DNA from: Arthrobacter castelli DSM 16402
Lineage (GTDB): Bacteria; Actinomycetota; Actinomycetes; Actinomycetales; Micrococcaceae
DNA: 64,000 bases
Assembly (NCBI RefSeq): GCF_000430705.1
Contig: NZ_AUMN01000006.1
Location: 1 to 64,000 of the forward strand
Direction: 5' to 3'
The position numbers were made by a program, and so were the translations under genes. This document shows, one piece after another, positions 1 to 64,000 of the stretch (within the stretch, counting starts at the first letter, position 1; the number at the start of each line of letters is the position of its first letter). A model generated the notes under the pieces. It made no database searches and was not told where the DNA came from. It saw only the letters and a program-made list of their open reading frames with translations.

Positions 1-404
1 AGTCCGGCGATGCGCCCATGTTTCCGCACCTGATGGATCACCTGAAGGTCTCCCGGCCAGGGTCGGGACCGGCCCGCGCCCGACCGGAGAAAGTCCGCGG
101 CGATAAGGCCTACTCATCACGGGCCATCCGGACCAGCCTGCGAAACCGCAACATCAAAGCCGTCATAGCCGAACCGGCCGATCAGGCCGGCCACCGCCGC
201 CGTAAAGGCCGCAAAGGAGGTCGACCTCCCGCCTTCGATGCCGAGGACTACAAGCGCCGCAACGTCGTCGAACGAGCCTTCAACGTCTACAAACAATGGC
301 GCGGATTAGCCACTCGCTACGACAAACTCGCCCTGACCTACCGCGGCGGCACCATACTCAGAGCCATCACCATGTGGACCAACTTATTGGGAGACACGCC
401 CTAG
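1..404 (+). CDS. IS5-family transposase, C-terminal part (cut by window edge)
   Basis: The reading frame is open back to the window edge, so the N-terminus lies outside. The visible residues carry the C-terminal half of an IS5-type DDE transposase: a GDKAY segment holding the second catalytic Asp, then RNVVERAFNVYK, which fits the R-x3-E-x6-K signature with the last catalytic Glu. The protein ends in the terminal repeat of the element, as usual for compact IS5 members. It presumably catalyses cut-and-paste transposition of its own element. The visible part shows no frameshift, so activity cannot be excluded. The ATG at 18 is internal. Confidence 0.85.
   Translation, partial: SGDAPMFPHLMDHLKVSRPGSGPARARPEKVRGDKAYSSRAIRTSLRNRNIKAVIAEPADQAGHRRRKGRKGGRPPAFDAEDYKRRNVVERAFNVYKQWRGLATRYDKLALTYRGGTILRAITMWTNLLGDTP
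1..404 (+). mobile_element. Right end of an IS5-family insertion sequence
   Basis: The element ends at about 400-404, where the terminal sequence (GGGCGTGTCTCCCAATAA read inward on the minus strand) meets CTAG at 401-404. A CTAG or TA target is common for the IS427 group of IS5. Just beyond, the minus strand resumes an MHS transporter frame that runs into the element and loses family similarity at the junction. The left end lies outside the window, so the target duplication cannot be checked here. Confidence 0.7.
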
Positions 405-843
405 CGCCGGCTTGCTCGCCTGCTGCCGAGAGGCCTTGCAACAACCGGCACAAGACGAGCAGCACTGGTGCCCACCAGCCAATGACATCAAAGCTGGGCA
501 GGCAACCAATCAGGAACGTGGACCCGCCCATCATGACCAGGGTGAGCATCAGAATCTTCTGCCGGCCAATGCGGTCGCCGAAATGTCCCAGGATCACCGC
601 GCCAACCGGCCGGGCCACGTAGGCAAAGCCGAACGTCGCCAGCGACATGACGCTGGCCTGGGCGCCGGCCGACGGAAAGAAGATGTGGGGAAAGATCAGC
701 GCGGCGGCAGAACCGAAAATGAAGAAGTCATAATACTCCACGGCGCTGCCCATGAAGCTGGCCAGGGCGGCTCCTGTGGGTCTTTGAAGGTCATGACTTC
801 CCGTCAAAGGCCCAACAGGAGGAATTCGGAAAACGCTGTGCAC
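403..843 (-). pseudogene. MHS-family MFS transporter (shikimate/quinate uptake type), truncated by the IS element
   Basis: About 145 N-terminal residues of a metabolite:H+ symporter (ShiA/PcaT/KgtP relatives, normally about 430-450 aa) remain. The GSAVEYYDFFIFG opening, the loop GHFGDRIGRQK (DRxGR signature) and LLQGLSAAGEQAGA before helix 5 are all visible. The next codons read into the insertion sequence end (RACLP..) and have no family similarity. The first codon may be GTG at 843 or a TTG further in. It diverges from the quinate/shikimate catabolic genes, so a shikimate or quinate permease is likely. The fragment keeps only about four helices and cannot transport. The distal part should lie on the far side of the element. 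Confidence 0.75.
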
Positions 844-860
844 TATGCGTACATATGTGC
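840..860. promoter_or_regulatory. Candidate operator between transporter remnant and quinate genes
   Basis: The divergent gap holds an inverted repeat, GCAC (840-843) / GTGC (857-860), enclosing a second one, TATG-CGTA-CATA (844-855). IclR-type regulators bind imperfect palindromes of about this size, and one is encoded 3 kb downstream. The repeat overlaps the GTG start proposed for the transporter, which argues that the true start is further in. Inference only. Confidence 0.35.
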
Positions 861-972
861 ATAAAACGAACGACTGGAGTAACGTAGCTCAGGTCACAAG
901 CTATTCGCAACATGAGGGCTGCCCTGAAAGACACAATTCGCCGCCGGTGGCCGGCTGAAAGGAAGCTGACCT

Positions 973-1845
973 TTGAGTACCGTTTCCGAATCACATCTGG
1001 TGGGCCTCATCGGCGAGGGGATCACCCGGTCCCTGACTCCGCCGATGCACGAACGCGAGGCCGACCAGCACGGGTTGCGGTATCTGTACCGGCCGGTTGA
1101 TCTGACAGAGATCAGCCGTGACGGCTCCGCAGTGGGGGAGTTGCTCCAAGCGGGTAGGGACCTGGGATTCAACGCGTTTAACATTACCCATCCCTGCAAA
1201 CAGCTGGTGATGGATCACCTCGATGCCATCTCCGATGACGCGCGGCGGCTGGGCGCGGTTAACACGGTGCTGGTCCGCGATGGTTCGTTCATCGGCGACA
1301 ACACCGATTTCTCCGGCTTCGGCACCGCAATGTCCCAGGGGCTGCCGGACGCGGGTCTTGACTCGGTGGTCCAGCTCGGCACGGGAGGCGCCGGTGCCGC
1401 CGTGGCCTATGCCCTGCTCAAAGCCGGCGTGCAGACCCTGTCGCTGATGGATTTGAATGCCGGACGGGCAGCCGAACGGGTGGCCACGCTGGAAGGCTAC
1501 TTCCCCGACCGGCAGATCACCGCCATCGGACAAACAGAGTTGCCGCAGGCCCTTGCCGGTGCGGACGGCTTGGTTAATGCAACCCCGGTGGGCATGCATC
1601 TGCACCCCGGCCTGCCGCTCGATGCCGGACTGCTGCGGCCCGGCCATTGGGTTGCCGACGTCGTCTACCGGCCGGTTGAAACTGAACTGATCCGCACCGC
1701 GGACTCGTTGGGGTGCCGGGTGCTGGATGGCGGATACATGGCGGTGGGGCAGGCGGTCGATGCGTTTGGCCTGATCACCGGCCGCACAGCGGATGCTGAC
1801 CGCATGCGTGAACATTTCCTTGAACTGATTGCCCAGGGCCGCTAG
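973..1845 (+). CDS. Shikimate/quinate 5-dehydrogenase (catabolic, NAD-type)
   Basis: This 290-aa protein reversibly oxidises shikimate and/or quinate to the 3-dehydro acids in the cytosol. The N-terminal substrate domain shows the Ser-Leu-Thr-Pro motif (GEGITRSLTPPMHE) and NITHPCKQ with the catalytic Lys. A Rossmann domain follows with GTGGAG and SLMDLNAGRA. The Asp after the second strand replaces the basic NRT clamp of biosynthetic AroE, which favours NAD+ over NADP+, as in Corynebacterium QsuD. NATPVGM and the C-terminal GGYMAVGQAVDAF are also conserved. The start is TTG with AAAGGAAG just upstream. It is the first gene of a run with the dehydratase and IclR regulator, so a catabolic role is favoured over aromatic amino acid synthesis. 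Confidence 0.85.
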   Translation: MSTVSESHLVGLIGEGITRSLTPPMHEREADQHGLRYLYRPVDLTEISRDGSAVGELLQAGRDLGFNAFNITHPCKQLVMDHLDAISDDARRLGAVNTVLVRDGSFIGDNTDFSGFGTAMSQGLPDAGLDSVVQLGTGGAGAAVAYALLKAGVQTLSLMDLNAGRAAERVATLEGYFPDRQITAIGQTELPQALAGADGLVNATPVGMHLHPGLPLDAGLLRPGHWVADVVYRPVETELIRTADSLGCRVLDGGYMAVGQAVDAFGLITGRTADADRMREHFLELIAQGR

Positions 1846-1871
1846 GCGGCCCGGATGGAAAGGTGGCCGGC

Positions 1872-3758
1872 ATGAGAACGTCGATCGCGACGGTGTGCCT
1901 CAGCGGCACGCTTGAGGAGAAAATGCGTGCCTGCGCCGAGGCGGGTTTCGACGGCATCGAGATCTTCGAGCAGGACCTGGTGGTCTGCCCCAAGAGCCCG
2001 GACGAAATCAGGACTCTGGCGTCGGAGCTGGGCCTGAGCCTCGACCTGTACCAGCCGTTCCGCGACTTCGAGGGCGTCACCGAGGAAGAGCTCCAGGCCA
2101 ACCTGCACCGCGCCGAAGCCAAGTTCCGGCTGATGCGGACGCTGGGTATCGACATGATTCTGGTCTGCAGCAACGCCGGTACAGCCAGTATTGATGACGA
2201 CGACGTCGCGGCGGCCCAGCTGCATCGGCTCGGCATCCTCGCGAACCAGTACGGGATCCGCATCGCCTATGAAGCGTTGGCGTGGGGTCGGTTCGTCAAT
2301 GACTTTGAGCATGCCTGCCGGATCGTGGAGCAGGTGGACCTGCCCAATGTCGGTACCTGCCTGGACAGTTTCCACATCCTGTCCCGGAAGTGGGATCCGG
2401 CAGGTATCGAGGACATCCCGGCCGGGAAGATCTTTTTCGTCCAGCTGGCCGATGCTCCGACCATGAGCATGGACATTCTGTCCTGGAGCCGCCACCACCG
2501 CCTCTTCCCCGGGGAGGGCGACTTCGAGCTGGCCAAGTTCATGGGGCATCTGGTCCGCGCCGGATACGCCGGCCCGGTCTCGCTGGAGATCTTCAATGAC
2601 GTGTTCCGCCAGAGCGACGAGGTGCGCACCGCCGTCGACGGGATGCGGTCACTGGTCTGGCTGGAGGAACTGACATCGCTGCACCTGCAGGAGCTCGACC
2701 AGCAGGGCGACCCGCAGAGCGCCAGCTACCCGATGCAGCTGGCCACGCTGCCGCAGGTCGACCAGCCGAGCGGGTTCAACTTCACGGAGATCCGGGCCGA
2801 AAACACCGATCACATCCAGGAGCTGTTGTACCAGCTCGGGTTCGTCTACGAGGGACGGCACCGGACCAAGGACGTCCAGCTGTGGACCCAGGGCCAGACA
2901 CGGGTGATCGTCAACGAACAGGACGCCCAAAGCCAGGAACCGTTCATTGCGGCGCTGGGGTTCGACGTCGAAAACCCCCAGGCTGCCGCGTCCCGGGCAA
3001 TTCAATTGTGCGCCGACGCTGTCCCGCGGCGCACCCAAGCCAACGAGGAAGTGCTGCAGGCCGTCTCCGCCCCGGACTCCACCGAGATCTTCCTCTGCCA
3101 GGCAACCCCGGACGGAACGTCGGCCTGGACCTCGGAATTCAGCCTGAGCCCGGAACTGCCAGACACCACCACTGTGACGGTCGACGACGCCGCGAACCTG
3201 ATCACGCAGGTGGACCACGTGAACCTGGCGCAGCCGTGGCAGGTCTTTGACGAGGCGGTGCTGTTCTACGAGAGCACATTGTCGCTGCAGCGCCAACCCT
3301 CCACCGACGTTCCAAGCCCCATCGGCCTGGTCCGTAGCCAGGTGATGCGGACCAGTGGGGGCGACATCCGCCTCGCCCTCAACGTGGCGCCGCAGGCGCT
3401 GGAGCAGGCCGGAATGCCGGTCTCAAGCTATCCGGCACACGTCGCTTTCTCCTGCACGGACCTGATTGCCGTGGCCCGCAAGGCGCTGGCCAGGGGGCTG
3501 AAGTTCCTGCCGATTCCGGCCAACTACTATGCTGACCTGCAGGCGCGGTTCAGGCTGGATCCGTCGTTGCTGCGGACATTGCAGGACTACAACCTGCTCT
3601 ATGACCGTGACGACAACGGCGATTTCCTGCACTTCTATACCGCCACGGTGGGTAGTGTCTTCTTTGAGGTGGTTGAACGCCGCAATGGATACGAAGGCTA
3701 CGGGGCGCCGAATGCTCCGGTACGCCTGGCCGCCCAATACCAACGCCCGGACCAATAG
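1872..3758 (+). CDS. quiC: 3-Dehydroshikimate dehydratase fused to HPPD-like domain (QuiC/QsuB type)
   Basis: This 628-aa two-domain protein converts 3-dehydroshikimate to protocatechuate. Residues 1-280 form an AP-endonuclease-2-like TIM barrel with likely metal ligands in IAYEALAWG, GTCLDSFHI and VSLEIFND. Residues about 300-620 form a vicinal-oxygen-chelate pair like 4-hydroxyphenylpyruvate dioxygenase, with QVDHVNLAQP and FFEVVERRNGYEGYG holding ligand His and Glu positions. This fusion and length match Corynebacterium QsuB and Pseudomonas QuiC1, in which the barrel carries the dehydratase activity. The ATG at 1872 is preferred over a GTG at 1863 because GGAAAGG ends 8 bases before it. 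It lies 26 bp after the dehydrogenase. The job of the C-terminal domain is unproven. Confidence 0.88.
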   Translation: MRTSIATVCLSGTLEEKMRACAEAGFDGIEIFEQDLVVCPKSPDEIRTLASELGLSLDLYQPFRDFEGVTEEELQANLHRAEAKFRLMRTLGIDMILVCSNAGTASIDDDDVAAAQLHRLGILANQYGIRIAYEALAWGRFVNDFEHACRIVEQVDLPNVGTCLDSFHILSRKWDPAGIEDIPAGKIFFVQLADAPTMSMDILSWSRHHRLFPGEGDFELAKFMGHLVRAGYAGPVSLEIFNDVFRQSDEVRTAVDGMRSLVWLEELTSLHLQELDQQGDPQSASYPMQLATLPQVDQPSGFNFTEIRAENTDHIQELLYQLGFVYEGRHRTKDVQLWTQGQTRVIVNEQDAQSQEPFIAALGFDVENPQAAASRAIQLCADAVPRRTQANEEVLQAVSAPDSTEIFLCQATPDGTSAWTSEFSLSPELPDTTTVTVDDAANLITQVDHVNLAQPWQVFDEAVLFYESTLSLQRQPSTDVPSPIGLVRSQVMRTSGGDIRLALNVAPQALEQAGMPVSSYPAHVAFSCTDLIAVARKALARGLKFLPIPANYYADLQARFRLDPSLLRTLQDYNLLYDRDDNGDFLHFYTATVGSVFFEVVERRNGYEGYGAPNAPVRLAAQYQRPDQ

Positions 3759-3770
3759 ACAGGAGCCGAC

Positions 3771-4565
3771 GTGGACCCCCACGTGGACGAGGGACAGCCG
3801 GCCCATTATGTGAAATCTGCCGAGAAGACCCTGGCCGTGCTGCTCGCATTCACCAACGACCAGCCGCGGCAGACCGTGTCCAGCGTGGCTGCCAGTACGG
3901 TGTTGAGCCGGGCGGCAGCTCGCCGGTTCCTGCTGACGCTGACCGACCTGGGCTACCTGCGCAACGATGGAACCCACTTCGAGCTCGCACCGCGTTGCCT
4001 CGACATCGGCGCCTCCTTCCTGGCCAATCTGACGCTGCCGCAGATCGCCGAACCGCACCTGAAGCAGCTTTCCATCGACCTGAACGAGACCACGTCGTTG
4101 TGCATCCTGGACGGCACCGACATCGTCTACGTGGCCCGCGTTGCCTCGCCCCGGCTGCTCAGCGTTTCCATTAACGTTGGCACCCGGTTCCCGGCATGGG
4201 CCACATCAATGGGGCGGGTGCTGATTGGTGGATTGCCGCGGCAGCAGCGCGAAGAGTTCTTCGAAGCCGTGCAGCTGCAGCAATTCACCGAGCGGTCCAT
4301 CAGTTCGGTGGAGGAGCTGCGGGCGGAAGTCGACCGGGCGGATCACCGTGGCTGGTCAATGGTCACCCAGGAACTCGAGGACGGGCTGCGGGGGATCGCG
4401 GTGCCGGTGGTGCGGCGTGGAGAAGTCATCGCTGCCGTCAACGTATCGCTGCAGACCCACCGGGCGCCGGAGGAAACGATCGAACGGACCATCGTGCCGC
4501 TGCTGACGGATGCGGCAAAGCAGATTGCCGACGACTATGGTGGCCGCCACAACAGTGCGTCATAA
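3771..4565 (+). CDS. IclR-family regulator, PcaR/PobR subgroup
   Basis: A 264-aa transcription factor with an N-terminal winged helix (about residues 15-80: VKSAEKTLAVLLAF, then SRAAARRFLLTLTDLGYL) and a C-terminal IclR effector domain (GTDIVYVARVASPR, TSMGRVLIGGLP, GIAVPVVRRGEVIAAVNVS). Close relatives sense protocatechuate, 4-hydroxybenzoate or beta-ketoadipate. The start is GTG with AGGAG about 6 bases upstream, 12 bp after the dehydratase, so it belongs to that operon. It probably controls the quinate genes and perhaps unlinked pca genes. The effector is not readable from sequence. Confidence 0.85.
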   Translation: MDPHVDEGQPAHYVKSAEKTLAVLLAFTNDQPRQTVSSVAASTVLSRAAARRFLLTLTDLGYLRNDGTHFELAPRCLDIGASFLANLTLPQIAEPHLKQLSIDLNETTSLCILDGTDIVYVARVASPRLLSVSINVGTRFPAWATSMGRVLIGGLPRQQREEFFEAVQLQQFTERSISSVEELRAEVDRADHRGWSMVTQELEDGLRGIAVPVVRRGEVIAAVNVSLQTHRAPEETIERTIVPLLTDAAKQIADDYGGRHNSAS

Positions 4566-4594
4566 GTGTCACTGAAGGGCCGTACGCTGGTCTC

Positions 4595-5353
4595 ATGACC
4601 CGGACAGTTCTCATTACCGGCGCGACGTCGGGACTCGGCGCGGAATTCGCCCGACAGCTGGCTGCCAAGGGGGCAGACCTCGTGCTGGTGGGCCGAAACT
4701 CTGCGCGGCTGGAACACAATGCGGCGCAACTGCGGACCGCCCATGGCATTCACGTCGAGGTGCTGGTGGCCGATTTGCACACCGAGGCGGGGACCAAGGA
4801 CGTCGTTGCCCGGCTGGATGATGCCGGCCGGCCTGTCACGACGCTGATCAACAACGCCGGCTACGGATTGGTGGAACCGTTCGCGGACAGCCCGATTGAA
4901 ACGGAGCTGGACCATCTGCGGATCCATGTCACGGTCCCGTTGGTACTGTCCCATGCTGCGCTGCGCGGAATGCGGACGCGCGGCGGCGGACATATCATCA
5001 ACCTCGCCAGCGTCGCCGGTTTCACCCCGCGGGGTACGTACGGCGCGGTGAAGGCTGCGATCATCAGCTTCAGCCGGTGGGCCAACATCAAGTACGGTCC
5101 CGAGGGCATCAACGTGACGGCAGTGTGTCCGGGCTTCGTGCACACCGAATTTCACCAGCGGATGAAGGTGGACAAAAGGTCGGTGCCGCGGTGGATGTGG
5201 CTGAACGCTGACGATGTGGTGGCGCAGGGACTGAATGACGCCGCCCGCGGCAAGGGAGTCTCGATCCCCAGCCTGCGGTACAAAGTCCTGGCCGCAATCG
5301 CCCGGTTCGCACCACCATCGATAGTGGCCCGCTTCGCCTGGCGCGGGCGGTAG
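4595..5353 (+). CDS. SDR-family NAD(P)-dependent oxidoreductase
   Basis: A 252-aa classical short-chain dehydrogenase. The cofactor motif TGATSGLG (about residues 8-15), an LVGRN stretch that suggests NADP(H), NNAG (about 87-90), catalytic Ser in NLASVAG and YGAVK with catalytic Tyr and Lys are all present. The C-terminal part fits the DltE/YqjQ-type ketoreductase group, whose substrates are mostly unknown. The ATG at 4595 is chosen because the family fold begins at once (TVLITGATSG) and a -10-like TACGCT lies 6 bases upstream, which suggests a leaderless transcript separate from the quinate operon. Confidence 0.85.
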   Translation: MTRTVLITGATSGLGAEFARQLAAKGADLVLVGRNSARLEHNAAQLRTAHGIHVEVLVADLHTEAGTKDVVARLDDAGRPVTTLINNAGYGLVEPFADSPIETELDHLRIHVTVPLVLSHAALRGMRTRGGGHIINLASVAGFTPRGTYGAVKAAIISFSRWANIKYGPEGINVTAVCPGFVHTEFHQRMKVDKRSVPRWMWLNADDVVAQGLNDAARGKGVSIPSLRYKVLAAIARFAPPSIVARFAWRGR

Positions 5354-5381
5354 CTGCTTTTGCGCAGGGCGCGGGCGGTGG

Positions 5382-5480
5382 CGGCTGTTGCGCAGGCTTT
5401 AACACCAACAGCCGACTGATCCGGCGTGTCGGCAGACGACTCGCCGGGGTTCCGCCGTCGCCGCCGGGTGTTGGTGTTTT
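5382..5480. terminator. Overlapping hairpins after the SDR gene
   Basis: CGGCTGTTG (5382-5390) pairs with CAACAGCCG (5406-5414), and the overlapping AACACCAACA (5401-5410) can pair instead with TGTTGGTGTT (5468-5477), which runs into TTTTT. The two folds exclude each other. The second ends in a T-run on the + strand and could end transcription of the SDR gene toward the convergent DUF2945 gene. Confidence 0.45.
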
Positions 5481-5514
5481 TCCGTGTTGACCGTGTTTTC
5501 CGTACTGACCGAAG

Positions 5515-5730
5515 CTACCGGCGCGGAACCTTCGCCAGGGCAGACTCCTTATGCATGGCAATGTGCCCGGTTTTGAGGCTTTCCAACTCGTACTGTGGGT
5601 CTTCCGGGCTGCACCGCCGCGTTCGTCCGCGGAATTCGACGTCCTCGGTGTGGACTTTCAGCACCCTGCCGTCAATGGGCCCGGCCTCGGAATTCCACCG
5701 TACGTGCTCGCCTGCCTTGAACGCGCTCAC
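5515..5730 (-). CDS. DUF2945 (HVA1/TUDOR-like) small protein
   Basis: A 71-aa protein covering the whole DUF2945 family: FKAGEHVRWNSEAGPIDGRV at the N-terminus, KVHTEDVEFRG, then PQYELESLKTGHIAMHK and a Lys-rich end. The family is related to fungal hypervirulence-associated HVA1 and predicted to fold as a small SH3/TUDOR-like barrel. Its biochemical role is not established. GGAGG lies about 5 bases before the ATG. It appears to be a single gene. Confidence 0.8.
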   Translation of the reverse strand: MSAFKAGEHVRWNSEAGPIDGRVLKVHTEDVEFRGRTRRCSPEDPQYELESLKTGHIAMHKESALAKVPRR

Positions 5731-5842
5731 AGCCGCCTCCTTTCGACTCCCGGTTCCAGGCTCCGGCCTGCCGGGTTACGGATTCAATCCCCGGGACCCG
5801 GGCGCCGGCGCCGGCGCCGTGCCGGATATCCGTTTGCTCAGG

Positions 5843-6232
5843 CTACCCCTTGTGGTTCCGCTTGGCCGTGAGCAGTCCGGCGTCGTCATAGTAGGCCCAT
5901 TCCCCGGACTTCCTGCCATTGATGTACCTGCCGATGTCCATCAACTCGCCTGTGGAGTGATACCGCTTCCAGAGGCCGGTCTGCAGGCCTTGGTCGTAAT
6001 CACCGGCCTGCAATAGTCCGCCGCTTTCCCGGTACCACACCCAGGGACCGTCCAACTCTCCGGCGGCGTACCGTCCAAAAGCTTTCACATCGCCGCTGCG
6101 GAAGAAGAACGTCCAGTCGCCGTCGCGCTCGCCGTCAACATACCCGCCCGAACCTGAAAGCGTTCCATCCTTGAAGCGTTCCTCGCCCGGGCCGGTGGTT
6201 GTTCCTGCTCCATCGTGTTGGCTGTGGGTCAT
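5843..6232 (-). CDS. MORN-repeat (YwqK-type) protein
   Basis: A 129-aa protein made almost wholly of MORN-variant repeats of about 22 residues. The pattern G-x-Y/L-x-x-G-x-x-D/S-G-x-W recurs as GERDGDWTFFF, GELDGPWVWY, GLQTGLWKRY and GRKSGEWAYY. Such repeats form beta-hairpin ladders. YwqK is called an antitoxin in databases, but no toxin gene is adjacent here, so that name should not be taken literally. No signal peptide or membrane helix is visible. AGGAGG lies upstream of the ATG. It diverges from the hydrolase gene. Confidence 0.7.
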   Translation of the reverse strand: MTHSQHDGAGTTTGPGEERFKDGTLSGSGGYVDGERDGDWTFFFRSGDVKAFGRYAAGELDGPWVWYRESGGLLQAGDYDQGLQTGLWKRYHSTGELMDIGRYINGRKSGEWAYYDDAGLLTAKRNHKG

Positions 6233-6309
6233 GGTTCCTCCTTGGTGATGGGACGTCTGTGATGGCGGTATGGCACCGTCGGCCGGTTATCTCCCTACTG
6301 AAAATGAAG

Positions 6310-6347
6310 TGGACACCCTGAGGTGTCGGGACGTATAAGCTCGTCCC
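6310..6347 (+). promoter_or_regulatory. Promoter with two abutting palindromes, upstream of hydrolase
   Basis: A -35-like TGGACA (6310-6315) and -10 TATAAG (6334-6339) are 18 bp apart. They are covered by two palindromes end to end: GACACC-CTGA-GGTGTC (6312-6327) and GGGACG-N8-CGTCCC (6328-6347), the -10 box filling the spacer of the second. Transcription would start near 6346, giving a leader of about 58 nt before the ATG at 6404. Confidence 0.6.
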
Positions 6348-6403
6348 ATGATCATACGGAGGCTGGGTTCGCCCGTCACCTGTTATTGGCGTGGAAGCCG
6401 AAG

Positions 6404-7150
6404 ATGACAGCCGAAACGTTACCGCCGATCGAGGATGCCGAGGCTTTCAAGCTGGAGTACGACGACGTTTCCCTCGCCGGCTATGCCTGGTGGGCCGAAC
6501 AGCAGGCCCCAGCCTTGCTGATGCTGCATGGTTGGGGCGAAGACGCCTCGACCCTGGCACCGGTGGCTCGGCTCATCCGCAGCCGGAGATGGCATGCAGT
6601 ATCGATTTCGATGCGCGGCTGGCGCGGCTCCACTGGTACTGACGATTACGGGTTAAGCGCGCCCAAAGATCTGGGACGGGTGCTGGACTGGCTGCGGAAC
6701 CAGCCGCGGGTGGGCGGCACGGTGCTGCTCGGGTTCTCCATGGGCGGGGTGATGGCCTCGCTGGCCGCGGCCCGGCAAACCGACCTGACGGGCATCGTCG
6801 TCGTGGGCGCGCCGTCGCACTTGCCAACGGTGTACAGCGAAACCGCCTATGGCGGTGTGCGCCGCTATTTCGACGCGACCTTGCAGCCGCAGCAATGGGA
6901 ACAATCCTCACCGTTGACACACGCCGCCAGGATCGGCGCTCCGATGGTGATCGTCACCGGTGGCCAGGACCAGATGTGTCCGCCGGCGCAGGGAGCGGCG
7001 ATGGCGAAGCTGGTGCCGAAGAGCAGATTGTTCCATGATCCGGCGATGGGGCACCATCCCGACCAGGAGCAATGGCAGCGCGTCCTCGACGTGGCGGCGG
7101 AGCACATCGGGTTGGGAGTTCCGGGCGGGGGCCTGGAGCGCGGGCAGTGA
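6404..7150 (+). CDS. Alpha/beta hydrolase
   Basis: A 248-aa alpha/beta hydrolase. LMLHGWGEDAS forms the oxyanion-hole turn, GFSMGG is the nucleophile elbow with catalytic Ser, GGQDQMCPP supplies the likely acid, and AMGHHPD the catalytic His. The ATG at 6404 is chosen because GGAAG lies 7 bases upstream, and the 27 extra residues from an earlier frame opening have no family similarity and cross the promoter. There is no signal peptide, so it is cytosolic. The substrate is unknown, possibly an ester or peptide. The promoter palindromes suggest a dedicated repressor. Confidence 0.75.
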   Translation: MTAETLPPIEDAEAFKLEYDDVSLAGYAWWAEQQAPALLMLHGWGEDASTLAPVARLIRSRRWHAVSISMRGWRGSTGTDDYGLSAPKDLGRVLDWLRNQPRVGGTVLLGFSMGGVMASLAAARQTDLTGIVVVGAPSHLPTVYSETAYGGVRRYFDATLQPQQWEQSSPLTHAARIGAPMVIVTGGQDQMCPPAQGAAMAKLVPKSRLFHDPAMGHHPDQEQWQRVLDVAAEHIGLGVPGGGLERGQ

Positions 7151-7251
7151 AGCAGGCCCCCTTTCACCAGGGGCGGGATCAGACCTAATGTGGCAGTACT
7201 GGCCCCGTTTCAAGAGGGGCGGCGCGAGCAGCTTCCAAGGAGGCCGAGGAT

Positions 7252-7497
7252 ATGAGCAACGGGGACGAGGACCGCGACCAAGGCATTGAGGCCGCTGCAG
7301 AGAGGATCTTCCGGAATCTGTCGGAAAGCCGGCGGGGCGGGGGTACTGAGGATGGACGTGTTCCCTCCGACCCCAATGAGGACGATGAGGAAGTGCCGGC
7401 CCATTCGAGCATCAGTGAAGGCTTGAACTCAACCAGTGCCGATCCGGTGGTCGACGACGAGGACGACGACGGCCAGACAGGCAAGGGCAGCCAGTGA
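7252..7497 (+). CDS. Small acidic hypothetical protein
   Basis: An 81-aa protein preceded by a strong AAGGAGG about 8 bases before the ATG. It is highly acidic (NEDDEEVP, VVDDEDDDG), likely disordered, and lacks Cys, membrane helices and any domain I recognise. A short helix (GIEAAAERIFRNLSES) occupies the N-terminus. It ends before a bidirectional terminator. Called a gene from its ribosome site and frame; function unknown. Confidence 0.55.
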   Translation: MSNGDEDRDQGIEAAAERIFRNLSESRRGGGTEDGRVPSDPNEDDEEVPAHSSISEGLNSTSADPVVDDEDDDGQTGKGSQ

Positions 7498-7642
7498 TGT
7501 GTCCGAACGGGAAGGCTGGTCCGGCCCGGGGCAGGCTGGACGCGGGAACTGTGGACCCGGCGGGCTGAGCGGTTTGGCCCAAGACGGTGGTTTTACAGGG
7601 GCCAGTGGCCCATACAGGCGACCGGCACCGTCACAGGCGAAC

Positions 7643-7668
7643 GGTCCCGTCCAATGCTGGACGGGACC
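7643..7668. terminator. Bidirectional hairpin between convergent genes
   Basis: A perfect 10-bp stem, GGTCCCGTCC (7643-7652) / GGACGGGACC (7659-7668), with loop AATGCT. It lies between the acidic protein gene on + and the DoxX-like gene on -, where both strands need to terminate. No long T-run follows. Confidence 0.7.
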
Positions 7669-7714
7669 ATTCGTACGAAGCGCCGGTGCCCGCTGAACCC
7701 GGTCGCGGGCAGGA

Positions 7715-8131
7715 CTACTTCTTGGCAGCCTTGGTGCGGCTATCCAGGACCATGGACAGGCCGATGCCGAGCATCCAGACATCCTTGGCGACAGCGGTGC
7801 CGTCCGCGCTGGGGCGGACCCCGTCATCCTGCGTCATCCCCGGGGTCTTCAAATACATCATTATGAGGCCCGCGGAGAAGGCGGTGAGCCCCAGTCCTGC
7901 CAGCCGGCTGGGGATGAACGGAGCCAGCAGGGCCGCACCCAATGCGGTCTCCGCGTAGCTCAGGTACTTGCCGAACTCCTTGGGATCCAGGTTCCCGACC
8001 TGCGGGACGGCGTTTTTGGCCATCTGTTGCATGCCCGCCGCGCTATCGGCGTCAAGCTGCATCTTCCCCAGTCCGGAGTTGAGGATAAAGCTGCCGGTCG
8101 CAAGGCGCAGGGGGATGTGGCTCAGTTTCAT
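7715..8131 (-). CDS. DoxX-like membrane protein
   Basis: A 138-aa predicted integral membrane protein. It opens LSHIPLRLATGSFILNSG, like DoxX-family first helices, followed by hydrophobic segments at about 60-80 (YAETALGAALLAPFIP), 84-105 and near the C-terminus. The ATG at 8131 has GGAGG 6 bases upstream and begins at the family-like start; an ATG 8 codons earlier lacks one. DoxX-type proteins are linked to redox or envelope functions, but the role here is unknown. The gene ends at the shared terminator. Confidence 0.65.
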   Translation of the reverse strand: MKLSHIPLRLATGSFILNSGLGKMQLDADSAAGMQQMAKNAVPQVGNLDPKEFGKYLSYAETALGAALLAPFIPSRLAGLGLTAFSAGLIMMYLKTPGMTQDDGVRPSADGTAVAKDVWMLGIGLSMVLDSRTKAAKK

Positions 8132-8306
8132 GAAAACCTCCGTTGTGTTGTCCAACCATCCCGATCCTACAAACGGGAACCGGCATCAACAACTGTTGGC
8201 GTAACGCATGCCGGCCGGCAGTGGTGCACCGCCGCCCGCCAAGTCGTGGTGCGCGGCGGCCGGCCGTGCTGCGATAGAGCTCGTGGACGGCGGATACCGG
8301 ATCCCG

Positions 8307-8540
8307 CTATTCCAGCGACGTAACGATCCCCGGGCTCTCTTCCCGTGCGGGGGCCAAGGCGATTGTCGCGATCTCCGCGCGCGATAAATTCGCGGCGGCA
8401 GCAACCTCATCCACGGGAAAACCCGCGGCAATAGCCTCAATGATGGCGGCTCTTCTGGCCTGTCCTGCCCTGTCCATTTCGGCCTCAAGGTCTTCGACTC
8501 TTGCTGAAGCGATCCACAGCTTTCTTAAATGAGAAGTCAT
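8307..8540 (-). CDS. Small hypothetical protein with HTH-like segment
   Basis: About 77 aa, starting at ATG 8540 or two codons earlier. The stretch RRAAIIEAIAAGFPVDEVAAAANLSRAEI looks like a helix-turn-helix, with the AAAANLSRAEI part resembling a recognition helix. It may be a small DNA-binding or phage-type regulator. The ribosome site is weak (GGGATGG). No family is recognised and no clear partner is nearby. Confidence 0.45.
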   Translation of the reverse strand: MTSHLRKLWIASARVEDLEAEMDRAGQARRAAIIEAIAAGFPVDEVAAAANLSRAEIATIALAPAREESPGIVTSLE

Positions 8541-8891
8541 GACCATCCCAGGAACTAAATACTGCGCCTGCCCCGTCCTTCTACAGGGAAAATAGAGCAC
8601 GCCGTATGACTTCAGGCCTTACGAAGTGCTCTGACGATAAACGTTACGGCAGGTATGCCGCACATATCCAGTAGCGATTTTGCCAGCCATTACCCGGGGG
8701 CATGACGGGGTCGAAATCCTCGCCATGGCAGCGATCCAATCGGGGCACGGGATACCCGGGGCGGGGTGGAATGTGATCTGGAACACGGGGTTTCTTGGAT
8801 TCTTGAGCCTCAAGTCGTTACTGTTATGTAGGCGCAGCAACGAGGCGTCGATGAGGCACGGTTGTCGATAAGTGGAACGGGGAGGAACATT
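8541..8891. other. Intergenic leader of the osmoprotectant operon
   Basis: About 350 bp without a convincing gene. GGAGG at 8881-8885 serves the first permease. No riboswitch or long palindrome was seen. The promoter of the ABC operon must lie here, but I cannot place it. Confidence 0.4.
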
Positions 8892-9533
8892 ATGTGGGAG
8901 TTTCTGGTGGACAGATTCAACCAAATCCTCTTTTCCAGCTGGCAGCATTTTTCCCTCGTCGTCCAATGCCTGATCCTGGCGACTCTTATCGCCGTCGGCA
9001 TTGCCGCGTTGGTCTACCGCAGCAAAGGGTTGACGGGGGTCGCCAACGGTATTTCCGCCGTCGGATTGACCATTCCATCGTTCGCCTTGATCGGTATTCT
9101 GATTGCCCCCTTTGGATTTGGCGTGACCCCTGCGGTCATTGTTGTCACGTTTTTCGCCGCACTGCCCATCCTTCGCAACGCCATTGTCGGATTGACCGGA
9201 GTTGAACGTTCACTGGTTGAGTCCGCCCGCGGCATCGGCATGAGCAGGATAAGCACCTTGCTGCGGGTGGAGCTGCCGATGGCGTGGCCGGTCATCCTGA
9301 CTGGAGTGCGGGTGTCTGCCCAGATGGTGATGGGAATTGCAGCCATCACCGCCTATTCCCTCGGGCCGGGTCTTGGCGGCTTCATCTTTACGGGACTGTC
9401 CCGGCTCGGCGGTGCCAACGCGCTCAATTCCGTCGTCGTCGGGGTCGTAGCTGTCATCATCATTGCCATCATTCTCGACCTGTTGCTCCTGGTTCTTGGG
9501 CGACTCACAACCCCGCGAGGTATCCGTGTCTGA
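8892..9533 (+). CDS. Osmoprotectant ABC transporter permease 1 (OpuBB/ProW type)
   Basis: A 213-aa membrane protein with about five helices and the BPD permease EAA loop (LRNAIVGLTGVERSLVESARGIGMSR), which docks on the ATPase. IPSFALIGILIAPFGFG and ALPILRNA are typical of glycine betaine/carnitine/choline permeases of the OpuB/ProW group. ATG 8892 is preceded by GGAGG at 6 bases. It overlaps the ATPase gene by 8 bp and is the first gene of a four-gene importer. Confidence 0.85.
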   Translation: MWEFLVDRFNQILFSSWQHFSLVVQCLILATLIAVGIAALVYRSKGLTGVANGISAVGLTIPSFALIGILIAPFGFGVTPAVIVVTFFAALPILRNAIVGLTGVERSLVESARGIGMSRISTLLRVELPMAWPVILTGVRVSAQMVMGIAAITAYSLGPGLGGFIFTGLSRLGGANALNSVVVGVVAVIIIAIILDLLLLVLGRLTTPRGIRV

Positions 9534-10911
9534 AATTACGCAAACCACTCCCGGCGCTCCAGACGACTCCTCGGTCAGCGGGACAAGTATCCTGCTGGAC
9601 CAAGTCACTAAGCGGTACCCCGGCCAGCCGGATCCGGCGGTCGACGGACTGACGCTGGAGATCCCCGCCGGAAGAATCGTGATGCTGGTGGGACCATCCG
9701 GCTGCGGCAAAACGACCACGCTGAAGATGATCAACCGGCTCATTGAGCCCAGCGAAGGGCGGATTGTCCTCGGTGGCGACGATGTTACGGATATGGATGG
9801 CGACAAGCTGCGGCGCCGGATCGGGTACGTGATCCAGGCCGGCGGGCTGTTCCCCCACATGACAGTGGAAAACAACGTCGCCATGGTGCCGAAGATGCTC
9901 GGCTGGAGCAAGGACCGTATTTCAAAGCGCGTGGACGAGCTGCTGGAGCTGGTCTCCCTTGATCCGGCGTTGTACCGCGCACGCTATCCCAAGGAGCTCT
10001 CGGGCGGGCAACAGCAGAGGGTCGGCGTGGCACGGGCCCTGGCGGCCGATCCGCCGGTGCTGTTGATGGATGAGCCGTTTGGCGCCGTCGATCCCATCAC
10101 CCGGCAGCGGCTGCAGGATGAGCTGCTGCGGATCCAGGACGAAGTCCAGAAGACCATCGTCTGCGTCACACACGACTTTGACGAGGCGGTCAAGCTCGGC
10201 GACTGGATCGCGATCTTCTCCAATGGCGCCCGTCTGGTGCAGTACGACTCGCCGGAGCGTATCCTGGCCGACCCGGCCAGCAGTTTCGTGGAAGATTTCA
10301 TCGGCTCGGGTGCAGGCCTCAAACAGCTCACCCTCGCACGCGTCAACGACGTCACACTGGCGGAGGCGGTCGTGGCCCGTTTCGGCGACGACGCGAAGCA
10401 GGTGCTGGACCGGATGGACAAGGCGTCCCACGATCATGCGGTCGTCGTCGATGACCGCGACAGACCCCAGGATTGGCTCTCCCGTCGCCAGCTGGGCCGG
10501 ATGGAGACGATCCCTTCCGAGGCGGACCCGCATTTGCCGGTGGTCGGGGAGCGGGCCACCCTCAACGATGCCCTGGACACGATGTTGGTTTCCAGCGCCG
10601 GCGCCGCGCTGGTGGTGGGCCGCAGGGACGTCTTCCGTGGCGTGATCGATGTGCAGACCATCATGGACGCCATCACCGCCGCGCACGAAGCCGCAATCCA
10701 GGACACAGGACATGATGCACCGGTGGGTATTAACACCGGGTCCATGGAACAGGTCGCCGGAAATGGCAAGGCTGCGGGGAACGGCCAGGAACCCGACGGC
10801 GGCCCGGCACCTGACGGCCAGGAACCCGACGGCGGCCGGTCACCTAACGGCCAGGAACCCGACGGCGGCCGGGCACCTGACGGCCAGGAAGCCGACGGCG
10901 GCCGGTCATGA
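9526..10911 (+). CDS. Osmoprotectant ABC transporter ATPase with CBS-type tail (OpuBA/ProV type)
   Basis: A 461-aa ATPase energising betaine or choline import. It has Walker A GPSGCGKTTT, Q-loop VIQAGGLFPHMT, signature LSGGQQQR, Walker B LLMDEPFG and the H-loop VCVTHDFDEA. After residue about 270 a regulatory region follows with two CBS-like units (DHAVVVDDRDRPQDWL; AALVVGRRDVFRGVIDVQTIM), which in OpuA-type ATPases sense ionic strength. The last about 55 residues are low complexity, ending in 11-residue repeats. The GTG at 9526 has GAGG 5 bases upstream and overlaps the permease. Its stop overlaps the next start (ATGA). Confidence 0.88.
   Translation: MSEITQTTPGAPDDSSVSGTSILLDQVTKRYPGQPDPAVDGLTLEIPAGRIVMLVGPSGCGKTTTLKMINRLIEPSEGRIVLGGDDVTDMDGDKLRRRIGYVIQAGGLFPHMTVENNVAMVPKMLGWSKDRISKRVDELLELVSLDPALYRARYPKELSGGQQQRVGVARALAADPPVLLMDEPFGAVDPITRQRLQDELLRIQDEVQKTIVCVTHDFDEAVKLGDWIAIFSNGARLVQYDSPERILADPASSFVEDFIGSGAGLKQLTLARVNDVTLAEAVVARFGDDAKQVLDRMDKASHDHAVVVDDRDRPQDWLSRRQLGRMETIPSEADPHLPVVGERATLNDALDTMLVSSAGAALVVGRRDVFRGVIDVQTIMDAITAAHEAAIQDTGHDAPVGINTGSMEQVAGNGKAAGNGQEPDGGPAPDGQEPDGGRSPNGQEPDGGRAPDGQEADGGRS
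10783..10908 (+). repeat. In-frame 33-bp tandem repeats at the ATPase C-terminus
   Basis: Four units (10783-10815, 10816-10848, 10849-10881 and a shorter 10882-10908) encode GQEPDGGPAPD, GQEPDGGRSPN, GQEPDGGRAPD and GQEADGGRS. The unit is a multiple of three, so copy-number change keeps the frame. The tail is Pro/Gly/Asp rich and probably disordered. Confidence 0.85.
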
Positions 10912-11672
10912 CGACGGCGGCAGCTCCCCTCACCCGGGGCAATGAATGGTGGCGCGAATGGCGACCGCTGATCATCCAACCGGTAGTGATTTTCGCGGTC
11001 CTTGCAGCGCTGTTGATCTGGCTGCGGTCGATTGAACTGACCAGCGTTGAGCGGTCGACACTGCAGCCTGACAGGCTGTGGGGCTACACCCTGGAGCACT
11101 TGGCGCTGACCTTCCTGGCGGCCGCCATCGTGCTGGCGATCGCTATCCCGCTGGGCATCCTGCTGACGCGGGGTCCCTTCAGGTTCCTCACCGGGCCGGT
11201 GCTTGCCGTTGCCAACATTGGCCAGGCGGCACCGGCGATCGGGCTGATTGTGCTGCTGGCCATGGGAATGGGATTCGGCTTTTGGGCAGCGATCATTTCC
11301 CTGGTCATCTACGCGGCGCTTCCCGTGCTGCGCAACACCATGGTCGGCATTGAACAGGTTGATTCGCGTCTTGTTGAAGCGGGACGGGGTATGGGAATGA
11401 GCTCCGCGGCGGTGCTGTTCCGCATCGAGCTGCCGCTGGCCGTGCCGGTGATGCTGGCCGGTATCCGCACTGCCCTGGTGCTGCTGGTGGGAACTGCCAC
11501 GCTGGCGACCTTCATCAGCGGTGGCGGACTGGGCATCCTGATTACCAGCGGAGTGAACCTGAGCTTGAATGTCGTACTGATTGTGGGGGCGCTGCTGGTC
11601 GCGTTGCTGGCCTTGTTAATTGACTGGGTGGGACGCGTCGTCGAGCAGTTGGCCCGCCCGAAGGGACTGTAA
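10908..11672 (+). CDS. Osmoprotectant ABC transporter permease 2 (OpuBD type)
   Basis: A 254-aa permease with an N-terminal helix near residues 20-42, then the core (TFLAAAIVLAIAIPLGILLT, IGQAAPAIGLIVLLAMGMG). The EAA loop LRNTMVGIEQVDSRLVEAGRGMGMS is clear. It pairs with permease 1 as the heteromeric membrane channel. The start overlaps the ATPase stop by 4 bp, and its own TAA overlaps the binding-protein ATG (TAATG), so the four genes are translationally coupled. Confidence 0.85.
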   Translation: MTTAAAPLTRGNEWWREWRPLIIQPVVIFAVLAALLIWLRSIELTSVERSTLQPDRLWGYTLEHLALTFLAAAIVLAIAIPLGILLTRGPFRFLTGPVLAVANIGQAAPAIGLIVLLAMGMGFGFWAAIISLVIYAALPVLRNTMVGIEQVDSRLVEAGRGMGMSSAAVLFRIELPLAVPVMLAGIRTALVLLVGTATLATFISGGGLGILITSGVNLSLNVVLIVGALLVALLALLIDWVGRVVEQLARPKGL

Positions 11673-12736
11673 TGGACGTGGACGCAACACAGCCCACCGC
11701 AGGCAGGCCGGTCAGCCCGGGCAGGCCGGGCAGGCGCCGGCGCGGCTCGCTGGCCGCCATCTTCGCTTCGCTGGCGCTGATCCTGACCGGTTGCGGGTTG
11801 CAGCCGGCCACGTCCTTCGTCCCGGCGGCCGGTCCCGGCTCCATCGAGGAGATCCCGAGCGCGGACGGTGAAACCATCACCGTGACCTCGAAGAACTTCA
11901 CCGAGCAGCTGATCCTGGGCAAGATTGCCGTGTTGGCGATGCAGGCGGCCGGTTTCGACGTCAAGGACCTCACCAATGTCCCGGGCAGCCAGCCGGTGCG
12001 GGAGCTGATGCTCTCCGGCCAGGCGGATGTGACATGGGAATACACCGGCACCGCTTGGCTGACGTACCTGGGCAAGAAGCAGGGCATTCCCGACCAGCAG
12101 AAGCAGTACAAGGCGGTCAGGAAGGCTGACAAGAAGAACGGCCTGACCTGGCTGCCGCCGGCACCGTTGAATAACACCTACGCGATGGCCGTACGCTCTG
12201 AGGCAGTGGACGACCTCGGCGGTATCTCGAAACTGTCCGAGATCAAGGATCTGCCGGTCAAGGAACGGACATTCTGTGTTGAGTCCGAGTTCAATTCGCG
12301 CTCGGACGGGCTGAACCCCATGTTGAAGCATTACGGGATGAAACGTGGATCTCCGCAGGGCGTGCCGAACGACAACATCGGAATTTACGACACCGGAGCC
12401 GTCTACTCGGCCACCGATAACGGTGCCTGCAATTTCGGCGAGGTCTTCACCACCGACGGCCGTATCGAAGCGCTCGACCTGACCGTGCTTGAGGATGACA
12501 AGCACTTCTTCCCCGCCTATAACGGCGCGGCCGTGGTGCGCACCGAGGTGCTCAAGGAGTTCCCGCAGATCGCCGATGTGTTCGCGCAGATCAGCCCGGA
12601 ACTGACCAGCGACGTGATGAGGAAACTGAACGGCAAGGTTGATGTACAGGGCATGCAGCCCGCCCAGGTTGCCTTTGACTGGATGGTCAAGGAAGGGTTC
12701 ATCAGCGAGGCCGACGGCGTGCTTGGCAGTCAGTGA
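11672..12736 (+). CDS. Osmoprotectant-binding lipoprotein (OpuAC/OsmX/ProX family)
   Basis: A 354-aa extracytoplasmic binding protein. A basic N-terminus and hydrophobic stretch end in the lipobox LILTGCG, giving a lipid-anchored Cys near residue 37. The mature part opens ETITVTSKNFTEQLILGKI and has VTWEYTGTAWL, features of the quaternary-amine binding fold of glycine betaine/choline/carnitine receptors. It captures the ligand for the permease pair. The exact ligand is not readable, but the downstream dimethylglycine oxidase locus makes glycine betaine or choline plausible. Confidence 0.85.
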   Translation: MDVDATQPTAGRPVSPGRPGRRRRGSLAAIFASLALILTGCGLQPATSFVPAAGPGSIEEIPSADGETITVTSKNFTEQLILGKIAVLAMQAAGFDVKDLTNVPGSQPVRELMLSGQADVTWEYTGTAWLTYLGKKQGIPDQQKQYKAVRKADKKNGLTWLPPAPLNNTYAMAVRSEAVDDLGGISKLSEIKDLPVKERTFCVESEFNSRSDGLNPMLKHYGMKRGSPQGVPNDNIGIYDTGAVYSATDNGACNFGEVFTTDGRIEALDLTVLEDDKHFFPAYNGAAVVRTEVLKEFPQIADVFAQISPELTSDVMRKLNGKVDVQGMQPAQVAFDWMVKEGFISEADGVLGSQ

Positions 12737-12780
12737 GGGTCGAGGGGCTGTAGAGACCTGTACCAACGTAGGGTGGAGTG

Positions 12781-13530
12781 GTGACCCCGCTGCTCCTCGT
12801 CCTGACCCTGGCCGCCGTCGTCATCTCGGCGATCGCGCAACGGGTGGCCGGACTCGGCTTCGCCATGCTGCTGGCTCCGTTCCTGGTACTGATTTTCGGC
12901 CCGTACAGCGGCATTCTGCTGGTCAATCTGCTGGGGGCGACGTCGGCAGGAATCATGTTCATCCGGGTGCGTTCCTTCGTCGACTGGGGCATGTACTGGC
13001 GGCTGGCCGTCCCGGCCGTGGTCATGTCGGTGCCGTTTTCCATCCTGGCCCTCGCGCTGCCGGCCGCCCCGCTGGAGGCCGGCGTCGGATTCCTGCTGGT
13101 GCTTGCCCTGGCCGTATCCGTGGTGCTGCACCGCGGCCCGCGGACCATCGACGGCCCGGGTGTCCGGACCGCCACCGGGCTGTCGTCGGGCATCACCAAC
13201 GCCCTCGCCGGAGTGGGAGGACCGACGGTCAGTGTCTACGCCGTCATCAGCCGGTGGGACCAGCGCAAGTTCGCCGCCACCGTGCAGCCGTACTTTATGA
13301 CCATCGGGCTGGCCGCCATGGCGACCAAATCCGTCGTCGACCCCGGCGAGTGGCCGGTCCTTTCCGGATGGACCTGGGCGGCATTGTTGGGCATGATTCT
13401 GCTGGGCATGTACGTTGGCGAACGGGTGGCCCGTTTCATCGATGACCGCACGGCCCGCAAGGCGGTCATCATCATCGCCTTCCTTGGCGCCGTCTCCACT
13501 ATGGTCAAAGGTCTGATAAACCTGATGTAG
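12781..13530 (+). CDS. TauE/SafE-family permease (sulfite/organosulfonate export type)
   Basis: A 249-aa polytopic protein with about seven to eight helices and the paired-repeat layout of TauE/SafE (GLGFAMLLAPFLVLIFGPYS near the N-terminus, GLSSGITNALAGVGGPTVSV in the middle). Members move sulfite, sulfoacetate or related small anions. The GTG at 12781 is preferred because TAGGGT (12769-12774) lies exactly 6 bases upstream, a leaderless layout; GTG 12778 is the alternative. It is 46 bp before a sulfatase gene, which fits sulfur handling. Direction and substrate are inferred. Confidence 0.75.
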   Translation: MTPLLLVLTLAAVVISAIAQRVAGLGFAMLLAPFLVLIFGPYSGILLVNLLGATSAGIMFIRVRSFVDWGMYWRLAVPAVVMSVPFSILALALPAAPLEAGVGFLLVLALAVSVVLHRGPRTIDGPGVRTATGLSSGITNALAGVGGPTVSVYAVISRWDQRKFAATVQPYFMTIGLAAMATKSVVDPGEWPVLSGWTWAALLGMILLGMYVGERVARFIDDRTARKAVIIIAFLGAVSTMVKGLINLM

Positions 13531-13576
13531 AAGTTCTTCGGCATTGGCCGGTATCCGACGTGAAGGAGCATTATTG

Positions 13577-15925
13577 ATGGACCCTATTCGTGACATTCTC
13601 CCGGTACCGGAACGCCGGGATACGCCCCCGACCGCGATGGACCGTGAGAACCAGGCTGAGGCGTTCACCCCGGTGCAGCCGCTGCGTCCGCCGCAGGGCG
13701 CCCCCAACGTGGTGCTCGTGCTGGTGGACGATATGGGGTACGGGGCCTCCAGCGCCTATGGCGGCCCATGCGAGATGCCCACGGCCGAGCGGCTTTCCTC
13801 GACCGGACTGCGGTACAACCGTTTCCACGTCAATGCCCTCTGCTCGCCCACCCGCCAGTCCCTGATGACGGGGCGGAACCACCATTCGGTGGGCATGGGC
13901 GTCACCAGTGAGATGGCGACTTCCGCGCCCGGCTACACCGGATTCCGCCCGGACAGCGCTGCCACCATCGCCCAGACCTTGAGCGGCAACGGGTACAGCA
14001 CAGCCGCCTTTGGCAAGTGGCACCAGACACCACCGCGCGAAGTCAGCGCCGCCGGCCCGTTCGGCCGCTGGCCCACCGGCGAAGGGTTCGACAAGTTCTA
14101 CGGCTTCATGGGTGCGGAGATGAACCACTGGTACCCGCAGCTCTACGACGGGACAACCCCGGTGGAGCCTGAGCAGCGGCCGGAGGACGGCTACCACCTC
14201 TCCGAGGACCTCGTGGACCAGGCCATCGACTGGATCCACACCCAGCAGACACTCACACCCGACAAGCCGTTCTTCAGCTACCTGGCCTTGGGCGCCACCC
14301 ACGCACCCTTCCACGTCAGGCAGGAATGGAAGGAGAAATACGCCGGAAGGTTCGACGCCGGGTGGGACGCCCAGCGCGAAGCCACCTTGGCGCGGCAAAA
14401 AGAGTTGGGAATCGTGCCCGAATCGGCCGAGCTCGCGCCCTGGGCGGAGAGCGTGCCGCACTGGGACGAACTGAACGAGGACGAACGCCGCATGGCCTGC
14501 GGTTTTATGGAGACCTACGCAGCATTCGCCGAACATGCCGACACCCAGGTGGGGCGCCTGGTCGATGAACTCGATGCAATGGGCGAACTCGACAACACAC
14601 TGTTCGTCTACATCATGGGAGATAACGGAGCGTCCGGCGAGGGCGGCATCGAAGGAACCACTCGCGAACACCTGGTGGGCCACGGATTCGGTGACCGCAC
14701 CGAAGAAATGATCAGCCAGCTGGACGCGTTGGGCGACCCCAGCACCTACGCCATTTACCCGGTGGGATGGGCGCTGGCGATGAACACCCCGTACCAGTGG
14801 ACCAAGCAGGTCGCCTCGCATTATGGCGGCACCCGTAACGGAATGATCATGCACTGGGGTGACGGGATCGACGGCGGCGGCATCCGCGACCAGTGGCATC
14901 ACGTCATCGACATCGCCCCGACCATCTTCGAAGCCGCCGGCGTGCCCCAGCCGGTTGAGGTCAACGGCGTCGCGCAGCAGCCGATCGAGGGCACCAGCAT
15001 GGTCTATTCGTTCAATGCCCCCGAGGCGCCGGACCGCCGTCGTACCCAGTACTTCGAGATGTGCGGTAACCGCGGGATCTACCACGAGGGTTGGACGGCA
15101 GTGACCCGCCATGGCACTCCCTGGAAGATGGTTCCCGAAGGGCTGCCGCGCTTCGCCGACGATGTCTGGGAGCTGTACGACACCAGCACCGACTGGTCCC
15201 AGGCCCACGACCTGGCCGACAAGTACCCGGACAAGCTGGCCGAATTGCAGAACCTGTTCCTGATCGAGGCCGCCAAGTACAACGTGTTCCCGCTGGACGA
15301 CCGTGTCACCGAACGAGAGAACCCCACCGTCGCCGGGCGCCTCGACCTGATGGGCGACCGCCGCTCAGTCACCTTCCGGGCGGGAATGGGCCGCTTCACC
15401 GAAGAGACTGTGCCCAATGTGAAGAACCGTTCCCATTCCATCACCGCGCACGTCGAGATTCCCGATGGCGGCGCGGACGGGGTCCTCATCGCCCAGGGCG
15501 GCCGTTTCGGCGGGTGGTCGCTGTACATCCATGAAGGCCGCCTCTGCTACGCCTACAACTGCTACGGCCGCGACCATTACAGCGTCCGTTCGAGTGACGT
15601 GCCGGCCCCCGGTGAACATGAGCTCCGGCTCGAGTTCAGCTACGACGGCGGCGGCATCGGCAAGGGCGGAACCGCCTCACTGGTGGTCGACGGCGCCGCG
15701 GCCGGATCGGGCAGGGTGGAGGTCACCACCTCCTACTACTTCTCCTTCGACGAGACGCTGAACATCGGCGTCGACCGCGGTACTCCTGTCTCGGAGGATT
15801 ACCCGGAGGTGGACAATGCCTTCACCGGAACCATCCACACCGTGAGGATCGACCTGGAAGGGGAGGACCCGCAACTGAGCGAGAGCGACGAGGACCGGCA
15901 GCGACGGATGCTGGCCCACCAGTAG
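13577..15925 (+). CDS. Type I arylsulfatase, cytosolic form with C-terminal extension
   Basis: A 782-aa formylglycine-dependent sulfatase that hydrolyses sulfate esters. NVVLVLVDDMGYG supplies the metal-binding Asp pair (51-52), CSPTRQSLMTGR (Cys89) is the C-x-P-x-R motif converted to formylglycine, and FGKWHQTP and MGDNGASGEGG hold further active-site residues. Residues about 600-770 form a beta-rich extension (ITAHVEIPDGGADGVLIAQGG..). There is no signal peptide, so it should act in the cytosol on imported esters. ATG 13577 has AAGGAG 7 bases upstream. Genes for two DUF202 proteins and the formylglycine-generating enzyme follow. Confidence 0.9.
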   Translation: MDPIRDILPVPERRDTPPTAMDRENQAEAFTPVQPLRPPQGAPNVVLVLVDDMGYGASSAYGGPCEMPTAERLSSTGLRYNRFHVNALCSPTRQSLMTGRNHHSVGMGVTSEMATSAPGYTGFRPDSAATIAQTLSGNGYSTAAFGKWHQTPPREVSAAGPFGRWPTGEGFDKFYGFMGAEMNHWYPQLYDGTTPVEPEQRPEDGYHLSEDLVDQAIDWIHTQQTLTPDKPFFSYLALGATHAPFHVRQEWKEKYAGRFDAGWDAQREATLARQKELGIVPESAELAPWAESVPHWDELNEDERRMACGFMETYAAFAEHADTQVGRLVDELDAMGELDNTLFVYIMGDNGASGEGGIEGTTREHLVGHGFGDRTEEMISQLDALGDPSTYAIYPVGWALAMNTPYQWTKQVASHYGGTRNGMIMHWGDGIDGGGIRDQWHHVIDIAPTIFEAAGVPQPVEVNGVAQQPIEGTSMVYSFNAPEAPDRRRTQYFEMCGNRGIYHEGWTAVTRHGTPWKMVPEGLPRFADDVWELYDTSTDWSQAHDLADKYPDKLAELQNLFLIEAAKYNVFPLDDRVTERENPTVAGRLDLMGDRRSVTFRAGMGRFTEETVPNVKNRSHSITAHVEIPDGGADGVLIAQGGRFGGWSLYIHEGRLCYAYNCYGRDHYSVRSSDVPAPGEHELRLEFSYDGGGIGKGGTASLVVDGAAAGSGRVEVTTSYYFSFDETLNIGVDRGTPVSEDYPEVDNAFTGTIHTVRIDLEGEDPQLSESDEDRQRRMLAHQ

Positions 15926-15926
15926 C

Positions 15927-16346
15927 ATGAAGGCATCACAATCATCGCCGGGACAGCCGGCAGGCGGGGACCGGCCCCGCCGCCACCGGGTCACCGACCG
16001 GGTGCTCGGTGGCGGCGAAGAGCCGGATCCGCGGTTCACCCTGGCTAACGAGCGGACTTTCCTGGCCTGGATTCGCACTGCGTTGGCGCTGCTGGCCGGC
16101 GGTATCGCGGTGGAGGCGTTCACCACGGAGGTCTTCAGCCCGGAGATCCGCAAGACCGTGGCCGTGCTGCTGCTGTTACTGGCGATGTTCATCGCCGGCG
16201 GTGCCTGTTTCCGCTGGCTGAATGTGGAGCGGGCCATGCGGAATAAGACGCCGCTGCCGCTGCCGCTGATCATTCCGGTGCTGGCGCTGGGCGGCGCGGT
16301 GGTCAGCGCCGTGTTTATCGTCTTCGTGCTGCTCCGGGATGGATGA
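15927..16346 (+). CDS. DUF202 (YidH-type) membrane protein
   Basis: A 139-aa protein with the family opening LANERTFLAWIRTALALLAGGIAVEAF and three predicted helices at about residues 47-65, 77-95 and 110-135. The N-terminal 35 residues are basic and hydrophilic. The start codon lies 1 bp after the sulfatase stop, so it is cotranscribed. The role of DUF202 proteins is not established. Here a pair sits between a sulfatase and its maturase. Confidence 0.75.
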   Translation: MKASQSSPGQPAGGDRPRRHRVTDRVLGGGEEPDPRFTLANERTFLAWIRTALALLAGGIAVEAFTTEVFSPEIRKTVAVLLLLLAMFIAGGACFRWLNVERAMRNKTPLPLPLIIPVLALGGAVVSAVFIVFVLLRDG

Positions 16347-16684
16347 CCGTGGCGCAGGTTCGATACCATGCGGATCCCGGGCTGCAACCGGAGCGCACGT
16401 CGCTGGCCTGGGGCCGGACGATGTTCGCCCTGGTGACAGTCAGCCTGCTGTTCCTGCGCTGGTTGCCTGTTTACGGCTGGCTGCCCGCCGTGTTGATCGT
16501 GTTGACCCTGCTGACTGCCGGCGGAGTCTACTTCAGCCAGCGCAGTCGATATGTGCATGGCGGACGAGGCATTGCCGAGGGACGGGTGAGGCCGGACATC
16601 GGCGCAGTGATGGTCACCGGCGGCGCCATCGGCGTGCTGGCCCTGCTGGGGATGGTCGTCATCATCGCTTCGCCCTTGGACTGA
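16343..16684 (+). CDS. Second DUF202-family membrane protein
   Basis: A 113-aa protein with DPGLQPERTSLAWGRTMFALV at the N-terminus, the shorter DUF202 version often paired with a YidH-like protein. Three helices are predicted. ATG 16343 overlaps the previous stop (ATGA), so the two may form a heteromer. Function unknown. Confidence 0.75.
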   Translation: MTVAQVRYHADPGLQPERTSLAWGRTMFALVTVSLLFLRWLPVYGWLPAVLIVLTLLTAGGVYFSQRSRYVHGGRGIAEGRVRPDIGAVMVTGGAIGVLALLGMVVIIASPLD

Positions 16685-16775
16685 GCCGGTTGGATGGGCC
16701 GGTGGACCTGGGCCGGTGGGGGCGAGCCGGTGGATATAAAGCCGGTGGATATAAGCCGGTGGACTGATTGAAGGT
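16684..16775 (+). repeat. Short degenerate GCCGGTGGA repeats
   Basis: Six degenerate copies of (A/G)GCCGGTGGA fill the space between the second DUF202 gene and the FGE gene. The last three carry TATAA-like insertions (GCCGGTGGATATAAAG, GCCGGTGGATATAAG). They look like slippage products; one may add a promoter-like AT patch before the FGE gene. Confidence 0.65.
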
Positions 16776-16781
16776 GGATAA

Positions 16782-17798
16782 GTGAACGAGCCGCACCAAG
16801 GACACAGTGGTTGTTGCGCCCCGTCGCGGGACGCTGCGCGGACGAACGGAGATGTACGGACAGACGGCGGGAGCCATGCAGCCGCCGCGCCTGTACCGCG
16901 GCAGGGCGCTGCCGCCGTCGTCCATTCCCCCGCTGTCCACGACGATATTGCCCTGCCCGGCGGGACCTTTTCGATGGGCGATCCATTTGGCGAGGGGTAT
17001 CCGGCCGACGGAGAACACCCGGTCCACGACGTTGATCTGAGCAGCTTCGCTATCGACGCCACCGCCGTCACCAATCGCCAGTTCGCAGCCTTCATCGACG
17101 CCACGGGGTACCGGACCGAGGCCGAACAATACGGAACGTCGGCCGTCTTCCACCTGGCCGCGGCCGCCCCCGCCGCAGATGTGCTCGGCGAGGCGGAAGG
17201 CGCGCCCTGGTGGTTGAATGTGCGCGGCGCTGACTGGGCCCACCCCGGCGGCCGCAACTCCAGCTGGCGGGAGCTCGCCGACCATCCCGCCGTGCACGTT
17301 TCCCACCATGACGCGCTGGCGTATTGCTCCTGGGCCGGCCGGCGGCTGCCCACGGAAGCGGAGTGGGAATTCGCCGCCAGGGGAGGGCTCGACGGCCACC
17401 GCTATCCGTGGGGCAATGAACTGCTCGGCGACGACGGGTCCCACCTGTGCAATATCTGGCAGGGGACGTTCCCGACGTCGAACACCACCGCCGACGGATA
17501 CTTGGCGACCGCGCCGGTGCAGTCCTTTGGCCCCAACGGGTACGGGCTCTATGAGACCAGCGGCAATGTCTGGGAGTGGTGCGCCGACTGGTTCCTGCCC
17601 AAGTACTACCGCAACTCGCCGCGGGAGGATCCGCCCGGGCCCACTATCGGCCATGGCAGGGTGATGCGCGGCGGCTCGTACCTGTGCCACGACTCCTACT
17701 GCAACCGGTACCGCGTGGCCGCCAGGACCTTCAACACCGCCGAGTCGTCCATGGGCAACTGCGGTTTCCGGACCGTGGCACTGGCGAACCAGGGATAA
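16782..17798 (+). CDS. Formylglycine-generating enzyme (sulfatase maturase)
   Basis: A 338-aa FGE-sulfatase domain protein that oxidises the CxPxR Cys of the neighbouring sulfatase to formylglycine using O2 and copper. The family frame is complete: ALPGGTFSMGDPFGEGYP, DATAVTNRQFAAFIDATG, LPTEAEWEFAARGG, GNVWEWCADWF and RVMRGGSYLCHDSYCNRY, with two Cys five residues apart that match the copper-binding pair. An N-terminal Ala/His-rich stretch of about 55 residues precedes the domain. The start is GTG with GAAGG upstream. Its place after the sulfatase fits a maturation pair. Confidence 0.92.
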   Translation: MNEPHQGHSGCCAPSRDAARTNGDVRTDGGSHAAAAPVPRQGAAAVVHSPAVHDDIALPGGTFSMGDPFGEGYPADGEHPVHDVDLSSFAIDATAVTNRQFAAFIDATGYRTEAEQYGTSAVFHLAAAAPAADVLGEAEGAPWWLNVRGADWAHPGGRNSSWRELADHPAVHVSHHDALAYCSWAGRRLPTEAEWEFAARGGLDGHRYPWGNELLGDDGSHLCNIWQGTFPTSNTTADGYLATAPVQSFGPNGYGLYETSGNVWEWCADWFLPKYYRNSPREDPPGPTIGHGRVMRGGSYLCHDSYCNRYRVAARTFNTAESSMGNCGFRTVALANQG

Positions 17799-17822
17799 CG
17801 TGCGTTATACTAACAAGCGTTA
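17796..17822. promoter_or_regulatory. Tandem TAAC-N4-GTTA operators over a promoter
   Basis: Two 12-bp palindromes, TAACGTGCGTTA (17796-17807) and TAACAAGCGTTA (17811-17822), are 15 bp centre to centre and enclose a -10-like TATACT (17806-17811). They lie directly before the SnoaL-like gene, with its ribosome site AAGGAG at 17830-17835. The TetR regulator encoded second in that operon is the obvious candidate to bind here and repress its own transcription. Confidence 0.7.
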
Positions 17823-17841
17823 ACCTATGAAGGAGTCGCAC

Positions 17842-18309
17842 ATGCTCGCCCAACTCGCTTCCGGACTCGAGGCGGCCGACGCCGCCACGGTGCTGGCAAC
17901 TATGACCGACGACGTCACGCTCAGAGTCGCAGTGCACGACCAGCCTTTCGAGGGGCGGGAGGTGACCGGGCAGATTCTCACGGCCGTGCTGGACGGGGCG
18001 CTCCACGATGTCGAGGTGACTGAGACTATCCGGCAGGCCGCGGGGCAAGCCGGCGCGGAGACCGCCGGACAAGCCGGCGCACAGCCCGCCGGGCAACCCG
18101 GCGCGCAGACCGCGATACTGATGTTCACGGTGCAGGTCGCGGATCACCCCGGCACGGCCGACGGCCTGCTGGTGGTCCGCTGCGACCCGGACCGCGACAA
18201 CCGGATCTTCGACATTACAGTCTTCCTGCGTCCGCTGGCCGCCTTGCAGGCCCTGGCCGACGACATGGGCAGGCGCCTCGGGGGACCGCGACCCGGCGAC
18301 GGGGCTTGA
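17842..18309 (+). CDS. SnoaL/NTF2-like small protein
   Basis: A 155-aa protein in the NTF2-like style: an N-terminal helix (LAQLASGLEAADAATVLATM) leading to TDDVTLRVAVHDQPFEGRE, then strands ending VVRCDPDRDNRIFDITVFLRP. A Gln/Ala/Gly insert of three octapeptides (AAGQAGAE, TAGQAGAQ, PAGQPGAQ) breaks the fold at about residues 66-90. ATG 17842 follows AAGGAG by 6 bases. Such proteins are isomerases, hydrolases or binding proteins; no activity can be assigned. Its stop overlaps the TetR start. Confidence 0.6.
   Translation: MLAQLASGLEAADAATVLATMTDDVTLRVAVHDQPFEGREVTGQILTAVLDGALHDVEVTETIRQAAGQAGAETAGQAGAQPAGQPGAQTAILMFTVQVADHPGTADGLLVVRCDPDRDNRIFDITVFLRPLAALQALADDMGRRLGGPRPGDGA
18037..18108 (+). 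repeat. In-frame 24-bp repeats inside the SnoaL-like gene
   Basis: Three 24-bp units (18037-18060, 18061-18084, 18085-18108) encode A/T/P-A-G-Q-A/P-G-A-E/Q. The length keeps frame, and the insert probably forms a disordered loop. Confidence 0.8.
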
Positions 18310-18953
18310 TTCCGCAGGATCCGGCGAAACACCAAGGGCCGAGCTCCTCCTCCCGGCGCCGGAAGCGCGGCACCGGCCACGAGTTGCGCGGGGTCGTCAT
18401 CCGCGTGGCCACGGACTTGCTCGCTCGGAGCGGCGATGTGGACGCGCTGACGATGCGCGATGTAGCGGCCGACGCCGGCGTCACGGCACCATCGGTCTAC
18501 CGCCACTTTCCCGACAAGCAAGCCCTCGTCCGCGCCGTCATCACGGAACGGTTCGCCGATTTCACCGCTGTGCTGAACCAGGCGGCTGAGGGCCGTGAAC
18601 ACCCCGTGGCGCGGCTGGAAGCGATGAGCCGCGCCTATGTGTCCGCCGGGTTGGAGCAGCCGGGCCACTACAGGGTGTTGTTCAGCGCGGCCAACGCCGG
18701 TCCGGCCGGGTTGGGCCTGCCGGAAGGAACCGGGCATCCCGGCGCTGCTGCGTTCCAGGTCTTGGTGGATGCGGTCGCCGGCTGCCTTGCAGAGCGCGCC
18801 AGCTCACCGGCGGCGATGACGTTGGCCACCGGGTTGTGGGCGTCGTTGCACGGCATCGTTGACTTGCGCATTACCAAGCCGGAGATGGACTGGCCAGACA
18901 CGGAATTACTTGTCGACCACGCGTTGGGTGCCATTCGCTCCGCCGCCGGCTGA
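18306..18953 (+). CDS. TetR-family regulator
   Basis: A 215-aa repressor with an N-terminal HTH at about residues 28-75 (RGVVIRVATDLLARSG, then TMRDVAADAGVTAPSVYRHF and PDKQALVRAV). The C-terminal ligand domain resembles the TetR_C_13/WHG type (SRAYVSAGLEQPGHYRVLF, ATGLWASLHGIVDLRI). The TTG start overlaps the previous stop (TTGA), so the two genes are coupled. The double palindrome before the operon is its likely site. The ligand is unknown. Confidence 0.85.
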   Translation: MIPQDPAKHQGPSSSSRRRKRGTGHELRGVVIRVATDLLARSGDVDALTMRDVAADAGVTAPSVYRHFPDKQALVRAVITERFADFTAVLNQAAEGREHPVARLEAMSRAYVSAGLEQPGHYRVLFSAANAGPAGLGLPEGTGHPGAAAFQVLVDAVAGCLAERASSPAAMTLATGLWASLHGIVDLRITKPEMDWPDTELLVDHALGAIRSAAG

Positions 18954-19034
18954 TCGTCCCGGCCAGTGCCGATGAATCGTTGTGCGGCGTTGTCTTGAGT
19001 CAACCTGTCGGCACCGCGTGACACTATAGAGACG

Positions 19035-20336
19035 ATGAAATTGAACCAGGAGCGAAGGTTGCCGATGCCCCTGTGGCTGCAGGGTGCCTTCGAATTCGCG
19101 CAAGTGGCACTCGTGACGGCGCTGCTGGTGCTGATCCCGCTGGCGGGAGTCTGGTGGGCCGATGGCTTCTCCGACCGCTCCTTTGCCTCCCTCGCACGAT
19201 TGGGAGGACATGCCTGGCTGCTGATCCACGGTGTCCCCCTGGAACTGCAGCTGGCGGGCGGGACCAGCTCGCGCGACATGCTGACCGGAGCCATCACGCT
19301 CACCCCGCTGGCCTTGACACTGGTGCCGTTCTTCCTCGCATGGCGGTCCGGCCGGCGGCTGGCCCGCGCCTCCTATACAGATCAACTCTGGCAGGCAGGC
19401 CTGGGCGCCGTCGTGGTTTATGCGGCTGCCAGTACGGGCACAGCGTTCATCAGCGAAACCAGCCAGGTATCCACGCCGGTTGCGGCGGCCATGCTGGTGC
19501 CCCTGATCCCCGTCGGCGCCGGACTCATCATCGGCGCCCGACGTGAAGCGGGGTCCTGGAGCCGGCTGATTGGCGTGGACGCTGCCGAATGGGTCGCGGC
19601 GACGAGCCAGCATTCCCGCTGGGCCGGGTCCTATGCCTGGTCAATTGTGCGCGCCTCCACACTGGCGTTCATGGCGTCGCTGTCCCTGTCCGCACTGCTG
19701 TTGACGGTCGCCATCGGCCTGCATTGGTCCGAAATCATCACGGTGTACGAGGGGCTGGCGCCCGGGATTGTGGGCGGGTCGGTGCTGACCATCGTCGAAC
19801 TCGGCCTGCTGCCCAACTTCGCGATCTGGACGTTATCCTGGGCCTCCGGTGCTGGATTCCTCCTGGGCGAGGGTTCGCTGGTGGGGCCGCTGGGCACCCA
19901 AGTCGGCCCGCTGCCGTCGTTCCCTATGCTCGCGGCGCTGCCCACGGGGCAGCTGGACTTCGGCATTGCCGCACTGCTGATTCCGATCACTGCCGGGGCG
20001 CTGGCCGGATGGTGGTTCCTGCGCGAAGGCGAGAACCACCTCGACGAATGGCTGGAGATCAAGGTCCACGCCCGGTGGTTCACCTCCGCTGCCTCCACCC
20101 TGGCCCTCGGAGTTTTCATCGGTGCCATCGCCGGAATCGGCGCAGCGATTGCGGCGTGGATCGCCCGCGGGTCAATCGCGATCGGCCGGTTCACCGAACT
20201 TGGCCCCGACCCCTTGACGACTGCCGTCTGGGTGGCAGCCGAGGTGGCTATCGGCGTCGTCATTGGATACGCGCTGGCACCGTTGCTGGAAACCGACCCG
20301 GAAACTGTTGACGAAAGCACGACGTCGGACCGTTGA
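19035..20336 (+). CDS. DUF6350 / PerM-like polytopic membrane protein
   Basis: A 433-aa protein with about ten predicted helices spread over the whole length and an acidic C-terminus. It resembles the actinobacterial DUF6350 family, in which mycobacterial PerM supports cell division and persistence. It begins LPMPLWLQGAFEFAQVALVT, typical of Arthrobacter versions next to purN. ATG 19035 is used; the ATG at about 19065 (MPLWLQ..) is the alternative. The role here is inferred from family and position only. Confidence 0.7.
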   Translation: MKLNQERRLPMPLWLQGAFEFAQVALVTALLVLIPLAGVWWADGFSDRSFASLARLGGHAWLLIHGVPLELQLAGGTSSRDMLTGAITLTPLALTLVPFFLAWRSGRRLARASYTDQLWQAGLGAVVVYAAASTGTAFISETSQVSTPVAAAMLVPLIPVGAGLIIGARREAGSWSRLIGVDAAEWVAATSQHSRWAGSYAWSIVRASTLAFMASLSLSALLLTVAIGLHWSEIITVYEGLAPGIVGGSVLTIVELGLLPNFAIWTLSWASGAGFLLGEGSLVGPLGTQVGPLPSFPMLAALPTGQLDFGIAALLIPITAGALAGWWFLREGENHLDEWLEIKVHARWFTSAASTLALGVFIGAIAGIGAAIAAWIARGSIAIGRFTELGPDPLTTAVWVAAEVAIGVVIGYALAPLLETDPETVDESTTSDR

Positions 20337-20411
20337 GTTGCGTGGGGGCCGGCCGGCAGTCGGGCAGCACCATGTCGCCGGCAGGATTCGCGTATCCGGC
20401 GGCGGCCTCGC

Positions 20412-20888
20412 CTACGGGGTCAACGGTTCGCTGAGTTCCTCCAGGGTTTTCTCGTAGTCCTGCTGGCACTCGACCTCGGCGCTGACCGTCAGCGCCTGGG
20501 ACATGCACGTCTCGTACTCGGCGGTGATGGGCCACAACGCTACGAGCGCGGCCGATGAAATGGTCAACACCAGTGAGACTCCGATCCCCAACGCGAGCCC
20601 GACCCGCAATAGCCGCGGAAAACCGCACCTGACGGACTTCACCAAGCCAATGATGGAGAAGACGACGGCGGCCGCGGCGATCACGGGGGCAGCCGCCTTC
20701 CACGGCAGCTCCAGGTAGCTGGTCAGCAGTGCGAGGATGATCGAGAAGGCGAACAGCCGGATGAAGGTGCGCGCCGACTTCAACTCGTCGTCGGTCGGCT
20801 TGTGCCGGTGAGGCCTGTTGGGATCGCGCTGCGGTGGAGGTCCGTGAGTCCGCGTCGACTCTTGGTGCTGTGGTTGACCGTCGTCCAT
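20412..20888 (-). CDS. Hypothetical membrane protein
   Basis: A 158-aa protein: a His/Pro/Arg-rich hydrophilic N-terminus (residues 1-40), then three hydrophobic segments (about 42-60, 66-86, 96-118) and a C-terminal part with a Cys pair (YETCMSQALTVSAEVECQQD) that would be outside the cell and may form a disulfide. It lies opposite to perM and purN between them. No named family recognised. Confidence 0.6.
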   Translation of the reverse strand: MDDGQPQHQESTRTHGPPPQRDPNRPHRHKPTDDELKSARTFIRLFAFSIILALLTSYLELPWKAAAPVIAAAAVVFSIIGLVKSVRCGFPRLLRVGLALGIGVSLVLTISSAALVALWPITAEYETCMSQALTVSAEVECQQDYEKTLEELSEPLTP

Positions 20889-20928
20889 GATTCCAGCCTA
20901 TGCCAGTCAGGCCCTTAAAGTGGTGTCC

Positions 20929-21495
20929 ATGCGTATAGTCGTCCTGGTCTCCGGCAGCGGTTCGAACCTGCAAGCCGTTATCGATGCCGAGCGGGCCGGG
21001 CAGCTGCCTATTGAGGTTGCCGCTGTGGGGGCGGACCGGCATGGCACCTATGGGGTGGAGCGGTCCGCCGCGGCTGGTATCGACACCTTCGTGGTCAACT
21101 TCGGCGACTACGCCGACCGCCGCGACTGGGACGATGCGTTGCGCCAGAAAGCAGCCTCCTACCGCCCGGACCTTGTGTTGTCATCAGGATTCATGCGCAT
21201 TGTCGATGAGCGCTTCATCAAACGATTCGAAGGCCGCTACATCAACACCCACCCTGCGCTGCTGCCGTCTTTCCCCGGGGCCCATGGTGTGCGGGATGCC
21301 TTGGCGTACGGCGTGAAGGTCACCGGTGCGACGGTGATGGTGGCCGACGCCGGTGTGGACACCGGGCCAATCCTGGCGCAGGCGCCAGTGGCAGTGCTCG
21401 ACGACGATACCGAGGCGACGCTGCATGAGCGCATCAAGGTCGAGGAGCGCCGGTTGCTGATCGAAACACTGGCTGAACTGTCGCGCAAATACTGA
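20929..21495 (+). CDS. purN: Phosphoribosylglycinamide formyltransferase 1
   Basis: A 188-aa enzyme transferring a formyl group from 10-formyl-THF to GAR in purine synthesis. VLVSGSGSNLQAVID binds phosphate, YINTHPALLPSFPGAHGV carries the catalytic Asn-His region, and GATVMVADAGVDTGPI holds the catalytic Asp. The ATG at 20929 begins at the family start. TAAAGT (20916-20921) lies 7 bases upstream, so the transcript may be leaderless. It uses the same C1 pool that the 33-41 kb genes feed. Confidence 0.95.
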   Translation: MRIVVLVSGSGSNLQAVIDAERAGQLPIEVAAVGADRHGTYGVERSAAAGIDTFVVNFGDYADRRDWDDALRQKAASYRPDLVLSSGFMRIVDERFIKRFEGRYINTHPALLPSFPGAHGVRDALAYGVKVTGATVMVADAGVDTGPILAQAPVAVLDDDTEATLHERIKVEERRLLIETLAELSRKY

Positions 21496-21543
21496 CCGGG
21501 AACGGACGGCTGTTCCGTGAGCACCTATCCGGCCGGTGATACT

Positions 21544-21564
21544 GATCACCAAGGTGATCTTTTT
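21544..21564 (+). terminator. Intrinsic terminator after purN with an alternative upstream hairpin
   Basis: GATCAC-CAAG-GTGATC is followed by TTTTT (21560-21564). A competing hairpin, GGTGAT (21535-21540) with ATCACC (21545-21550), shares the left arm, so the two folds exclude each other. Confidence 0.65.
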
Positions 21565-21711
21565 GTGAACCGGTGCACAGTGGTTTGAATAGGATGTGCA
21601 AGGGCAGCGATGGCTGCCCCGAAATTGCCAGTTGGCGTGACAGCCGGACCGCGGCCCGGGGAGACCGGGAGCTGCACGGGGAGTCACTGCGAATCACCTC
21701 GAGGATGGTAA

Positions 21712-22305
21712 ATGAAGAATATGATGCAGATGGCCGCTGGCGCGGCGGTGGCCGCCCTGGCCCTGACAGGCTGCGGAACGGCGGCCTCCGAGTCCCAATC
21801 GGAATCGGGTCATGAGGTGCCGGTGGGGGCCAGCTCGGCCGGCCCGGCACGGAACGTCGATGCCCCGCAGGAATCGAAGCCGCTGACGGCTAAGTCGGCC
21901 GAGGGCCTGAAGACGTTCACCTACTTCTGGATCTCCTACAACAGCTACGCCCAGCAGACCGGTGAAACCGACAAGCTCGATGAACTGTCGTCCGACAAGT
22001 GCAATTACTGCAGCAACGAGATCGACATGATCAACAAGGTCTACGACGACGGCGGCTGGATGGCCGGCGGCGACCCGAGGGTGACCGATATTTTCCCGAA
22101 GCTCCCGGAGGGGAAATCGACGGGCACGGCGCTTGTCACATACTCGGAAACTGCCGGCACCATATTCAATTCCGAGGGTGAAGAGGCCTCGACCATCGAG
22201 CCGAAGAAGCCGACGGTGCTCACCGTAAAGGCTTCCTACATTGACGGCGAGTGGACGATGAGGTCCATTGAAGAGACACCGGACGCGGAATTGCCGGCCA
22301 CGTAG
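21712..22305 (+). CDS. DUF6318-type lipoprotein
   Basis: A 197-aa lipoprotein. MKNMMQMAAGAAVAALALTG-C ends in a lipobox with Cys near residue 21, then a Ser/Gly linker to about residue 55. The folded part (AEGLKTFTYFWISYNSYAQQTG, KCNYCSNEIDMINKVYDDGGW) has a CxxC and resembles DUF6318, an actinobacterial family of unknown role found beside purN/purH. GAGGATGG precedes the ATG. Confidence 0.7.
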   Translation: MKNMMQMAAGAAVAALALTGCGTAASESQSESGHEVPVGASSAGPARNVDAPQESKPLTAKSAEGLKTFTYFWISYNSYAQQTGETDKLDELSSDKCNYCSNEIDMINKVYDDGGWMAGGDPRVTDIFPKLPEGKSTGTALVTYSETAGTIFNSEGEEASTIEPKKPTVLTVKASYIDGEWTMRSIEETPDAELPAT

Positions 22306-22366
22306 GGCAGTCGCTGGTGAACTACACTGGTGTGCGGCCCCGTCCTGAAAACTCCTGGAGATTTGT

Positions 22367-24004
22367 GTGAGTCTGAAACAGCTTGACCGTGTTCCCATCC
22401 GCCGGGCCTTGATCTCGGTATACGACAAGACCGGGCTTGAGGAACTGGCTCAGGGCCTGCATCACGCGGGAGTGGCAATCGTGTCCACCGGTTCGACGGC
22501 GGGACGCATTTCGGCCGCCGGCGTGCCGGTCACTGAAGTGGCTGAGCTGACCGGCTTCCCGGAGACCCTCGATGGCCGGGTCAAGACGCTGCACCCGAAG
22601 GTCCATGCGGGAATCCTCGCGGACCGCCGCCGGTCCGAGCACGTTGATCAATTGTCCGACCTCGAGATCGAGGCATTCGACCTGGTCGTCGTCAATCTTT
22701 ACCCCTTTGTCGACACCGTGAAGTCCGGCGCCGAACCGGACGACGTCGTCGAACAGATCGATATCGGCGGTCCGGCGATGGTGCGTTCCGCGGCGAAAAA
22801 CCATGCGTCGGTTTCCGTCGTCGTCGACCCGGCACGCTATGCCGACGTCGTCGCCGCAGCCTCCGAGGGCGGATTCGACCTGAACGCACGACGGCGGCTG
22901 GCCGCCATGGCCTTCGCCCACACCGCCGGTTATGACAACGCGGTGGCCTCCTGGACGGCGGCGCAGTTCGGAGACGGAACCAGTGACAGCGGTCAGTGGC
23001 CGCTCTACGCCGGGCTGTCCCTGGAACGCAGTTCCGTATTGCGGTACGGCGAAAACCCGCACCAGCCGGCCGCACTGTATGTGGAGCAGGGCGCGACGCC
23101 GGGAATCGCGCAGGCGGACCTGCTGCATGGCAAGGCCATGTCGTACAACAACTACGTCGACGGTGACGCAGCGGTGCGGGCCGCTTTCGACTTCGACCAG
23201 CCGGCCGTCGCCGTCGTCAAGCATGCCAACCCCTGCGGCATCGCCGTCGCCACCGAAGGGGCGGCCGATCCGATCGCCGATGCCCACGCCAAGGCGCACG
23301 CCTGCGATCCCGTGTCGGCGTTTGGCGGGGTGATTGCCGCGAACCGTCCGGTCACCGCCGCCATGGCGCGCACCGTGTCGGGAATCTTCACCGAAGTCGT
23401 CATCGCACCTGGTTTCGAGCCCGAGGCCCGGGACATTCTGACCGGCAAGAAGAACATCCGGCTGCTCGCGCTTCCCGCCGGTTACCGTCGCGATCCGGCC
23501 GAGTTCAAGCAGGTCTCCGGCGGCATGCTGCTGCAGACGGTTGACACCCTCGGCGCCGACGGGGACGACCCGCGGAATTGGAAGCTGGTCGCCGGCGAGG
23601 CCGCGGACGGGAAGACCCTGGCGGATCTGGTGTTTGCCTGGGGCGCCTTGCGCGGCGTGAAGTCCAACGGCATTCTGCTCGCCCATGATGGCGCTACTGT
23701 CGGCATCGGCATGGGGCAAGTCAACCGGGTCGACTCCTGCAAGCTCGCCGTCGAGCGCGCCCGGACGCTCGGTGCGGCCGACGACGGCCAGGCGGACGGC
23801 ACGTCGCCGGACCGTGCCGCGGGGTCGGTCGTGGCCTCGGACGCCTTCTTTCCTTTCGCCGACGGACTGCAGATCCTGCTCGATGCCGGCGTCCGCGCCG
23901 TCGTGCAACCCGGTGGCTCCGTGCGTGACGAAGAAGTAATCGCGGCGGCACAGGCAGCCGGTGTCACCATGTACCTCACCGGTGCGCGGCACTTTTTCCA
24001 CTAG
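22367..24004 (+). CDS. purH: Bifunctional AICAR formyltransferase / IMP cyclohydrolase
   Basis: A 545-aa enzyme catalysing the last two steps of purine synthesis. Residues 1-200 form the IMP cyclohydrolase/MGS-like domain ([33 protein letters not shown]). The formyltransferase domain follows with [26 protein letters not shown] and the C-terminal [11 protein letters not shown]. Its substrate 10-formyl-THF ties it to fhs, fchA and purU in this window, and AICAR/ZMP is the metabolite that ZTP riboswitches report. The start is GTG with CTGGAG upstream; a -10-like TACACT sits at 22323-22328. Confidence 0.96.
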
Positions 24005-24040
24005 GCTCCGGTTAGGGACCAAAACCGGATCGAGGATTCA

Positions 24041-24352
24041 GTGAGCGAACCGCATGAGCCTGCCCCGGGGCGCGGCCGGGCCGGCACGGGACAGGGCCTG
24101 CTGCTGCGCCGATGGCGGTTCATCTGGTTTGCCCTCGCTGCACTCATTCTGGCCATGGTGCTGGCGGTGACGGCCAGTTTCCGGGTGACCGGTTTCGTGC
24201 TGGCGGCACTGTTGATGATCCTCGCCGTGCTGCGGGGAACCGGGCGTGAAGAGGGAATGCTGTTCGCCGCCCGCAGCCGCGCCTTCGACGCCGTCGTGCT
24301 TGCCGGGTGCGCCGTTGGCCTGGTGCTGTTTTCCGTTATCGCTCCGGCGTAA
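24041..24352 (+). CDS. DUF3017 membrane protein
   Basis: A 103-aa protein with three predicted helices (about 25-43, 47-65, 82-100) and the family stretch REEGMLFAARSRAFDAVVL. DUF3017 proteins are found in actinobacteria near folate or purine genes; function unknown. The GTG start follows GAGG by about 6 bases, 36 bp after purH, so cotranscription is likely. Confidence 0.75.
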   Translation: MSEPHEPAPGRGRAGTGQGLLLRRWRFIWFALAALILAMVLAVTASFRVTGFVLAALLMILAVLRGTGREEGMLFAARSRAFDAVVLAGCAVGLVLFSVIAPA

Positions 24353-24548
24353 GGGCGGGCGGCTGAAGGTGGCACTGTCGGCGGCGTGCCGCCGTCGTGC
24401 CGGGGCTTCAAGGGTGCTCAACGTCAGCGATTCCAGTTCGTCCCGGCAACGGGCGTTGTGGCATTATTGAACCTGATTGTCCACGAGAAACACCTGGAAA
24501 CAACAGGGGTCGACGACGAGACGCGGCCCCGAATCATAAGGAGACCGT

Positions 24549-25769
24549 GTGTCCAAGATTAAGGTAGCCGGCCCCGTCGTCGAGCTCGATGGCGATGAGA
24601 TGACCCACATCATCTGGCAGTTCATTAAGGACCGCCTGATTCATCCCTATCTCGATGTGGATCTGAAATACTACGACCTGTCCATCCAGAACCGTGATGC
24701 CACGGACGACCAGGTCACAGTCGATGCCGCGAATGCCATCAAGGAGCACAACGTCGGCGTTAAGTGCGCCACCATCACCCCCGATGAGGCGCGGGTCGAA
24801 GAATTCGGCCTGAAGAAGATGTGGGTCTCGCCGAACGGAACTATCCGCAACATCCTCGGTGGGGTGGTCTTCCGCGAGCCGATCATTATCTCCAACATCC
24901 CGCGGCTGGTGCCGGGCTGGAACCAGCCGATCATCATTGGCCGCCACGCCCACGGCGACCAGTACAAGGCGACCAACTTCAAGGTCCCGGGTGCCGGCAA
25001 GGTCACTATGAGCTTCGAACCGGACGACGGCTCCGAGCCGATGAAGTTCGACGTCGTCACGATGCCTGAAGAGGGCGGCGTGGCCATGGGAATGTACAAC
25101 TTCAACGAGTCCATCAAGGACTTCGCGCGTGCATCGTTCAGGTATGGCCTGATGCGCAACTACCCGGTCTACATGTCCACCAAGAACACCATCCTCAAGG
25201 CCTACGACGGTCAGTTCAAGGACCTGTTCCAGGAAGTCTTCGACAACGAGTTCAAGGACCAGTTCGCCCAGGCCGGCCTGACGTACGAGCACCGCCTGAT
25301 CGATGACATGGTCGCTTCGGCCATGAAGTGGGAAGGCGGCTACGTCTGGGCCTGCAAGAACTACGACGGCGACGTCCAGTCCGATACGGTCGCTCAGGGC
25401 TTTGGTTCGCTGGGCCTGATGACGTCGGTGTTGATGACTCCGGATGGCAAGACAGTGGAGGCCGAAGCCGCGCACGGAACGGTCACCCGGCACTTCCGCC
25501 GCCACCAGGCCGGTGAGCCGACGTCGACCAACCCGATCGCGTCGATCTTCGCCTGGACCCGCGGGTTGATGCACCGCGGCGAGTTGGATGGAACCCCCGA
25601 GGTCGTGGAGTTCGCACAGACCCTCGAAGACGTGGTCGTGAAGACCGTCGAGTCCGGCAAGATGACCAAGGACCTGGCGCTGCTGGCCGAAGGCGAGCAG
25701 GGCCACCTCACCACAGAGGATTTCCTCGCCGCGCTGGATGAGAATCTGGCGGCCCGCCTGAACAAGTAA
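24549..25769 (+). CDS. icd: NADP-dependent isocitrate dehydrogenase (dimeric)
   Basis: A 406-aa TCA-cycle enzyme making 2-oxoglutarate, CO2 and NADPH. The dimeric eukaryote-like form is recognised by [34 protein letters not shown] with the phosphate-binding Ser/Asn, [17 protein letters not shown] with metal Asp residues, and [15 protein letters not shown] for NADP binding. The length is normal. The start is GTG; AAGGAG ends a few bases before it. It probably has its own promoter in the 196-bp gap. Confidence 0.96.
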
Positions 25770-25866
25770 CCAGCCCGGCCTGCCTGAACAAGTAGCCGGG
25801 CCGCGTGATGGACCGGACTGCTTTGAACGGTCCATTGGCTGAACTGCCATTGGCTGGACGCGGCAT

Positions 25867-25900
25867 AGCGGCCCCGCACCCTCGCAGGTGCGGGGCCGCT
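25867..25900. terminator. Strong bidirectional terminator after icd
   Basis: A perfect 14-bp GC-rich stem, AGCGGCCCCGCACC (25867-25880) / GGTGCGGGGCCGCT (25887-25900), with a six-base loop. It separates icd from the convergent gene that ends at 25905. Confidence 0.85.
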
Positions 25901-25904
25901 GGTG

Positions 25905-26393
25905 CTAGGTGGAGAAGAAACGACGCATCGATGGCGGGAGCCACAGGAGGCCGAGCATAGCCACATGGATGACGTCTCCGGGGACCGCCCAGAGACCATA
26001 CTGAAGGCCTGCCGCCATCGAAATAAAGCTGAACCCAGTGGCAGCAATCAGATAAATCGTCAGGGCGATGCGTGCCCACCTGCGTCCCCGGCGTGCCCTC
26101 AGGACGAACCAAACCACCAGCACAATGTTGATGGCATGCAAGGTCCAGGTGTAGAACAGGGCCGCGGCGACGGCGAAGTCCACATGTTCCGGAGCGAGGT
26201 CGGGGGTGTTCTGCACGATGGAAGTGGCCAGGTCACCGCGGTTGAGTGTCATCTGAAGCGGCAACCCGATGTACACGATCAGCAGGGGAAGCACTCCAAC
26301 GCTGACCCACCGGAGTGGCGCCGGTGGATGCCCCGCGTGTGCAGGTGGGCGCGGGTCCGTCGTCGGACTTTGGTAGTGCGACCGTGATTCCAC
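25905..26393 (-). CDS. Hypothetical four-helix membrane protein
   Basis: A 162-aa protein with a Pro/His-rich cytosolic N-terminus and four hydrophobic segments (about 29-48, 76-97, 106-127, 134-152). No family is recognised with confidence. Start GTG 26393. It ends against the icd terminator and stands alone. Confidence 0.6.
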   Translation of the reverse strand: MESRSHYQSPTTDPRPPAHAGHPPAPLRWVSVGVLPLLIVYIGLPLQMTLNRGDLATSIVQNTPDLAPEHVDFAVAAALFYTWTLHAINIVLVVWFVLRARRGRRWARIALTIYLIAATGFSFISMAAGLQYGLWAVPGDVIHVAMLGLLWLPPSMRRFFST

Positions 26394-26538
26394 GCAGACA
26401 AGCGTACTGGCCGGCTGCCTGAATCATCAGGTGCCCACGGATCGGCCCATCTATTAGCCGAAATGGCGATGGCGTCCCGCACTTTTACCGGTGCGGGGAT
26501 GCTGTCTTTTCCAGCCTCCGGACCGATCCATGGGCATG

Positions 26539-26582
26539 ATCGTGTGGCTGCGCGGGAGGAGGGGAATGCGCAGCCACACGAT
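26539..26582. repeat. Long-stem hairpin with purine loop
   Basis: ATCGTGTGGCTGCGC (26539-26553) is the exact reverse complement of GCGCAGCCACACGAT (26568-26582). The 14-base loop is GGGAGGAGGGGAAT. No T-run follows on either strand, so it is either a protein-bound palindrome, part of a mobile repeat or an RNA structure. Confidence 0.7.
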
Positions 26583-26724
26583 GATATATCCCTATTTCTC
26601 CTTTCTCCCTGAGTTACAAGGCGGCCACACGACGCCCGATAGTAAGGGACAGCACGCCTGCCAGCGGCAGGAATCCGTCCCGGTAAGGCGGGCATAGCGG
26701 AACTGGTGCCGGTGCCCGCCGAGC

Positions 26725-26805
26725 GTGGTGGCCGGTCTCTTGAGGTTGAGAAGGGGCCGCTCTCTTTGGGGCAGAGAAGTGGCCGGCCTCTTGGATTGCG
26801 GCAAT
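26725..26805. repeat. Triplicated ~25-bp motif GGCC(G/C)G..CTCTT..GAGAAG
   Basis: Three imperfect copies: TGGCCGGTCTCTTGAGG.., GGGCCGCTCTCTTTGGG.. and TGGCCGGCCTCTTGGATT... Read on the minus strand the motif gives (L/S)KRPAT(S/T)L-like peptides within a short open frame, but no ribosome site supports a gene. Confidence 0.5.
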
Positions 26806-26870
26806 TCGTTGGAATTTATCGCGCGAGTCGCGGTGGCCTGGTTTTGCACCCAGGCGAAATGCGGGAGCAA

Positions 26871-28088
26871 TCAGTCAGGCGAAAAGCCCGGATCGGGGGA
26901 TATTGAAGTGGGTATTGCCCAGGGAGTATTCATGCTCCGTTGAAGCCCCGTGCACACCACTTCTATATGCGCACTGGCACAATCAGCGACGGCGGCCGTT
27001 CCGCCGCCTTGGGAGGATGTAACCGTCCCGGAGGGCCCGGGGACGGTGGCCATTCCAGCCGTACCGTCGGAGTCAGCCCGTTGAGCACTGGTGTCCGGGA
27101 CGGGGACTGAGGCGTGTGCCGTTGTCTCGACTTCGTGGCCCCGCTGCGTGGATGCTGCTGCCTTGGCTGCGTGAAGTTCCGGCGCTGAGTCGTCGGCGAT
27201 AATCATCGGGCCCTTGTCGAACACCAGGGACGTGGGGCCGGACGATGAGCTGGCGCCATGGACTGATTTAACGGATCCCGCAGCACTGTCCGAACCCGGG
27301 GTGCCCGCCACGGCCTCGTTTGCAGGCGCGGTACCGGATGTGGCGGAACGCGCCGGTTCAGTCGCAGCGACGGCCTCCTGTTCGGGTGCAGCGTCAGCTG
27401 CGGGCTCAGGCGTAGCGCCGCTTGCCGGTTCGAGGGCAGCGTCGGCTGAAGGCTCAGGCGTAGCGCCGCTTGCCGGTGCGGGCGCAGTACGGGTAACCGG
27501 CTCGACGACCCGCTCAGTAACGGACTCGGTGACATCGGCGATGGGCTTCACCGCGGACCTTGCTATTTCCTCAGCCGGTTGGGTGACCGGACGAATGATT
27601 TCGCGGACCGGGGTTACGACCGGTTCGACCACCTTGTCGAGGACGGGTTTGGCGACGTTGTCGACGACGGGCTCGGCGACATGGTCCACTGCCGGTTCGA
27701 GGGCCTTCTCCACGACGGGCTTCACCGCTTGATCCGCAATGGGCGCCGCAACATGAGCCGCCGTCTCAGCCACCGGTTTGGTTGCCCTCTTTACGGCGGT
27801 CGCCGCATCCTCCACAACGGGTGCCGCTGCTCGGTCCACTACGGCAGTCGCCGCATCCTCCACAACGGGTGCCGCCGCCTTATTCGCAACTGTCGTGGCG
27901 GTTTTCTTCACCGGTTGGGTCGCTTTTTCAACGACGGTTCCAAGGAGCGAATTGCCGTCGTCGCCGTCGTTCGCATGAGCGCTGGAAGCGCCGATAAGCA
28001 TGAATCCCAAGGCCACGAACAGGCAGAGGAACATGGATCGCCAGGCAGTGTTTGCCCAGCTGGTAATGCGAGACTCCACCATGTTCAC
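26871..28088 (-). CDS. Secreted low-complexity repeat protein
   Basis: A 405-aa predicted secreted protein. A signal peptide (FLCLFVALGFMLIGASSAHA, cleavage after about residue 39) leads into Val/Ala/Pro repeats at residues 55-190. Two near-identical PVVEDAATAV units are followed by an octad ladder, PAVDHVAE, PVVDNVAK, PVLDKVVE, PV. Residues 200-280 are Pro/Ala/Glu rich with SGATPEP repeats, and the C-terminal 125 residues are Ser/Gly/Ala rich with a late Cys pair (DCASAHIEVVC). No LPxTG anchor or catalytic domain is visible. A structural or surface role is a guess. The start is GTG 28088, or ATG 28082. Confidence 0.65.
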   Translation of the reverse strand: MNMVESRITSWANTAWRSMFLCLFVALGFMLIGASSAHANDGDDGNSLLGTVVEKATQPVKKTATTVANKAAAPVVEDAATAVVDRAAAPVVEDAATAVKRATKPVAETAAHVAAPIADQAVKPVVEKALEPAVDHVAEPVVDNVAKPVLDKVVEPVVTPVREIIRPVTQPAEEIARSAVKPIADVTESVTERVVEPVTRTAPAPASGATPEPSADAALEPASGATPEPAADAAPEQEAVAATEPARSATSGTAPANEAVAGTPGSDSAAGSVKSVHGASSSSGPTSLVFDKGPMIIADDSAPELHAAKAAASTQRGHEVETTAHASVPVPDTSAQRADSDGTAGMATVPGPSGTVTSSQGGGTAAVADCASAHIEVVCTGLQRSMNTPWAIPTSISPDPGFSPD

Positions 28089-28280
28089 GTCCCCGGAAGG
28101 TGATTTGCGACACGTTCGACTTATCCTATTGTTAACCGTTGGCCCCGTCCACCGTTACTTCGAATATGTTCCTTCACGGGATTTTCAAGGGCGCAAAAAC
28201 AGGCCGGTAAGACGTCATATTTTCCCCCGCCGGGGTCATCGGATGGGGCTGGCCGTTTAGTCCGTGGTAAGTCTTCACGT

Positions 28281-29294
28281 ATGGCAGAACACGCACAGCA
28301 CGATGAAACCCCCAGCGCACGGCCGAAGGCGGAGCGTAATGCGACGATTGCGGTGACGCTCTTCCCGCTGCTGATTCTCGCCGGCGGGGTGGCCGGAATG
28401 CTGTGGCCGACTGCCTTTACCGGGATCGCGCCGTGGATTTCACCGTTGCTGGGCATCATCATGTTCGGGATGGGGCTGACGTTGACCCCGCCCGACTTCT
28501 CCGTGATCGCCAAGCGTCCCATCCCGGTGGTCATCGGAGTGGTGGCGCAGTATGTGGTGATGCCGCTGACCGGGTGGTTGATCGGGGTGGCGCTGGGGCT
28601 GCCTCCGGAGCTTGCCGCAGGCGTCATCCTGGTGGGCTGCTGCCCCGGTGGAACGGCTTCGAATGTGGTCTCGTATCTGGCCAAGGGTGACGTGGCATTG
28701 TCGGTTGCGATGACGTCGGTGTCGACGGTGCTGGCGCCGTTGCTCACTCCGTTGCTGACGCTGTGGCTGGCGGGGACCTACATGCCCGTCGACGCTGGAT
28801 CGATGGCGTTCTCGATCGTGCAGATCGTGCTCGTGCCAGTCGTGTTGGGTCTGGTGGTGCGGCTGCTGATGCCGAAGCTGGTGGCGAAGGCGCTTCCGGT
28901 TTTGCCGTGGATATCAGTGCTGGCGATTACCACCGTCGTGCTGGCCGTCGTGGCCGGAAGTGCGGAGAGCATCGCTTCGGCCGGGCTGATGATCTTCGCC
29001 GCCGTCGTGCTCCACAATGCGGCCGGCTACGCTGTCGGGTACGGTTTCGCGCGGATGTTCCGGCTCCCGACTGCGGCGAAGCGCACCACCTCTGTTGAGG
29101 TGGGGATGCAGAATTCAGGTTTGGCTGCGGGACTTGCGGCGCAATACCTCAGCCCGGCGGCGGCGCTGCCGGCGGCGATCTTCTCCGTCTGGCACAACGT
29201 CTCCGGCGCGGTGCTCGCGGCTTACTGGCGCCGCCGGGATGCGGGCACAACTGATGCAGGCGAGCAGGAGTTGGAGCAGAGCACCGCGAAGTAG
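28281..29294 (+). CDS. Bile acid:sodium symporter (BASS) family transporter
   Basis: A 337-aa transporter with about nine to ten helices. LLGIIMFGMGLTLTPPDF, VGCCPGGTASNVVSYLAKGDVALSV and EVGMQNSGLA are BASS signatures; the GGTASN loop lines the sodium/substrate site. Bacterial members carry organic acids such as pantoate or 2-keto acids rather than bile salts. The start is ATG 28281 without a clear ribosome site; a TAAGTC lies 7 bases upstream. It is a monocistronic unit in a divergent arrangement with the repeat protein gene. Confidence 0.85.
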   Translation: MAEHAQHDETPSARPKAERNATIAVTLFPLLILAGGVAGMLWPTAFTGIAPWISPLLGIIMFGMGLTLTPPDFSVIAKRPIPVVIGVVAQYVVMPLTGWLIGVALGLPPELAAGVILVGCCPGGTASNVVSYLAKGDVALSVAMTSVSTVLAPLLTPLLTLWLAGTYMPVDAGSMAFSIVQIVLVPVVLGLVVRLLMPKLVAKALPVLPWISVLAITTVVLAVVAGSAESIASAGLMIFAAVVLHNAAGYAVGYGFARMFRLPTAAKRTTSVEVGMQNSGLAAGLAAQYLSPAAALPAAIFSVWHNVSGAVLAAYWRRRDAGTTDAGEQELEQSTAK

Positions 29295-29361
29295 CGGGGG
29301 ACGTGGGCGCACTCCTGCTTGTACTTAGGCGGCGGGTTGCCAACAGCGGGTGCCCCACGTC

Positions 29362-30447
29362 TTAATCGTTGGGGTAGCGCACTCCCAGGTCGGCGCGGAC
29401 GGCATCGAAGAATTTCATCGTCTCCAGCGAATCCTGCCGGGGCATCGTCGGGCTCTCGATGAGTCCTGCCTGGATGCAGCGGGTGGCCTCCCGCACTTCG
29501 TACACGTAGCCGTTTCCGATCTGTCCGATGGTCTCGGCCCGTGCACCGGCGTCCATGGTCTCGATGGTCAGCTCGGTTGGATTGTGCAGGGGAGCGTTGG
29601 TGCGCAGCCAGCCTTTGGCCCCGCAGATGGTGGCGGTCCGCGGGGAGCTGGCCGTCAACGACGACGTCAACTGGGCCTGGGCACCCGAGCTGTAGGTCAG
29701 TTGCAATGCGTTCTGCCGATCCACGCCATCGGAATTGAGCGAACCGGCGACGGTATACGATTCCGGCCGGCCGAGCACGCCGAACGCCCAGGTCAGGGGA
29801 TAAACCGTCAGATCAAGCAGGGCTCCTCCGCCGTCGTCCAAGGCCCAGATGCGGGCCTTCGGATCGTAGGGCGCGGGGAAGCCGAGATCAGCCTGAACCC
29901 ATTGGATCTCTCCCAGCTCGCCGGAGCGGACGATCTGCCAGGCCCGCTGCACACTCGGCATGAACCGGGTCCATACGGCTTCCATCAGGAACCGCTGGTT
30001 GGTTTCCGCCAGCTCGATCAGTTCCGCGGCTTCGCGGGCGTTGATGGTCAATGACTTTTCGCAGAGCACATGTTTGCCGGCTTGCAAGGCGGCTCCGGCC
30101 ACGGTGCGATGCTGGCCATGGGGCGTGGCGACGTAGACGACATCGACGTCGGGATCAGCGAGCAGCTGTTCATAACCGGACAGCGGACTGTGGCCGCCGT
30201 CGTAATAGCTGGTGGTGAATCCGAACTTCGTGGCGAATTGCTCCGCGCGGCCCCGGGAGCGCGAGCTGACCGCATGCAGCCGGGCATCGGGCAGCAGGCC
30301 GATGTCGGCGGTGACGGAGGCAGCGATGTTTCCGGTGGCGATCACGCCCCAGTTCAAGGTGCGGCCGGTTGCCTCCAGCGGGCTGCTCCCGTCCTCACCG
30401 GTGCACGGCGGGACGACGATTAACGGTTCAGATCCAGGCTCTGTCAT
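29362..30447 (-). CDS. Gfo/Idh/MocA-family oxidoreductase
   Basis: A 361-aa NAD(P)-dependent dehydrogenase for a sugar, polyol or similar substrate. The Rossmann part (NWGVIATGNIAASVTADI, about residues 32-50) is followed by VDVVYVATPHGQH and the family hallmark GKHVLCEKSL with catalytic Lys. The C-terminal half is the usual beta-sheet substrate domain. The N-terminal 30 residues are an extra tail, so the true start could be internal. No catabolic partners adjoin it. Confidence 0.82.
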   Translation of the reverse strand: MTEPGSEPLIVVPPCTGEDGSSPLEATGRTLNWGVIATGNIAASVTADIGLLPDARLHAVSSRSRGRAEQFATKFGFTTSYYDGGHSPLSGYEQLLADPDVDVVYVATPHGQHRTVAGAALQAGKHVLCEKSLTINAREAAELIELAETNQRFLMEAVWTRFMPSVQRAWQIVRSGELGEIQWVQADLGFPAPYDPKARIWALDDGGGALLDLTVYPLTWAFGVLGRPESYTVAGSLNSDGVDRQNALQLTYSSGAQAQLTSSLTASSPRTATICGAKGWLRTNAPLHNPTELTIETMDAGARAETIGQIGNGYVYEVREATRCIQAGLIESPTMPRQDSLETMKFFDAVRADLGVRYPND

Positions 30448-30492
30448 GAGTCCATCCTCGTATGTGCTGTGAAGACTTCCAAGCCTGCCGGT

Positions 30493-31821
30493 TCACGGTG
30501 CGGGGACGGCCTTGCGCTGCGAGAAGACGGGAACCATGCTCAGCACGCACGCCGCGGCCGTCGCCAGAACCAGGACCCGGTAGTCGATGAAGCCAACGAT
30601 GGCGGCCGCCAGTACGGAGGTCATCACCTGGGGAACGTTGAAGGCCAGGTTTCCCGCAGCGGCGGCACGGCCCTGCAGCCGCATCGGCGTCACCGTTTGC
30701 CGCAGGGTCACGTAGGCGACGATCATCCAGGGGATGCCGAGGCCGCCCAGCGAGATACCGATCAGGAACAGGGCAATCGAGTTGGTGGCCAGCATGGAGA
30801 TCCCGGCACCCAGCAGCAGCACGCCAGCGGTCATGGTGGCCGTCAGTGAGAAGCGTCGGATGACGCCGCTGGCGGTGAGCCCGCCCACCACCGACATCAC
30901 GCCCTGGACACTGACCAGCACACTCATGAATTCAACGGGCATCCCGATTCCATCTTCAATGGCCGAGAAGTTGGTGACGTTCAAGACCCCGGTGGCGGCG
31001 ATGCACATGAAGACGGTCAGGGTGCCGTTGCGGAGCAGCCGGTGGGTGGCAATGAAACGGAACCCTGCGGTGGTGCGGAGCCAAAAGGTGCCGTCCGGGT
31101 CCGGTTCCGCGTCAGGCTCGTTGACCTTGAGGGTGAGCAGAATCAGTGCCGTGGCCCCAAAGCAAACGGCGGTCAGTACGACGACGGAATCCATCCCCCA
31201 GAGCGCGAACAGACCGGCTCCGGCCAGCGGGGAAACGATCCGCAGGCCTTGGTCGATACTGCTCAACATTCCGTTGGCAGGTGCCAGCAGCCGGGTGGGG
31301 AGCATGGCCCGGATCAGTCCGGACTGGGCGGCGACGGTGATGTAGGAGGTATTGGCGTAGAGGAAGATCACCACGTAGATCAGCCACAGCATGCCGGTGT
31401 CCTGGACGAGGAGCAGCAGCAGTACGATGGCGCCGGCCAGTGCGTTGTTAACCACCAGCAGCATCTTGCGCGGAAAGTGGTCTGCGAGCTGGCCGGTCAA
31501 TGGAGCGAACAATGCAGGCAGGCCGAGCGCGGCGAACACCAGGCCTGCGGCCGCGTCGCTGCCCGTCAGCTGCTTCACCCAGATCGCGGAGGTGATGAAG
31601 AGGGCGGAGTCTCCGAAATTGCTGACAATCCAGGCCAGTGCCAGCCGCAGGAAGCCGGGTTGGACCAAGGCCTCGCGGTTGGTTCCGACGTCGTGCTGCG
31701 CGTCCGGCTGGTCGTCTTGGGGGTGGTCTTGGTGCTGTGCCTGCTGTGCTTGCTGGGCACCGTGAGCAGCGGTCGCGTCGGTGGCGGTTCCGACGTCGGC
31801 CCCGGTGCCTTCGTGTTTCAT
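30493..31821 (-). CDS. MFS exporter (DHA3/EntS-like)
   Basis: A 442-aa twelve-helix transporter. After a Gln/His/Asp-rich tail of about 45 residues it opens ALAWIVSNFGDSALFITSAI, and between helices 2 and 3 has LTGQLADHFPRKMLLVVNN, the DHA3 version of the DRxGRR motif. This group exports drugs or siderophores. ATG 31821 overlaps the ArsR stop (ATGA), so the regulator and pump are coupled, and the pump probably removes the ligand that the regulator senses. Confidence 0.82.
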   Translation of the reverse strand: MKHEGTGADVGTATDATAAHGAQQAQQAQHQDHPQDDQPDAQHDVGTNREALVQPGFLRLALAWIVSNFGDSALFITSAIWVKQLTGSDAAAGLVFAALGLPALFAPLTGQLADHFPRKMLLVVNNALAGAIVLLLLLVQDTGMLWLIYVVIFLYANTSYITVAAQSGLIRAMLPTRLLAPANGMLSSIDQGLRIVSPLAGAGLFALWGMDSVVVLTAVCFGATALILLTLKVNEPDAEPDPDGTFWLRTTAGFRFIATHRLLRNGTLTVFMCIAATGVLNVTNFSAIEDGIGMPVEFMSVLVSVQGVMSVVGGLTASGVIRRFSLTATMTAGVLLLGAGISMLATNSIALFLIGISLGGLGIPWMIVAYVTLRQTVTPMRLQGRAAAAGNLAFNVPQVMTSVLAAAIVGFIDYRVLVLATAAACVLSMVPVFSQRKAVPAP

Positions 31822-32438
31822 GCGGGATCCTGCGGCTCGAAGTTGAGCACCGCGAACACTTTGGTTGGCTTGGAGCCCGGCGGACGCAGCTGGGGATTGG
31901 TCCAGCGCTGGACATAGCCGTCCGCCAGGTGCAGAATCTGTTCGCGCAATTGGCGCACTTCGTCCGGCGTGGCATAGAATCTGCCGCTGCTGATCACCGC
32001 CGCGTCGATGTCCTCCGCCGGCTGCGATGGGGCCGCAGTCAACCAATCCTGGATCCTGGCCATTTGCTCTTCCACTTGCAAGGCGGCGAGTGCGGACACT
32101 GCTTCGATGGAGCCGGGCCGGGTGTTGTCAATGGTGTGTTTGCGACGTCGCGAGTTGAGCTTCCACGGTTTGTCCCGTCCGGCGCGGGGCGCGGGCTCGA
32201 CGTATCCGTGTTTGGCCAGGGTGCGCAGGTGGAAAGAACAGCTGGCCACCGACTCATCCAGCGCGGCCGCGCATTGTGTCGCTGTTGCCTGAACGACCTC
32301 CTGCAGGTGGTCCAGGAGACGCAGCCGCAATGGGTGCGCCAGGGCCCGGATCCGGACTGGATCCGAAATGACTTGCTCGTCCTGGTGGGGCTGATACGAG
32401 GAGCCAGAGGGCTGAGCCCGGTCTTCGGCACTGTGCAT
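31818..32438 (-). CDS. ArsR-type winged-helix regulator
   Basis: About 206 aa. The HTH_20/ArsR domain lies near residues 20-85 (ISDPVRIRALAHPLRLRLLD, then ATQCAAALDESVASCSFHLRTLAKHGYVEP). The C-terminal 110 residues are helical (IEAVSALAALQVEEQMARIQ) and likely bind a ligand or dimerise. No CxC metal motif is visible, so arsenic sensing is unlikely. ATG 32438 is preferred because a TAGAAT -10 box (32457-32452) overlaps the ATG at 32453, the alternative start. Confidence 0.8.
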   Translation of the reverse strand: MHSAEDRAQPSGSSYQPHQDEQVISDPVRIRALAHPLRLRLLDHLQEVVQATATQCAAALDESVASCSFHLRTLAKHGYVEPAPRAGRDKPWKLNSRRRKHTIDNTRPGSIEAVSALAALQVEEQMARIQDWLTAAPSQPAEDIDAAVISSGRFYATPDEVRQLREQILHLADGYVQRWTNPQLRPPGSKPTKVFAVLNFEPQDPA

Positions 32439-32451
32439 CCACTCAAGATAC

Positions 32452-32469
32452 ATTCTAAAGAACTCTTTA
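32452..32469 (-). promoter_or_regulatory. Operator/-10 box of the ArsR-MFS operon
   Basis: TAAAGA-AC-TCTTTA (32456-32469) is a 14-bp palindrome that overlaps a minus-strand -10 box TAGAAT (32457-32452). An ArsR dimer bound here would block RNA polymerase, so autoregulation is likely. Confidence 0.6.
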
Positions 32470-32567
32470 CCAATAGCCCCCGTTGGCTCGATTCAGGATG
32501 CGCGAGGCGGGGAATCGGGGACAAAATCGGCGGGTGCGGCGGCGCTGTTCAGGTTTACAGCTGAAGA

Positions 32568-32969
32568 ATGAAGAAGTTTCTGCGCGAGTATGCGGCCAAC
32601 CTGGTCGTCTCGTTGGTGGTTGCCTTCATCGCGTTCGGCGCCTCCACCAGCTGGGGATGGCCCTTTGCCGGGTCCGTTGCCTTCGCCATTGTGGCCGGGC
32701 TGATAACGGCCGTGGTGATCCAGGGGCTTGTGGTGCTGTGGCATCGCAACCGGTCCGTCCCGGAGGAAGGGCGTCCGGGTGGCGGCGGAACCACGGCCGA
32801 AAAGGCCGCCGGAGCAGACACCGCGGCCGACGAGGGCGGCGGGCTTAGCGGGAGCAACCCCGGCGGGGACGACGGGTCCGCCTCCGGCACCGGCGCTGCG
32901 GAATCGGGACCGCGCGGACCGGTGCAACGTTCAGAAGGATACCGTTCGAGCCTGGAGGATCCGGGCTAG
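32568..32969 (+). CDS. Small membrane protein with hydrophilic tail
   Basis: A 133-aa protein with two predicted helices (about 8-27 and 32-58, SWGWPFAGSVAFAIVAGLIT) and a Gly/Glu/Ala-rich disordered tail from residue 65. The ribosome site (GAAGA) is weak. No family recognised. Confidence 0.55.
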   Translation: MKKFLREYAANLVVSLVVAFIAFGASTSWGWPFAGSVAFAIVAGLITAVVIQGLVVLWHRNRSVPEEGRPGGGGTTAEKAAGADTAADEGGGLSGSNPGGDDGSASGTGAAESGPRGPVQRSEGYRSSLEDPG

Positions 32970-33060
32970 GAGAAACCACCGACGGCGGCGTAAATGATCA
33001 GCCCTTGACCGATCCACTCATCAAGCCGCCGATGAAGTATGTGCCGCCTGCACCCCTTCT

Positions 33061-33576
33061 TCAGTTGGCGGCTTTGTGCTTCCGGGCCAGCTCGACGTAG
33101 TGCGCGGCATTCTCCTTGACCGATTCGAATTCCTCGTCGCTCAGTTCGCGCCGGACCTTGGCCGGCACACCCGCCACCAGTGAGCGGGGAGGGATCTCGG
33201 TTCCTTCCAGGACCACGGCGCCTGCTGCCACCAGCGTCCCGGCGCCGATGACCGCGCCATTGAGGACGGTGGCGCTCATCCCGATCAGGCAATCGTCTTC
33301 AATGGTGCAGCCGTGGATCACCGCAGCATGCCCCACGCTGATCCGCTGGCCAACTGTCGTCGGGAATCCGGGGTCGGCGTGCAACACCACGTTATCCTGC
33401 AGGTTCGATCCATCGCCCACCTTGATGGGTGCGGTGTCCCCGCGCACGACGACGCCATAGAAGGCGCTCGCGTCCCGGCCCAAAACCGCGTCGCCGATGA
33501 TGGTTGAAGTGGGCGCGGTGAAGGCGTCGGGATCGATCGTGGGGATAGTGCCATTGAACGGGATGATGTTTGCCAT
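33061..33576 (-). CDS. Gamma-carbonic-anhydrase-family hexapeptide protein
   Basis: A 171-aa left-handed beta-helix protein of isoleucine-patch repeats (TSTIIGDAVLGRDASAFYGV, SNLQDNVVLH, ISVGHAAVIHGC). His residues in VVLHAD, VGHAA and VIHGC sit where gamma-carbonic anhydrases bind zinc. A C-terminal helix packs the trimer (FESVKENAAHYVELARKHK). Many such proteins are called YrdA/PaaY, and their activity as carbonic anhydrases varies. Confidence 0.85.
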   Translation of the reverse strand: MANIIPFNGTIPTIDPDAFTAPTSTIIGDAVLGRDASAFYGVVVRGDTAPIKVGDGSNLQDNVVLHADPGFPTTVGQRISVGHAAVIHGCTIEDDCLIGMSATVLNGAVIGAGTLVAAGAVVLEGTEIPPRSLVAGVPAKVRRELSDEEFESVKENAAHYVELARKHKAAN

Positions 33577-33625
33577 CCCACCAGCCTATGCGGCGAAGCG
33601 GCTCGCCTAAACATGAGGCGACGGC

Positions 33626-34522
33626 TCACTTAAACACAATGGTGCGGTGCCCATCCAGCAGCACCCGGTGTTCGGCGTGCCACTGCACCGCCTGGGCCAG
33701 CGTCCGGCCCTCGACATCCCGGCCGGTGGCAGCCAACTGCTCGGCGGTCTTGGTGTGCTCCACCCGGACGACATCTTGCTCGATGATGGGGCCTTCGTCG
33801 AGGTCGCCAGTGACATAGTGCGCCGTGGCACCGATCAATTTCACGCCGCGGGCGTGGGCCTGGGCATAGGGGCGGGCTCCCTTAAAAGAAGGGAGGAAGG
33901 AGTGGTGGATGTTGATCGCCCGCCCGGCCAGATCCCGGCATAGTTCATCGCTGAGGATCTGCATGTAGCGGGCCAGCACCACGAGGCCGACGTCGTAATC
34001 GGCGATCAGCGTACGCAACTGCGCTTCTGCCTCGGCTGTGTTCCCGGCAGTGCGTGGGATGTGGTGGAAGGTGACGCCGTAGAATTCCGCCAGCGGCCGG
34101 AGCTCCGGGTGGTTCGAAACGATCGCGGGGATTTCGATGGGCAGCGTTCCCGAGCGCTGGGCGAAGAGCAGGTTATTGAGGCAGTGCCCGTCTTTCGATG
34201 CCATGATCAGCGTGCGGACCGGCTGGTCGTGCGGGTGCACCGCCCATTCCATGTTGAACGATCCTGCCACCGGCTCAAGGTGGGATTCGAGCGCCGGCTG
34301 TGTCGCCGTCGTCGTCAAGGCCACCCGCATAAAGAACGTTCCGCTTTCATCGCTGCCATACTGCTGGGACTCGGTGATGTTGCAGCCGGCGGAGACCAGA
34401 GCTCCGGCCACGGAATGCACAATTCCGGGCTGGTCAGGGCAGGAGAGTGTCAGCGTGTAGCGGGCCGTGGTTGCGGCGTCGAAGACGTTGTCTGTATCCA
34501 CGCATCCAACGCTACCGTCCAC
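33626..34522 (-). CDS. purU: Formyltetrahydrofolate deformylase
   Basis: A 298-aa enzyme hydrolysing 10-formyl-THF to formate and THF, so freeing folate when one-carbon units pile up. An N-terminal ACT domain (residues 20-95, LTLSCPDQPGIVHSVAGALV) is followed by a formyltransferase domain with NIHHSFLPSFKGARPY and GATAHYVTGDLDEGPII (catalytic His and Asp). It diverges from the riboswitch-glyA-folD unit and matches the purU found in Arthrobacter dmg/sox clusters. A GTG near residue 8 is an alternative start. Confidence 0.93.
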   Translation of the reverse strand: MDGSVGCVDTDNVFDAATTARYTLTLSCPDQPGIVHSVAGALVSAGCNITESQQYGSDESGTFFMRVALTTTATQPALESHLEPVAGSFNMEWAVHPHDQPVRTLIMASKDGHCLNNLLFAQRSGTLPIEIPAIVSNHPELRPLAEFYGVTFHHIPRTAGNTAEAEAQLRTLIADYDVGLVVLARYMQILSDELCRDLAGRAINIHHSFLPSFKGARPYAQAHARGVKLIGATAHYVTGDLDEGPIIEQDVVRVEHTKTAEQLAATGRDVEGRTLAQAVQWHAEHRVLLDGHRTIVFK

Positions 34523-34570
34523 CGATTGGAGCCGGAATATCCGTTACGCGTCTTCGGCCTGTGCTCTGGG

Positions 34571-34657
34571 TTAGAGTGGAAGGGTCGCAACTGGCGCGGG
34601 TGGATAACCACCGGGGAGTGGCACAACTGCAGGACAACGGTCGTACGCCTGGGCCGA
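34571..34657 (+). ncRNA. ZTP (pfl motif) riboswitch upstream of glyA
   Basis: The + strand has the conserved pfl core: GGGTCGCAACTGGCGCG (34581-34597), then a GTGG-ATAA-CCAC hairpin (34599-34610) and CGGGGAGTGGC, with GTCGC/GTGGC closing the first helix. After a short linker comes ACGCCTGGGCCG (34644-34655), the conserved pseudoknot half. A -10-like TAGAGT (34571-34576) ends where the aptamer begins. ZTP riboswitches sense 10-formyl-THF shortage through ZTP/ZMP and switch on glyA, folD or purH, which fits the two genes downstream. The expression platform is unclear: ACCGG-TGTG-CCGGT (34669-34682) follows without a T-run. Confidence 0.85.
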
Positions 34658-34723
34658 CGTCACGAGAAGACCGGTGTGCCGGTAGCCTGACCTGTAGAAC
34701 TTCGTATCTCACCAGGAGAAACT

Positions 34724-36007
34724 GTGAGCAAAACCGCCCAGTCCGTAGCAAACCTTCCGCTGTCCGACGTCGATCCGGAGATTTCCGCCGTCCTGGACCA
34801 GGAGCTGGACCGCCAACGTGGCACCTTGGAAATGATCGCCTCCGAGAACTTTGCGCCGCGGTCGGTGCTTGAAGCCCAGGGGTCGGTGCTGACCAACAAG
34901 TATGCCGAGGGGTATCCGGGGCGGCGCTATTACGGCGGTTGCGAATACGTCGACGTCGCCGAGAACCTGGCCCGCGACCGGGCCAAGGCACTGTTCGGGG
35001 CCGAACATGCCAACGTCCAGCCCCATGCGGGGGCGCAGGCGAACGCCGCTGCCTTGGCCGCGATGATCAAGCCGGACGATAAGATTATGGGCCTGGAGCT
35101 CGCCCACGGCGGCCACCTGACCCACGGCATGAAGCTGAATTTCTCCGGCAAGCTGTACAACGTTGCCGCCTATGGGGTGGATCCGGACTCGCTCCGCCTG
35201 GACATGGACAAGGTGCGTGAACAAGCCAAGGCCGAACGTCCCGATGTCATCATCGCCGGGTGGTCCGCCTACCCGCGACAGCTCGATTTCGGCGCCTTCG
35301 CCGAAATCGCCGACGAAGTCGGGGCCTACATGTGGACCGATATGGCTCACTTCGCAGGACTGGTGGCCGCCGGCCTGCATCCCAATCCGGTGCCGCATTC
35401 CGACGTCGTCACTTCCACGGTGCACAAGACACTGGCCGGTCCGCGCTCCGGTGTGATCTTGTCCCGCCAGGAGCTGGGCAAGAAGATGGACTCCGGGGTG
35501 TTCCCGGGACAGCAGGGCGGGCCGTTAATGCATGCCATCGCCGCCAAGGCCGTGGCGTTCAAAATCGCAGCTTCCGAAGAGTTCGCCGAACGCCAGCAAC
35601 GCACCGTCGACGGTGCGCGCATCCTCGCCGACCGGCTGATGAGCCGGGACGTGGCCGAACACGGGGTGAGCGTGCTGACCGGCGGCACCGATGTGCATCT
35701 GGTGCTGGTGGACCTGCGCAACTCGGCTATGGACGGCAAAGAGGCCGAGGATCTGCTGCACGCAGCCGGCATCACGGTCAATCGAAATGCGGTTCCGTTT
35801 GATCCGCGGCCTCCGATGGTGACCTCCGGTCTGCGGATCGGAACACCGGCACTGGCCACCCGCGGTTTCGGTGAGGCAGAATTTGGCGAGGTGGCGGACA
35901 TCATCGCTACGGCCCTCAAGCCCGGTGCCGACGTCGACAACCTGCGCAACCGGGTGGACCGGCTGGCTAGCGACTTCCCGCTGTACCCCGGATATGAGGA
36001 GTGGTGA
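34724..36007 (+). CDS. glyA: Serine hydroxymethyltransferase
   Basis: A 427-aa PLP enzyme interconverting serine + THF and glycine + 5,10-methylene-THF. [29 protein letters not shown]-like [17 protein letters not shown], and [14 protein letters not shown] with the PLP-binding Lys are all present, and the length is normal. The GTG start follows AGGAG by about 7 bases. The ZTP riboswitch precedes it and folD follows after 4 bp. It can use the glycine and methylene-THF that dimethylglycine and sarcosine breakdown yield, making serine. Confidence 0.96.
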
Positions 36008-36011
36008 ACCG

Positions 36012-36965
36012 GTGACTGAACAAGACCAGAAGAGCGGACCGGAGGCCGGCGCCGGGACACCGGCCCCGGCTCGGACTCTGGATGGCAAGGCCACGGCGCG
36101 GCAGATCAAGTCCGAACTGGCAGAGCGGGTCCAGGTCCTCGCGGAACGAGGCATCACCCCCGGGCTGGGCACGGTGCTGGTGGGTGATGACCCGGCCAGC
36201 CATTCGTACGTTGCCGGCAAGCACCGCGACTGCGCCGAAATCGGCATCAACTCCATCCGCAAGGACCTGCCGGACGATATCAGCCAGCTGGATCTGGAAG
36301 CGGTGATCGATGAGCTGAACAGCGATCCCGCCACGACGGGCTATATCGTGCAGTTGCCGCTGCCGGCGCACATTAACGCCAACGCCATCCTGGAGCGGAT
36401 GGACCCGGCCAAGGACGCCGACGGCCTGCACCCGGTGAACCTGGGACGGCTGACGCTGAACGTGTCAGGCGCAGCGGGCACGACCGGCGCCCCGCTGCCG
36501 TGTACGCCGAACGGCATCGTGGAACTGCTGGTTCGCCACGGCATCTCCTTGAAGGGCAAGGACGTACTGGTCATTGGACGCGGGATTACTGTGGGCCGCC
36601 CGCTGGGATTGCTGCTGACCCGCAAAGAAATCAACGCCACCGTCACGCTGGCACACACCGGCACGGTGGACCTGGCCGGGCACCTGGAACGGGCCAACGT
36701 CGTAATTGCAGCTGCCGGCTTCCCCTCGATGATCAAGGCGGACCAACTGAAGGAGGGGGCTATCGTCCTCGACGTCGGCGTCACCCGCACAGCCGACCCG
36801 GACACCGGCAAGACGAAACTCGCCGGAGACGTTGAACCTGCTGCGGCCAACGTGGCTTCCTGGATGTCCCCGAATCCGGGCGGTGTGGGGCCGATGACCC
36901 GTGCCATGCTGCTGGTCAACGTCGTCGAAGCGGCCGAACGCCAGGCGGGCATCACCTCCAACTGA
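36012..36965 (+). CDS. folD: Methylene-THF dehydrogenase / methenyl-THF cyclohydrolase
   Basis: A 317-aa bifunctional enzyme that converts 5,10-methylene-THF to 10-formyl-THF with NADP+. [20 protein letters not shown] carries the catalytic Tyr-x3-Lys, [13 protein letters not shown] the folate site, and [17 protein letters not shown] the cofactor site. About 28 extra residues ([13 protein letters not shown]..) precede the domain. GTG 36012 is 4 bp after glyA with AGGAG 10 bases upstream. One aptamer therefore probably controls both genes. Confidence 0.95.
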
Positions 36966-37036
36966 CAGCAGGCCGCCGACCGGCCTCCGGCTGACGGCGG
37001 CTTGGCCTCCGGCTGGCCGCCGGTTTTCCCGCTTCT

Positions 37037-37071
37037 TTCAGCCCGTTATTCGCGCCGAATAACGGGCTGAA
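37037..37071. terminator. Perfect 16-bp hairpin after folD
   Basis: TTCAGCCCGTTATTCG (37037-37052) and its exact reverse complement (37056-37071) flank a three-base spacer CGC. It sits 72 bp after folD and would end the glyA-folD transcript, though without a T-run. A protein-binding palindrome is the alternative. Confidence 0.6.
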
Positions 37072-37160
37072 GTCACGTGCGCCCATGTGTGGTGTAGATC
37101 TCACGGCGCGCCTCTTGTCTACAATAATGCGCGTATCTTACACTCAAAGCACAGGCGATG

Positions 37161-37193
37161 TTCCGTATTACGCAACAGGGCTCATAATACGAA
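37161..37193. promoter_or_regulatory. Candidate IclR operator before the demethylase gene
   Basis: TTCCGTATTA (37161-37170) and ATAATACGAA (37184-37193) form an inverted repeat, and TTCCGTATTACG alone is partly palindromic, like many IclR sites. A third CGTAT lies at 37133. TACAAT (37205-37210) just downstream is a possible -10 box. The IclR regulator at 41225-42046 is the natural candidate. Confidence 0.5.
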
Positions 37194-37350
37194 ACTTCTC
37201 CTCGTACAATGCAACACCGCTGCAGGCAGGGCTTCTGTCAACAAGTGGAACGCATCATGGGCAAAGGTGCCCAGCTCCATGGGCGATTCTCATCGGCAGG
37301 ACACAGCCGGCGTCGGGCTGCAGATACCACGCGAGCTCAGGGAGCCGATG

Positions 37351-38655
37351 ATGAATAAGAACGTCCCCTCCGTCGACCAATCCAACCGCACTGTGCCGAT
37401 CAATCTTCGACAGTCCGGACCGACCCCCGTTGAAATGCTGATAGATACGCGTGTCCGAAAATCGCCTTACTGGGAACTGTCCCATCAGGAAGGTTGCTGG
37501 AAGGCGTCGATTTACAACCGCATGTACCACCCGCGGGGCTACGTGAAGCCTGAAGACGGCGGGATGATGGTCGAGTATGACGCGTTGGTCAACCACGTCA
37601 CGCTCTGGAACGTCGCCGTGGAGCGGCAGATCCAGGTGAAAGGCCCCGATGCCGAGGCGTTCGTGAACTTCGTGATCACCCGCGACGCCGCCAAGATCCC
37701 GCCCATGCGGGCCCGGTATGTGATCCTCTGCAATGAAGACGGCGGCATCCTTAACGATCCGGTGCTGCTTCGCATCGCCGAGGACGAATTCTGGTTCAGC
37801 CTGTCCGACTCGGACCTGATGCTGTGGTTGCAGGGCGTCAACGTCGGCCACCGGTTCGATGTCGAGATCAAGGAGATCGACGTCGCCCCGGTGCAGATCC
37901 AGGGCCCCAAGTCCGAGGACCTGCTGGTCGATCTGGTGGGCCCGGCGGCGGCCGAGATTCCGTCGTACGGCTTGATGGCCTCGGCCGTGGGTGGCTGCGA
38001 GGTGATCATTTCCCAGACCGGCTTCACCGGCGAGAAGGGCTATGAAATCTACCTGCGCGATGCCACGCTCTACGCCGAGCAGATGTGGAACGCGGTGGTC
38101 GAAGCAGGCAAGAAGCACAACCTGATGGTTGTCGCTCCGGCACACCATCGCCGGATTGCCGCCGGCATCCTGTCCTGGGGCCAGGACATGGATGCCGAAA
38201 CCCTGCCGTTCCAAGTGAATCTGGGGTACCAGGTGCCACGGAAGAAAACGGCAGACTACATTGGCAAGCAGGCACTGGAAGCGGCCCGAGACGCGATCAA
38301 CGCCGACAAACCGCCGTACACTCACACGCTGGTGGGCATGAAGATGGACGGGCGGCCGATCGATGATTATGCCCCTGACTTCTGGCTCATTGCTCCGGAC
38401 GCTGAGTCCGAGCCGTTCGGCTACGTGACGTCACCGTGGTACTCGCCGGAGCTGGGCGTCAACATCGCCATGGGGTTCGTGCCGGTGCACCGGGCGGAGC
38501 TGAGTACCGAACTGTGGGTGCATCTGCCGGACAAGTACTCGGACTTCGTCGGCACGCCGGTGCGTGCCGAAGTTGTGGAGATGCCCTTTCGACCGTCAGT
38601 GAACCCGAATCAGCGTGAGCGGCTGAAAGGCTACGGGCTGGACGCGGCGGTCTGA
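37351..38655 (+). CDS. GcvT-family THF-dependent demethylase, DmdA-like
   Basis: A 434-aa member of the aminomethyltransferase/DmdA superfamily that should move a methyl or methylene group from its substrate to THF. The GcvT core is clear: TLWNVAVERQIQVKGPDAEA, GGILNDPVLLRIAEDEFWFS, APVQIQGPKSEDLL, SQTGFTGEKGYEIYL and the C-terminal GYVTSPWYSPELGVNIAMGF. The VERQ, NDPVLL and FWFSLSDSD stretches look more like DMSP demethylase DmdA than glycine-cleavage T protein. No gcvH or gcvP is nearby. ATG 37351 is chosen for AGGGAG at 6 bases; ATG 37348 is the alternative. The neighbours folD, fhs and fchA fit a demethylation role. The substrate cannot be read: DMSP, a betaine or a methoxy compound are possible. 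Confidence 0.8.
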   Translation: MNKNVPSVDQSNRTVPINLRQSGPTPVEMLIDTRVRKSPYWELSHQEGCWKASIYNRMYHPRGYVKPEDGGMMVEYDALVNHVTLWNVAVERQIQVKGPDAEAFVNFVITRDAAKIPPMRARYVILCNEDGGILNDPVLLRIAEDEFWFSLSDSDLMLWLQGVNVGHRFDVEIKEIDVAPVQIQGPKSEDLLVDLVGPAAAEIPSYGLMASAVGGCEVIISQTGFTGEKGYEIYLRDATLYAEQMWNAVVEAGKKHNLMVVAPAHHRRIAAGILSWGQDMDAETLPFQVNLGYQVPRKKTADYIGKQALEAARDAINADKPPYTHTLVGMKMDGRPIDDYAPDFWLIAPDAESEPFGYVTSPWYSPELGVNIAMGFVPVHRAELSTELWVHLPDKYSDFVGTPVRAEVVEMPFRPSVNPNQRERLKGYGLDAAV

Positions 38656-38689
38656 CGGCGGGCCGAATACGCCCCTGACAGCGGACTGA

Positions 38690-38722
38690 ACGTGCCGGCG
38701 CTCCCCGCGGGCGCCGGCACGT
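38690..38722 (+). terminator. Hairpin between the demethylase gene and fhs
   Basis: A 12-bp perfect stem, ACGTGCCGGCGC (38690-38701) / GCGCCGGCACGT (38711-38722), with a nine-base loop. No T-run follows, so it may only attenuate read-through into fhs or protect the upstream mRNA. Confidence 0.55.
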
Positions 38723-38872
38723 CACGCTCTCCAGATGGCGCCGACTTCTCCGCGCCCTGCAGCATCCTGCACTCTTGAAAAGCACCACCGCCAGGTCCAG
38801 ACTGAAAGTGCGCATCCAATGGTGAACGCGCAGTTTGCAGTGCCCTTGGCGGCTTATGACCAGAAAGGCTCT

Positions 38873-40573
38873 ATGACGACCATGCTGAGCAACCTCGAAA
38901 TTTCCCGGGGCGCAAGCCTCCGCCCGCTGCAGGACCTCGCAGCCGACATGGGCATCGCCGAACATCTGATTGAACCGTATGGCCGCACCACGGCGAAAAT
39001 CTCGCTTGAAACCATCGACGAACTGCAGGACAAACCCAGGGCCAAGTACGTCGTGGTCTCCTCGACCACTCCCACTCCGCTCGGTGCCGGCAAGACGACG
39101 ACGTCGGTGGGGCTGGGGCAGGCATTCAGCCATGTGGGCAAGCGCGGGGTCATCGCCCTGCGACAGCCGTCGATGGGCCCGACATTCGGAATCAAGGGCG
39201 GAGCGGCCGGAGGCGGGCACTCGCAAGTGGTGCCGATGGAGTCGCTCAACCTCCACCTGACCGGCGACATGCACGCGGTCACGGCCGCGCATAACCTGCT
39301 GTCGGCCATGGTGGACAACCACCTGCACAAGGGCAATGCCCTCGACCTCGATCCGCAAGCGATTACGTGGCGGCGGGTGCTCGACGTTAACGACCGGGAA
39401 CTGCGCCACATCGTCACCGGACTCGGGGGCAAGGCCGACGGCGCTCCCCGCCAGTCAGGTTTCGACATCACCGCCGCCAGCGAAGTGATGGCACTGCTGT
39501 CGCTGTCGACGTCGTTGCAGGATCTGCGCGAACGGTTGGGCCGGATTGTTGTCGGTTACGACCGCCAGGGCGACCCGGTGACGGCCGAGATGCTCAAGGC
39601 GGCCGGTGCCATGTGCGTGATCCTGAAGGAGGCAATCAAGCCGAACCTGATGCAGACGGTCGAGCAGACACCCGTGCTCATCCACTGCGGACCTTTCGGC
39701 AATATTGCCACCGGGAATTCGTCAATCATCGCCGACCAGATCGGCATCCGGGCCGGAGATTACCTGGTCACCGAGGCCGGGTTCGGAGCGGATATGGGCG
39801 CCGAACGGTTCTTCAATATCAAGTGCCGCAATTCGGGGCTGATTCCCGACGCCGCCGTCGTCGTCGCCACCGTCCGCGACCTGAAGACGCACTCGGGCAA
39901 GTACCGTGTGGTGGCAGGCAAGCCGTTGCCCGAGGAGATGCTTCAGGAGAACCCGGACGATGTCCTTGCCGGCGCGCCGAACCTGCGCAAGCAAATCGCC
40001 AACATCCGGCTCCACGGGGTGGAACCGGTGGTCGCGATCAACGCCTTCCCGTCGGACTACGACAGCGAGCACCAGGCGATTCTGGATATCGCCGCCGAGG
40101 AATCCACGCGGGCAGCGGTCTGCACCCACGTCGTCGACGGCGGCAAGGGGGCCGTGGAGTTGGCCCGCGCCGTGATGGAGGCCTGCGAAGAGCCGTCCGA
40201 CTTCCGCCAGCTGTATGACGACTCGATGCCCCTGGTCGAAAAGATCGAGACAGTGGCGCGCAACGTCTACGGCGCCGACGGGATAGACCTCTCCGCCACG
40301 GCGAAGCGCCAGCTCGAAAACTACGAGCGCAGCGGGTTCGGGCACTTGCCGGTCTGCATTGCCAAGACGCATTTGTCGATATCCTCCGACCCGGCACTCA
40401 AGGGAGCGCCAACGGGGTGGCGGTTGCCGGTGCGCGAAGTCCGCGCCTCCGTGGGGGCCGGATTCATCTACCCGATCTGTGGAGACATGAGTACGATGCC
40501 CGGTTTGTCCTCCACCCCCGCGGCCGAGCGGATGGACATCGGCGAAGACGGCGAAATTATCGGGTTGGCCTGA
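38873..40573 (+). CDS. fhs: Formate-tetrahydrofolate ligase
   Basis: A 566-aa enzyme making 10-formyl-THF from formate, THF and ATP, or ATP from 10-formyl-THF in reverse. TPTPLGAGKTTTSVGLGQ carries the P-loop, VALRQPSMGPTFG-like IALRQPSMGPTFGIKGG the formyl-phosphate region, and the C-terminal PAAERMDIGEDGEIIGL is conserved. ATG 38873, with GAAAGG just upstream, gives the usual family length; an earlier in-frame start would add 46 residues of unlike composition. fchA follows 3 bp later. Confidence 0.94.
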   Translation: MTTMLSNLEISRGASLRPLQDLAADMGIAEHLIEPYGRTTAKISLETIDELQDKPRAKYVVVSSTTPTPLGAGKTTTSVGLGQAFSHVGKRGVIALRQPSMGPTFGIKGGAAGGGHSQVVPMESLNLHLTGDMHAVTAAHNLLSAMVDNHLHKGNALDLDPQAITWRRVLDVNDRELRHIVTGLGGKADGAPRQSGFDITAASEVMALLSLSTSLQDLRERLGRIVVGYDRQGDPVTAEMLKAAGAMCVILKEAIKPNLMQTVEQTPVLIHCGPFGNIATGNSSIIADQIGIRAGDYLVTEAGFGADMGAERFFNIKCRNSGLIPDAAVVVATVRDLKTHSGKYRVVAGKPLPEEMLQENPDDVLAGAPNLRKQIANIRLHGVEPVVAINAFPSDYDSEHQAILDIAAEESTRAAVCTHVVDGGKGAVELARAVMEACEEPSDFRQLYDDSMPLVEKIETVARNVYGADGIDLSATAKRQLENYERSGFGHLPVCIAKTHLSISSDPALKGAPTGWRLPVREVRASVGAGFIYPICGDMSTMPGLSSTPAAERMDIGEDGEIIGLA

Positions 40574-40576
40574 TCC

Positions 40577-41221
40577 ATGGCGTCCGGGTGGACCGGTGGC
40601 GATTACCCGCAGCGGCCGTTCGACGACCTGCTGGCCGATGTCGCCGGAAGCGACCCCGCCCCGGCAGCCGGGTCGGTGACGGCGGCCAGCCTGTCGCTGG
40701 CGGCGGCGCTGACGGCGAAAGTCGCCCGCCGGTCCACCCGCCACATCTCCGACGCCGGCAGGTTGGCTGCCGCGGCGGATTCGTTGCGTGCCAGGGCAGT
40801 TCCTCTCATCAGCGGTGACGCAGCAGCGTACGCCGCCGTGTTGGCTGCTAAACGCAGTGGCCAGACGGGAGCCGGGCAGCGGCAGCCCGCCGGCGGGGAG
40901 GCAGCGGACGGCGAGGCCGCCGACGGGGAAGCCGCGGCCATGGCCGAAGCAATGCGGATTCCGGCCGAAATTGCCGTGACCGCTGCGGACGTGGTTGATC
41001 TCGCCGGCTACCTCGCGGCCCGAGGGAATCCGAACCTGTTGCATGACGCCATCGCCGCCGCAGATCTGGCATCCCAATGCTCTGCGGTCGCGGCGTCCCT
41101 GGCACGGGCCAATGCTTTGGACCCGGCATCCGGCCGGGACAGCGCCCGGTCAGACGCTGCTGATGCGGCCGCGTCGGCAGCGGAGCGCGCAGCCTCAGCC
41201 GCGGTCGCCATCGAACGCTGA
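40577..41221 (+). CDS. fchA: Cyclodeaminase/cyclohydrolase-family protein (FchA-like)
   Basis: A 214-aa all-helical protein of the FTCD C-terminal/FchA family, which in C1 pathways acts as methenyl-THF cyclohydrolase. FDDLLADVAGSDPAPAAGSV, the AAALTAKVARRS helix and the IPAEIAVTAADVVDLAGYLA and NLLHDAIAAADLA stretches match. An Ala/Gly/Glu-rich insert (EAADGEAADGEAAAMAEA) interrupts it near residue 115. It starts 3 bp after fhs. FolD also has this activity, so the gene gives a separate methenyl/formyl step to the catabolic branch. Confidence 0.8.
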   Translation: MASGWTGGDYPQRPFDDLLADVAGSDPAPAAGSVTAASLSLAAALTAKVARRSTRHISDAGRLAAAADSLRARAVPLISGDAAAYAAVLAAKRSGQTGAGQRQPAGGEAADGEAADGEAAAMAEAMRIPAEIAVTAADVVDLAGYLAARGNPNLLHDAIAAADLASQCSAVAASLARANALDPASGRDSARSDAADAAASAAERAASAAVAIER

Positions 41222-41224
41222 ATG

Positions 41225-42046
41225 TCAGCCGGTGTATCCCAGGTGGGCGCTGACCTGGTTGCCGGCATGGACCAGCTCGTCACAGAGCGCCGCGATTTCG
41301 TCGGACCGGAAGCGGAATGCGGGCCCCGACATGCTGATCGAACCAACCACGTCGCCCTGGTAGTCCCAAATGGGCACCGCGACGGCGTTGAGCCCGATCT
41401 CCAGCTCCTCGTAAACCGCTGAGTACCCGGTCTCGAGGACACGCTCCAGCTCCTGATCGAGGGCGGCCCGCGAGGTGATGGTTTTCGACGTCCGTGGCGG
41501 CTGGCCAGTGGCCTTGAGCACCTTGTCCCGCCCTTCAGCGTCGAGGTGCGCGAGGAAAATCTTGCCGCTCGCGGTGGCGTGCAACGGGGTCAGGTTTCCA
41601 ATCCAGTCGTGAGTGGCGACCGCAGACGGACCCATGGCCTGGTCTACGTTGACCGCGACATTGGAGCGCAGCACGGCCAGATTCGTCGTCTCGCCGAACT
41701 CATCGGCCAGTGCCTGCAGGATAGGGCGCGCCTCCTGCACCAGGGACAACCGACCGGGAATGGCGGCCGCCATGCGCAGAATGCCAAACCCGAGCTGGTA
41801 CTTGCCCCGCTCGTCGGTCTGCTGCACCATGCCGCGCCGTTCCAAGGCACTGATCAGCCGTGAGGCGGTGGACTTGTGAACCCCCATGGCCTCGGCGAGT
41901 TCGCCGACGAAGGAGCCGCCGGTCCTCGAGAGAATCTCCAGGACGGTGATGGCACGGTCCACCGACTGGACGCCAGGGCCGCTCGAGGCGCCGCCCTGTT
42001 CCGGATTGTGCTCAGTTCCTGCGGGAATGCGGGTATCAGATGCCAT
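41225..42046 (-). CDS. IclR-family regulator of the one-carbon/demethylation locus
   Basis: A 273-aa IclR regulator. The winged helix spans about residues 28-90 (SVDRAITVLEILSRTGGSFV, HKSTASRLISALERRGMVQQ), and the effector domain follows (NVAVNVDQAMGPSAVATHDW, TASGKIFLAHL, AVAVPIWDYQGDVVGSISMSG). The start at 42046 removes 19 unlikely N-terminal residues. It lies between fchA, which it faces tail to tail, and the dimethylglycine oxidase gene just upstream in the same direction, so it is probably cotranscribed with that gene. The likely site is 37161-37193. Confidence 0.85.
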   Translation of the reverse strand: MASDTRIPAGTEHNPEQGGASSGPGVQSVDRAITVLEILSRTGGSFVGELAEAMGVHKSTASRLISALERRGMVQQTDERGKYQLGFGILRMAAAIPGRLSLVQEARPILQALADEFGETTNLAVLRSNVAVNVDQAMGPSAVATHDWIGNLTPLHATASGKIFLAHLDAEGRDKVLKATGQPPRTSKTITSRAALDQELERVLETGYSAVYEELEIGLNAVAVPIWDYQGDVVGSISMSGPAFRFRSDEIAALCDELVHAGNQVSAHLGYTG

Positions 42047-42071
42047 ACCCGAATGGTACTTCGCACCGGAG

Positions 42072-44603
<2,532 letters not shown>

Positions 44604-44770
44604 TCATTCGAGTGACGGCTCTTCGATCAGTGCCGCCACTCGTATTCCGAACGGTAGCGGCGCCGCTGAGCGCCCGTCAATGGATGCTGTTACCCGGCCC
44701 TGAACCGGGAAGGCAACGCCATGCGCGCGCCATGGATTCGGGAGGTGTAGTTGGTTTGATGCAGGTGCAC

Positions 44771-44785
44771 TAGAGTGATCTGGTG
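44771..44785 (+). promoter_or_regulatory. Leaderless-type -10 box before the ABC exporter
   Basis: TAGAGT (44771-44776) is followed by six bases and GTG 44783, with no Shine-Dalgarno sequence. This spacing places the transcription start at or next to the start codon. Confidence 0.55.
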
Positions 44786-45724
44786 CACACAAACGTCTCA
44801 ACGAAATCAGTCATCAGTGCCCGGAATCTTACAAAGGCGTACGGCGAATTCAAGGCAGTTGACGATATCTCGTTCGAAGTTCCAGCTGGGGAGTCCTTCG
44901 GTCTGCTGGGTCCAAATGGTGCGGGGAAATCCACCGCCATGCGGATGATCGGGGGAGTGTCCGGCCGCACTCTGGGCGAACTGGATATCATGGGCCTCGA
45001 TCCCGAGCAGCATGGTCCCGAGGTGAGGGCCCATCTCGGCGTGGTGCCGCAGCAGGACAATCTGGACGAGGACCTCAAGGTCCGGGACAACCTGATTGTC
45101 TACGGGCGCTACTTCGGCCTGCCGCTGAGCTACCTGCGCCCCAAGGCCGACGAGCTGCTCGAGTTCGCGCAATTGAGCGACCGGGCCGGCGCCAAGGTGG
45201 ACGCGCTTTCCGGGGGCATGAAGCGGCGGCTGACCATCGCCCGGTCGCTGATCAACGATCCGAAAATCCTGTTGCTGGACGAGCCCACCACCGGACTGGA
45301 CCCGCAGGCCAGGCACACGCTGTGGGACCGGCTCTTCCGGCTGAAGGAGGCCGGGGTGACGCTGATCCTGACCACCCACTACATGGACGAGGCGGAGCAG
45401 CTGTGCGACCGGCTGATCGTGGTCGACTCCGGGTCCATCATGGCCGAGGGGTCGCCGTCGTCGTTGATTAAGCAGTATTCCACCCGCGAGGTGCTGGAAC
45501 TGCGGTTCGGAGCCGAGCGGAATGCCGCCATGGCCGGGCGGCTCGAGGGCGTGGGCGAGCGGCTGGAAGCGTTGCCCGACAGGGTGCTGATATACACCAA
45601 CGACGGCGAGAGTGCCCTGGAGGAGGTCACCGGCGCCGGGCTGCATCCCATCACTTCATTGGTGCGCCGCGCCAGCCTTGAGGATGTGTTCCTGCGGCTG
45701 ACCGGCAGGAGCCTCATTGAGTAG
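44783..45724 (+). CDS. ABC exporter ATPase (DrrA/NodI type)
   Basis: A 313-aa ATPase with Walker A LLGPNGAGKST, Q-loop GVVPQQDNLDEDL, signature DALSGGMKRRLTIARSL, Walker B ILLLDEPTTGLDP and H-loop LTTHYMDEAE. The MRMIGGVSGRT and LDPQARH features and a C-terminal DUF4162-like tail place it in the DrrA/NodI group, which exports antibiotics, lipids or polysaccharide precursors. It overlaps the first permease by 8 bp. The substrate is unknown. Confidence 0.88.
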   Translation: MHTNVSTKSVISARNLTKAYGEFKAVDDISFEVPAGESFGLLGPNGAGKSTAMRMIGGVSGRTLGELDIMGLDPEQHGPEVRAHLGVVPQQDNLDEDLKVRDNLIVYGRYFGLPLSYLRPKADELLEFAQLSDRAGAKVDALSGGMKRRLTIARSLINDPKILLLDEPTTGLDPQARHTLWDRLFRLKEAGVTLILTTHYMDEAEQLCDRLIVVDSGSIMAEGSPSSLIKQYSTREVLELRFGAERNAAMAGRLEGVGERLEALPDRVLIYTNDGESALEEVTGAGLHPITSLVRRASLEDVFLRLTGRSLIE

Positions 45725-46589
45725 CCGCGATACTGGCACCCGCAACACGGGGCTGTCGCCGTCAGGCCTGAAGGCGCACCCGCCGCCGGAGGCAGCGCGG
45801 CGGGCCCGCAGGTTCGGTTCCTTCTATTTCGCCGAGCATGTGCTGCGGTCGATGCGTGGGTACGGATGGACGATCGTCGCTTCCAGCGTCGGCACGCCGG
45901 TGGTGTACCTGTTCGCGATGGGGATCGGGCTTGCCTCGCTGGTGGACGCGCGGGCCGGCAACCAGGGCATCGGTGACGTTTCGTATCTGACGTTCGTCGC
46001 GCCGGCGCTGTTGGTGACGGCGGCAATCATGGTGGCCAACGAGGAATTCAGCTACCCGGTGATGGCCGGCTTCAAATGGCGGCGGATCTACCACGGACCC
46101 AATGCGTCGCCACTGTCCAGTTCCCAGATCGCCACGGGCCACCTGATGGCCGTGGCCGTGAGGCTGATCTTCACCTGCGGCATCTACTTCTTGATCATGA
46201 TGCTGTTCGGGGCGGTGCCGGAAGCGACCGGATGGCTCGCCGCCGTCGTCGCCGTCGTATGCGGTTTGTCGTTCGGGCTGCCGTTGATGGCCTACGCGGC
46301 CGGCATCGAAGAAGAAAAAGGGCAGTTTCCGATGGTGATGCGCTTCGTCGTCACCCCCCTGTTCCTGTTCTCAGGTACCGTCTTTCCGCTCGACTCGCTG
46401 CCGATGGTGGTGCGGTGGATCGGCTGGCTGTCTCCGCTATGGCATGGCACCGAACTGGGCCGGGTGTTCAGCTACGACTATGCCGAACCGGTCTGGTTGT
46501 CCGTGGTGCATGTGGTCTACCTGGTCGCGCTGGCGCTCGCGGGCTGGGCCATCGCCAAGCGGCGGTACACGCGGAGGCTGGGTAAATGA
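45717..46589 (+). CDS. ABC-2 type permease 1 (NodJ/DrrB type)
   Basis: A 290-aa permease with six helices after a Pro/Arg-rich 40-residue tail. YLTFVAPALLVTAAIMVANEEFSYPVMAGFKWRRIYHG and LFLFSGTVFPLDSLP are characteristic of NodJ-like ABC-2 proteins. It overlaps both neighbouring genes. Two unlike permeases suggest a heterodimeric channel. Confidence 0.85.
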   Translation: MSSRDTGTRNTGLSPSGLKAHPPPEAARRARRFGSFYFAEHVLRSMRGYGWTIVASSVGTPVVYLFAMGIGLASLVDARAGNQGIGDVSYLTFVAPALLVTAAIMVANEEFSYPVMAGFKWRRIYHGPNASPLSSSQIATGHLMAVAVRLIFTCGIYFLIMMLFGAVPEATGWLAAVVAVVCGLSFGLPLMAYAAGIEEEKGQFPMVMRFVVTPLFLFSGTVFPLDSLPMVVRWIGWLSPLWHGTELGRVFSYDYAEPVWLSVVHVVYLVALALAGWAIAKRRYTRRLGK

Positions 46590-47419
46590 GCACCACGATC
46601 AGGCAACAGGATCTGCAGCTGCAGGGGCAGAACCGCCTGCTCGGATCGCTCTACTCCCGGAACGCGCGGGCGGTGATCGGCCGCGGGCTGCTGGCGACCA
46701 AGAGCAGCAACTGGCTGGTGATGGTCAGCGGGTTCGTCGAACCGGTGCTCTACCTGGTCGCCATGGGGATCGGCCTCGGTGCGTTGGTGGGGCAGGTCGA
46801 AGGGCCCGGCGGCCAGCCCATCCAGTACGCGGCGTATATCGCTCCCGCCCTGCTGGCGGTGTCCGCGATGAACGGTGCGGTCTACGACTCCACCTGGAAC
46901 GTCTTCTTCAAGATGAACTTCGCCAAGCTGTACGAGGGGATGCTCTACACCTCGCTGGGGCCGCTGGACGTGGCGCTGGGGGAGATTTTCCTGGCATTGC
47001 TGCGCGGAGCCATGTATGCCACCGGCTTCACCGCCGTGATGGGCATGATGGGACTGATTACGACGCCGTGGGCACTGTTGCTGATACCGGCCTCAGTGCT
47101 GATCGCCTTTGGCTTCGCCAGCTTCGGGATGGGGATCACCAGCTTCATGAAAACGTTCCAGCAGATGGACTGGATCAACTTCGTCATGCTGCCGATGTTC
47201 CTGTTTTCGGCCACGTTCTATCCGCTCAGCGTCTACCCGACAGCCGTGCAATGGATCATCCAGGCGCTGCCGCTGTGGCACGGCGTGGAGCTGCTGCGGC
47301 AGATCAGCGTCGGTGTCTTCACGGCGGCGACGGCGGTCCACGTGCTGTACTTCGTGGTGATGATCGTCCTGGGGATGCTGCTGACCACGGGCCGGCTGCG
47401 CACACTGTTCCTGAAGTAG
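46586..47419 (+). CDS. ABC-2 type permease 2 (NodJ type)
   Basis: A 277-aa permease related to the previous one (IAPALLAVSAMNGAVYDSTWNVFFKMNFAKLYEGML and MFLFSATFYPLSVYP) with six helices. ATG 46586 overlaps the preceding stop (ATGA). It completes a three-gene exporter. Confidence 0.85.
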   Translation: MSTTIRQQDLQLQGQNRLLGSLYSRNARAVIGRGLLATKSSNWLVMVSGFVEPVLYLVAMGIGLGALVGQVEGPGGQPIQYAAYIAPALLAVSAMNGAVYDSTWNVFFKMNFAKLYEGMLYTSLGPLDVALGEIFLALLRGAMYATGFTAVMGMMGLITTPWALLLIPASVLIAFGFASFGMGITSFMKTFQQMDWINFVMLPMFLFSATFYPLSVYPTAVQWIIQALPLWHGVELLRQISVGVFTAATAVHVLYFVVMIVLGMLLTTGRLRTLFLK

Positions 47420-47607
47420 CCGGTCCCGGCAGTGGCTCGGCGGTGGCCGCCACGACCAAGCATGATGTGTGACCAGGGCAACTTGTGGCAACCAGTCCAT
47501 GTTCTGTGGTGATTGAGGTCATAGTGACAGTGTTGCCATTCGGCGCTGCTGTTGCTGCGGCCTCGAGTGGCACGTCCACTTAGTACCTTCACCAGGAGCT
47601 ATTAGTT

Positions 47608-49986
47608 ATGAAACGTTACTCCAAGCAGATGCGCAGGAGGGGGCTCGCCGTCACGGCCGCCGTCGTGCCGTTGACGCTGGCACTTGGTGCCAGTGCCATG
47701 GGCACCCCGCCGCCGCATGCCAATAACAGCGACACGGCGGAGACGGCCGCCAGCCGCGACCAGGGCAATCACGGCAAGCCGCCGGAAATTGAAGCCCGCG
47801 CCAAGGAGACCATCAAGGTCAAAGGACGGACCTTCAAGGACCTCAACGCCAACGGTCAGCTGGATCCGTATGAGGACTGGCGCCGTTCAGCCGATGAGCG
47901 GGTTGCCGACCTGGTGGACCGGATGACGCTGGAGGAAAAAGCCGGCATGATGCTGATCGACACACTCAATGCTGCCTGCGATACAGAAACCAAGACTCGC
48001 GGCACGCTCGCTCCGGAGGCCGATGACTACATCAAGAACCAGAAGATGCACCGGTTTATCTTCCGCAACACCGTCACGACCGCGGACAAGGCTGTATGCG
48101 GCGAAAGCACCGGCGGCTTCGGCGCCAGCACCAGCGTGACGCCGCAGGAGACGGCCGAGTACATGAACACAATCCAGAAGATGGGCGAAGCAACACGGCT
48201 TGGCATTCCGATGCTGTATAAGTCGAACGCGCGGAACCACATTGATCCCGACGCCCGCGAAGGCATCAACGAGTCCGCCGGAGCGATGACGGCCTTCCCG
48301 AAGGAAGCCGGCATCGCCGCCGCAGCCCTGGGCGCCGAATCGGCCAAGACCGGCGAGGCGCCGACCACCGGAGACATGTCGGTGGTGGATGATTTCACGT
48401 CCGTGATGGGCGACGAATGGGAAGCCATCGGCCTGCGAGGCATGTATGGCTACATGGCTGACTTGTCGACTGAGCCGCGCTGGTACCGTGCCCACGAAAC
48501 GTTCACCGAGGACGCCGATCTGGCCGCAAACATTATGGAGTCGCTGGTGCAAGGCCTCCAGGGCCCGGTCAACGAGAAGGGCATATCGCTGAATCCCGAC
48601 AGCTCCGTGGCCCTGACCATGAAGCACTTCCCGGGCGGCGGGCCGCAGGAGCTGGGTCTCGATCCGCACTACTCGTTCGGTAAGACGCAGGTGTACCCGG
48701 GTAATGGCTTCGGCTATGCCCTGAAGCCCTTCAAAGCGGCGATCGACGCGGGCGTATCAGCGATCATGCCGTACTACGGAGTGCCGATGAACGTCGCCTA
48801 TGAAGGCGTCACCTACAAGCAGAAGGGCTTTGCCTTCTCCGAGCAGATCATCAATGACCTGCTGCGCGACAAGCTCGGATTCAAGGGATACGTCAATTCA
48901 GACACCGGGATTGTCCAGGACCGTGCGTGGGGCCTGGAAGAACAATCAGTGCCGGAGCGGGTGGCCGCGGCCATCAACAGCGGCACCGATACGTTGTCGG
49001 GTTTCCACGACGTGCAGACCATTATCGACCTGGTCGAGGACGGTCTGGTGACCAAGGAGCGGGTGACAACGGCGGCCGAGCGTCTGCTTAAGCCAATGTT
49101 CCTGATGGGGCTGTTCGAGAACCCCTACGTGGACGCGTCGAAGGCCAATGAGGTCGTCGGCAGCGACGAACATGAGCAGACAGCGATGGAGATCCAGCGC
49201 AAGTCCGCCGTGCTGTTGCAGAATGAAAAGACACCCGACGGTGGCAAGGCGCTGCCGCTTCAGGATGGCTCCGACGTCTACATCCTGGGCAACATCGACG
49301 AGGAGACCGTTGAGAGCTACGGCTACGACGTCACCAACGGCAACACCAAAGATCCTGCCGACCGGCCAAGCGCCGCCGGCAGCGACCGGGTGATCATCTC
49401 GATGACCGCCAAGAACGTCAACACCGGTGAGTACAAGAGCGACGATCCGGCGACGGGCCTCAATCCGGGCCACATCAACCCCATTGAATTCCCCGGGGTG
49501 AAGGGTCTGGACGGCGAGAGCCCGTACGGCGCTGCTGACGCGTGCAATGCCTACGGTGCCGAAGAGTGCACCGACGACGGCCTGGTGTACGGCGGCTCGC
49601 TGCCGTGGGAATCCAGCATCCTGGACTTCACCGGAATGTCCAAGGCCGAGTCCTGGAAGGTGACACCGTCGCTGGACACCATCCAGCAGGTCATGAAGGA
49701 GGTTGACGATCCGTCCAAGGTAGTGCTGCAAATCTACTTCCGGCAGCCGTTCGTCCTCGATAAGGCCAGCGGACTGCGCGACGCCGGAGCCATCGTGGCC
49801 GGGTTCGGGATGAGCGACAAGGCGCTGATGGATGTGTTGTCCGGCAAGGTCAGCCCGCAGGGCAAGATGCCATTCGCGCTCGCCGGGACCCGCAAGGCGA
49901 TCAAGGAGCAGTACAGCGACCTGCCGGGGTACAAGGAAACCACGGACGGGGCATTGTTCCCGTTCGGTCACGGGTTGACGTACTGA
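47608..49986 (+). CDS. Secreted glycoside hydrolase family 3 enzyme
   Basis: A 792-aa exported GH3 enzyme, likely an exo-beta-glucosidase or related beta-glycosidase. The signal peptide MKRYSKQMRRRGLAVTAAVV.. has an RR pair in its basic part and ends near residue 31. An EF-hand-like DLNANGQLDPYEDW (about 72-85) may bind calcium. The GH3 barrel runs from DRMTLEEKAGMM through KHFPGGGPQELGLDPH to FKGYVNSDTGIV, with the likely nucleophile Asp in the SDTG position where SDW is usual. A C-terminal domain ends at FPFGHGLTY. It may degrade an outside glycan. The exporter genes before it are a separate unit. Confidence 0.85.
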   Translation: MKRYSKQMRRRGLAVTAAVVPLTLALGASAMGTPPPHANNSDTAETAASRDQGNHGKPPEIEARAKETIKVKGRTFKDLNANGQLDPYEDWRRSADERVADLVDRMTLEEKAGMMLIDTLNAACDTETKTRGTLAPEADDYIKNQKMHRFIFRNTVTTADKAVCGESTGGFGASTSVTPQETAEYMNTIQKMGEATRLGIPMLYKSNARNHIDPDAREGINESAGAMTAFPKEAGIAAAALGAESAKTGEAPTTGDMSVVDDFTSVMGDEWEAIGLRGMYGYMADLSTEPRWYRAHETFTEDADLAANIMESLVQGLQGPVNEKGISLNPDSSVALTMKHFPGGGPQELGLDPHYSFGKTQVYPGNGFGYALKPFKAAIDAGVSAIMPYYGVPMNVAYEGVTYKQKGFAFSEQIINDLLRDKLGFKGYVNSDTGIVQDRAWGLEEQSVPERVAAAINSGTDTLSGFHDVQTIIDLVEDGLVTKERVTTAAERLLKPMFLMGLFENPYVDASKANEVVGSDEHEQTAMEIQRKSAVLLQNEKTPDGGKALPLQDGSDVYILGNIDEETVESYGYDVTNGNTKDPADRPSAAGSDRVIISMTAKNVNTGEYKSDDPATGLNPGHINPIEFPGVKGLDGESPYGAADACNAYGAEECTDDGLVYGGSLPWESSILDFTGMSKAESWKVTPSLDTIQQVMKEVDDPSKVVLQIYFRQPFVLDKASGLRDAGAIVAGFGMSDKALMDVLSGKVSPQGKMPFALAGTRKAIKEQYSDLPGYKETTDGALFPFGHGLTY

Positions 49987-50065
49987 CCCGTCGCTAAGCC
50001 GGGTTCCGGCTCCGGGTGGAAGCCCGGGAATGGAAGTCCGCAAAAACGCGCGCTTCCTGCGTGGC

Positions 50066-50112
50066 GCCACAACGAGAGCCCGTCCCCATCAGGGGCGGGC
50101 TCTCGTTGTGGC
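50066..50112. terminator. Long bidirectional terminator between GH3 and lldD-like genes
   Basis: A stem of 21 bp with one bulged base joins 50066-50087 to 50092-50112 through loop ATCA (core AACGAGAGCCCG / CGGGCTCTCGTT). It serves the two convergent genes. Confidence 0.85.
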
Positions 50113-50118
50113 ATCGTC

Positions 50119-51372
50119 TTAGACGTGCAGCGCCGGATCCAGGGTGCGTGGCGCGAGCCTGGTCAGCTGCGTGACGTGTTCGGGGCCCAATTCATCGACG
50201 GTGTTCACCTCCAGCAGCTGCATGGTGCGTGTGACCTGTTCGGCCAGGATCGAAATCGCACGGTCGACGCCGGCTCGGCCGCCGGCCATTAAGCCGTAGA
50301 GGTATGCCCGGCCAATGAGGGTGAACCTGGCACCGAGGGCGAGGGAGGCGACGATGTCCGCGCCATTCATGATGCCGGTGTCGACCATGATCTCGGTGTC
50401 GGCGCCCACCTCCCGGGCCACGGTGGGCAGCAAGTGGAAGGGGACGGGCGCCCGGTCCAGTTGCCGACCTCCATGGTTGGACAGCACGATTCCATCCACG
50501 CCCAGATCCGTCAGTTTCCTGGCGTCGTCGAGGGTCTGTACGCCCTTGACGACGAGCTTGCCCGGCCACATCCGGCGGATGATTTCGAGGTCATCGAAGC
50601 TGATGGTCGGGTCCATGGCCGAATCCAGCAACTCTCCCACCGTCCCTCCGGTGGAGGACAGCGACGCGAATTCAAGCTTGCGCGTGGTCAGGAAGTCCCA
50701 CCACCACCAGGGCCGCGGAATGGCGTCGAGCACGGTGCCCAGGGAGACCTGCGGCGGGATCGAGAATCCATTGCGTTTGTCCCGCAGGCGGGCTCCGGCC
50801 ACCGGCGTGTCAACGGTGAAGAACAGGGTGTCGTATCCGGCGGCTGCGGCGCGTTCGACCAGCTGGTAGGAAATTTCGCGCTGCCGCATCACATAGAGCT
50901 GGAACCAATTCCGCCCGGCAGGATTGGCATCCCGGACGTCCTCAATGGACGTGGTGCCGAGCGTGGACAGCGAGAACGGGATTCCGGCCGCACCTGCTGC
51001 CGAAGCGCCGGCGATTTCGCCTTCGGTCTGCATCAGCCGGGTGAATCCCGTCGGCGCGATGCCGAAGGGCAGCGCAGAGCCGTCACCGAGGATGGTGGTT
51101 GAGGGGTCGATGGCCGAAACGTCGTTAAGGATGGACGGATGGAATTCGACGTCCTCGAAGGCCTGCCGTGCACGGGCCAGCGATAGTTCACCCTCTGCGC
51201 CGCCGTCGGTGTAGTCGAAGGCGGCGGCAGGGGTTCGGCGCTTGGCAATGGCGCGCAGATCATCGATCGTCAAGGCAGAGTCGAGCCGGCGTTTGCGCGG
51301 GTCGAGTTCCGGCCTCTTGAACTGCACCAGGTCGAATATTTCGGAAGGCTTGGGCATTTGCCGTGTGGTCAT
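50119..51372 (-). CDS. lldD: FMN-dependent alpha-hydroxy-acid dehydrogenase (L-lactate type)
   Basis: A 417-aa TIM-barrel flavoenzyme oxidising an (S)-2-hydroxy acid, most likely L-lactate to pyruvate with electrons to the quinone pool. [67 protein letters not shown] and [14 protein letters not shown] with the catalytic His and Arg are present. The length matches corynebacterial LldD. ATG 51372 is preceded by GGAGAA; the longer frame upstream runs into the permease gene. It follows the lactate permease gene by 44 bp. Confidence 0.87.
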
Positions 51373-51416
51373 AATGGTTCTCCTTGCCAATGCTGTGGTG
51401 GTTGCATGCGTGCCGA

Positions 51417-53120
51417 TCAGGGGATCATCCACGACAGGACGGTGGATTGCAGCCCGACCAGCAGGCACATCGCGGCGAGCATGCCAATGCTCCACCAGAT
51501 GAGCTTGCGGAAGATCTCCGATTCGCGGCCCACCAATCCGACAGCGGTGGCGGCGATGGTGAGGTTTTGCGGGCTGATCATCTTGCCCAGCACGCCGCCG
51601 CTGGTGTTGGCCGCAACGAGCAGGGTCGGATCGATCCCGGCGCGCATGGCAGCGGTCTGTTGCAGGGTGGCAAAGAGCGCGTTCGCACTGGTGTCGGACC
51701 CGGTCACTGCCGTGCCCAGCCAGCCCAGGATGGGGGAGAGGAAGGCGAATGCAGCGCCGGCGCCGGCGATCCAGGCGCCGATGGTGATCGTTTGCCCCGA
51801 CAGGTTCATCACATAGGCCAACGCAAGAACGGACGCAACGGTGAGCATTGAGTACCGCAATTTGAGCAGGTTGCGCCAGTAGATCATCGCCGCATCTCCG
51901 AGTGCGACACGGTAGACCAGTGCAACGATGATGCCGCTGATCAGCAGCAGTGTTCCCGGAGAGGAGAGCCAGCCAAAGGTGTACACCGTGGAGCTGGAGA
52001 CCTCACCGGCGGCAGTGTAGATGTTTCCGTCGAGCCCGGGCCACGGGATGCTGATATTTGTGGCGGCCAGGGCATTCTTCAGCAGCGGCCACAGTTTTGC
52101 GAAGGAGAAGATGACAATCACCAGCAGGTAGGGGAAAAGCGCCAGCAGAACCCGTTTTCCGGTGAGCGCAGTGGCAGCCGGAGCCGCTGCCTCAGCGGTG
52201 CGGGTGGTCACGGCCGCGCCCCCGTGCGGCCCTGTTCCGGCGGTGCCGTCCTCTTGATCCAACTGAGACGCTTCATGGAACAGACGCTGGCGCGCCTCTT
52301 CGCCTCCCTTGGGTTTCCAGAACCGGAGGGTGAGCACCGCTGCGGCCAGACCCGCCAGCGAGGCGATGATATCGGTGAGCGCAACGGAGATCCACGTGGC
52401 GGAGACGAACTGGGCCAGGCCGAAGACCGCACCGATGATCAGGGCAACCGGCCAAACATCCTTCAGGCCACGCCAGCCGTCGGCGAGCAATACCAGGAAC
52501 ATGGGCACGAACAGCGCAATCAATGGGGTTTGCCGGCCCACGACGGCGCCGATCTCCTGGTACGGGATGCCTGTGAGGTTGCCCGCGGTGATGATCGGGA
52601 TGGCCATGGCACCGAACGCCACTGGGGCGGTATTGGCCAGCAACACGACTGTGGCGGCACGAATTGCACTGAAGCCGACAGCCATCAGCATCACGCCCGT
52701 GATGGCGACCGGCGCGCCGAACCCGGCGAGCGCCTCGAGCAGTCCGCCAAAACAGAACCCGATGATGATCGCCTGGATACGCGGGTCGTCCGAGATTCTG
52801 TTGATCACCAGACGGAGGTCCTCGAACCGTCCGCTCTTGACCGTCAGGTCATAGAGCCAAATGGCGTTGATGACAATCCACATGATCGGGAAGAGGCCGA
52901 AGACGAATCCCTCGGAGGCCGCAAGGCCGACGAGGTGCACGGGCATCCGGTACGCCAGCACAGCCACGATGGCGGCCACCGCCAGACCGGACAGGCCGGC
53001 CCAGTGGGCTTTCCAACGCAGCAGGCCAAGGGTGACGAAGACTGTGGCGAGCGGCAGCAGCGCGATGAGCGACGACCACAGCAGGCTGTCGGCTATCGGC
53101 GCCAAGTCTGGTGTGTACAT
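51417..53120 (-). CDS. lctP: L-lactate permease (LctP family)
   Basis: A 567-aa polytopic protein with about fourteen helices. [47 protein letters not shown] and [29 protein letters not shown] are LctP family hallmarks. It imports L-lactate, and possibly glycolate, with protons. It is the first gene of the lctP-lldD unit and diverges from the FadR-type regulator gene. Confidence 0.9.
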
Positions 53121-53202
53121 AGTGATTTCTCCGGGTTGGTCGTCATCGCCTCGGTGGGCCCTTGGCGTGACTGCGGAAACGGGAGGGGCGTTGACCTTTT
53201 AG

Positions 53203-53213
53203 TGGTCTGACCA
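53203..53213. promoter_or_regulatory. Candidate FadR/LldR operator
   Basis: TGGTCTGACCA (53203-53213) has the TGGT-N3-ACCA form recognised by FadR-subfamily GntR regulators such as LldR. It lies in the divergent gap between lctP and the regulator gene, so one bound dimer could control both. Confidence 0.6.
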
Positions 53214-53287
53214 CCAAATCGATAGTAGAGGTGCGATGTGATCTACGTCAACACTTTGCACGCGCGGCTGCGTGACATTATGGGCCT

Positions 53288-54052
53288 ATGAGCGAAAATC
53301 TCCCTGAAACATGGCAGGGCGGTCCATCATGGCGCCCCGTGGCACGCAGCCGCGCTCATGAGTTGGTGATCGAAGCCATCGAGGACCAGATCATGGTCGG
53401 TGCCCTGAAGGTGGGCGATCCGCTGCCGCCGGAGCGCGACCTGGCTTCCCGGCTTCAGGTCAGCCGGGCCGGAGTGCGGGAGGCGATCCGGGTGCTTGAG
53501 GGCCAAGGAGTGCTGCGATCCAACGTGGGGGCGGGGGCAGACGCAGGCACGTTCATCGCCGCGATGCCCAGCGAGGCACTCACACGGTTTCTGCGGCTGC
53601 ATGTGGCGCTGTCGAATTTCCGGCTCGACGATGTGGTTGACGCGCGGGTGATGCTGGAGCGATCCAGCGCCTCCCTGGCCGCCGCGAACTCGGACCAGCG
53701 GGCACGCGAGGCTATCCGCGGCCCGTTGGAGCAAATGGACGTCGAAGGGATCTCGCGGGAGGAATTCAATGACGCCGATACTGCCTTCCACGTCGCGATA
53801 GCCGAGGCAGGCGGAAACCAGCTGGTCGCGGATATGACGATTGCCATCCGGGCTTCGCTGCGCGCCCCTATTCTGGAAGCCTTCCGGCAGCTGGAGGACT
53901 GGTCGCAGGTCTCTGCGATGCTGCGGGAACAACACCACGGCATCATTGAGGCCATCGCGGCGGGCGACGGGGAACGTGCTGCCCGCTTGACCGAAGAGCA
54001 CATCCGCGCCGCATCAGCCGCCCTGCCGGCGTTGCGCAGTCCCGGTGGATGA
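53288..54052 (+). CDS. FadR-subfamily GntR regulator (LldR-like)
   Basis: A 254-aa repressor. The winged HTH covers residues 20-85 (GDPLPPERDLASRLQVSRAG, VREAIRVLEGQGVLRS), and a FadR-type all-helical effector domain follows (ARVMLERSSASLAAANSDQR, FNDADTAFHVAIAEAGGNQL, EQHHGIIEAIAAGD) with Asp/His residues in metal-binding positions. It probably represses lctP-lldD until lactate binds. ATG 53288 is the natural domain start. Confidence 0.85.
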   Translation: MSENLPETWQGGPSWRPVARSRAHELVIEAIEDQIMVGALKVGDPLPPERDLASRLQVSRAGVREAIRVLEGQGVLRSNVGAGADAGTFIAAMPSEALTRFLRLHVALSNFRLDDVVDARVMLERSSASLAAANSDQRAREAIRGPLEQMDVEGISREEFNDADTAFHVAIAEAGGNQLVADMTIAIRASLRAPILEAFRQLEDWSQVSAMLREQHHGIIEAIAAGDGERAARLTEEHIRAASAALPALRSPGG

Positions 54053-54068
54053 GCTAAGCGGAGCGTAA

Positions 54069-54109
54069 AGAATGCGGGTGGCAGTTGCAATCAGCGCCAC
54101 CCGCATTCT
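54069..54109. terminator. Hairpin between the regulator and dctM genes
   Basis: A perfect 14-bp stem, AGAATGCGGGTGGC (54069-54082) / GCCACCCGCATTCT (54096-54109), with a 13-base loop, lies between two convergent genes and can act on both strands. Confidence 0.8.
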
Positions 54110-54154
54110 CCCGATGATCCCGCTCTTTGGTGGTGTCGGCGGACCACCGCAGCG

Positions 54155-55462
54155 TTACTCGATCAGCCCCAGTGACGTGGGCAGCCACATGCTGACCTGC
54201 GGTATGAACACGACCACGAAGAGCATCGCGATCAGGGCGAATAGGAACGGCAGCAGTTTCGCCACCACCGGCTCGACCCGCAACCCGGCCACCCTCGCAC
54301 CGACGAACAGTACGTTGCCGACCGGAGGCGTGATCGTCCCTACGCAGAGATTCATCACGATCATCGCGCCGAAATGGATGGGCGAGATCCCGAACTCAGT
54401 GACGATGGGCAGGAAGATCGGGGTGAAAATCAGGATCGCCGGGGTGGGGTCCATGAACGTTCCGACCACCAGCAGGATCGCCATCATGATAATCAGGATG
54501 ACGGTCGGGTTCTCGCTGATCCCCAGCAGCACTTCGGAGATCAAATCCGGAATCAGCGCGAATGACATCACCCACGCCATCGCCGTCGACACCCCGACCA
54601 GCAGCATCACGATCGACGTCGTCCGGGTTGCATCCAGCAGGATCGCCGGCAAATGCTTGATCCTGATGTTCCGGTACACGAAGCCGAGCACCAGGCAATA
54701 GACGACGGCGATGGCAGCCGACTCGGTTGGAGTGAACACGCCGGTGAGAATGCCGCCGATGACGATGATGATCATCAGCAGTGAAGGCAGCGCCCGCAGC
54801 AGCGTCACCACGGCAACCGGAAAGGTCACCCGTTCGGTCGACTTCAGCTCGGGACGCTTGCGCGCATACAGGAAGACGATGGCGAAGCAGGCCAGCGCCC
54901 ACAGCAGACCCGGGCCGACGCCGGCCATAAACAGTGCCGCAATCGAGCTGCTGGACACCAGCGCGTAGACAATGAAGGTGTTGCTCGGCGGAATCAGCAT
55001 TCCGGACGGCGCCGACGCGACGTTGACGGCGGCAGAGAAGTTCCGGTCGTAGCCTTCTTTTTCCTGCCGGGGACCCATCACCGTCCCAATGGCGGCCGCG
55101 GCCGCAACGGCGGCACCGCTGACGGAACCGAACATGGCGTTGGCCACCACATTGGTCTGGGCCAGCGAGCCGGGCATCCGACCCACCAGCACCTTGCCGG
55201 CGTCGATCAGCCGTTCGGCGATCCCGCCGTTGTTCATTAATACGCCTGCGAGCACGAAAAACGGGATCGCCAACAGGGTGAACGAATTAATCCCCGCAAA
55301 CAGCTGCTGGGAGCTGGTCAACACGGCCTGATCGAATTCGATCACCGACATCGTGGCGAAGACGGCACCGAGGCCGATCGACACCGCGATCGGAACACCG
55401 AGCAGGATGCCGATAGCGATACTGAAGAACAGGATGAGACCTGCGACAACTGCCATATCCAT
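54155..55462 (-). CDS. dctM: TRAP transporter large permease (DctM)
   Basis: A 435-aa membrane subunit with about twelve helices: FAGINSFTLLAIPFFVLAGVLMNNGGIAERL near the N-terminus, MFGSVSGAAVAAAAAIGTVM, PPSNTFIVYALVSSSSIAALFMAG and TPIFLPIVTEFGISPIHFGAMIVMNLCVGTITPPVG are DctM signatures. It works with DctQ and DctP in sodium-driven high-affinity uptake, here most likely of a hexuronate. It is the last gene of the dctPQM unit, 9 bp after dctQ. Confidence 0.92.
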   Translation of the reverse strand: MDMAVVAGLILFFSIAIGILLGVPIAVSIGLGAVFATMSVIEFDQAVLTSSQQLFAGINSFTLLAIPFFVLAGVLMNNGGIAERLIDAGKVLVGRMPGSLAQTNVVANAMFGSVSGAAVAAAAAIGTVMGPRQEKEGYDRNFSAAVNVASAPSGMLIPPSNTFIVYALVSSSSIAALFMAGVGPGLLWALACFAIVFLYARKRPELKSTERVTFPVAVVTLLRALPSLLMIIIVIGGILTGVFTPTESAAIAVVYCLVLGFVYRNIRIKHLPAILLDATRTTSIVMLLVGVSTAMAWVMSFALIPDLISEVLLGISENPTVILIIMMAILLVVGTFMDPTPAILIFTPIFLPIVTEFGISPIHFGAMIVMNLCVGTITPPVGNVLFVGARVAGLRVEPVVAKLLPFLFALIAMLFVVVFIPQVSMWLPTSLGLIE

Positions 55463-55471
55463 GAGGTCCTC

Positions 55472-55975
55472 CTATACCGCTTCAGGCTCGTCGTGCGCGA
55501 CGGGTGGCTCGTGCCTGCGCAGCACCTCAATCGAGTGGTACAGCGCGTAGATGATGATCAACACGCCGGCCACCGGCATGGCCAGGTAGAGGGGACCCAC
55601 GGATAGCGGCAGACCGGACAGCGCCTGCTCCCACGATTGCAGCGCCACCCGGTAACCACCCCAGACCAGGATGATCGCGGAGAACACCGCAATGATGACT
55701 TGCACCAGCACAGCAATGGCCTTCTCCAGAGAGTCGGGCAGTTTGCGCACCACGAAGTCAACGGCTATGTGACCGCGTTCCCCGAACACCAGGGCGGCCC
55801 CGCCCAGGCCCAGCCATACGAATATGTACCGGGCCAGGGTCGAGGACCACGAACTGGGCTGATCGAGCACCTGCCGCGTGAAGACCTGCCAGACGACGAC
55901 GAGGACCAGGGCCGCGAACAACACGACACAAATGACCTCCAACGTCCGGTCGAGGAGTTTCTTTGAACTTTCCAT
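55472..55975 (-). CDS. dctQ: TRAP transporter small permease (DctQ)
   Basis: A 167-aa subunit with four helices; VVVWQVFTRQVLDQPSSWSSTLARYIFVWLGLGGAALVF and GHIAVDFVV are typical of DctQ. ATG 55975 (MESSKKLLDRTLE) is preferred; a longer frame adds 39 Ser/Pro-rich residues that run back toward dctP. It lies between dctP and dctM. Confidence 0.88.
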   Translation of the reverse strand: MESSKKLLDRTLEVICVVLFAALVLVVVWQVFTRQVLDQPSSWSSTLARYIFVWLGLGGAALVFGERGHIAVDFVVRKLPDSLEKAIAVLVQVIIAVFSAIILVWGGYRVALQSWEQALSGLPLSVGPLYLAMPVAGVLIIIYALYHSIEVLRRHEPPVAHDEPEAV

Positions 55976-56024
55976 AGGGCCTGAATCGACTACTTTCGTC
56001 AGCGGGGACGGTTTACTCTGCGGT

Positions 56025-57077
56025 TTACTCTGCTGCGGCCTTGGTGGCTTCGTACAGCTCGCGCTGCTTCTTGTTGTCGAGGTTCTTGTCAATGATGGGA
56101 GCCAAGGCCTTCTCGAAGGCTGCCTTGTCGACCTGGTTGAACTTGACGCCTTCCGCCTTCAACTTGTCGTGGGCTTCCTTGGTCTCCTTCTTCCACATCG
56201 CGGTGAAGTCCTTGACCGTCTGCTCCCACTCCTGCTGGAAGGCCTTGCGATCCGCATCAGACATTGACTTCAGCGTGTCGGTGTTGATGATCAGGTAATC
56301 AATGCCGATGAGGTGCTCGGTGTAGGAGAAGTACTTGGCGACCTCGTTGTGCTTCTGCGTGAGGTAGGAGATCTCATTGTTCTCGGCTCCGTCAATGACG
56401 CCCGACTGCAGCGCTGAATACACCTCGCCGTAGGCCATCGGGGCCGGTGAACCGCCCATCAGCCGGATCATGGACTGGGCAATGTCCGACTCCTGCACGC
56501 GGAACTTGAGTCCATTCATGTCCTTGGGGGTCTTGATGGGGTGCTTGGAGTTGTAGACGCTGCGCGCACCCTGGGTGAAGCCGCCGGAGAGCACGGTGAT
56601 GTTTTCGTCTTCCAGGGAGGAGAACAGATCCCCAACGATCTTCTCATCGTTCAAGACCTTCATCTGGTGGTCGATGCTCTTGAACACGCCCGGCAGGTTG
56701 AACACCTTGAAATTCGGGTTCAGGTTCTCCAGCTGGGTGCCCGAGACGATGGCCATCTCCACAGAGCCATCGCTGACCAGCTGCAGCGCTTCCTGCTGGG
56801 CACCGAGTGTCTCGTTCGGGTATACCTTGATGTCCCAGCGGTCATCGGTGGCCTTGGCCAGACGCTCGCTGAAATCGGTCAGGGTGATGTAGGACGGGTG
56901 CTCCTTGGTCTGGTTCAGGGCCAGCCGCATGGTGCCCCCGGAGTCACCGCCTCCGGAGTCGCCGCCTCCGGAGTCGCCGCCGGCCTCGTTGCCGCCGGTC
57001 CCACCGCCACAGGCGGTAAGGGTCAGCGCCAGGGCGCTGGCAGCTGCCAGAAATGAAAAATTCTTCTTACGGCTCAT
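56025..57077 (-). CDS. dctP: TRAP transporter substrate-binding lipoprotein (DctP)
   Basis: A 350-aa extracellular receptor. The signal LALTLTACGGG gives a lipid-anchored Cys near residue 23, followed by three GGDSGG repeats as a flexible linker and the DctP fold (MRLALNQTKEHPSYITLTDF, YNSKHPIKTPKDMNGLKFRVQES). The conserved Arg in LKFRVQE binds the carboxylate of the ligand in this family. Adjacent uronate genes under the same LacI-type operator point to glucuronate or galacturonate. It diverges from the LacI gene. Confidence 0.9.
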   Translation of the reverse strand: MSRKKNFSFLAAASALALTLTACGGGTGGNEAGGDSGGGDSGGGDSGGTMRLALNQTKEHPSYITLTDFSERLAKATDDRWDIKVYPNETLGAQQEALQLVSDGSVEMAIVSGTQLENLNPNFKVFNLPGVFKSIDHQMKVLNDEKIVGDLFSSLEDENITVLSGGFTQGARSVYNSKHPIKTPKDMNGLKFRVQESDIAQSMIRLMGGSPAPMAYGEVYSALQSGVIDGAENNEISYLTQKHNEVAKYFSYTEHLIGIDYLIINTDTLKSMSDADRKAFQQEWEQTVKDFTAMWKKETKEAHDKLKAEGVKFNQVDKAAFEKALAPIIDKNLDNKKQRELYEATKAAAE

Positions 57078-57233
57078 GCTTACCTCTCATCGCTCCGCGG
57101 CCGCGGAGCTTGCTCGTGATGGCCGTCCCAACGTGTGGCGGGCAGGCGCGAACGGAGGCCAGCCGTCGTCGTGCATGTGAGCACGGGCACGTGAAGGACG
57201 TATTAGTCGATTCAGGCAGAGGTTAAGCCCGGT

Positions 57234-57249
57234 GTGCAATCAATTGCCA
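57234..57249. promoter_or_regulatory. LacI-type operator 1, between dctP and lacI
   Basis: GTGCAA-TCAA-TTGCCA matches the second operator in the locus (TGGCAA-CTGA-TTGCCA, 58339-58354) when read on either strand. It lies 28 bp before the LacI start and upstream of dctP, fit to control both. Confidence 0.7.
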
Positions 57250-57276
57250 TTAGTTGCCTTCGCGCCATAGCATCAA

Positions 57277-58338
57277 ATGATGATCAGGGGCGGCTCCACC
57301 GGGACCAGTGGGGGCAAGGGGGATGAAAAGAAGGCCCCCACAATTTACGACGTCGCGCGCGCGGCCGGCGTCGCTTCATCGACGGTGTCGAGGGCCTTCG
57401 CCCGTCCGGGACGCGTTAGCTTTGAAACGGCCCAGCGGATTCACGCCGCCGCCGAACAACTCGGCTACCGGTCCAAGTCAATGGACCACAGCGCGGCTGG
57501 CTCGCGATCGAAAATGATTGCGCTGGTGATCGCCGATATCGCCAACCCCGTCTATTTCGAGATGATCCGCGGCGCCGAAGCGGCCGCCAGCGACGCCGGG
57601 TACACGATGCTGTTGTTCAACTCGCAGGAGTCCGACACGCGGGAACGGCAGGCGCTGGAGCGTGCCATGTCCATGGTGGACGGCATCGTGCTGTCCAGTT
57701 CGAGGATGTCGGATTCGGCCATCCGGCAAATGGCGAAACAAAAACCAACAATGGTGATGAACCGGGCCGTTGCCGACGTATCAAGTGTGGTCACCGACAA
57801 TCCCCGCGGCATGCGCCGGGCGGCGGAACATCTGGGGGAGCTGGGCCACTCCGAACTGATGTACCTGGCAGGTCCGGAGGCCTCGTGGGCAGACGGGATG
57901 CGGTGGCGTTCGCTGCGGGAAGCCGGAATGGAGCTGGAGATCAGGACCCGGCGCGGCGGGCCTTTTGCTCCCACCCAGCATGGCGGCGCCGAGGCCGCGG
58001 CACAGTGGGCCGCGCATCCGTCGTCGGCCGTCGTGGCGTATAACGACCAGATAGCCATCGGATTCCTCCGTGAGATTGCCCGGATGGGCATGACCGTGCC
58101 CGACGACGTCAGCGTCGTCGGGTTCGACAACACCTTCGGCGCCGAATTGGTGACGCCGCCGCTGACTACTGTTGCCTCGCCGCTGTACTCATTGGGCTCC
58201 ACGGCGGTCAATAACCTGCTGGCCATTGCAGGCGGGGCCCGGTCCATGTCCGGCCGTCCGGTGGTGCTGCCGGCCAAGCTGGTGGTGCGGGAATCGACGG
58301 CGGCATGGACGAAAAAGCGGCAAATCCGTGGCAAATAG
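57277..58338 (+). CDS. LacI-family regulator of hexuronate genes
   Basis: A 353-aa repressor. The LacI HTH with hinge spans residues 22-80 (TIYDVARAAGVASSTVSRAF, QRIHAAAEQLGYRSKS), and the periplasmic-binding-like effector domain follows (MIALVIADIANPVYFEMIRG, VVTDNPRGMRRAAEHLGELG, VPDDVSVVGFDN). It has its own operator before it and another directly after it, so it should control itself, dctPQM and the uxaC operon. The inducer is likely a uronate or a product of it. Confidence 0.88.
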   Translation: MMIRGGSTGTSGGKGDEKKAPTIYDVARAAGVASSTVSRAFARPGRVSFETAQRIHAAAEQLGYRSKSMDHSAAGSRSKMIALVIADIANPVYFEMIRGAEAAASDAGYTMLLFNSQESDTRERQALERAMSMVDGIVLSSSRMSDSAIRQMAKQKPTMVMNRAVADVSSVVTDNPRGMRRAAEHLGELGHSELMYLAGPEASWADGMRWRSLREAGMELEIRTRRGGPFAPTQHGGAEAAAQWAAHPSSAVVAYNDQIAIGFLREIARMGMTVPDDVSVVGFDNTFGAELVTPPLTTVASPLYSLGSTAVNNLLAIAGGARSMSGRPVVLPAKLVVRESTAAWTKKRQIRGK

Positions 58339-58354
58339 TGGCAACTGATTGCCA
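58339..58354. promoter_or_regulatory. LacI-type operator 2, before uxaC
   Basis: TGGCAA-CTGA-TTGCCA is a perfect 16-bp palindrome apart from its centre. It begins just after the LacI stop and 32 bp before uxaC. A further CCGTGGCAA (58327-58335) mirrors TTGCCACGG at its right edge. Confidence 0.8.
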
Positions 58355-58385
58355 CGGATAACGGGGCTCTTCGAGCATTGAGATT

Positions 58386-59792
58386 ATGCCAACGTCGATT
58401 GCCTCAGACCCTGACCGGCTGCTTCCCGCCGAGACCCGGACCCGGTCCATCGCCCGCGAACTGCTGGAGCGGGTGGACAACCTCCCGATCATCTCCCCGC
58501 ACGGCCACGTGGACCCCTCCCTGCTGGCCGAGGACACGCCCTTTCCCGATCCGGCGACCTTGCTGGTCAGCCCTGACCACTACGTCACCCGGCTGATTCA
58601 TGCCAGCGGCGTGCCCCTGGACCAGTTGCGGGTCGGCGGCACCACTGAGGTGGAGCCGCGCCAGGTGTGGCGCCGCTTCTGCGAGGCCTGGCCGCTGTTC
58701 GACGGCACAGCCTCGGCGTATTGGCTGCGCTCGGCCTTGACGCATGTCTTCGGGCTGACTGAAGAACTGTCCGCTTCGAATGCCGATGCCACGTTCGATA
58801 CGATTAACGCCCGGCTGGCCGAGCCCGGCTTCCGGCCGCGCAACCTGTTCAAGGATTTCAATATCGAGGTGCTGGCCACCACGGACGATCCGATGGATGA
58901 GCTGTCCGCCCATGCCAAGCTGGCCGAAGACGGTTCCTTCTCCGGCAAGGTGATCCCCACCTTCCGGCCCGACAGTTACGTCAAAATCGAAACCCCGGGA
59001 TGGGCGGGGCGCGTGCAGCGGCTGATCTCGGCCGCCGGCGATGGCAAGACCGGCTACGAGGGATACATCCGGGCGCTGGAAAACCGGCGCCGGCACTTCA
59101 TCGAACACGGTGCCGTCTCCACCGACCATGGCGCCCGCAGCCCGTTCACCTGCAAGCTGACGACGGCGGAAGCCACCCGCATCTTTGAGCGCGCCTTGGC
59201 GGGGGACGCGGACGCGGCCGACCGGGACGTCTTCGAGGGCCACATGATGTACCAGATGGCGCGGATGTCCACCGAGGACGGGTTGGTGATGACCATCCAT
59301 CCGGGAATCTATCGCAATCATCATCCGGACACCTTTGAGCGCTTCGGCGGCGACAGCGGACACGACATTCCAGTCCCCGTCAGCTTCACCGAGGGGCTGC
59401 GCCCGTTGCTGGCCGATTTCGGCACCGCCGAAGGCTTCCACCTGGTGTTGTTCACCGTTGACGAGACGGTGTACTCCCGGGAGCTGGCCCCGCTGGCCGG
59501 GTTCTACCCTTCCGTGTACATCGGCGCCCCGTGGTGGTTCCTCGATGCCCCCGACGCAATGCTGCGTTTCCGCGCCTCAGTGACCGAGACGGCCGGATTC
59601 TCCCGGTCCTCGGGCTTTATCGACGACACCCGGGCGTTCTGCTCCATCCCGGCCCGGCACGATGCCTCCCGCCGGATCGAGGCCGCCTTCCTGAGCCGGT
59701 TGGTGGCCGAAGGCCGGGTATCGGATGAACGGGCCCACGAACTGATCGTGGATATTGTCGACGCCGCGCCACGCAGGGTATTCAAGCTGTGA
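58386..59792 (+). CDS. uxaC: Glucuronate isomerase
   Basis: A 468-aa amidohydrolase-superfamily isomerase converting glucuronate to fructuronate and galacturonate to tagaturonate. LPIISPHGHVDPSLLAED has the metal-binding HxH, followed by LLVSPDHYVTRLIHASGVP and AWPLFDGTASAYWLRSAL, all typical of UxaC, and the length is normal. The start is ATG 58386, 32 bp after operator 2. Its stop overlaps the next start. Confidence 0.94.
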   Translation: MPTSIASDPDRLLPAETRTRSIARELLERVDNLPIISPHGHVDPSLLAEDTPFPDPATLLVSPDHYVTRLIHASGVPLDQLRVGGTTEVEPRQVWRRFCEAWPLFDGTASAYWLRSALTHVFGLTEELSASNADATFDTINARLAEPGFRPRNLFKDFNIEVLATTDDPMDELSAHAKLAEDGSFSGKVIPTFRPDSYVKIETPGWAGRVQRLISAAGDGKTGYEGYIRALENRRRHFIEHGAVSTDHGARSPFTCKLTTAEATRIFERALAGDADAADRDVFEGHMMYQMARMSTEDGLVMTIHPGIYRNHHPDTFERFGGDSGHDIPVPVSFTEGLRPLLADFGTAEGFHLVLFTVDETVYSRELAPLAGFYPSVYIGAPWWFLDAPDAMLRFRASVTETAGFSRSSGFIDDTRAFCSIPARHDASRRIEAAFLSRLVAEGRVSDERAHELIVDIVDAAPRRVFKL

Positions 59793-61189
59793 GCGCGCCG
59801 CTGAACCGCTCGGCGGTTGACGCCGGGCCCAAGGCACCGGTGCGGATTGTGCATATGGGTCTGGGCGCGTTCCACCGCGCCCACCAGGCGTGGTACACCG
59901 ACCAGGTGGACCCCGGCAGTCAGTGGGGGATTGCGGCATTCACCGGTCGCAGCCCGAAGGCCGCGGAAGTCCTCGCCGCCCAGGACGGCCTCTACACCGT
60001 GGTCCAGCGAACGGCCGACGGGGACCGTCACGAGCTGCTCGGCAGCATCGTGGAGGCCCACGACGGCGCCGACCTGCAGCGGTTCCGCCAGCTGCTGGCC
60101 GCGGACACCACCGCCATCGTCACCATCACTGTGACCGAAGCTGCCTACCATGTCGGTGCCGACGGGCGGTTCGATACCGGCGCACCGGCGGTGGTGGACG
60201 ATCTCAAGCTCCTGCAGGCCGACGACGGCCACGGGACATGGGCGGGGCCCGGGATCAGCCCCGTTTCCACCATGCCTGCACGGCTGTTGCTTGGCCTGCA
60301 GGCCCGGAAGGAAGCAGACGCAGGACCCATCGCCGTCGTATCCTGCGACAATTTGCCTGGCAATGGAGCGGTGGCAAGGGCGGCCGTGCTGGGGATCGCC
60401 GAAGCGGTGGATCCGGAGCTGGCGGCATGGGTCGATACCAACGTCAGCTTTGTCCAGACGTCGGTCGACAGGATCACGCCGGCGGCCACCGTGGCCGATG
60501 TCGAAAGCGTCGAAGCGGCGCAGGGCTACATTGACCACACGCCGGTGGTCACCGAACCCTTCAGCTCCTGGGTGCTCAGCGGAGACTTCCCGGCCGGGCG
60601 TCCTGCATGGGAGGAGGCGGGGGCGGTATTCGTCGACGATATCGGCCCGTTCGAGGACCGGAAACTGTGGCTGCTCAATGGCGCCCACTCGCTGCTGGCC
60701 TATTCCGCGCAGCGGCGCGGCCACGACACCGTGGCACAGGCCCTGGCCGACCGGACGTGCGTTCAGTGGGTGGAGCAATTCTGGGACGAGGCGCAACGCC
60801 ATCTGCCCGCTGAGGGACTGGACATCGACCGGTACCGTGCGGCGCTGCGCGAGCGGTTTTCCAACGCCCGGATCGAACACCGGCTGGCGCAAATCGCCTC
60901 CGATGGCAGCAACAAACTGCGGCTGCGCGCCGTTCCCGTGATGAAGGCGGAGCGGCAGGCCGGGCGCAGCGGAGAAGCCAGCGCCCGGATGATTTCGGCT
61001 TGGATAGACTACGTCAAGGACGGCGGTACGGCACCGGATGCGGCAGCTGAAACTATCGCCGCCATCGTCGCCGCGGAAACAACCGACACGGTCCATGACC
61101 TGGTGCAGTTGCTGGACGAGGACCTGGCCGGCGATCCTGATGCGCTGCGCCTGATCGACTCGCTCCGCCGGCGCATGGCGCCGGCCTGA
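59789..61189 (+). CDS. uxuB: Mannitol-dehydrogenase-family reductase (fructuronate reductase type)
   Basis: A 466-aa long-chain polyol dehydrogenase that should reduce fructuronate to mannonate with [26 protein letters not shown] binds the cofactor, [18 protein letters not shown] follows, and [12 protein letters not shown]-like substrate residues and the helix [14 protein letters not shown] with catalytic Lys/Asn/His positions are present. Mannitol 2-dehydrogenase is the alternative, but its place between uxaC and manD favours fructuronate. The GTG start overlaps the uxaC stop by 4 bp. Confidence 0.85.
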
Positions 61190-61260
61190 ACCTGGCAAAG
61201 CCTGAACGTGGCACGGGTTTGAACCGGCGCCCACCGAGAGACCATAGAGAGGACCCATTC

Positions 61261-62490
61261 GTGAAGATCACAGCTGCCGACGTCATCGTCACCAGCCCGA
61301 GCAGGAACTTTGTCACCCTGAAAATCACCACCGACGAGGGCATCACCGGGCTGGGCGATGCCACTCTGAACGGCCGCGAACTGGCCGTCGCCACCTATTT
61401 GAAGGAGCACCTGGCTCCGCTGCTGCTGAACCGGGACCCGCACAACATCGAGGACACCTGGCAGTTCCTGTACCGCAGTTCCTACTGGCGCCGGGGACCG
61501 GTGACCATGGCCGCCATCGCCGCCGTCGACATGGCCCTGTGGGACATCAAGGGCAAGGTGGCCGGGCTGCCGGTGTACCAACTGCTCGGTGGCGCCTCCC
61601 GGACCGGGCTGCGCACCTACGGGCACGCTTCCGGCCGGGACCTGCCCGAACTGTTCGACTCCATCCGGGAGCACCTGGAGGAGGGGTACAAATCCATCCG
61701 GATCCAGACCTCGGTGCCCGGGATTAAGTCGTTGTACGGCGTCGCGGCACAGGCGCAGTCCTCGGGGGAGCGGTACGACTACGAACCGGCCGGCCGCGGT
61801 GACCTGCCCACTGAGGAGGACTGGGACACCCGCGCCTACCTGCGGCACGTTCCGACCGTGTTCGAGGCGGTGCGCAACGAGTTCGGCCCGGAAATCCCGC
61901 TGCTGCACGACGGGCACCACCGGATGACCCCGATCCAGGCGGCAAAGCTGGGCAAGTCGCTGGAGCCGTACGACCTCTACTGGCTCGAGGACTGCACTCC
62001 GGCGGAGAACCAGGATGCGCTGCGGTTGGTGCGCCAGCATACGACGACGCCGCTGGCCATCGGCGAGGTCTTCAACACGGTCTACGACTTCCAGACGCTG
62101 ATCCGCGAGCAGCTGATCGACTACGTCCGCGCCGCCTCCACCCACTTCGGTGGCATCTCGCCGCTGAAGAAGGTGATGGATTACGCCGCGCTGTACCAGA
62201 TCCGCTCCGGCTTCCACGGCCCGACCGACGTCTCTCCGGTGGGACTGGCCGCCCAGTCGCATGTCGGGCTGGCGATCCACAACTTCGGCATCCAGGAGTA
62301 CATGGAGCACAGCGAGGCCACGAATTCGGTGTTCGAACAGTCGCTGAATTTCGCGGACGGCTACCTGCACCCCGGGGACAAGCCGGGCCTCGGCGTCGAA
62401 CTGAACGAAGAAGCAGCGGCACGTTTCGAGTACCAGCGTGCCTACCTGCCCTACAACCGGCTCGCCGACGGCACGGTCCATGACTGGTAA
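61261..62490 (+). CDS. manD: D-mannonate dehydratase (enolase superfamily, ManD)
   Basis: A 409-aa enolase-superfamily dehydratase forming 2-keto-3-deoxygluconate from mannonate. The N-terminal capping domain contains [18 protein letters not shown]. Barrel residues include [11 protein letters not shown] with metal Asp and catalytic His, [13 protein letters not shown] and PLAIGEVFN with metal Glu, and [18 protein letters not shown]. The GTG at 61261 has GAGAGGA 6 bases upstream. This type replaces the unrelated UxuA. Some relatives have low activity or act on gluconate. Confidence 0.88.
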
Positions 62491-63037
62491 AGTCCAGCCG
62501 GTGAGCGAACCAAATGCGGGCCACCAGATTGTGGTCATGGGAGTATCCGGCAGCGGCAAGAGCACTATCGGCGCGCTGATCGCCGACGCTCTGGGGGTGA
62601 ACTTCGTCGATGGCGACAGCCTCCACCCGATGGACAATGTCGCCAAGATGGCCGCCGGCGAACCGCTGACCGATACCGACCGCTGGCCCTGGCTGGCCAC
62701 GGTGGGCCAGGAGCTGGACGCAGCGGGCAGCACCGGACTGGTGGTTGCTTGCTCGGCCCTGAAGCGCTCCTACCGGACGGCGATCCTGGCCGACGCTCCT
62801 GCAGCGGTATTCGTCCACCTGGATGGTTCCCGCCAGGTGCTGTCTTCGCGGATGGAGGGTCGCAGCGACCACTTCATGCCCCCGGCGCTGCTGGAATCGC
62901 AGTTGGCGACGCTTCAGCGGCTTCAGCCGGCCGAACCCGGGTTCACCACGGATATCGACCGCCCGGTGGCCGACATCGTCGACGCCGCACTGGCTCAACT
63001 GGCCGGCCAGGCGGCTCCGGCAACTCCGCCGTCCTGA
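62480..63037 (+). CDS. gntK: Gluconokinase (GntK type)
   Basis: A 185-aa P-loop kinase: [64 protein letters not shown] and [16 protein letters not shown] are GntK hallmarks. It phosphorylates gluconate. ATG 62480 overlaps the manD stop; GTG 62501, with the domain starting nine residues later, is the alternative. As fourth gene of the uronate operon it could serve gluconate carried along with uronates, or possibly ketodeoxygluconate, which has no kinase gene here. Confidence 0.9.
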
Positions 63038-63265
63038 CCGCTTTGTGCGTGGATGTTCGGGCGGGGAGTAAGTCAGACGAAAAAAGCGCGGTTTGTACCT
63101 GGAAGCCGCAGTTTTACTCCCGGCAGGAACGCAAACGGCGAAATCGATCAATCGACGGTGCCTGCCAACGGTGCCTGCACGCGCCACCCGCCCCGCGCCG
63201 ACCGCCGCCGTTCGCCTTGAGGGGAAGTGCGCGTGGCACGGTCTGTGGTTTGGCAGAATAAGGGT

Positions 63266-63823
63266 ATGCATCCTCCAGGCGCCGACAGTTCAATGAATTC
63301 GTCCTCCGGCACGAGGAAGGGCATACTCTTCGGCAGAGGCAGCGGCCTGGGAATGGCCGTCATCGCCGTAGTGTTCCTGGTCGCCCTCGTCTTTGCCGCC
63401 AACCAGAACGACGTGATCGGCTGGATTATCGCCCTTGTCGCATTCGGCTGGCTGCTGCTGGCCACCTTCATCGTGGTGAGCATCCGCCGGGCCGCAAAGT
63501 TCGGTGCGGACCAGGTGCGCCAGGCCCAGGACAATATGCGCAGCGCCAGTGGACAGGCGCCGTCGTCGTCATCGTCCGGCCACGGCAGCACCCGGTTGGT
63601 GCAGGATCAGCCGGCTGCCGGGGCCAACGCCATGCGGGACCAGAAGCTGGACCACAGCTTCAAGATCATCCAGGTGCAGGCCCGGGTGGTCGAAGAGAAC
63701 CTCGGCAAGGACGCGGACGCGGTGTCCAGGGCGTTGGAAACCATCAATATCACGGCCCACAACGGTAAAGGCCTGTTGGGCGGCGACGACGGCGGCCCCA
63801 TCAGCGGCAAGGTGGTCGACTGA
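63266..63823 (+). CDS. Hypothetical membrane-anchored protein
   Basis: A 185-aa protein with two helices (about 30-50 and 55-76) and a cytosolic tail with helical QVRQAQDNMRSAS and FKIIQVQARVVEENLGKDAD segments. No family recognised. ATG 63266 lacks a good ribosome site and may be leaderless, since CAGAAT ends 6 bases before it; ATG 63293 is another option. It precedes the exonuclease gene by 21 bp. Confidence 0.6.
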   Translation: MHPPGADSSMNSSSGTRKGILFGRGSGLGMAVIAVVFLVALVFAANQNDVIGWIIALVAFGWLLLATFIVVSIRRAAKFGADQVRQAQDNMRSASGQAPSSSSSGHGSTRLVQDQPAAGANAMRDQKLDHSFKIIQVQARVVEENLGKDADAVSRALETINITAHNGKGLLGGDDGGPISGKVVD

Positions 63824-63844
63824 GGTGACGGTAAGGTAGTACGG

Positions 63845-64000
63845 GTGGAATCGGCATCGACAGTAACCAACGAATCTGCACATCTGCGTATCGCATCGGT
63901 CAACGTCAACGGCATCCGCGCGGCCTTCCGGCGCGGCATGGCTCAGTGGCTCGACGACCGCGGCATCGACATCCTCTGCCTGCAGGAAGTCCGCGCCCCC
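63845..64000 (+). CDS. xthA: Exodeoxyribonuclease III, N-terminal part (runs off the window)
   Basis: The visible 52 codons encode a short tail then LRIASVNVNGIRAAFRRGM and RGIDILCLQEVRAP, the N-terminal signature of Xth/ExoA apurinic endonucleases with the Asn and Glu active-site residues. The enzyme repairs abasic DNA. GTG 63845 has TAAGGT ending about 7 bases before it, another leaderless-type start. Confidence 0.88.
   Translation, partial: MESASTVTNESAHLRIASVNVNGIRAAFRRGMAQWLDDRGIDILCLQEVRAP

Follow-up and report, generated by a model that had tools for sequence, protein, structure and literature searches.

Which methyl donor feeds the folate pool at a locus where a gene of the GcvT/DmdA superfamily lies among folate genes and close to a dimethylglycine oxidase gene? 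The question arises in Arthrobacter castelli DSM 16402, in a window of 64,000 nt (the whole stretch of DNA analysed: positions 1 to 64,000 of contig NZ_AUMN01000006.1, assembly GCF_000430705.1). The core gene (37351..38655, plus strand) encodes a 434-aa protein. Upstream on the same strand are genes for serine hydroxymethyltransferase (GlyA, 34724..36007) and methylene-THF dehydrogenase/cyclohydrolase (FolD, 35949..36965; 455.5 bits, equivalog cut-off 401). Downstream lies the sole fhs copy found in the genome (38834..40573, plus strand, with the start uncertain between 38735 and 38834), whose product, formate-THF ligase, passes its equivalog cut-off (803.2 bits versus 652). It is followed by a gene (40577..41221, plus strand) for an FTCD_C-family protein, possibly a methenyl-THF cyclohydrolase (FchA-like); this weak assignment stands at superfamily level, with a match to Pfam FTCD_C (52.5 bits) and 23.2 bits on NCBIfam NF045657 against a cut-off of 275. 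The minus strand carries purU (formyl-THF deformylase, 33626..34522; 317.5 bits, cut-off 285.95), an IclR-family regulator gene with an uncertain start (41225..42103) and a gene for a flavoprotein with FAD and folate domains (42072..44576) that aligns along its full length with the dimethylglycine oxidase of A. globiformis (1pj5; 1209 bits).

The open reading frames stand as a preliminary description of this DNA gave them (folD, GcvT-family gene, fhs and FchA-like gene, beside iclR and the dimethylglycine oxidase gene), and of its two downstream folate genes fhs is secure, while the FchA-like gene is a superfamily call only. Its proposal that the IclR regulator is shared with the oxidase gene is not supported: iclR lies 3' of the oxidase gene and overlaps it, convergent with the plus-strand genes, and the palindrome TGTTCCGTATTACGCAACA (37159..37177, plus strand), a candidate regulator site upstream of the core gene, has no counterpart upstream of the oxidase gene in the window. 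A similar sequence occurs at equal distance at one ortholog locus, L064. Perfect inverted repeats of 16 nt (37037..37071, between folD and the core gene) and 12 nt (38690..38722, between the core gene and fhs) received no terminator call, and the core gene and fhs may be co-transcribed across the latter.

The 434-aa protein scores above the gathering thresholds of GCV_T (PF01571, 140.7 bits versus 25.6) and PF08669 (39.3 versus 25.9). On the DMSP-demethylase model it scores 254.8 bits compared with 158.5 on the best GcvT model, but it stays below the cut-offs for DmdA (NF009133, 410), GcvT (TIGR00528, 136.6 versus 235.85; NF001567, 158.5 versus 300) and LigM/DesA (NF047885, 31.2 versus 580; NF047633, 45.6 versus 800). 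Three orthologs score 247.5, 266.3 and 270.1 on NF009133, versus 600.3 for P. inhibens DmdA. The VERQ, NDPVLL and FWFSLSDSD stretches that had been read as DmdA-like are real, and E91, R92, Q93, N135, W148, S150 and D153 are common to the protein and P. ubique DmdA; these seven residues are absent from the aligned rows of two GcvTs, DMGO/DMGDH-type proteins, SoxA and one LigM. D136 aligns with GcvT D96 and DMGO D552, taken as the catalytic Asp, in line with mutant names in PDB titles. Plain identity (29.5–31.6% to three DmdAs, 30.9–32.9% to two GcvTs) fails to separate the two kinships, whereas model scores and the tree do. In the tree, 32 orthologs form a single clade (support 100/100), outside GcvT; a wider branch (99/98) unites them with 16 rows of DmdA and other DmdA-like proteins and leaves out GcvT, DMGO/DMGDH, SoxA and LigM, the last being the remotest group. 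The sister group of 16 rows (97/92) contains DmdA plus others, and the orthologs lie outside the DmdA clade. Among solved structures, P. ubique DmdA is nearest in sequence (E 9.1e-45), and B. subtilis GcvT heads the Foldseek ranking; the AlphaFold model is of mediocre quality (pLDDT 63.4, with residues 1-76 below 50). Judged by sequence, then, the protein sides with DmdA within the GcvT superfamily, as the preliminary description proposed, yet is not DmdA.

Orthologs, 56–90% identical, occur in Actinobacteria, Halomonadaceae, haloarchaea and many MAGs. A DMG/sarcosine-type flavoprotein, a methylene-THF reductase (MTHFR) relative or both lie near the ortholog at 53 of the 83 loci counted. The flavoproteins are found at 39/83 loci, at a median distance of 708 bp. 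Their hosts are haloarchaea, a Spirochaetaceae MAG and members of Actinomycetota, Acidobacteriota, Gemmatimonadota, Nitrospinota and Pseudomonadota, and the four flavoproteins tested have the DAO+FAO_M+GCV_T architecture. MTHFR-like genes lie at 27/83 loci (median gap 98 bp), a sample skewed towards Brevibacterium, which alone supplies nearly half (13 loci, next to 2 from Arthrobacter, 1 from Kocuria, 1 from Nesterenkonia, 6 from Halomonadaceae and 4 from haloarchaea). All nine members scanned (eight neighbours and the A. castelli gene on contig C11) match PF02219 at E 0.01, and a profile of the nine matches MTHFR 7xg9 (7e-80). Fhs is near the ortholog at just 6/83 loci and an FchA-like gene, beyond the window, only at L064, so that the fhs-fchA junction, earlier singled out as the novelty, is not supported as the defining feature. 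BCCT carriers adjoin the ortholog at 1/83 loci, plus L138 outside that count, and adjoining transporters, where present, differ (TRAP, amino-acid permease, Na/Ala symporter). Thirty of the 83 loci have no FAO, MTHFR, Fhs, GlyA, FolD or BCCT neighbour, and contig ends cannot account for all of them because 13 exceed 19 kb. Eight haloarchaeal plasmid stretches, read from 16 records, contain MTHFR (7), a large FAD oxidoreductase (6), a folate-synthesis gene (6), 'threonine ammonia-lyase' (5), glyA (3) and BCCT (1).

MTHFR is required for 5-methyl-THF and not for methylene-THF. Because MTHFR relatives adjoin the orthologs, 5-methyl-THF is the product indicated, and the 53 linked loci therefore predict a redox-neutral transfer to 5-methyl-THF that most simply leaves dimethylglycine. 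Glycine betaine is favoured as the donor since it is the direct precursor of dimethylglycine, and the ortholog neighbourhoods point the same way. The 434-aa protein is thus probably a single-subunit glycine betaine:tetrahydrofolate N-methyltransferase, catalysing a predicted DmdA-type reaction (glycine betaine + THF to N,N-dimethylglycine + 5-methyl-THF) in which O2, cobalamin and homocysteine would not be needed. The earlier suggestion of a second methyl donor entering folate survives as a DmdA-type THF methyltransferase beside DMGO and fhs, but not as a donor unrelated to the oxidase, given that the neighbours indicate glycine betaine. According to a review, one MTHFR subfamily that prefers conversion of 5-methyl-THF to methylene-THF coevolved with a THF-dependent demethylase (PMC13001107).

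The A. castelli genome (a draft, 98.95% complete) offers candidates for the further steps. Betaine would be brought in by BCCT carriers, of which there are eight. A catabolic methylene-THF reductase would oxidise 5-methyl-THF to methylene-THF; the sole candidate is the gene in the LigM cluster on C11, a distant and weak match (23.4 bits versus a cut-off of 24). Dimethylglycine could pass through sarcosine to glycine via the dimethylglycine oxidase of the window, another flavoprotein encoded on C2 and the sarcosine oxidase of C13, yielding more methylene-THF. GlyA would then combine glycine and methylene-THF into serine, which may be converted to pyruvate by L-serine ammonia-lyase (also on C13); DMGO, SoxA, SoxB and the lyase all pass their cut-offs. 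Excess C1 units would leave as formate through FolD and then Fhs or PurU, with Fhs presumably working from 10-formyl-THF, releasing formate and making ATP. No match to GbcA-type Rieske alpha subunits (PF00848), to Bhmt-type proteins (PF02574) or to MTTB (MtgB-type) was found in this genome. It also carries a second DmdA-like paralog (L012, 9375-10529), paired with an OYE-type flavoenzyme.

In the Micrococcaceae, FAO_M, the flavoprotein middle domain, is present in 28/28 ortholog-containing genomes versus 186/367 others (Fisher p 1.9e-8, uncorrected for relatedness). GbcA-like genes are equally dependent on FAO_M (127/127), and 73 of the 214 FAO_M-containing genomes have neither the ortholog nor a GbcA-like gene. 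A GbcA-like oxygenase is also found in 14/28 ortholog-containing genomes, with no mutual exclusion (Fisher p 0.31); the other 14 have MTTB in 0/14 and PF02574 in 1/14. This coexistence counts against the betaine reading, as do the 30 uninformative loci, the Brevibacterium-heavy MTHFR set, the rare BCCT linkage, the variable transporters, the weak and distant MTHFR of A. castelli and a Rieske protein in the H. marismortui cluster, which scores just 132 bits to GbcA.

The same chemistry, with 5-methyl-THF as product, might act on another quaternary ammonium donor, such as proline betaine, carnitine, gamma-butyrobetaine, choline or trigonelline. The GbcA-like coexistence and the differing transporters fit such a donor, and the L012 paralog with its OYE-type partner suggests that the superfamily probably has several substrates. 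We consider this possible but unlikely, given that the link to DMG/sarcosine-type flavoproteins, which spans at least five bacterial phyla as well as haloarchaea, is what glycine betaine would predict, and what the other compounds would predict only after their conversion to it; the window, moreover, holds an authentic dimethylglycine oxidase.

DMSP and methoxy compounds, both raised by the preliminary description, are unlikely donors. That the protein is a divergent demethylase of DMSP or another sulfonium compound could be argued from its closeness to the P. ubique structure and the shared signature residues, but its model score and its place outside the DmdA clade make this very improbable. 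No relatives of DmdB, DmdD or DmdC (queried with a 133-aa part) at 35% identity or above were found in the ORFs of 85 loci, the best DmdB match being 30%, and the position of a reported DMSP-contact Trp (F225) is Phe in 32/32 aligned orthologs; P. ubique DmdA has Trp there, although P. inhibens DmdA itself has Tyr, which makes the residue a loose marker. A LigM/DesA-like, THF-dependent O-demethylase of a methoxy compound would suit a genome that has this chemistry (two LigMs pass the cut-off, and C11 carries a DesA/LigM-like gene together with purU and an MTHFR-like gene). It is more doubtful still: the true LigMs reach 938–952 bits on models that give the 434-aa protein 31–46, and the LigM rows branch furthest away in the tree. 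We give equally little credence to the protein being a plain GcvT or assisting the flavoproteins in methylene transfer. The fold, the Foldseek ranking and the retained Asp speak for this, but the standard gcvT (304 bits) adjoins gcvP (1309.9 bits, cut-off 859.2) on C11, the window has no ORF of gcvP size (the longest is 834 aa), in keeping with the preliminary description, the flavoproteins have a folate domain of their own, and the MTHFR neighbours favour 5-methyl-THF.

The proposed betaine methyltransferase resembles DmdA (P. ubique 3tfh; P. inhibens L165) in GcvT fold, signature residues, tree branch and predicted redox-neutral transfer to THF, but differs in its low identity, sub-cut-off score, length (434 versus 367–369 aa) and neighbours, which are DMG flavoproteins and MTHFR rather than DmdBCD. 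Arthrobacter dmg/sox gene clusters, reportedly described by Meskys et al. in 2001, likewise combine dimethylglycine oxidase with folate genes in an Arthrobacter-type genome; the proposed betaine-to-dimethylglycine step sets the present locus apart. That net step and, in Micrococcaceae, the dependence on a DMG-type flavoprotein would be shared with the glycine betaine monooxygenase GbcAB, an unrelated Rieske oxygenase that requires O2 and forms formaldehyde. Demethylation without O2 would be shared with Bhmt and with the cobalamin system MtgBCD, which require homocysteine or a corrinoid protein. A 2025 PNAS paper (PMC12478193) names GbcAB, Bhmt and MtgBCD as bacterial betaine demethylation routes and places the MtgBCD methyl on THF as well, and 'GcvT' and 'DmdA' are absent from its main text. 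Searches of open-licence literature brought up no folate-dependent glycine betaine methyltransferase of this kind. In Sphingobium SYK-6, according to PMC13001107, LigM/DesA work with a catabolic MetF, an MTHFR preferring the oxidising direction; such a pairing is proposed here too, although LigM/DesA act on aryl methyl ethers and form a remote superfamily branch.

On balance, we lean slightly towards a further betaine route that needs no O2, cobalamin or homocysteine, built on a one-protein enzyme of the DmdA-type branch and scattered through Actinobacteria, halophilic Gammaproteobacteria, several mostly uncultured phyla and haloarchaea, there on plasmids with folate-making and folate-using genes. 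Glycine betaine is among the most abundant osmolytes. If the proposal is true, betaine use would be explained in genomes that show no GbcAB, Bhmt or MtgBCD, such as that of A. castelli; its catabolism could start without oxygen or vitamin B12, and the first methyl group would enter the folate pool rather than be lost as formaldehyde. A family now annotated as 'aminomethyl transferase' or 'glycine cleavage system protein T' would become assignable, and DmdA-like matches should not be tallied as DMSP demethylation.

The window is part of contig C6 in a draft genome of 4.59 Mb and 49 contigs. Its plus strand carries glyA (34724-36007), folD (ending at 36965), a GcvT-family gene encoding 434 aa (37351-38655), fhs (ending at 40573) and an FTCD_C-family, FchA-like gene (40577-41221); tail to tail with these, on the minus strand, stand the overlapping iclR (41225-42103) and dimethylglycine oxidase (42072-44576) genes. 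Over its full length the oxidase matches 1pj5, the dimethylglycine oxidase of A. globiformis (1209 bits), and this alignment, the ORF layout and the family matches therefore bear out the gene set given in the preliminary description. Within the FchA-like protein there is a low-complexity insert rich in Ala, Glu and Gly, and its gene has unusually high G+C (0.64) at the second codon position.

The 434-aa protein passes the Pfam models GCV_T and GCV_T_C. Plain identity places it equally far from DmdA (29.5-31.6%) and GcvT (30.9-32.9%), so the family claim rests on model scores, a tree and signature residues. The top NCBIfam model is DMSP demethylase (254.8 bits against a curated cut-off of 410), and the GcvT model scores 158.5. 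In a maximum-likelihood tree of 59 rows, in which the program flags long branches (DmdA and GcvT rows included) and the root serves drawing only, 32 orthologs form one group (100/100). Beside it are 16 rows (97/92) of annotated DmdA and other DmdA-like proteins, including a paralog from the same genome, and orthologs and DmdA-type rows together are split at 99/98 from GcvT, DMGO, DMGDH-type, SoxA and LigM rows. Residues E91, R92, Q93, R111, N135, W148, S150 and D153 are common to the protein and DmdA and absent from the GcvT-type rows printed, as is W86, which is yet missing in some DmdA-like rows; D136 is the kept Asp aligned to GcvT D96 and DMGO D552. The reading as an ordinary GcvT was rejected, as was, on score, clade and neighbours, that as a DMSP demethylase. 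The DMSP-contact Trp position is indecisive as a marker, given that P. inhibens DmdA itself has Tyr there. The AlphaFold model is too poor for pocket reading, and Foldseek E-values leave DmdA and GcvT unresolved from each other (among the 50 matches listed, TM is highest for 3tfh).

DmdA transfers the methyl group from DMSP to THF with no change of redox state, and the product is 5-methyl-THF (PMC5395565). Glycine betaine is a nitrogen analogue of DMSP, with a carboxylate. By analogy, the 434-aa protein would catalyze a DmdA-type methyl transfer from glycine betaine to THF; the substrate is the uncertain part, and glycine betaine is a reasonably probable one. The routes of betaine demethylation given in a 2025 PNAS paper are GbcAB, Bhmt and MtgBCD (PMC12478193); for SAR11, removal of the first methyl group is predicted to be the work of Bhmt, and gcvT-like proteins are left without a function (PMC3160333). 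In R. pomeroyi, the role of Fhs in betaine use was examined with an fhs null mutant (PMC4744692). Among the papers listed in searches of the open-licence PMC literature, none described a THF-direct glycine betaine methyltransferase.

Searches of the A. castelli genome for a Rieske alpha subunit, S-methyl_trans/Bhmt (PF02574) and MTTB gave no match for any of them. The genome encodes eight BCCT carriers. Contig C2 has a second DMGO-type flavoprotein followed by two ORFs that resemble ETF subunits by eye (the first without an NCBIfam match at 1e-50), and contig C13 holds soxA, soxB and L-serine ammonia-lyase, all above cut-off, together with glyA-like and purU-like ORFs. None of the three known entries is matched and the remainder of the path is present, which makes the 434-aa protein the obvious candidate for the step lacking at the start of betaine breakdown. 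No MTHFR in the genome is above the Pfam cut-off, and the sole candidate (23.4 bits, below cut-off) sits among LigM genes on contig C11, so it would have to act in trans.

Neighbourhoods were compared across 83 loci (the window and 82 fetched; two more, L124 and L138, were dropped when ORF calling did not recover the gene) by matching flanking ORFs to named references. A dimethylglycine/sarcosine-type flavoprotein lies near the gene in 39 loci (median gap 708 bp), an MTHFR-like gene in 27 (median gap 98 bp; 13 of them Brevibacterium), one or the other in 53 and both in 13. IclR was found in 34 of the 83, Fhs in 6 and BCCT in 1 (and in the dropped L138); 30 loci have none of six informative families, 13 of these being larger than 19 kb. 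An adjoining MTHFR is best explained by 5-methyl-THF as the product, and an adjoining flavoprotein by dimethylglycine or sarcosine as what comes next. The flavoprotein calls were confirmed for the four proteins checked. The MTHFR calls are divergent (one of six passes Pfam at E 1e-8), and PF02219 is the sole match at E 0.01 in all nine MTHFR-like proteins (eight neighbours and the C11 gene). A profile of these nine has as its top structure match the MTHFR 7xg9 (7e-80), which we take to be the SYK-6 enzyme. A review describes a subfamily of MTHFR, exemplified by SYK-6, that prefers 5-methyl-THF oxidation and coevolved with LigM (PMC13001107). Twenty further neighbours scanned with Pfam belong to mixed families, including transporters, none recurrent; a choline sulfatase proposed at one locus (L117) was dropped, with no NCBIfam match at 1e-60.

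The layouts vary by lineage: MTHFR is upstream and divergent in Brevibacterium and Arthrobacter Bz4, the order is MTHFR-gene-fhs, codirectional, in Kocuria and gene-MTHFR-fhs in Halomonas and Onishia, the flavoprotein is divergent or convergent in Acidobacteria, Gemmatimonadota and Nitrospinota MAGs, and haloarchaea have several layouts, which speaks against the inheritance of one ancestral operon as the whole explanation. A single operon glyA-folD-methyltransferase-fhs-fchA in the window is doubtful, given the gaps and the inverted repeats flanking the methyltransferase gene: about 385 bp precede it, containing a perfect 16-nt inverted repeat, and a perfect 12-nt inverted repeat precedes fhs. 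Neither gap gave a terminator-like or promoter-like call. Control of methyltransferase and oxidase by one IclR regulator, as the preliminary description had it, found no backing, the 19-nt palindrome that precedes the methyltransferase gene having no counterpart upstream of the oxidase; a shared operator was rejected. The pattern made from this palindrome matches exactly at its source site only, as expected by construction, and its two looser matches elsewhere are equalled in 18 of 100 shuffles. When the best palindrome of each of 16 upstream regions was compared with shuffled sequence, it beat shuffling (<5%) in two, those of the window (3%) and L089 (0%); that of L064 does not (96%).

Among 395 Micrococcaceae genomes, 28 carry an ortholog of at least 70% identity; in one of them (G466) the match is partial and contains a stop. 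The flavoproteins' middle domain, PF16350, occurs in 214 of the 395: in all 28 ortholog-bearing genomes and in 186 of the 367 others (Fisher p 1.9e-8, which is no strict probability because the genomes are related). GbcA-like matches (E 1e-100 or better, all below the curated cut-off) occur in 127 genomes, every one with PF16350. The 214 divide into 14 with both genes, 14 with the new gene only, 113 with a GbcA-like gene only and 73 with neither, and within this set there is no mutual exclusion (p 0.31). By these counts the new gene tracks the dimethylglycine step as GbcA-like genes do, without simply replacing them. The 14 ortholog-bearing genomes lacking a GbcA-like match include none with MTTB and one with PF02574.

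Pattern scanning across 84,980 species genomes found 340 stretches encoding a relative, and the best 80 of the 340 were retained (66-90% identity; closest named source Arthrobacter sp. H14, 90%). The taxa among these are Micrococcaceae, Brevibacterium, Leucobacter, Nocardioides, Pseudonocardia and Halomonadaceae; names of MAGs cover Spirochaetaceae, Acidobacteria, Gemmatimonadota, Nitrospinota, Alpha- and Gammaproteobacteria, and some bin names presumably point to sponge metagenomes. In a phylum-wide sample of 396 genomes (E 1e-90), only A. castelli itself has the ortholog, the remaining 18 matches being relatives at 43-49%. High identity and patchy spread suggest transfer under strong constraint. 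Two copies in one genome (78% and 70% to the window protein) occur in G415 and as loci L074 and L107, probably all the same Yaniella MAG.

Plasmid relatives come from 16 haloarchaeal records (54-64% identity), of which eight stretches were read with flanks of 10 or 12 kb. MTHFR is present in seven (the exception is L159), large FAD-dependent oxidoreductases in six, folate-synthesis genes (DHFR, folP or pabB) in six, a 'threonine ammonia-lyase' in five, glyA in three, fhs and folD in two each and BCCT in one; the stretches resemble portable modules leading from betaine to pyruvate. In H. marismortui (L158), a Rieske oxygenase alpha-like protein (20037-21176) between two large FAD oxidoreductases is possibly a further demethylase; its GbcA-model score is 132 bits, where the listed GbcA-like rows from actinobacteria have 376-414 and the cut-off is 670. 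Clusters L145, L147, L158 and L161 also share an aspartoacylase/succinylglutamate-desuccinylase-like gene and a 'hypothetical' of about 400 aa (the one examined, L158 14652-15851, has no NCBIfam match at 1e-10), and all except L158 have a creatininase-family gene.

Contig C11 of A. castelli (L009 15226-16632; L010 8316-13023) encodes two LigM (938 and 952 bits, cut-off 580), a DesA/LigM-like gene below cut-off, the MTHFR-like gene and purU, a probable cluster for THF-dependent O-demethylation. A second DmdA-like paralog, on C2 (L012 7314-11425), is 37.1% identical to the window protein, scores 296 bits with the DmdA model, below cut-off, and adjoins an IclR gene and a flavoenzyme of OYE type (678 aa); its substrate is perhaps another betaine, for instance proline betaine, with N-methylproline demethylation following. 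On a Lichenihabitans plasmid (L169 4603-9170), a DmdA-like protein (34.2% to the window protein; 358.9 bits, below the DmdA cut-off) adjoins MTHFR, purU and folD. Across the broader group of DmdA-like proteins, methyl groups from several donors appear to be channelled into folate.
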